From a virus: 22,210 bases of DNA. The notes under the pieces are model-generated. The model made no database searches. It had not been told where the DNA came from and saw only the letters and a list, made by a program, of their open reading frames with translations. Of this stretch, positions 1 to 22,210 are shown piece by piece (within the stretch, counting starts at the first letter, position 1; each line of letters begins with the position of its first letter). The stretch covers positions 1 to 22,210 of the IMG/VR virus record IMGVR_UViG_3300032293_000333. One strand, given 5' to 3'. The translations under genes and the position numbers were made by a program.

Positions 1-36
1 GGTGAACGCGAGACCCCTATGATCCTGTGCGTGTAA
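1..36 (+). CDS. Possible 3' end of an upstream gene
   Basis: The frame beginning at base 1 is open for eleven codons (GERETPMILCV) and stops at TAA 34-36, eighteen bases before the next ATG. In this densely packed plus-strand cluster that is the spacing expected of the tail of a preceding gene. Eleven residues are not enough to identify it, and the other two frames stop even earlier, so this is only a positional inference. Confidence 0.25.
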   Translation, partial: GERETPMILCV

Positions 37-54
37 CCGTCAAGAACAATACCT

Positions 55-282
55 ATGCAAAACAATCACATTCGGTTCCTTGTCGATCAGTACGGCGTGG
101 CAAACGTGGCCTGGTTTATCCGTTTGATGAAGCAAGGCACTTTGCCCGAGCAACTGGCCGGATATTGCGTGCCGAATGCGCAGGACAGCCGACGGGATGG
201 CGTCTTCCGGGCGCTGCAATACGCGGCCACGGTTCCCGAGTCGATGCTGCCGGCCGAGATCAAGAACGCATTGACACCATGA
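55..282 (+). CDS. Small protein of unknown function upstream of terminase
   Basis: A 75-residue ORF starting MQNNHIRFLVDQYG and ending KNALTP. I do not recognise a family. It is a soluble-looking mixed-charge protein with no membrane segment and no cysteine pair. Its stop overlaps the ATG of the next gene as ATGA (279-282), which is the usual translational-coupling junction in this cluster and the main reason to accept it over the longer ORF in another frame that runs through the same bases. There is no convincing Shine-Dalgarno sequence before 55. Its place just before the terminase genes is common for small phage proteins of unknown role. Confidence 0.6.
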   Translation: MQNNHIRFLVDQYGVANVAWFIRLMKQGTLPEQLAGYCVPNAQDSRRDGVFRALQYAATVPESMLPAEIKNALTP

Positions 283-911
283 TGACCCAAAGAGGCTACG
301 CCAAACACGCCGGTGTTTCCCATGGCTACGTCACCCAACTGGTTGCCAAGGGAATGCCCATGGATAGTCCCGAGGCCGCGGATGCCTGGCGGAAGAAAAA
401 CATCCGCGCCAAGGCTACTACGCAACACATCGACACACCGCCCACACCAGACACCACCGCAATCGAACAGGAAGGCCCCTACAGGCCCATTGAAGCCGAG
501 ACCCCTCTCAACACCGCAACAGCCGCCACCGACTCGCCAGAAGGCGCTTACGAAAGGCAGCGCCAGATCGAGCGTGCAGCCTATGACCTGGCTGTCGATG
601 CCCTCCGCGGTGGTCGAGCCGACGCCGGCCGGCTGGTCGCGATCCATGCCGCGGCAGCCAAGAACCTCACAAGCGCCCGTGACGAGGTGATCGCACAGGC
701 CGAGAAGGAGAGGCGCCTTGTGTCTGGCGACTGGGTGCGGAAGGTGATGCAGGAGCACGACGGGGCGGTGGCCTCGTTGCTAAAGGCGATGCCGAAACAG
801 CTCTCCGGCCGGATAGCACCGCACGACCCCGAGCACGCTGAGCGTGAATTGACCAGGTGGGTCCAGGAGGTCTGCCTCAAGACGTTACACAATACCGACC
901 CATGGAAATGA
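279..911 (+). CDS. Terminase small subunit-like DNA-binding protein
   Basis: A protein of 210 residues. Its N-terminus (about residues 5-25, RGYAKHAGVSHGYVTQLVAKG) reads as a helix-turn-helix of the kind found in phage DNA-packaging Nu1-like small terminases and excisionase-like proteins, followed by a short wing-like stretch with DSPEAADAW. Residues about 45-95 are Pro/Thr-rich and probably disordered. The C-terminal half is a charged helical region (ERQRQIERAAYDLAVDAL, then KERRLVSGDWV) as in small terminases that oligomerise. The reading frame stays open upstream to base 27, but the ATG at 279 overlaps the preceding stop and begins just before the HTH, so the upstream part is taken as shadow. 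Two genes later lies the large terminase. The role in recognising the packaging site is inferred from HTH plus position. Confidence 0.7.
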   Translation: MMTQRGYAKHAGVSHGYVTQLVAKGMPMDSPEAADAWRKKNIRAKATTQHIDTPPTPDTTAIEQEGPYRPIEAETPLNTATAATDSPEGAYERQRQIERAAYDLAVDALRGGRADAGRLVAIHAAAAKNLTSARDEVIAQAEKERRLVSGDWVRKVMQEHDGAVASLLKAMPKQLSGRIAPHDPEHAERELTRWVQEVCLKTLHNTDPWK

Positions 912-1933
912 CCTACCAGCTACACCTAGGCGACTGCCTCGATGTTCTAGCCACACTACCGGACAACTCGGTCGACAGCATCGTGACCGACCCACCTTAC
1001 GGCCTGTCATTCATGGGCAAGAAGTGGGACTACGACGTGCCGAGCGTGGCCATCTGGGAGCAGTGTCTACGGGTACTAAAGCCGGGAGGCCATCTGCTGG
1101 CATTTGCCGGCACCAGGACGCAGCACCGGATGGCGTGCAGGATCGAGGACGCCGGCTTCGAGATCCGCGACATGATCGCCTGGGTGTATGGGTCGGGATT
1201 CCCAAAGTCGCACAATCTCGAAGGCGACCACAAAGGCTGGGGCACTGCCTTAAAGCCTGCCCTGGAGCCGATCACCATGGCCCGAAAGCCATTCTCCAGC
1301 ACGGTGGCCGCCAATGTGATCCAGTACGGCACCGGCGCCATCAATGTCGATGGGTGCAGGGTTAAAATTGACGATGACGATCCAATACATAAAGCGGTCT
1401 GGACTTCTAGGCCCAGCAAAATAGGACTTTCCGGTGTTGGTTTTGTGACCTCAAACAAAGATGGAGATCGTCGAGCTTGTGAAACATCTAAAGGCCGCTG
1501 GCCTGCCAACATCATCCACGACGGCAGCAACGAGGCGGCCTTGTCGCTAAAGTCCGGCGCCCGGTTCTTCTACACGGCCAAGGCTGCAAAGGATGACCGA
1601 AACGATGGGTGTGACCATTTTCCAATGATCACGCATCAAAGCGGAATGGGAGGTGCCATGCCAATTGACGATGATGGAAATGACCGTGATAGATTTAAGG
1701 CTCAATCAGGCAATCATCACCCCACCGTCAAACCGACCATGCTAATGGCCTACCTCTGCCGCCTGATAACTCAACCAGGCGGAACCATCCTCGACCCATT
1801 TATGGGCTCTGGCTCAACCGGCAAGGCTGCAACCATCAACGGCTTCCGGTTTATCGGCATCGAACGCGACCCTGAATACCACAAGATCTCCGAGGCCAGA
1901 ATCTCCAACCAACACGAAGGGCGTTTATTTTGA
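908..1933 (+). CDS. Beta-class N6-adenine/N4-cytosine DNA methyltransferase
   Basis: About 341 residues. The catalytic motif DPPY (residues about 28-31) lies near the N-terminus and the SAM-binding motif DPFMGSGSTG near residue 296, an order that defines beta-class amino-methyltransferases. FIGIERDPEY follows as the end of the SAM site. The middle third (about residues 100-275) should hold the target recognition part. The enzyme would transfer a methyl group from SAM to A-N6 or C-N4 in a short DNA site. No restriction nuclease is adjacent, so it is probably a solitary phage enzyme that protects phage DNA or marks it for packaging. The start at 908 forms an ATGA overlap with the preceding stop; an ATG at 902 in the same frame is an alternative. 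Parts of the middle (about 1358-1495 and 1595-1715) are visibly less GC-rich than the rest. Confidence 0.9.
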   Translation: MTYQLHLGDCLDVLATLPDNSVDSIVTDPPYGLSFMGKKWDYDVPSVAIWEQCLRVLKPGGHLLAFAGTRTQHRMACRIEDAGFEIRDMIAWVYGSGFPKSHNLEGDHKGWGTALKPALEPITMARKPFSSTVAANVIQYGTGAINVDGCRVKIDDDDPIHKAVWTSRPSKIGLSGVGFVTSNKDGDRRACETSKGRWPANIIHDGSNEAALSLKSGARFFYTAKAAKDDRNDGCDHFPMITHQSGMGGAMPIDDDGNDRDRFKAQSGNHHPTVKPTMLMAYLCRLITQPGGTILDPFMGSGSTGKAATINGFRFIGIERDPEYHKISEARISNQHEGRLF

Positions 1934-3774
1934 ACCTGACCGACCTCCAGCGCAGCCTGTTAGACTACCGCCGCAACCTCTACCGGCCCACTCCACAGCA
2001 GACGGTGGTCGAATGGTCCGAGGCCAACCTACGGCTTACCCAACGGCAGACTGAGCACCCGGGGCCGTTTTCTACGTCAGTCCGGCCCTACACCCGGGAG
2101 CCCATGGAAGACTGGAAGAACCCATCGGTTTCCGAGGTGACGCTATGCTGGGGCAGCCAAACCTCGAAGACCACCACACTGATGGCCGGCCTGGCCTGGC
2201 TGATCGCCAACGAGCCAAGCCCAGCCCTTTGGCTGATGCCTTCCGAGAATCTCGCCCGGTCGTTCAGCAAATCCCGCTGGCTGCCCATGCTGGAGGACAG
2301 CCCGACCATGCTGGAGTGCTTCCCAGCCGAAGCCGACAAGATCACCAACCTCGAGCAAAACTTTACACGGTCGACGCTGACGTTTGTCGGATCCAACAGC
2401 CCGGCAAACCTTGCCTCTCGTCCGGTGCGTGTGTTGATCGCTGACGAGGTGGACAAGTTTGCCGAGGCCACCAGCAAAGAAGCCGACGCCCTCGACCTGG
2501 CTGAGCAACGTCTTAAGTCGTTCTCCAGCTCCAAGGCTTTCATGACCAGCACACCCACCGTGGTCGAAGGCCGGATATGGCAACGGTTCCTCCGCGGGGA
2601 CCAGCGCCGCTATTACCTGCCGTGCCCCCACTGCCAGGAACTGATCAAACTCGAATGGCGCCAAGTGACCTGGGACGACGCCAAGACCGACGACGGCAAA
2701 CACGATCTAGCCAAGGTTCGAGCCTCCGCCCACTACGTCTGCCAGCTCTGCCTCGGTAAGATCACCGACGCCCACAAGGTGGCAGCCCTCCGCCATGGAC
2801 AATGGCGCCCAGAGAATCCCAACGCCATGCCCGGCGTGCGGTCCTACCATCTGTCGAGCCTTTACAGCCCCGACCGCAAGTGCACCTGGGGACACTTGGC
2901 CGTCGCCTTCCTCGAAGCAAAATCCTCGATGGCCGGCCTTCAGGGCTTCATCAACGGCAACTTGGCCGAGCCCTGGGAACAACAGGACATCCAACAGGAA
3001 CGACCCGAGACATCCGCCACGGTGACGCTCGATGGCGGCCGCCGCTACCTGACTGCAGACGTCCAGGCCGTGGCGCCGTTCCTGTGGTGGGTATGCCGCG
3101 AATGGAAGGACGGAAACTCGACATTGATCGCCGCGGGCCATGCCGACGACTTCGCAGCCCTCCGCCGGGTGCAGGTGGCGCTTGAGGTGCACGACATGGA
3201 TGTCGGCATCGACTCAGGATTCAACACGCAGACGGTCTACGACGCCTGTGCCGCCTATTCATCGGTGACGTCCAACCCGATAACCTTCCCTTGTGGGCTG
3301 CGCTACCCACCGGAGGGCGGCCTCCGCAAACCGATGGTGATTGGCTGGATGCCGCTCAAAGGCCGCGAGACCGGCGCCCGGTTCACATCGGCGTCGGGCA
3401 CGGTCCATCCGTTCGGCCTGTCGACGTCTTCCTCGATGCGTACCGACGTGGTACAACCGCTCCTGGTATTCGACACCGAGCACCTGCGCGACATCCTGTC
3501 GAGGCTCCGTAAAGGCGACATCGACCGGGAATGGGGCATCCATCAAGATCCGCCTAGTGTGCAGGCCGAAGGTGCCTACATCGCCGATCCCGATCTCTAC
3601 TGGCGCCATCTGGACTCTCACGTCCTGCGCCCACAAGCCAACCGCGCGGGCCGCATCAAACACGTCTGGGTAAAACGCAACCAAAAGTGGCCCGACCATC
3701 TGCATGACTGCGAAATCATGCAGCTCGCCATGGTGATGCTGTGGAACGACCTTGTTTCCGCACCTGACCACTAA
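1930..3774 (+). CDS. Terminase large subunit, GpA family
   Basis: 614 residues, the typical length of lambda gpA-like large terminases, which cut concatemeric DNA and pump it into the procapsid. The ATPase has a Walker A-like loop WGSQTSKTT (residues 74-82) and Walker B VLIADE (168-173). A four-cysteine zinc-binding pair, CPHC (232-235) and CQLC (271-274), sits between the ATPase and nuclease parts as in this family. The nuclease region includes RYLTADVQA (D377) and VGIDSGFNTQ (D428). The C-terminus is HDCEIMQLAMVML, also usual. The start is a TTG at 1930 overlapping the methyltransferase stop (TTGA); the protein begins MNLTDLQRSLLDYRRN, and the N-terminal LRLTQRQTEHPGPFST stretch matches the family, so nothing is missing. 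Confidence 0.95.
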   Translation: MNLTDLQRSLLDYRRNLYRPTPQQTVVEWSEANLRLTQRQTEHPGPFSTSVRPYTREPMEDWKNPSVSEVTLCWGSQTSKTTTLMAGLAWLIANEPSPALWLMPSENLARSFSKSRWLPMLEDSPTMLECFPAEADKITNLEQNFTRSTLTFVGSNSPANLASRPVRVLIADEVDKFAEATSKEADALDLAEQRLKSFSSSKAFMTSTPTVVEGRIWQRFLRGDQRRYYLPCPHCQELIKLEWRQVTWDDAKTDDGKHDLAKVRASAHYVCQLCLGKITDAHKVAALRHGQWRPENPNAMPGVRSYHLSSLYSPDRKCTWGHLAVAFLEAKSSMAGLQGFINGNLAEPWEQQDIQQERPETSATVTLDGGRRYLTADVQAVAPFLWWVCREWKDGNSTLIAAGHADDFAALRRVQVALEVHDMDVGIDSGFNTQTVYDACAAYSSVTSNPITFPCGLRYPPEGGLRKPMVIGWMPLKGRETGARFTSASGTVHPFGLSTSSSMRTDVVQPLLVFDTEHLRDILSRLRKGDIDREWGIHQDPPSVQAEGAYIADPDLYWRHLDSHVLRPQANRAGRIKHVWVKRNQKWPDHLHDCEIMQLAMVMLWNDLVSAPDH

Positions 3775-3793
3775 TTTTACTAACTGGTTGTAG

Positions 3794-3810
3794 GCAGGCC
3801 AAACACCTGC
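3794..3810 (+). other. Small inverted repeat between terminase and next gene
   Basis: GCAGG (3794-3798) pairs with CCTGC (3806-3810) across a seven-base loop in the 51-base gap after the terminase stop. It has no T-run after it, so it is not a standard terminator, and a 5 bp stem is weak enough to be chance. Confidence 0.25.
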
Positions 3811-3825
3811 AGGGTCTCCGCCGGA

Positions 3826-4233
3826 ATGTTCACATTCACGGTGGCCATCAAAAGGAGCTACCTCCGGGCTGTCTACTCGACGCTCGGTGGCGTGACCCTA
3901 TTGGCTGCCTTGTCGGCCAAGTCCGTGGCGGCATCGTCGGTGATCGAATCCGGCCAGGTTGTCCGGTCGACCTCATCGTCGGATGTTTCCGTCGAGTTCG
4001 CCGAGCCCGGAAAAGGCGCACCCACCCCGTCCGAGATGGTCGAGATGTGGGAAAGCCTGTTGAACGATTACGATCTGGCCGTCTACTTCCTGAACCAGGA
4101 AGGCGTCACAAGCCCGACCGACGCCCAGATTTACGCCAAACTCATGGCCGTGGTGCTCGTGGCCGCCACGTCTTACGGCGGCGACTTCTCGAACTTTCGC
4201 CGTGAGGCGAGCTACCGGGTGGGGATGTCCTAA
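3826..4233 (+). CDS. Small protein at the head-joining (gpW) position, unrecognised
   Basis: 135 residues, ending in a TAATG overlap with the portal gene, so clearly part of the head operon. In lambda-like order the gene between large terminase and portal encodes the head-tail joining protein gpW, but this ORF is about twice as long and I see no gpW motif. Residues about 14-36 (YLRAVYSTLGGVTLLAALS) form a hydrophobic segment like a signal anchor, odd for a virion connector. The C-terminal half (WESLLNDYDLAVYFLNQEG to NFRREASYRVGMS) is helical and could be the ordered domain. The start at 3826 is uncertain: only a weak GC-rich run precedes it, while an AAAAGGAG stretch lies inside the ORF at 3850-3857 without a well-placed start after it. 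Confidence 0.6.
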   Translation: MFTFTVAIKRSYLRAVYSTLGGVTLLAALSAKSVAASSVIESGQVVRSTSSSDVSVEFAEPGKGAPTPSEMVEMWESLLNDYDLAVYFLNQEGVTSPTDAQIYAKLMAVVLVAATSYGGDFSNFRREASYRVGMS

Positions 4234-5774
4234 TGGGTTTCCTCGACACCATCCTGGCTAAGTTCCGTTCGGCACCCGTCGACCGTTATGAAGGCGCCTC
4301 GAACTCGATTCGCCGTTCCTTCCTCGATACGAGCTACACCTCGGTGAGGTTCGACGTCACCAGCTCCACCCGGCAGCAGATCGTCCGAAAGTCCCGGTTC
4401 TTCGAGCAGAATAACGCGGTGATGAACCGCCTGGGTGACCTGTTCGAGAACTACACGGTCGGCAGTAACTTCTCGGTGCAGCCGGCTTCCTCGGATCCGG
4501 AATGGAATCTCAAGGCCAAGAAATGGTGGGATATCTGGTGCAGATACCCGGACATCGGATCCCGGCAGTCTTTCGGCACACTGATGTCATTGGCTGCCCG
4601 CGGTTGGTTCTACGACGGCGAATCTTTCATCTTGCTCACTAAGGGCGAAACCGGCCGGCCCCGCCTGCAGCTCATCGAGCCGCAGCAGGTTTCCACCCCT
4701 ACCGGGCAGGAGAATCAACCGGACATCTTCGACGGTGTGCGGTTCGATACTCGCACCGGTCGGGCTCTCAGTTACTTCGTCGGCCAGGAGCAACAACAGG
4801 GACAGCTCGCCGACATTCGCTCGATCTCATCCGACTCGATCATTCACATCTACGAGGCCCAACGTGCCGGCCAGCTCCGCGGCCTGCCGTTCGTGGCTTG
4901 TGTGATCAACGACCTCCACGACCTGGACGACCTCCAAAAGCTGGAGATGGAATCCTGTAAGCTGGCCTCCAGTGTGGCCCAGGTGATCAAGACCAGCTCC
5001 GGTGAGGTCCAGGCCACCAGCCTGCGCTCCGGTGTGGCTGGTTCTCAAGGCACCGCCCAGAACTACTACGAAAACGTGTTCGGTTCCTCGGTGAAAGTTC
5101 TGAAGTCCGGCGACGAGTTCGAGCAGTTCCAAGCCGACCGCCCCAACGTCAACATGCGCGAATACTGGCGTAACCTGACCGAGAAGGTGTGCGCCGGCGT
5201 CGGCATCCCGTACATCCTGGTATTCCCCGAGGGAATGCAGGGCACCGTCTACCGCGGCGCCCTCGATATGTCGTCGGTGTGGTTCCGGAGCCGCCATCAG
5301 GTGATGGCATCGGCCGCCCGCCGTATCTGGGAACACGTCATGGAGTACGCCATCCGGGTGGATCCCAGCCTGCGCGACTCTCCCGACGACTGGTACGAGG
5401 TGGCCATCCAGGCGCCCCGGGCCCCGAATGTCGACGTCGGCCGCAACTCTGCCGCCCAACTGGCCGAGCTCGAAGCCGGTGTAACCACCTTCGACGAGAT
5501 CTACGGCGCCCGTGGTATCGACTGGCGCTCCGCCTTGGAGTCGAAGGCCCAACAGGCCAAATACATTCAAGACCTCGCCGGCAAGTACGGCATCGACGTC
5601 TCGCAAATCTCGACCGCTCAGAAGCAGCCCATCGCCCCGGAGCCAGCCGACATGGCCATGCAGGAAAACCCGTCGGGCACTATGCCTGAACAAATCCCGG
5701 CCGAGCCCATCCAAGAGGTTGTCGCCGTGGCAGGCCCGAAGAAACGCAAACCTAGGGCCAAGAAAACCGAATGA
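4233..5774 (+). CDS. Portal protein, lambda family
   Basis: 513 residues, as expected for lambda gpB-type portals, which form the dodecameric ring at the packaging vertex. Recognisable features are the N-terminal arginine-rich arm leading into RKSRFFEQNNAVMNRLGDLF, the YTVGSNFSVQP stretch, W-rich KKWWDIWCRYPDI, GWFYDGESFILL, RLQLIEPQQV, then HIYEAQRAGQLRGLPFV and the later VPY-type region (AGVGIPYILVFP). This order is characteristic of the family. The last about 80 residues are variable with a Lys/Arg tail (KKRKPRAKKTE). It is coupled at both ends (TAATG with the upstream ORF, ATGA with the downstream protease-capsid gene). Confidence 0.95.
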   Translation: MGFLDTILAKFRSAPVDRYEGASNSIRRSFLDTSYTSVRFDVTSSTRQQIVRKSRFFEQNNAVMNRLGDLFENYTVGSNFSVQPASSDPEWNLKAKKWWDIWCRYPDIGSRQSFGTLMSLAARGWFYDGESFILLTKGETGRPRLQLIEPQQVSTPTGQENQPDIFDGVRFDTRTGRALSYFVGQEQQQGQLADIRSISSDSIIHIYEAQRAGQLRGLPFVACVINDLHDLDDLQKLEMESCKLASSVAQVIKTSSGEVQATSLRSGVAGSQGTAQNYYENVFGSSVKVLKSGDEFEQFQADRPNVNMREYWRNLTEKVCAGVGIPYILVFPEGMQGTVYRGALDMSSVWFRSRHQVMASAARRIWEHVMEYAIRVDPSLRDSPDDWYEVAIQAPRAPNVDVGRNSAAQLAELEAGVTTFDEIYGARGIDWRSALESKAQQAKYIQDLAGKYGIDVSQISTAQKQPIAPEPADMAMQENPSGTMPEQIPAEPIQEVVAVAGPKKRKPRAKKTE

Positions 5775-7933
5775 CTAAAGTAACCAACTGGCTTTCCTAC
5801 CAGCCGCGGGCCTCGGCCATGGAGCCCGCCACCATCCAGATCTTCGACCAAATCGGTGAGGACTGGTTCGGTGGTTCCGGTGTGTCGGCCAAGGCCTTCA
5901 GCCAAACCCTGCAGGACGTCGGCCAAGGCCCCCTTGTGGTCGAGATCAACAGCCCCGGCGGCAACGTCTGGGATGGTTTGTCGATCTACAATATGCTACG
6001 AGGCCGTCAGGCGCCCGTCACCACCCGGGTGGTCGGCATCGCCGCCTCGATTGCCTCAATCATCGCCCTGGCCGGCGATACGGTTGAGATGGCCGAAGCG
6101 TCTCTGTTCATGATTCACGACCCCTCCGGAATGGTGGCAGGCACCTCGGAGGATATGCGGAAGATGGCCGACGCCTTGGACCAACACGCCGAGGTTCTGG
6201 CTTCGATCTACGCCAAGGCCACCGGAAAACCGACTTCGCAGATCCGGGCAGCCATGAAGGCCGAAACTTGGTTTACCGCCCAGGAAGCCATCCAGTTTGG
6301 ACTGGCTCAACGCTCGACCGAGCAGCTCGCCATGGCTGCCTGCTGGCATCCTCGGGCCGTCACCAAGACCGCCCCGGAGACCGTCCGAAACAACCTCCGC
6401 CGCGGCCTTGAGCAGTACGCCGAAGGTCTCGCCGGTGATGGCCTTGAGAAGCAGACCGTCCTAGAGGCCGAGGCCTTGGTGGCCGGTGAAGCCCCTAACG
6501 AAGCCAAGATCCAGAAGGCGAACGCTTGGTGGGCGCGCAATGAGCGCTTCCTCGAAGCCGAGCCCAACAGCCCGGCAGACGTGTCAGCCAATCTGTGGGG
6601 CGGCGCCGCCGGCCGTGACTGGTTCAAGGCCCTCTATGCCCAGCTCGAAATCGAGGAAGGCGAAACACCGGATGAATCTCCGGACGATACACTTTCTACG
6701 GCAGGCACTTCCGCCTCCGAAGATGGCGCGACAACCGCGCCGACATCACAGCAGACACCACACAACATGACTGAATCCAACACCGTGGTGGCGGCCGCTC
6801 CTAGTGCGCCGACCGCCTCTTTGGATGCCTCGACCATCGAGAGCATCGTCGCCAAAGCCGTTGCCGCTGCCATCAGCGCCAAGGCCCCCACCGCCGCCCC
6901 GGCCCCGGAGCCCATCGCCCCGGTTCGCATCGAGAACCTCGGCAATCCGTTGCTTGAGGCTCACAAGAAGATGCAGGCCGGTGCCGACCGCCGCTCCTGG
7001 CTGATCTCCAACCATAGCGAGCTGTTGCGCCAGAGCCAGATCCACGCTCCGCAGAACGCCAACACGTTCGCCTCGGGCCTGGTGGTCGACTACCTCGCCG
7101 ACGCCGTGATCACCGTCGCTGCGAACCGCTTGGCGCTGGTCTCCGCGTTCAGCCGCAACGTCGGCCTGGACAACCTCCGCCCGCGCGCGACCGTGCAGGT
7201 GAAGAAGTACACCACCGGCACCGCGGCCCAGACCAACCCGACCTCCTGGGAGACCAACAACGACAGCACGCTGGCGGCCACCTCGGTGACCGTGAACCAG
7301 ATCTCGAAGAACTTCACCGTGACTCAGGCCGAGCTCAACCAGGGCTTCAGCCTGGCCGATCTGGCTGCCGGTTCCGCCGACCTGTTTGCCTACGGCATCA
7401 GCGACGTGCTGACCGCGCTCATGGTCACTGGTAACTACGGCGCCGTTACTGGAATTGGCGCTGCCGCCAACTTCGACAGCTCGGACCTTCCTGCGATCCT
7501 CGCCCTTGCCAAGAACTACCGGAGCAAGAACCTCATCCTGGACGGTGGCCACCTGGCCCGCATCCAGTTCTCCGGCCTGAGCACCGCCTCCGCCGGCACT
7601 GTGGCTATGCCCGACAGCCGCTACGGCCCCCTCAACAACGGCCGATTCGGTTTCGACGTGATCGCCGAGAACAACCGCTGGACCTCCGCGGAAACCAACA
7701 CGGTCGGCTTCGTTTGCGGCCCTGACTCCATCGCCATCGCCTCCGGTCTCCCTGTCGGCATGATCGCCGGTGAGTTCATCGAGCAGCGCACGGTGACCAC
7801 GAACAACGGTTTGAGCTGCTTGCTGTCTGTCTGGTACAGCCGCGCGAGCCGCAGCCACATGGCGTCGTACGACATCATGTTCGGCGCCGCGGCCGCGGAC
7901 ACGACCCAGGCCGAGATCCTGACCACCGCCTAA
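5771..7933 (+). CDS. ClpP-like head maturation protease fused to major capsid protein
   Basis: One uninterrupted 720-residue ORF. Residues about 20-185 are a ClpP/S14-type protease: EINSPGGNVWDG (oxyanion/substrate loop), nucleophile S93 in GIAASIAS, H116 in MIHDPSG, and AETWFTAQEA where E165 falls at the usual position of the catalytic acid. Residues about 280-390 are acidic, then Ala/Pro/Thr-rich with a helical ESIVAKAVAAAISAK stretch, resembling a scaffold or delta-domain. From about residue 400 comes a HK97-fold-like capsid protein (AITVAANRLALVSAFSRNV, VKKYTTGTAAQTNP, then TVTTNNGLSCLL and SHMASYDIMFG at the end). Head proteases cut scaffold and themselves away, so capsid would be released by proteolysis. 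An in-frame ATG at 6767 (M333, preceded by an A/C-rich run like other leaders here) could also start a separate 388-residue capsid precursor. The start at 5771 is an ATGA overlap. Confidence 0.9.
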   Translation: MTKVTNWLSYQPRASAMEPATIQIFDQIGEDWFGGSGVSAKAFSQTLQDVGQGPLVVEINSPGGNVWDGLSIYNMLRGRQAPVTTRVVGIAASIASIIALAGDTVEMAEASLFMIHDPSGMVAGTSEDMRKMADALDQHAEVLASIYAKATGKPTSQIRAAMKAETWFTAQEAIQFGLAQRSTEQLAMAACWHPRAVTKTAPETVRNNLRRGLEQYAEGLAGDGLEKQTVLEAEALVAGEAPNEAKIQKANAWWARNERFLEAEPNSPADVSANLWGGAAGRDWFKALYAQLEIEEGETPDESPDDTLSTAGTSASEDGATTAPTSQQTPHNMTESNTVVAAAPSAPTASLDASTIESIVAKAVAAAISAKAPTAAPAPEPIAPVRIENLGNPLLEAHKKMQAGADRRSWLISNHSELLRQSQIHAPQNANTFASGLVVDYLADAVITVAANRLALVSAFSRNVGLDNLRPRATVQVKKYTTGTAAQTNPTSWETNNDSTLAATSVTVNQISKNFTVTQAELNQGFSLADLAAGSADLFAYGISDVLTALMVTGNYGAVTGIGAAANFDSSDLPAILALAKNYRSKNLILDGGHLARIQFSGLSTASAGTVAMPDSRYGPLNNGRFGFDVIAENNRWTSAETNTVGFVCGPDSIAIASGLPVGMIAGEFIEQRTVTTNNGLSCLLSVWYSRASRSHMASYDIMFGAAAADTTQAEILTTA

Positions 7934-7944
7934 TCGGCCAAGTC

Positions 7945-8121
7945 ATGAGAATCGCCACAACCATCTCGGTGGACAAGAACGGCAAAACGAAATTGCTGGC
8001 TGGTCCCGAAGTCGACGCTGCCGCCCAGCGCGAAGACTTCAACACCGCGAAGATTGCAGAGGGCTCGAAGCTGATCCTGTGGATACAGGGAGCACTTGCG
8101 CCGAAAGTTCGTAAAGGATAA
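7945..8121 (+). CDS. Small protein after the capsid gene, unrecognised
   Basis: A 58-residue ORF starting MRIATTISVDKNGKTKLLAG and ending LAPKVRKG. It lies 11 bases after the capsid stop. The sequence is protein-like (balanced charge, beta-strand-like opening, helical AAAQREDFNTAKIAEG middle) and codon third positions are GC-rich like its neighbours, which supports real coding. A small protein here might be a head accessory or decoration protein, but no motif proves it. Confidence 0.65.
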   Translation: MRIATTISVDKNGKTKLLAGPEVDAAAQREDFNTAKIAEGSKLILWIQGALAPKVRKG

Positions 8122-8133
8122 CGCAGACAACCT

Positions 8134-8163
8134 GGGGGCCTTGGCAATAGGGCCAGGGCCCCC
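8134..8163 (+). other. Very stable RNA hairpin between capsid and downstream genes
   Basis: GGGGGCC (8134-8140) pairs perfectly with GGCCCCC (8157-8163). Inside, T41/G56 forms a wobble and TGG (8142-8144) pairs with CCA (8153-8155), giving an 11 bp stem and an eight-base loop. No T-run follows (TCTAACC), so it is not a textbook intrinsic terminator. Its place right after the capsid gene suggests an mRNA stabiliser, a processing site, or a partial terminator that lowers expression of the following genes. Confidence 0.7.
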
Positions 8164-8181
8164 TCTAACCGATCAAACAAA

Positions 8182-8442
8182 ATGGCCGTTCAAGCAGACA
8201 TTTCAACCGAGTATTCGATGGGCCGCGAAGGCTTTCAACTCGTCACTAGCACCGCCGCTCAGACCGGCAACTGGTCTGGCTTGATTCCAACCGAGCCAAC
8301 CGTTTTCACTTCCATTACCGGATTCCAAATTAGCGGAACTTGGACATCCAAGACCATTCCCGCTGGTTTCCCGCTGGTTGGCAACATCACCGGATTCCAA
8401 ATTTCATCCGGTAGCGTTGTGGCTTTCCTCGCTCGTTCTTAA
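8182..8442 (+). CDS. Small structural-type protein with repeated TGFQIS motif
   Basis: 86 residues, starting MAVQADISTEYSMGREGF. The motif ITGFQIS occurs twice (about residues 45-51 and 70-76), with the DNA word ACCGGATTCCAAATT also repeated, so it contains a short internal duplication. The composition is rich in Ser, Thr, Gly and Phe with no Cys, typical of beta-structured virion surface proteins. I do not recognise a named family. It sits 19 bases after the strong hairpin and overlaps the next ORF as TAATG. A head decoration or fibre-attachment role is possible but unproven. Confidence 0.7.
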   Translation: MAVQADISTEYSMGREGFQLVTSTAAQTGNWSGLIPTEPTVFTSITGFQISGTWTSKTIPAGFPLVGNITGFQISSGSVVAFLARS

Positions 8443-8672
8443 TGATCGCAAACGGCATAGCACTCAATCGTTTGTTCGCCGGTCAAGCCGGTGGCACTGA
8501 CGCGCCGTTGCTACGCCGTGATGTCCTCCGTGAAGACGAGGGGTTCCTGTGGCAAGAAGACGGAACCTCCAAACTTGTCATTACATACGGTACTTTTGAA
8601 TTTCTGTTGCGAGAAGACGCTGGTTTCCTCCAACAGGAAGACCTCTTTAAAATCGCAATCCAAGCTAACTGA
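8442..8672 (+). CDS. Small protein with repeated LREDxGFLxQED motif
   Basis: 76 residues. Two copies of one motif are visible: LREDEGFLWQEDGTSKL (about residues 29-45) and LREDAGFLQQED (about 56-67), each followed by a hydrophobic strand. A closely similar string, LLKEDGLFILQENTDRIAL, is found in the protein at 11812-12267. It starts in a TAATG overlap with the ORF before it and ends two bases before the fibre gene's ATG. This repeated beta-hairpin-like motif occurs in small phage structural proteins as far as I recall, but I cannot assign a function. Confidence 0.7.
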   Translation: MIANGIALNRLFAGQAGGTDAPLLRRDVLREDEGFLWQEDGTSKLVITYGTFEFLLREDAGFLQQEDLFKIAIQAN

Positions 8673-8674
8673 TT

Positions 8675-10105
8675 ATGGCAGACTCCAAGATTACAGCCTT
8701 AGCGGCCCTAACGGCGGCCGATCCCGCAAACGACATGGTTCCGATCGTCGATGTCTCTGACAATTCGATGGCGGCATCCGGTACGACCAAGCGCATATCG
8801 ATCAACAACATTCTCGCTTGTTCGCCATCCGCCACCCTCGCCAGCCTCAACGTCACCGGATCTTCAATTCCGGCAAATGGTCTCTATCTTCCGACGACCA
8901 ACACGCTGGAGTTTTCTGCCAATAGCTTGGCGCAATACCGCATCGCCCCGCTTGGTGTGTTTTCATGGTACGACGGCGCAGGCGGCACTCGAATGACCCT
9001 CAACTCTACGGGGCTGGGCGTGGGGGGAAGTCCGGCCGCTTCAAAGCTTGAAGTCTATTCTTCAAACACCGGCACTTCTGGTCTTGCTGAAGCCAATGCG
9101 CTGAAGGTTGAGAATAACAACGCGACGGTCGGAAATGCCTCTGGATTGTTTCTGTCGCAGTCTGGAAACGCCGGTTGCGGTGTTGCCGCTATTGCCACAA
9201 GTCGAACTGGTGGAAGTCGGGCATCTGACCTTACGTTGTATTATTACAACCAATCCACTTCTTCGTCTCCTATTGAGGGTCTTAGGCTGAACAGTTCCGG
9301 CAACGTGGGCATAGGCGTTGCGCCGAGTGCGACGGACTCAACATATTACCAAGCACTTGAAATTACGCGGGTTGGACAGGGTTTGACTGGTGCCAAGAAC
9401 GCGCTTACTTCCTCGCCAAACTCATGGTTGTCGAACAATAGCTATGCCACCTATTCCGCTGGAATTGTTTGGAAATATGCAGTCAGCCAGCCAGCGGCAC
9501 AGTACCGATTGGTGGACGCAGCGCATCAGTGGTACAATGCCCCGTCCGGCACAGCTGGCAACCCCATCACCTTCACCCAAGCGATGACCCTCGATGCTTC
9601 GGGAAATTTGCTGGTGGGGACGACGACGAACGGAGGAAACGGTGTTTCAATTCGTCCCAGCACTTCCTCCCCTAATGCTGTTCTTGTCGGATCTGATACT
9701 TCCGGTGGAACAGCTTGGCAGATGTACTCCACCGGCACATCAAGCAGCAGATTTTATGTTACTTGGGCTGGAACGATCAATGCAGTTAACACTACTATTG
9801 CCGCCATCTCCGATGCTCGCCTAAAAGAAAACGTGCAGGACATCGACGTTGGTCTGGGTGCGATTCTTGCCCTCAAGCCGCGCAAGTTCGACTGGAAGGC
9901 CGGTAAGGGTAAGGACATCAAAGGCGACAGAGGTTTCATCGCTCAGGAGTTTGAGCAGGTGTTTCCGCAACTTGTGGACGAATGGGCTGATCCTGCACCC
10001 GAAGGAGAAGCCCCATACAAGTCCGTTCGCCAAGACCTGATTCCAGTGCTTGTGAAAGCCATTCAGGAACTGGCCGCTGAAGTCAACGCTCTGAAGAACG
10101 CCTAA
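8675..10105 (+). CDS. Tail fibre/spike with C-terminal S74 autoprocessing chaperone
   Basis: 476 residues. The N-terminus MADSKITALAALTAADPANDMVPIVDVSD is a common phage fibre attachment motif. The middle is Ser/Thr/Gly/Asn-rich beta-repeat sequence with LNSTGLGVGGSP, LNSSGNVGIGVAP and LDASGNLLVGTT repeats, the pattern seen in trimeric beta-helical fibres. The end (residues about 379-476) is a peptidase S74 intramolecular chaperone: SDARLKENVQDID with S379 and K384, then LKPRKFDWK, GFIAQEFEQVFPQLV and a final helical coiled-coil. In this family the trimer cuts itself just before the conserved serine, removing the chaperone once folded. The gene is clearly less GC-rich than the capsid and portal genes, and sits between capsid and connector genes, so it looks like an inserted, exchangeable host-range module. 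Confidence 0.9.
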   Translation: MADSKITALAALTAADPANDMVPIVDVSDNSMAASGTTKRISINNILACSPSATLASLNVTGSSIPANGLYLPTTNTLEFSANSLAQYRIAPLGVFSWYDGAGGTRMTLNSTGLGVGGSPAASKLEVYSSNTGTSGLAEANALKVENNNATVGNASGLFLSQSGNAGCGVAAIATSRTGGSRASDLTLYYYNQSTSSSPIEGLRLNSSGNVGIGVAPSATDSTYYQALEITRVGQGLTGAKNALTSSPNSWLSNNSYATYSAGIVWKYAVSQPAAQYRLVDAAHQWYNAPSGTAGNPITFTQAMTLDASGNLLVGTTTNGGNGVSIRPSTSSPNAVLVGSDTSGGTAWQMYSTGTSSSRFYVTWAGTINAVNTTIAAISDARLKENVQDIDVGLGAILALKPRKFDWKAGKGKDIKGDRGFIAQEFEQVFPQLVDEWADPAPEGEAPYKSVRQDLIPVLVKAIQELAAEVNALKNA

Positions 10106-10106
10106 T

Positions 10107-10508
10107 ATGAACATCTCTTGGATCATCGAACGCCTTCTCGTTAAACCGACCGAAGGCACTCACACCGATGTCGTCATCACCGCCGATTGGCGATGCAACG
10201 GCTCGCAGGATAACTACAGCGGCACCTGCTACGGCAGCGCGTCGTTCGCTCCGCCGAGCGGTTCGTTCACGCCTTACGAGGATCTGACCGAGCAGCAGGT
10301 GCTTGGCTGGTGCTACGCCAATGGCGTCGATCAAGCGGCCATCGAAGCCAACGTCACGCAGCAGATCAACGACCAGATCAACCCGCCGATCATCGCTCCG
10401 CCGCTGCCGTGGTTGCCGCCGGTTGAAATCGTTCCTCCGATGTTGCCGCAGGTGGAGCCGGTTTTGGTTGCGGAGGAGGCCGTCGTTGTCGAAGCTCCGA
10501 CCGTATGA
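10107..10508 (+). CDS. Protein following tail fibre, possible fibre partner
   Basis: 133 residues starting MNISWIIERLLVKP. Residues about 18-85 include VVITADWRCNG, then SFTPYEDLTEQQVLGWCYANGV and AIEANVTQQINDQINPP. I recall similar sequences (small WRxxG plus EQxVLGW proteins) in many marine and freshwater phages and phage-like regions, usually of unknown function. The last about 45 residues are a Pro/Val/Glu-rich tail with repeated PP and VEP elements, probably unstructured. It starts two bases after the fibre stop and ends in an ATGA overlap with the next ORF. A role with the fibre is positional inference. Confidence 0.7.
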   Translation: MNISWIIERLLVKPTEGTHTDVVITADWRCNGSQDNYSGTCYGSASFAPPSGSFTPYEDLTEQQVLGWCYANGVDQAAIEANVTQQINDQINPPIIAPPLPWLPPVEIVPPMLPQVEPVLVAEEAVVVEAPTV

Positions 10509-10657
10509 TCAAGATCGAACTCACTCCGCAGCAATTCAACCAGCTTTATGAACTGCTGGTCATTGGTATGAAGGCCGGCAACGTCCAAAACATGAAGGTC
10601 GGACTGCCGCTCGTTGAAATCCTCGAAACCGCAGCCGCGCAACACAAACCCGAGTAA
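10505..10657 (+). CDS. 50-residue helical protein, unrecognised
   Basis: Begins MIKIELTPQQFNQLYELLVI and ends AAAQHKPE. It has an ATGA overlap with the preceding gene and ends one base before the next ATG, so it is embedded in a coupled string of small genes. The sequence predicts two helices and no membrane segment. No function can be assigned. Confidence 0.65.
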   Translation: MIKIELTPQQFNQLYELLVIGMKAGNVQNMKVGLPLVEILETAAAQHKPE

Positions 10658-10658
10658 C

Positions 10659-10835
10659 ATGGACGCAACCAACCACGGCGGTGGAACGAATGGCCTAGCC
10701 TTGTCGCTGGGAACGGCAGCAGCAGCAACGTCTGCATCTATGCTGCCCCAGCTCACCGACGAGATCCGTTTTGTCTCCGCCGTGGTTGGTCTCCTTGCCG
10801 CGTGCATTGCCCTCTACAAAGCCATTAAGAAATGA
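10659..10835 (+). CDS. Small membrane protein, holin-like candidate
   Basis: 58 residues starting MDATNHGGGTNGLALSLGTA. The frame is open farther upstream to 10614, but the ATG at 10659 follows the previous stop directly. A hydrophobic stretch (about residues 14-28) and a clear membrane segment (about 38-53, RFVSAVVGLLAACIALY) end in KAIKK, a short basic tail as in holins. It overlaps the next gene, which also has two hydrophobic segments, as ATGA. Two small membrane proteins in tandem plus a lipoprotein suggest a lysis cassette. Which one forms the hole cannot be told from sequence. Confidence 0.65.
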   Translation: MDATNHGGGTNGLALSLGTAAAATSASMLPQLTDEIRFVSAVVGLLAACIALYKAIKK

Positions 10836-11014
10836 AAAACACCAAGACAACTCTCGCCGGTATCGGAGCCATCCTCGTCGCAGTCGGTGGTGCCTTGAGG
10901 GCCATCTTCGACGGCGACCCGACCACCTCGGTCGATCCGACGGCGACCATTGCCGCGATCTCTGCCGGTATCGGCCTGATCATGGCTAAGGACGCCGAGA
11001 AGAAACCGGAATGA
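10832..11014 (+). CDS. Small two-segment membrane protein, holin-like
   Basis: 60 residues. A basic start (MKNTKTT), a hydrophobic segment at about residues 8-25 (AGIGAILVAVGGALRAIF), a linker DGDPTTSVDPT, a second segment at about 38-52 (ATIAAISAGIGLIMAK) and a charged end DAEKKPE. This small pattern, with GDPTTxVDPTATIAA in the loop, is common in phages next to lysis genes and is usually annotated as hypothetical or holin-like. It is coupled by ATGA overlaps at both ends. Confidence 0.7.
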   Translation: MKNTKTTLAGIGAILVAVGGALRAIFDGDPTTSVDPTATIAAISAGIGLIMAKDAEKKPE

Positions 11015-11181
11015 GCTGGGTTTACCAGATTGTCCTGGCCTTCCTCGACTGGATCCGTGAAACACCACCCGCCGACATCCAACATGGAAAAGCACCCGAA
11101 GATCTCAAGGCTGACCTGGCTGGCCGTGTTGCTGACCTGCCTGGGCTGCCAGACCAAGGTGGTGATGGTCCCGCACGGTGA
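11011..11181 (+). CDS. 56-residue ORF containing start of an out-of-frame lipoprotein gene
   Basis: Starts MSWVYQIVLAFLDWIRETPP with ATGA coupling to the preceding membrane-protein gene and ends GGDGPAR. The first 15 residues are hydrophobic enough for a membrane anchor or amphipathic helix, and the rest is charged and Gly/Pro-rich. The gene for a lipoprotein begins inside it at 11084 in another frame. That geometry recalls Rz (inner-membrane spanin) with nested Rz1, though the ORF is much shorter than Rz and has no long coiled coil. Its coding status rests on the start overlap. Confidence 0.5.
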   Translation: MSWVYQIVLAFLDWIRETPPADIQHGKAPEDLKADLAGRVADLPGLPDQGGDGPAR

Positions 11182-11302
11182 CCCGGTGATGCTGGCCAAG
11201 CCGGTGAAGGCCAGTGTCTATGCTTTCGATGCCGACAAGAAGCTGGTCGGGCCTTCCCGGGTGACCCTCCCGGCCGGATGGTACGTCCTACCCAAGAAAT
11301 AA
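11084..11302 (+). CDS. Small phage lipoprotein, nested start
   Basis: 72 residues: MEKHPKISRLTWLAVLLTCLGC then QTKVVMVPHGDPV and KPVKASVYAFDADKKLV, ending LPAGWYVLPKK. A basic n-region, a hydrophobic core and a cysteine at about residue 22 make a lipoprotein signal; the residue three before that cysteine is Cys rather than the usual Leu, and an earlier Cys at about 19 is the alternative. The body matches a small phage protein type I recall near lysis genes (PxGxPV, then a short beta region, ending PxGWYxxP). Likely an outer-membrane-anchored lysis accessory or spanin-like protein, which would imply a diderm host. The frame is open from 11030 but the ATG at 11084 gives a proper signal peptide. 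Confidence 0.7.
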   Translation: MEKHPKISRLTWLAVLLTCLGCQTKVVMVPHGDPVMLAKPVKASVYAFDADKKLVGPSRVTLPAGWYVLPKK

Positions 11303-11306
11303 AACT

Positions 11307-11810
11307 ATGGCCCAGCAAATCATAAACATCGGCACCATCGCCAACGACAACACCGGGGACACGCTCCGGGGCGCCGGCCAGAAGATCAACGACAACTTCG
11401 ACGAGCTGTATGGCAGCCTGCCCATTAATGCAGCGCCGTCAACCTGGGTGCCTACGCTGACCGATTCCGGCGGCGGCCGCACCTACAGTTTCACGGTCAA
11501 CACCGCACGGCACACATCAATCGGATTCGTCTCCACCTTTACCGCGGACATCACGGTCAACTCGGTGACCGGATCCGCCACCGGCGACTTGCGAATCAGT
11601 CTGCCGGATCCCGTCTCCTACGACGCTGCCCTGGCCATCTGGTTGGACAACGCCACCGCCCAAGCCAAGACCGCGGTGATCGGCAAGGCTGTCGGAGGGA
11701 CATCCTATGCCGCCCTGTACCACTACGAGACCGGCGACATCACCAGCATGGCCAGCCAGATTCAGGCTACCAGCCGTATCCTGATCTCCGGCACCTACTT
11801 CACCGCCTAA
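11307..11810 (+). CDS. Tail/virion protein with N-terminal GTIANDNTGDTLR motif
   Basis: 167 residues. The opening INIGTIANDNTGDTLRGAG, followed by QKINDNFDELY, is a frequent N-terminal motif of phage fibre and virion proteins, thought to be an attachment or assembly segment. The rest is beta-rich (TYSFTVNTARHTSIGFVS, TADITVNSVTG, then SMASQIQATSRILISGTYF). It starts four bases after the lipoprotein stop and ends one base before the next ATG. It could be a short fibre or decoration protein. The exact place in the particle is unknown. Confidence 0.75.
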   Translation: MAQQIINIGTIANDNTGDTLRGAGQKINDNFDELYGSLPINAAPSTWVPTLTDSGGGRTYSFTVNTARHTSIGFVSTFTADITVNSVTGSATGDLRISLPDPVSYDAALAIWLDNATAQAKTAVIGKAVGGTSYAALYHYETGDITSMASQIQATSRILISGTYFTA

Positions 11811-11811
11811 C

Positions 11812-12267
11812 ATGACCACCATCGGATCCAGTCTCCAGCAGGGCATGGCGGTGCTCCAGCAGATGCTTGGGGCGCCCATGTTCATCTGGGAGGGGACGTC
11901 GATCCGGTGCATCCCGGCAGCCGTCACCGACGCCAACAACCCGGTGGCCGGTGGGTTCCAGGACAACGTGACCTCCCGGATCCTGGTCATGTTCTCCGAC
12001 TGGAAGACTTGTGACAGCACATTGGTCACAATGGACTCGACGCTCTACACGCTCGACCAGGGCACGACCTTTTCCCGGCTGCTTAAGGAGGACGGCCTGT
12101 TCATCCTCCAGGAGAACACTGACCGCATCGCTCTGACCTTTTGCAAACCTCGGCCGGTAGTCGGGCGCACGCTGGTGTACCAAGGCCGGACCCTCCGGAT
12201 CCTGTCCTGCCGTGTGGATGCCTCCGGCGCCTACTACAGCCTCGAACTAGGAGCGAAAACCCGGTGA
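11812..12267 (+). CDS. Head-tail connector/head-closure-like protein
   Basis: 151 residues. The opening LGAPMFIWEGTSIRCIPA and the ending VVGRTLVYQGRTLRIL with SGAYYSLELG resemble head-closure (gpFII / Gifsy-2-like) connectors in shape: a short N-terminal strand, a loop region and two closing strands. In the middle lies LLKEDGLFILQENTDRIAL, similar to the motif repeated in the ORF at 8442-8672. It is followed by GTGA coupling to the next gene. The position between capsid and tail-tube genes supports a neck role. Confidence 0.65.
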   Translation: MTTIGSSLQQGMAVLQQMLGAPMFIWEGTSIRCIPAAVTDANNPVAGGFQDNVTSRILVMFSDWKTCDSTLVTMDSTLYTLDQGTTFSRLLKEDGLFILQENTDRIALTFCKPRPVVGRTLVYQGRTLRILSCRVDASGAYYSLELGAKTR

Positions 12268-13061
12268 GGCCTGTCGTCAACATGACGGTGGATTCCAGCC
12301 GCTTCGATGCAGCAATGAAGGCCTATCTGCTGTCGACCAGCCGAGACCTTCACAAGGCGATCAACGCCCGGTTCTTTTTCCTGATGGTTCGGCTGTTCGT
12401 CCTGGTGCCGCCTAAAAGCCCGGGACAAGAACGGCGCCGGATTGCCGACTACCTAGGCAAGCCCCTCGGCGATGTGAACCGTAAGAGCAAGAAAACCGGC
12501 AAGCGCATCGGAAAGTCCCGATTGCTTCGTCGGGTGCACCTGATCGCCCAGGCGCGCGAAGCTAAGGCAGGCCGCCGCGGTCTCTATGGTGAGGAGATGA
12601 AGGCAGCCGCCTCGGCTCTAATGCGGAAAGCCATCGGCTCAGTCGGGTACCTCCGCTCCGGTGTGGTGAAGGTGATCCGGATTTACAATCGAGGCTTCAC
12701 CCAGTTTCAAAGCCCGAAGTGGAAGCCACTGTCAAAGCCTGCAGGCTACAAGGCGCCCAAGAAGACAAACGCCGCTCTTGTGGCCTTGGCCAATCAGTAC
12801 GGCCTGCCGGAGGAGAACGTGGCCGTGCACAAGGGCACCAAGGCCCGAGGCATCCAAGCAGTTCCGGGCTTCAACCCGACGGCCTCGGTGGTCATGACTG
12901 CCGGCGTGGCCGACAACCAATACAACCGAGTTTCCAACATCTACAACACGGCAATGCAGAAGGCCATGGACGACGAGCTGATCGAGCTGACCAGCCACAT
13001 GACCGAGGCCATGCTTGCCAACGGCAAGGTACTAGAGGACAACGGTATCGCCATAAAATGA
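12264..13061 (+). CDS. Neck/tail-completion-type protein
   Basis: 265 residues from GTG at 12264, which overlaps the previous stop (GTGA); an ATG at 12282 (MTVDSSRFDAAMKAYL) is a possible alternative. The frame is open back to 12141 but that part is a shadow of the previous gene. The protein is basic and helical at the N-terminus, with RFDAAMKAYLLSTSRDLHKA resembling the first helix of HK97 gp10-like proteins, then a Lys/Arg-rich part with KSKKTGKRIGKSRLLRR and a C-terminal helical part (NIYNTAMQKAMDDELIEL). HK97 gp10-like proteins plug or complete the head-tail interface. It is longer than most (about 110-150), so the call rests on position as well as shape. Confidence 0.6.
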   Translation: MRPVVNMTVDSSRFDAAMKAYLLSTSRDLHKAINARFFFLMVRLFVLVPPKSPGQERRRIADYLGKPLGDVNRKSKKTGKRIGKSRLLRRVHLIAQAREAKAGRRGLYGEEMKAAASALMRKAIGSVGYLRSGVVKVIRIYNRGFTQFQSPKWKPLSKPAGYKAPKKTNAALVALANQYGLPEENVAVHKGTKARGIQAVPGFNPTASVVMTAGVADNQYNRVSNIYNTAMQKAMDDELIELTSHMTEAMLANGKVLEDNGIAIK

Positions 13062-13540
13062 ACGCCGTAGCACTCAGAGCAGAGAAGGCCGTAGCAGACT
13101 ACCTGGCAGCCGCCGACTGGTCAGGCTCCGGGGCCGGCACGCCGACCTGCTTGACGTCCTACAGCCGCGGCCTGTACGACGACCCGGACCTCGAGGACGT
13201 CATGCCCAACTTCCCGAGGTTGGTTGTCTCGGCCAATTCCGCGCGGCCTGTTCAACGTGTCGACCTCACAAACGAGGTTGAGGTTTCCGTCGAACTTCAG
13301 CTATCTGCCGACGATACCGACGAGGCTGATGTGCTGACCACCGTCCAGGTGCTCGACAATCGGATTCTGCCGCTCTTTGACGACACCGGGGCCTCAGCCT
13401 TGGATGCACCATCAAACGACGCCAGCGGCCCGTTTACGGCGCAATTCGCCGCCCCTCTGGACTTTGGTGGCTCATCAATCTCTAATCGGTCCAGGACGTT
13501 CACCAGGACCTTCACTCTTTACTGTTCGGCAACCCTCTAA
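13058..13540 (+). CDS. Tail terminator-position protein
   Basis: 160 residues from ATG 13058 (ATGA overlap). It starts MNAVALRAEKAVADYLAAAD, continues into FPRLVVSANSARPVQR, VEVSVELQLSADDTDEADV, VQVLDNRILPLF and ends SRTFTRTFTLYCSATL. A helix followed by alternating strands, with an exposed R-x-F-T-R strand end, is the general layout of tail terminator (gpU-like) proteins, which stop tail tube growth. The gene lies between a neck gene and the probable tube gene, the usual place. No unique motif is seen. Confidence 0.6.
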   Translation: MNAVALRAEKAVADYLAAADWSGSGAGTPTCLTSYSRGLYDDPDLEDVMPNFPRLVVSANSARPVQRVDLTNEVEVSVELQLSADDTDEADVLTTVQVLDNRILPLFDDTGASALDAPSNDASGPFTAQFAAPLDFGGSSISNRSRTFTRTFTLYCSATL

Positions 13541-13552
13541 CCCAAACCACAC

Positions 13553-14032
13553 ATGGCTAATTCACAAGGCAGCAAATACATTTTCGGTTCACCGGCCACC
13601 CTGGCGCTCTATGACGCCGCAGGCGCCCTTGTCGTCACCGGGTACGTCTCGCCCGATATGGAGTCTTACGACATCACCCACGAGGCCGACACCGAAGAGG
13701 TTCGGAACAGCTCCGGCGAGGTTGTCGGCCACATCGGCTACAACAACCGGCTGACGCTGACCGTTAATTTCATTCCTGCAAACACGACCAGCGTGGCCAA
13801 CGCACTGTTGTCTGCCGCATTGCCTGATGTGAATGGCACTTGCGTCATCTCTGGAGCCCCGGTGATCGAGGTCGGCGGATACGTCGACGCCATCAATGCC
13901 GCCACCGGCAACCGTTGGATCTACGCCGGCGGTGGTTCCATCAAGACCACTGCCACCGGCAAGGCCACTGGCACGATCACCTTGAAGCGGTACACCAACA
14001 TCATTGCCACCGGCGCTGCCACCGCCCTGTGA
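13553..14032 (+). CDS. Major tail tube protein candidate
   Basis: 159 residues. Beta-rich with TLALYDAAGALVVTGYV, SYDITHEADTEEVRNSSGEV, GHIGYNNRLTLTVNFIP and, after a loop, KATGTITLKRYTNI. The phrase on EVRNSSGEVVGH followed by a strand ending TVNFIP is a familiar feature of small tube-like phage proteins. It is preceded by an A/C-rich leader (CCCAAACCACAC) with no Shine-Dalgarno, like other spaced genes here, which is consistent with strong separate translation of an abundant protein. Its position before the chaperone-like gene and tape measure supports the call. Confidence 0.65.
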   Translation: MANSQGSKYIFGSPATLALYDAAGALVVTGYVSPDMESYDITHEADTEEVRNSSGEVVGHIGYNNRLTLTVNFIPANTTSVANALLSAALPDVNGTCVISGAPVIEVGGYVDAINAATGNRWIYAGGGSIKTTATGKATGTITLKRYTNIIATGAATAL

Positions 14033-14592
14033 GCCAACTGGCCGACATCCTGAACGCCACGTCGAGCCCATGTCCTGTGGTCATGGGGCTCCGGCTTTTA
14101 CCGTATTCGGTGGGGCATTCGATAGTGCTTCACCGCATCGGATCACCCATGGCTATCGGCGGCCCTATCAGCCGCGCTGATCTCATGGCCGCGGTGCTCA
14201 TCTGTTCCCAGCCCATCCGGGAGTCGATGGAGACGCTTCAATCGCCTTTTCGGAACCTGGCTTTAAAGCTGTGGACATGGAAGGTGAAGAACCTGTCGTT
14301 CGAGGCCGAGCTGGATAAATGGAACGAATGGATGTCCGGCCAGTCGACAGCGCCAGAAATCCTGATGAAGCAAGGCAACTCCAGGCAGCTCTCGATGCCG
14401 TGGCCAGAGCGTATGCTGGCCTGCTGCCTTGAGATAGGGCTGGAGGAGGACACCGTGCTGGCCATGCCTATCGGTGATGCCGAGCGCCTTGTTCTGGCCC
14501 GTGCAGAGACCCATGGCGATGTCGAGCTATGGAGCCCGAAGGATGAAGCCTTGTGGCGCTGGGTGAAGCAGCAGGAAGCTAAGAAAAACTGA
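14029..14592 (+). CDS. Protein at the tail assembly chaperone position
   Basis: 187 residues from GTG 14029 (GTGA overlap with tube gene stop; the longer frame to 13840 is a shadow). Contains LADILNATSSPCPVVMGLRL, RADLMAAVLICSQPIRES and a helical, Trp-rich second half (LWTWKVKNLSFEAELDKWN, then ERLVLARAETHGDVELW). Placement between tube and tape measure genes is where tail assembly chaperones lie. These are often made in two forms by frameshift. Near the end I see AAGAAAAAC, but a -1 shift would add only eight residues, so I do not call one. Confidence 0.6.
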   Translation: MSQLADILNATSSPCPVVMGLRLLPYSVGHSIVLHRIGSPMAIGGPISRADLMAAVLICSQPIRESMETLQSPFRNLALKLWTWKVKNLSFEAELDKWNEWMSGQSTAPEILMKQGNSRQLSMPWPERMLACCLEIGLEEDTVLAMPIGDAERLVLARAETHGDVELWSPKDEALWRWVKQQEAKKN

Positions 14593-14596
14593 CACC

Positions 14597-15685
14597 ATGG
14601 CCATCTTCTCACTGATCGCAAAACTCGGTCTCGACGGTACCAACTTCGAATCGGGACTGAAGAAGTCCCAGTCGATGGCAAAGGGCGTCGGCAGAGAGGT
14701 TACAGGCACTCTCGCTGCCATGTTTGCGGTCGACAAGATAGCTCAGTTTGGCCTGTCGATTGTCGATGCCGCTGGACAGATTGCAGACCTTTCAGCACGC
14801 CTCGGTGTGTCAGTCGAGTTCCTGCAGGAAATGCAGTTCGCTGCAAAGTTAAGCGGCGCCAGCATTGAGGACGTGGCCGGAGCTGTTGAAAAGCTGTCCA
14901 TTGCCAGGATGAAGGCCTTGAGCGGTGACGAGAAAACCATCGAGAACTTCAAGAAGATGGGCATCTCAATGGAGACAATACGGAACCTTGGAGCAGAGGA
15001 CTTGTTCAAGGCACTTGGAGAACCGTTTGCCGCAGGAATGGACCCTCAAAAACTTATTGGACCATTCAGAGAGCTGGCAGGAAAAGGCGCTGGCGCATTA
15101 ATCCCAGCCATGGTCAGTGGCTTGACCGATGCAGCGCAACAGGCCCGAGACCTTGGCATCGTGATCGACACCGATGTGGTTGACGCGCTCGACGACGTTG
15201 CCGACAGAATAGACACGCTGAAATCCGTCTTCATGTCGTTTGGGGCTTCTGTAATCGCCTACGTTGTGAAGCCGTTCATGAAATACCTGGAGGCTACTGT
15301 TGCCGGTATTCACGGCTTTTTCATGGCCACAAACACCCCTGAAGGCGGCAGGGACATGAAGAGCGAGGAGTTAATGAATCACATGGGGAGACAGTTTACC
15401 CAGTCATTCATCTCTTCACTTGAGGAACAGGACGCAGCTATCGTGAAGAGGCGTGAAGACAGGGCAAAACGGCTGTCCATGAAGGGCAAAGCTGAAGAAA
15501 GCACCTCATCGCTTTCAGAAAAAGGCCTCATGATTCAACCCACTGATGCCTTGGCTCGAACTGGTGGGTTCACTTCGTTTCAATCGAATTTGGACAAATA
15601 CTTCGGAAACGTGAAGAGTCAGGCACAGGACATCCGGGACATCTCTAAGAACACCAAGAAGACGGCCGACGCCGTTTCTGAATAA
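14597..15685 (+). CDS. Short tape measure protein
   Basis: 362 residues. The N-terminus MAIFSLIAKLGLDGTNFESG with KKSQSMAKGVGREVTGTLAA is the classic tape measure opening, followed by LSARLGVSVEFLQEMQFAAK and SGASIEDVAGAVEKL. Residues about 205-245 include a hydrophobic segment (FMSFGASVIAYVVKPFMKYL). The C-terminus is charged and helical. Tape measures set tail length at about 1.5 angstrom per residue, so if the whole protein measures the tail would be only about 50 nm, short for a siphovirus. No lysozyme or peptidase domain is embedded. Confidence 0.8.
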   Translation: MAIFSLIAKLGLDGTNFESGLKKSQSMAKGVGREVTGTLAAMFAVDKIAQFGLSIVDAAGQIADLSARLGVSVEFLQEMQFAAKLSGASIEDVAGAVEKLSIARMKALSGDEKTIENFKKMGISMETIRNLGAEDLFKALGEPFAAGMDPQKLIGPFRELAGKGAGALIPAMVSGLTDAAQQARDLGIVIDTDVVDALDDVADRIDTLKSVFMSFGASVIAYVVKPFMKYLEATVAGIHGFFMATNTPEGGRDMKSEELMNHMGRQFTQSFISSLEEQDAAIVKRREDRAKRLSMKGKAEESTSSLSEKGLMIQPTDALARTGGFTSFQSNLDKYFGNVKSQAQDIRDISKNTKKTADAVSE

Positions 15686-15686
15686 C

Positions 15687-16544
15687 ATGGCAACGATCCA
15701 CCAAGCTCCAGAGCTGTCGGACTTCCCGGGCTACATCGAGGTCAGCCGACGATTTGATCAAACCGGATCCGGCACTGGCCCGGTGTGGACCATTGAGTAC
15801 CGCGGCACCAAGGATGCCATTCGAACCGCCACATTCGGCTGGTCGAGCATCGGCGCCAAATACAGCACCATTGAGGAAGGCCCTTACGCCTCGGCCACCG
15901 TCATATTTTCAGGCCCGACAGCCGACCCAGGCGATCCGATAGATGCCGCCACCATCCCAGTGGCTGGCCAGGAGACCCCGGAGATCCGATACGAGTTCCG
16001 GACTGATTATGTCGACGTTTCTGTGTTCGCTCTGCCTGCCGTTGTGGCCGAAGCCGAGAAGACTGGAAACCCGGCAGGCTACAAGCTGGCCATTGAGGAC
16101 GCTGTAAAGGCCGGCGTTTATCTGACCAGCATCAGGGAAAACGGCGAGTTCATCACCTATTGGGACGACAAACCGGTGGCCAAACGAATCTGGGAAAAGC
16201 TCACCCGAGGCGAAGATTCCTTCCCGGTGGGGCGTGTGAGCCTAAGCCGGGTGGCCATGTTCTCGGGCAGCCTAGGGCTTCCCCAGGTGCCTCAGAGCAT
16301 CCCGCCGGTTTACACACCTGCCAGCTTCATAGTTTCCTGGAACCTTCCTTTTTCGGTCTACTCGATGCTGCCTTCAGTTCCTATCGATCCAAGGACTGGA
16401 AGGCCTGCAGCGCCTGCCGGCACGGTATGGGGCTGGAAGCAGACCAATTATTCGTCGAGCCTGATCGTCAAGACCAACATGGTTGAGCAGAACATCTCCT
16501 GGACGTTCGCGCCGTACGACACCGACATTTACCCGATCATCTAA
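15687..16544 (+). CDS. Tail protein after tape measure, distal-tail position
   Basis: 285 residues. Begins MATIHQAPELSDFPGYIEVS and is beta-strand-rich (GPVWTIEYRGTKDAIRTA, AKYSTIEEGPYASATVIFS), with a helical insert AGYKLAIEDAVKAGVYL, and ends QNISWTFAPYDTDIYPII. It starts one base after the tape measure stop, where distal tail or baseplate-type genes usually sit. I do not recognise a specific family. It is followed by a 27-base A/C-rich leader leading into the paralogous pair. Confidence 0.6.
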   Translation: MATIHQAPELSDFPGYIEVSRRFDQTGSGTGPVWTIEYRGTKDAIRTATFGWSSIGAKYSTIEEGPYASATVIFSGPTADPGDPIDAATIPVAGQETPEIRYEFRTDYVDVSVFALPAVVAEAEKTGNPAGYKLAIEDAVKAGVYLTSIRENGEFITYWDDKPVAKRIWEKLTRGEDSFPVGRVSLSRVAMFSGSLGLPQVPQSIPPVYTPASFIVSWNLPFSVYSMLPSVPIDPRTGRPAAPAGTVWGWKQTNYSSSLIVKTNMVEQNISWTFAPYDTDIYPII

Positions 16545-16571
16545 CAACAACCCCAAACACCCACACAATCT

Positions 16572-16937
16572 ATGGCAAACGAGATTCAAATGACGGCCCG
16601 CCTGTACGCAGACAAGGGCGGCGCCTACCTCCCCAGCGTCACCTACACCAAGAGCGTGAACATGACTGGCACCGACATGGGCAGCCAAACCCAAATCATC
16701 GGCACCACTGTCGAGGCCTTGGATGTGCCCGTCGATGTCACAGCCCCCTACAAGCTCCTAGTGAGCAACCTAGACTCCACCAACTTCGTCGACCTCGGCT
16801 TTGTCAGTGGCACCTACACCATGCGAATCCCGGCCGGTGAGACCATGCTCATGCCTTACGTTGCCTCTGGCTCGACGCTCTACTTCCGAGCCGATACCGC
16901 CGCGGTAACCGTGCAGGCGACCTTCTGCGAAATCTAA
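16572..16937 (+). CDS. Small tail protein, first of a tandem paralogous pair
   Basis: 121 residues starting MANEIQMTARLYADKGGAYL. It aligns with the next gene over its whole length: the same start (MANExQM-ARL-A-KGG), NMTGTDMG-QTQ, EALD, the mid strand with SNLDSTN, IPAGE, and the FCE ending. The fold seems all-beta. It begins after the leader 16545-16571, made almost wholly of A and C with no Shine-Dalgarno. Tail decoration or tip subunits are possible, but I do not know the family function. Confidence 0.8.
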   Translation: MANEIQMTARLYADKGGAYLPSVTYTKSVNMTGTDMGSQTQIIGTTVEALDVPVDVTAPYKLLVSNLDSTNFVDLGFVSGTYTMRIPAGETMLMPYVASGSTLYFRADTAAVTVQATFCEI

Positions 16938-16950
16938 CGAACCACCCGCC

Positions 16951-17334
16951 ATGGCAAACGAAGTTCAAATGTCGGCCAGGCTGTTCGCCGCCAAGGGCGG
17001 GGCCACCATCGACGGTACAACCTACACGGTGACGGCCAACATGACCGGCACCGATATGGGCCAGCAGACGCAAGACGTCGGCACAGGCTCCGAGGCCCTC
17101 GACCTGACGGCCGACCTCTCGACGCCCTACCGCGTGCTAATCCGCAACCTGGACACCATCAACAGCGTGCTGGTGGGTGGGTACGACTCGGTGATCACGC
17201 CGAATATCGTCTGGCCCATCCGAATCGCCCCCGGCGAGTTCTGCCTGATTCCGCGCATCGACTCAGGCTGGACCACACTGGTCAAATCCAGCGCCGGAAC
17301 GGTCAAGATCATGGTTCAGTTTTGCGAGCTGTAA
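16951..17334 (+). CDS. Small tail protein, second of a tandem paralogous pair
   Basis: 127 residues starting MANEVQMSARLFAAKGGATI and sharing NMTGTDMGQQTQ, EALDL, RNLDTIN, IAPGE and FCEL with the preceding gene. It is six residues longer, mainly around PNIVWPIR. The copies have diverged well beyond recent duplication, so both have probably been kept for different jobs, for example a mixed ring. A 13-base A/C-rich gap separates them. It ends just before the small ORF at 17338. Confidence 0.8.
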   Translation: MANEVQMSARLFAAKGGATIDGTTYTVTANMTGTDMGQQTQDVGTGSEALDLTADLSTPYRVLIRNLDTINSVLVGGYDSVITPNIVWPIRIAPGEFCLIPRIDSGWTTLVKSSAGTVKIMVQFCEL

Positions 17335-17337
17335 GCT

Positions 17338-17541
17338 ATGGCTTTACAACTGCCAGCCAAGCTATCCGAGCGCGGTCTAAAGGCAGACCATGCCCGGGCC
17401 ATCAACCAACTGATCGAGGCCGTGCGACGGGTGCAGCTCGTCGCCGGCCCCGGTCAGCGTGTGGAGCAGAATGCCAACGGCACGGTGCTGAAGACTCAGC
17501 CGGCCGTCACCCAGACAGCCGAGGAGTCTTGGTTCTATTGA
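17338..17541 (+). CDS. Small protein before the large tail gene
   Basis: 67 residues, MALQLPAKLSERGLKADHAR then AINQLIEAVRRVQLVAGPG, ending SWFY. The start is helical and amphipathic and the ending is a short Gln/Thr-rich strand. It sits three bases before both neighbours. I do not recognise it. Its place suggests a tail-tip part or an assembly helper of the 924-residue protein. Confidence 0.65.
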   Translation: MALQLPAKLSERGLKADHARAINQLIEAVRRVQLVAGPGQRVEQNANGTVLKTQPAVTQTAEESWFY

Positions 17542-17544
17542 CCC

Positions 17545-20319
17545 ATGCCATTCGCCACCAGCCGGACCGACCGGATGTTCACGGCCCGGAACCTGAACAG
17601 CCTCTATGGCCGAGCCGACCAGAAATGCGCCAGGGTGCTCGATGGTAAGTCCCCTCTGTTCGCCAACTCCGCGGCAGGCGTCTGGCAGGGCCAGTACCCG
17701 TATGGGGTCTGGTATGTCTTCCGGAACGATCCGGCCTCTTGTAGGCGCCTCAGAGACCCGGGAACAGGCATCCCAGGCATCGGGACAATCTACCGGGACA
17801 ACCACGACCAGACACAGGTGGCAATCGAGCTATCGAAGCTGGAGAACCAGTATCTCGACACTCAAGGCGGCCAGGTCTACGTCGACCATCCGATCATCGG
17901 GGTCGACCCGTTCACTTGTGACATAGGCACCATTCACTTCAGTTTCGAGCTGTTGACCCGGGAGGTGAATGGCGTTCGGTACGACATCCACCTCGGCTGG
18001 GATCCGGACGACGGCAACGGCACCTCCTATGTCCGCGGCAGTCTAGGTGCAGCCATCGACCCCACACTGCCTCCTGGTCGAATCCACAAGCATCGGCTGT
18101 CGGTAGCCGAGATCGCCATCGAGGGACCAAACGAGTTCAGGATCCTCAAAACGTATCAGCGGTACGATTGCTGGCGTGTTCACAACTGCAACGACAAGCC
18201 GGTGACGGTGTTTCTCCAACTGCCCGACGGCAGTTCGGACAGGCAGTTTGTGGCTCCAGGTGAATGCCGGAGCTTCCGGCGCCGGCCTGATGGCACATGG
18301 GGATATCGGTTCCCGGGCGGATCTTTCAGCCGTTACTTTTTCCCGTACTTCACCGGCGACATCCCGTTCCTTGCTGAAGGGCCGCCATCCTGGTCGGATA
18401 CGTCGACCCAATCGGAGTTCCTGAGTCTGGAACGATCCGCCCAGGCCAACAACGTCGCCAATCCGTTCATCATCAACGAATGGCGCCGGGTGATGCAGGC
18501 AGTTTACGATCCGTCGCTGCCATACGACATCCGGCAGGTTTACTCCGGCGTCTATGCCGACCCGGCCAACGGAAACACCACGATAGGCAACGCCGTGTTC
18601 ACCTGGGGCCGTGCCCGGGTGACCTACAGCAACACGGCCGGTGATGTTTTTGATGATCAAATCAGGATCTTCACCGGAACCATCGCTTTCGCCGAGCAGA
18701 TCAAGGACTTGGGTGTGGATGTGACGGTCAACCCGACCAGCATCACAATGATCAGCCGCCGCGGCACCATTCGCATCTACCCTATCGACGCCAACATCTT
18801 CACCACCGTTTTCGACCCGTTTTGGGAGATCACCACGGCAGGAACCACGATCTCAACAATTTACCCGGCGCAATACACCACCGAGACACCGGGGAGCGGT
18901 TCTGGATCGGCCACATGGTCGGCAGGCAATGAGCCCACCATATTCGAGTCAATGCGTGACCTCCGGCGCCGGGTGGCTGTCGAGCTGGGATTCCTGAACA
19001 CCTTCGACGAGGTGGTCGATATTGAGGAGGAAAAGGTCAGCATTGTAACCATGACGCCTGCCGGGCTGTCTGTGAGAGGCTCCACATCCTACGGCATCGA
19101 CGGCAACCTCTTGGTCAACTTCGAGACCACAGCAGAGAACAGCACCCTCTGGATTGAAAGCAGACCCACCGGCTTTGGCGTAGGACCGTGGGCCAACTTC
19201 AGGTTCACTGCCGGACAGAAATCCTTCCTACTCGCTGTCCCAGGGGCATCCACGGCCTTGCAATGGGGCAACGTGCTCCCGGCCCGGAGCTGCACATCGA
19301 GCACCGGAGCAATCCAGCAGGTTGAGGCAGTCAACTCGGCCTTCATCCCTCCTGGTGGGCCTTGGGGCTTTTCATCCAGCGTCTACGACTTCGACCTGGT
19401 TCGTGCCTATCAGATCGACATGGCCACCGGCAGCACCGACGACAGGCCTTGGGGTGGCGACTTCTGGCGCAACAAATGGGGCGGCCAGAATGGCTTGGAT
19501 GCCTCCGTGCGGATCCCAGGCAGCCCCAACCAAACCCAACAGTTTGCTTTTATACCCGAGGCCAACAACTCGTCATTCGTCGACCTCACCGAGGCCGGCG
19601 CCGACGACATCTTCAAAGACCAACGGCAGGCCTCATTCGCCTCGACGGTGCCGTTCGCCAGCTCGACCTATTCGCCGCCCTACCGGGACAACATGACGAC
19701 CATCTCCTGGACGGGTGGCGTCGAGCAGGTTGGATTCCTCCTTCCGTACAACCCAATCGAGAACCCGTACCAGCCCGGTGGTGGCCCGTTCTTCCACAAG
19801 ATCCCGAAGTCGGCCTGGCTGTGGAACTTACTGGAATGGACCATCCGGTCATGGACCCGAGCAGTGCCGCTGTGCCAAGGCCAGGGCGTCTGCCCGATTT
19901 ACGACGCATCGGCCCTTTACACTGTCGGCGACCTGCTCACGTTCGGGACAGGCCTAGAGTCTGGCGGCAGCTTGCCATCCTATTACGTCTCCGAGGCTGG
20001 CCACGACATCCTGATCGCCAATGGCGTGACGGCCTACAAGGACCAGGACGCAGGCGGCAACGATTACTGGTATGTCCCGGCAATAAATCTGGCCACCTAT
20101 GTGCGCGGACGAGGTTTCAATAGCTTCAATTTCGACGCCGAAAACGGACAGCCAAACGAGGCCGTCCCTGTGCCTTCGACCAAATACATCCCATTGAGAT
20201 CGTATGGAGTCGGCGAAACAAACCAGTCCGGTGGGTACTACGACGTGACGGCTGGCGCCGACAAGTATCTGTCGATTCGATACGTCGACTTGCGTCTGCC
20301 GAATGAGCTGGCATCGTGA
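17545..20319 (+). CDS. Large tail protein, probable tail-tip/host-recognition protein
   Basis: 924 residues, the largest protein of the window and last of the late gene string. It is beta-rich throughout, with many aromatic and Pro/Gly turns: GQYPYGVWYVFRNDPASC, HIHFSFELL-like strands, WRVHNCNDKPVTVFLQLPDG (a domain-like segment near residues 210-240), GGSFSRYFFPYFTGDIPFL, then about residues 420-520 with Ile/Thr strands and DLRRRVAVELGFLNTF, and a final region with SWTRAVPLCQGQGVC and LRSYGVGETNQSGGYYDV. No signal, membrane or enzymatic motif is seen. Late-operon position and size suggest the tail hub or receptor-binding protein. The function is inferred. Confidence 0.65.
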   Translation: MPFATSRTDRMFTARNLNSLYGRADQKCARVLDGKSPLFANSAAGVWQGQYPYGVWYVFRNDPASCRRLRDPGTGIPGIGTIYRDNHDQTQVAIELSKLENQYLDTQGGQVYVDHPIIGVDPFTCDIGTIHFSFELLTREVNGVRYDIHLGWDPDDGNGTSYVRGSLGAAIDPTLPPGRIHKHRLSVAEIAIEGPNEFRILKTYQRYDCWRVHNCNDKPVTVFLQLPDGSSDRQFVAPGECRSFRRRPDGTWGYRFPGGSFSRYFFPYFTGDIPFLAEGPPSWSDTSTQSEFLSLERSAQANNVANPFIINEWRRVMQAVYDPSLPYDIRQVYSGVYADPANGNTTIGNAVFTWGRARVTYSNTAGDVFDDQIRIFTGTIAFAEQIKDLGVDVTVNPTSITMISRRGTIRIYPIDANIFTTVFDPFWEITTAGTTISTIYPAQYTTETPGSGSGSATWSAGNEPTIFESMRDLRRRVAVELGFLNTFDEVVDIEEEKVSIVTMTPAGLSVRGSTSYGIDGNLLVNFETTAENSTLWIESRPTGFGVGPWANFRFTAGQKSFLLAVPGASTALQWGNVLPARSCTSSTGAIQQVEAVNSAFIPPGGPWGFSSSVYDFDLVRAYQIDMATGSTDDRPWGGDFWRNKWGGQNGLDASVRIPGSPNQTQQFAFIPEANNSSFVDLTEAGADDIFKDQRQASFASTVPFASSTYSPPYRDNMTTISWTGGVEQVGFLLPYNPIENPYQPGGGPFFHKIPKSAWLWNLLEWTIRSWTRAVPLCQGQGVCPIYDASALYTVGDLLTFGTGLESGGSLPSYYVSEAGHDILIANGVTAYKDQDAGGNDYWYVPAINLATYVRGRGFNSFNFDAENGQPNEAVPVPSTKYIPLRSYGVGETNQSGGYYDVTAGADKYLSIRYVDLRLPNELAS

Positions 20320-20322
20320 TTT

Positions 20323-20341
20323 TTTGACCCTTGTTTGACCC
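20323..20341 (+). repeat. Direct repeat TTTGACCC, 11-base period
   Basis: TTTGACCC occurs at 20323-20330 and again at 20334-20341, just after the T-run that follows the stop of the 924-residue gene. An 11-base period puts both on the same DNA face, as for a bound regulator. Each copy contains TTGACC, close to a sigma-70 -35 box, but I find no good -10 box at 16-18 bases from either. Confidence 0.45.
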
Positions 20342-20367
20342 GCGTAAACATTGAGTTTTCTTCAAAA

Positions 20368-20395
20368 TCTACAGAAAAAAGGTTTTCTCTGTAGA
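20368..20395 (+). other. Strong inverted repeat in the boundary between late genes and the repeat region
   Basis: TCTACAG (20368-20374) pairs with CTGTAGA (20389-20395). The next pair A75/T88 also forms, and after one A/C mismatch three A/T pairs continue toward the loop. No T-run follows on the plus strand. The 140-base gap holding it (20320-20459) lies between the tail genes and a set of separately spaced small genes, so it may be an operator, a terminator of unusual type, or a processing site. The rest of this gap has no gene that I can see. Confidence 0.55.
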
Positions 20396-20459
20396 CGTGA
20401 GGCATAATCTCGGCCATCTTGATCACGTCGAAAGCAACAACAGCAAACCAAAGAAAAAC

Positions 20460-20600
20460 ATGAGCAAGAACGAAAAACTGGCAGAGATCGCAGCCAAACA
20501 AGCTGAAGCCAACATGGCTATCTTCGCAATGCTTGCTGATCACGGTGTGACGATCATTAACGGCCAACTAGTCGAGGCTATCGAAAACGACGAGGAATAA
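20460..20600 (+). CDS. Small charged helical protein
   Basis: 46 residues, MSKNEKLAEIAAKQAEANMA to EAIENDEE. The frame is open upstream to 20397, but the ATG at 20460 follows an A-rich leader (CAAAGAAAAAC) like the other leaders in this region. It is Lys/Glu/Ala-rich and helical at the start, with a short hydrophobic strand HGVTIINGQLV in the second half. No family is recognised. Confidence 0.6.
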   Translation: MSKNEKLAEIAAKQAEANMAIFAMLADHGVTIINGQLVEAIENDEE

Positions 20601-20711
20601 ACTTCACGGCCTGGCGACCGCTATCGCCACATCCGGCTCGTGAGGAATACGGAGCACAGGGGCGCGACTGGCCAACGCGCAAACCACAGCAAACCACAGC
20701 AACACATAGCA
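20601..20711 (+). other. Intergenic region with possible degenerate repeat unit
   Basis: A gene-free gap of 111 bases. Its start resembles a shortened copy of the units found downstream: CTTCA, two GGC pentamers (GGC at 20608 and 20613, five bases apart), then GGCGA (20613-20617) pairing with TCGCC (20624-20628) around a six-base loop CCGCTA, then ACA. The stem overlaps the second pentamer, and the loop differs from the RCGGYA consensus, so it is a weak match. The last third is an A/C-rich leader with CAAACCACAG repeated twice directly before the lysozyme-like gene. Confidence 0.4.
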
Positions 20712-21041
20712 ATGAACCTGAACAACCTGATTACCGCCCTGATGATCGTAGAGTCCTCCGGCAATGACCAAGCCATCGGCGACAACGGACGCGCCCTAGG
20801 CCCCCTGCAGATCCACCGCGGCGTGGTCCTGGACGTGAACCGATTCACCGGCAGCAACTATCGGCACCAGGACATGACCAACCGCGTGGCAGCCCGGGCA
20901 GTGTGCCAGGCCTACCTCGAGCACTACGGCCGCGGCAAGACGACTGAACAGCAGGCCCGGATCTGGAATGGCGGTCCCACCGGTGACCGGAAGCCTGTGA
21001 CACTTGTCTACTGGCGCCGCGTGCAGAAGGCGATCAAATGA
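20712..21041 (+). CDS. Lysozyme-like/transglycosylase-type muralytic protein
   Basis: 109 residues starting MNLNNLITALMIVESSGNDQ with E14 in the IVESSG motif, then AIGDNGRALGPLQI and DVNRFTGSNY, and later ARIWNGGPTG. ESxGxxxAxGDxGxAxGPLQI is the signature of small SLT-type lytic transglycosylase/lysozyme folds, with the glutamate as catalytic acid. It would cleave glycan strands of peptidoglycan for entry or lysis. There is no signal peptide. The start was chosen at 20712 because it precedes the domain directly and follows the A/C-rich leader; the open frame to 20640 adds only low-complexity sequence. It stands far from the holin-like genes, and the first repeat unit begins at its stop codon. 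Confidence 0.8.
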   Translation: MNLNNLITALMIVESSGNDQAIGDNGRALGPLQIHRGVVLDVNRFTGSNYRHQDMTNRVAARAVCQAYLEHYGRGKTTEQQARIWNGGPTGDRKPVTLVYWRRVQKAIK

Positions 21042-21128
21042 TTTTCAAGGCTGGGCATGACCTGGCCGGGCAAGGCGTGGCGGGGCCCGGCTTGGCAAGG
21101 CAATACGTTCCCCAGTACGGCAACTGGG
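21041..21128 (+). repeat. Composite repeat unit 1: ATTTTC, 11 pentamers, hairpin
   Basis: ATTTTC begins on the last base of the lysozyme stop codon. Eleven pentamers follow at 21047-21101 (AAGGC, TGGGC, ATGAC, CTGGC and so on), ten with GGC in phase. Spacer AATACGTTC leads to hairpin CCCAGT (21111-21116), loop ACGGCA, ACTGGG (21123-21128), six perfect pairs. ACA and the next ATTTTC follow directly. Confidence 0.85.
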
Positions 21129-21131
21129 ACA

Positions 21132-21239
21132 ATTTTCTCACGGCACGGCTCGGTCCGGTAGGGCGCGGTACGGCTTGGCCCGGCGGGGCAGGGCACGGCA
21201 AGGCTAGGCTAGACGCCTGCCGGTGGGCGGTATCACCGG
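21132..21239 (+). repeat. Composite repeat unit 2: ATTTTC, 14 pentamers, terminal hairpin
   Basis: ATTTTCTCA then fourteen uninterrupted NGGYN pentamers (21141-21210), three with GGT and the rest GGC. Spacer AGACGCCTG leads to stem CCGGTG (21220-21225), loop GGCGGTAT, CACCGG (21234-21239). It is followed by ACACTTTC and then the A/C-rich leader of the gene at 21283. This is the last unit of its group and its stem is identical to that of unit 5. Confidence 0.85.
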
Positions 21240-21282
21240 ACACTTTCGTCGGTAACTAACAAGGCAACCAAAGCAAAACAAC

Positions 21283-21858
21283 ATGAAGCAAATCAAAGTC
21301 AAACTCACCGGGCTGCGGCCCCTCATCATGCACAATGGCGACATGGTGGATCACAAGAACCCATACGTCATGGCGATCAAACGCATCACAGCCAAAGGCA
21401 GCAAAAACATGACTCCAAGCGATCACGACGAGCGCGACCGTCTGGAGTGGGAGGCCGGCCTTTACTGGTCCGAGGCTGAAGGCGGTCTAGTGCTGCCGTG
21501 CGACAACATCGAAAAGTGTCTCAAGGACGGCGCCAAGAAGGCTCGCCTCGGCAAGAAGTTCGACGCCGCTGTCCTTTTGTCTGAGGCCGAGGCTGTGATC
21601 CATCACCGGAGAATCGGCCAGACCAAGGAGCAGATCTACGCCGACCCAGCCTTCACACTGCGGAAGCGAGTAGACCTCGGTATCATTCGAGTCCGGCCGA
21701 TGGTTCCTTCCGGTTGGTGGACGACCTGCACCATCGAGTTCGATGAATCGGTTGTCTCGAAGGAGCAAGTGATCGACGCATCACGCGAGGCTGGCGGACT
21801 GGTCGGCCTGGGCGACTGGCGACCGAAGTTCGGCCGGTTCACTGTCGAGGTGGTTTGA
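21283..21858 (+). CDS. Phage protein, possible RAMP/Cas7-like nucleic-acid-binding fold
   Basis: 191 residues. It starts with a strand ending in KLTGLRPLIMHNG, then a Lys-rich helical part (AIKRITAKGSKNM), RLEWEAGLYWSEAEGG, LPCDNIEKCLKDGAKKARLG, a central VLLSEAEAVIHH, RKRVDLGIIRVRPMVP, and finally VIDASREAGGLVGLGDWRPKFGRFTVEV. This set (LPxxNIxxxLKxGAK and GLGDxRPxFGRF) recurs, as I recall, in many phage and prophage proteins of unknown function. The Gly-rich motif near the end and the IPxxSLKGxLR-like helix recall RAMP/Cas7 RNA-binding proteins, but that is inference. The gene stands between two groups of repeat units. Its stop codon overlaps the ATTTTC of unit 3 and its leader (AAGCAAAACAAC) lacks a Shine-Dalgarno. 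Confidence 0.7.
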   Translation: MKQIKVKLTGLRPLIMHNGDMVDHKNPYVMAIKRITAKGSKNMTPSDHDERDRLEWEAGLYWSEAEGGLVLPCDNIEKCLKDGAKKARLGKKFDAAVLLSEAEAVIHHRRIGQTKEQIYADPAFTLRKRVDLGIIRVRPMVPSGWWTTCTIEFDESVVSKEQVIDASREAGGLVGLGDWRPKFGRFTVEVV

Positions 21859-21953
21859 TTTTCTCAGGGCGCGGCACGGCACGGCCGGGCGGGGCCCGGC
21901 TTGGTATGGCCTGGCGCGGCATGGCAACAACGCGACCCGGCGCGGTATCCGGG
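21858..21953 (+). repeat. Composite repeat unit 3: ATTTTC, 12 pentamers, hairpin
   Basis: ATTTTCTCA begins on the last base of the 191-residue gene's stop codon, as in unit 1. Twelve perfect pentamers (21866-21925), eleven GGC and one GGT. Spacer ACAACGCGA, then stem CCCGG (21936-21940), loop CGCGGTAT, CCGGG (21949-21953), then ACAATTTTTC. Confidence 0.85.
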
Positions 21954-21956
21954 ACA

Positions 21957-22030
21957 ATTTTTCAAGGTCAGGCGCGGCTCGGCAGGGCTTGGCACGGCTA
22001 GGCAACACGTCACTGGGTACGGTAACTCAG
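21957..22030 (+). repeat. Composite repeat unit 4: ATTTTTC, 8 pentamers, hairpin
   Basis: The shortest unit. Eight perfect pentamers (21964-22003), one GGT and seven GGC. Spacer ACACGTCA, then stem CTGGGT (22013-22018), loop ACGGTA, ACTCAG (22025-22030): six pairs including one G/T wobble, different from every other stem in sequence. ACAATTTTTC follows. Confidence 0.85.
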
Positions 22031-22033
22031 ACA

Positions 22034-22121
22034 ATTTTTCGGGGCCCGGTTGGGCTGGGTACGGCGGGGCCAGGCGAGTCTTGGCAAGGCAACAACGCTT
22101 TCCGGTGTGCGGTAACACCGG
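22034..22121 (+). repeat. Composite repeat unit 5: ATTTTTC, 10 pentamers, terminal hairpin
   Basis: Ten pentamers (22041-22090), nine with GGY and one GTC. Spacer ACAACGCTTT is followed by stem CCGGTG (22102-22107), loop TGCGGTAA, CACCGG (22116-22121), then GCAACTTTC and the short leader ACAAC before the ATG at 22136. It is the same terminal type as unit 2. Confidence 0.85.
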
Positions 22122-22135
22122 GCAACTTTCACAAC

Positions 22136-22210
22136 ATGGAAACACAAGACATGATCAACGAAGAAGAGGTCCGGCGCCTTCCGCTCTGGAAGGACTGGAT
22201 CGAACGCAAC
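22136..22210 (+). CDS. Start of a gene cut by the window end
   Basis: Twenty-five codons from ATG 22136 (METQDMINEEEVRRLPLWKD), open to the last base. A second in-frame ATG at 22151 may be the true start. The sequence is acidic then has an aromatic-rich helix (LPLWKDWIERN). The region before it is the terminal repeat unit and an ACAAC leader, the same arrangement as before the 191-residue gene, which supports a real start. The function is unknown. Confidence 0.6.
   Translation, partial: METQDMINEEEVRRLPLWKDWIERN

Follow-up and report, generated by a model that had tools for sequence, protein, structure and literature searches.

What are the five short hairpins, alike in their loops and different in their stems, that lie within a single 1.1-kb region of a viral contig? 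The window analysed here is the whole of that IMG/VR contig (22,210 bases), and as it carries terminase, portal, ClpP-like head-maturation protease and DNA methyltransferase genes it derives from a tailed phage. Relatives of the terminase are all distant (the best at about 30% over the whole protein), the methyltransferase gene (857-1933) sits between the small and large terminase genes, and no tRNA or tmRNA was found in the window. The hairpins, first reported at 21041-22121 in a sequence-only reading, were confirmed on the + strand at 21111-21128, 21220-21239, 21936-21953, 22013-22030 and 22102-22121. Counting every hairpin that has an RCGGYA loop on five or more stem pairs gives five in this region, whereas 1000 dinucleotide shuffles gave 0.034 on average and never more than one, and none was found elsewhere in the 22-kb window; chance does not account for them. 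Their stems are, for units 1-5 in order, CCCAGT/ACTGGG, CCGGTGG/TCACCGG, CCCGG/CCGGG, CTGGGT/ACTCAG and CCGGTGT/ACACCGG. Two things were overlooked in that reading: a GGYNN array before each hairpin, and pairing of the loop with sequence just upstream.

Each hairpin is preceded by an array (GGYNN)n, with n = 11, 14, 12, 8 and 10 in units 1-5, lying in intergenic sequence on the coding strand, and array plus tail are predicted from the sequence to form units ~70-110 nt long. The GGY is nearly fixed and the NN near-random, with all 16 dinucleotides represented and an entropy of 3.80 of 4 bits; no array of at least seven units occurred in 1000 shuffles, compared with five in the window. Such an architecture has been described for VIPR (bioRxiv 2026, PMC13142463), in which phages bind the DNA of rival phages by means of gapped-code RNA guides, using the RAMP protein Vipr (~20 kD) and vrRNAs, with an accessory gene, vap, in the locus. 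According to that preprint, a vrRNA has 9-16 YNNGG (GGY/NN) repeats followed by a 3' tail that is structured and, in the SUSP1 clade, forms a pseudoknot; the NN are matched to double-stranded DNA, skipping one base between pairs, and the SUSP1 locus has been demonstrated experimentally to make guide RNAs (PMC13142463). We conclude that the window very probably carries a phage VIPR locus with five vrRNAs, each ending in one of the five hairpins as its structured 3' tail, in the order vrRNA1-vrRNA2-vipr-vrRNA3-vrRNA4-vrRNA5-vap1. The earlier remark that no described phage or bacterial repeat with such a loop was known to the reader is thereby superseded: the kind is already reported in PMC13142463, and the present locus is a further member, in which array 4, with eight repeats, falls below the published 9-16. 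The features of this candidate locus are as follows.

21049..21103, + strand: vrRNA 1 guide array, 11 x GGYNN, one unit degenerate (GACCT)
21106..21135, + strand: vrRNA 1 tail; CGT 21106-21108 opposite loop ACG 21117-21119; hairpin 21111-21128; ACAATTTT flank
21142..21211, + strand: vrRNA 2 guide array, 14 x GGYNN
21214..21246, + strand: vrRNA 2 tail; CGC 21214-21216 opposite loop GCG 21227-21229; hairpin 21220-21239
21283..21858, + strand: vipr, predicted 191-aa RAMP-fold protein (PHROG 4652) with C-terminal GLGDWRPKFGRF glycine loop
21868..21927, + strand: vrRNA 3 guide array, 12 x GGYNN
21931..21960, + strand: vrRNA 3 tail; CGC 21931-21933 opposite loop GCG 21942-21944; hairpin 21936-21953
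21966..22005, + strand: vrRNA 4 guide array, 8 x GGYNN
22008..22037, + strand: vrRNA 4 tail; CGT 22008-22010 opposite loop ACG 22019-22021; hairpin 22013-22030
22043..22092, + strand: vrRNA 5 guide array, 10 x GGYNN, one unit degenerate (GTCTT)
22096..22129, + strand: vrRNA 5 tail; CGC 22096-22098 opposite loop GCG 22109-22111; hairpin 22102-22121
22136..22210, + strand: first part of a vap1 homologue (METQDMINEEEVRRLPLW...), truncated where the contig stops; complete in relatives, e.g. L245

The protein encoded between the two array blocks is 33% identical to SUSP1 Vipr over its full length (E 5e-28), and its profile gives a full-length match to PDB entry 36pp, 'SUSP1 Vipr protein', at E 2.2e-52. 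An AlphaFold2 model was obtained with a pLDDT of 92.8, its best structural matches in the PDB (E ~1e-5) being Csm3 and subunits from a type VII CRISPR complex, and the C-terminal glycine loop is kept across the Vipr family. In Pfam, PHROG and NCBIfam the sole match was the unnamed PHROG 4652. Judged from this homology and the modelled fold, the 191-aa protein is best regarded as Vipr, a small single-domain RAMP homologue; no close Vipr was found among 388 genomes sampled from the phylum to which a Lentisphaerae MAG belongs. The ORF at 22136 has full-length relatives which connect to SUSP1 vap1 through an iterated profile search, and although the profile-profile score is partly circular, because the final two profiles have members in common, the search seeded with SUSP1 itself reaches the window clade at about E 1e-10. 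Together, vap1 and the SUSP1 homology point to a type II locus; the Vipr tree of the preprint has seven types, and IMG/VR v4 is cited there (PMC13142463). On the other side of the locus, the small ORF 20712-21041 had no family match. It contains a segment, ESSGND..GRALGPLQI, which we take to be reminiscent of lytic transglycosylase/lysozyme motifs.

The stems had been said to change in both arms together, and in the window and its relatives the covariation counts bear this out, the compensatory changes supporting a structured RNA element. Stem counts were confined to the class of 18-base hairpins, because a joint alignment misplaces the 18- and 20-base hairpins, and loop pairing was scored in all tails. 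Within the 18-base class, double changes affect four of the six stem pairs and 96% of cells are paired; when the loop helix is added, 97% of cells are paired with 17 double changes, a level of pairing equalled by none of 500 shuffles and approached by no slid version, the counts being of non-independent events since the tail sequences are related. Taking the window and its relatives together, 28 distinct tails were compared; in every one the loop RCG is paired with the CGY upstream, the variable pair being C-G in 15 and U-A in 13 and never broken, and at one tail position both sides have changed (ACGT...TACGG in L270, ACGC...GGCGG in L271). The loop helix is short, at 3-4 bp. On the strength of these pairings the tail is predicted to be an H-type pseudoknot of the upstream CGY with the hairpin-loop RCG; in the main text of the preprint the pseudoknotted tail is inferred from RNA folding (PMC13142463).

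This alters how the loop is to be understood. The RCGGYA core, held to be constant, is so in the five hairpins of the window, but two tails of the relative L270 have the loop ACGAAA, yet keep ACG opposite CGT. Recognition of a plain hexaloop by a protein is not supported as the simple explanation, as the RCG is one strand of the pseudoknot and its pairing with the upstream CGY accounts at least partly for the conservation. The 3' flank, likewise thought to be common to all five, is shared by units 1, 3 and 4 (ACAATTTTYTC-like), whereas units 2 and 5 carry ACACTTTC and CAACTTTC. A GC stem followed by such a flank was flagged as terminator-like in those three units, and the hairpins might accordingly be taken for intrinsic terminators or RNA-end stabilisers between short transcripts, with the arrays incidental. 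We consider this improbable: three terminator-like units are not clearly above the 1.8 expected in shuffles, the T tract is missing from units 2 and 5, the two that precede genes, and a terminator needs neither a conserved loop, nor an upstream CGY partner, nor a fixed coupling to GGYNN. As part of a vrRNA, the hairpin may nonetheless help to set the 3' end.

The hairpins had also been put forward as a stand-alone family. In favour of a new RNA or DNA stem-loop recognised via its RCGGYA loop and independent of the arrays are the stem covariation, the near-constant loop and the absence from Rfam, which was verified both at the gathering threshold and at E<=1. A covariance model of the tail did find further copies (73 matches at E<=0.1 in 100 sources), but every one was in a VIPR locus of the vipr clade, beside arrays, in relatives with a Vipr identity of about 64% or more; RCGGYA hairpins with no upstream array were without the ACGY and TTT flanks, and in L270 the RCG and its partner persist while the rest of the loop does not. 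Among the loci searched, the tail is confined to the vicinity of vipr in one clade. An array-independent family is, in our estimation, very improbable: the hairpin is the tail at the 3' end of a guide RNA made up mostly of its GGYNN array. Nor is a stem-loop site in DNA likely, given that the locus corresponds to an RNA-guide system and encodes its protein.

Strict pentamer periodicity has other precedents. TRAP reads (GAG/UAG)NN RNA sites with triplets spaced every 5 nt, and a use of the present repeats as mRNA sites for a ring protein of that sort, or as DNA iterons or packaging or recombination sites, would find some support in the 5-nt period and in the intergenic, coding-strand position. 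We judge these uses extremely improbable, as the protein of the locus is Vipr, a RAMP, and the homologous SUSP1 locus makes guide RNAs in experiments. The likeness to TRAP lies in an RNA triplet every 5 nt; the triplet is a different one, the protein is unrelated, and the NN are hypervariable here and thought to carry information.

Turning from these alternatives to the vrRNAs, the association of the pentamer with Vipr extends beyond the window. A scan of viral contigs for the DNA pattern (GGYNN)8 alone found at least 120 loci, many with arrays just 5' of a ribosome-binding site and start codon, and a Vipr homologue was present at 86 of the 120 loci listed. The comparison with the control pattern (GGRNN)8 was made by the rate of Vipr beside listed matches and not by match count: a homologue was present at 8 of 118 listed control loci, and 101 of the 118 control matches were of low complexity. 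When genome contigs were scanned with (GGYNN)10, Vipr was nearby at 4 of 120 listed loci and most matches were without it. Arrays of GGA-NN in place of GGY-NN were also noted near Vipr homologues and on their strand, at L374:13442-13787 (+), L417:5786-6857 (+) and L362:5768-5969 (+) and, in coordinates of the reverse complement, in L415 (9682-9901) and L403 (2768-4048), the last with some 25 array segments and a constant linker, AAAGGAACGGCTGTARTGGA; the main text of the preprint words the consensus as 'GGY/NN or a related consensus', GGA being unnamed there (PMC13142463).

Between relatives the guides turn over, while in all five slots the stem stays specific to the slot. Because stems are position-specific in this way, it is conceivable, if rather doubtful, that the tails are not interchangeable caps but informative, whether by marking the slot, by allowing orthogonal processing or by keeping neighbouring units from recombining. 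Other tail designs occur in the more distant relatives L274, L275, L283, L279 and L287 (Vipr about 47-57% identical): either a hairpin enclosed by an outer helix to which the last repeat contributes, apparently covarying as CAAAC/GTTTG or CACAC/GTGTG, or AACAC-stem-GAAGNTTT. Ten arrays are present in L279, and a further tail class is seen at L006:637-1197, where near-identical two-hairpin linkers (CCTTATTGCRAGGAATARGGCGGYTAANNACCGCC) lie between GGYNN arrays.

Some guides overlap between phages after a shift of at least one whole unit (L244/L246, L261/L288, L245/L247, L248/L284 and L249/L257), which suggests that shared targets may be struck at shifted positions. The analysis gathered 138 distinct guides, and guides were decoded as NNxNNx. 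In ~2.7 Mb of collected sequence, with skips of 0-3 bases, the mean best match was 0.797 for a skip of one base and 0.780-0.791 for the others, a slight and non-decisive difference. Five patterns, two taken from guides that recur in relatives and three from window arrays 1, 2 and 3, gave no exact one-base-skip match in IMG/VR viral contigs; the targets may match imperfectly or belong to elements that are unsampled, and the absence of exact targets neither backs nor refutes the one-base-skip rule here.

The nearest known system is that of the Escherichia phage SUSP1 (type II VIPR, KT454805), with which the locus shares homologous Vipr and vap1, GGY/NN arrays flanking vipr on both sides on the coding strand, and H-type pseudoknot tails whose stems differ between the vrRNAs of one locus. 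Tails of the same topology in KT454805 have GTGG/CCAC around GGTAG/CTACC, GTAG/CTAC around GTCTCA/TGAGAC, and AAGG/CCTT around GGCAG/CTGCC. However, SUSP1 has four vrRNAs to the five found here, and its vipr and vap1 are adjacent, whereas a second vrRNA block separates them in the window. The present tail is GC-rich, with a loop helix of 3-4 bp, a last loop of 3-4 nt and the loop core RCGGYA; SUSP1's own tails have a loop helix of 4-5 bp and an A-rich last loop of 7-9 nt. With the class 1 RAMP effectors of CRISPR-Cas (Csm3, Cas7) there is likeness in the predicted fold of Vipr and in a two-part guide RNA, a variable guide joined to a structured handle. The locus differs from CRISPR-Cas in that no adaptation genes were found, there are neither contiguous spacers nor a direct-repeat array, and the guide is in NN pairs; a search for CRISPR-type repeats in the window gave just the pentamer arrays, the tails and chance pairs, and no cas genes were found among the nine main window proteins searched.

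The arrays, the tails with their covariation and pseudoknot pairing, the homology and predicted fold of Vipr and the homology of vap1 were established here, and transcription, processing, Vipr binding and DNA targeting are carried over from the SUSP1 work. By analogy with SUSP1, the units would be processed to ~100-nt RNAs and the array would be coated by Vipr, a CRISPR-like RAMP; the GGY triplets would stay unpaired with the target while the NN dinucleotides paired with double-stranded DNA and skipped a single target base from one pair to the next, and binding would repress a rival phage or satellite. For the tail, a role in capping or perhaps loading the complex is proposed, much like that of the repeat handle in a crRNA.

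As the new locus belongs to a known kind, VIPR, its novelty is modest. It does firmly place a VIPR locus in an uncultivated phage lineage with dozens of related contigs in IMG/VR, and natural covariation now backs the pseudoknotted vrRNA tail. The 'invariable' tail is refined, in that its sequence varies within the locus and between relatives whilst the pairing is retained, and a clade with turning-over, register-shifted guides offers a good data set for target finding.
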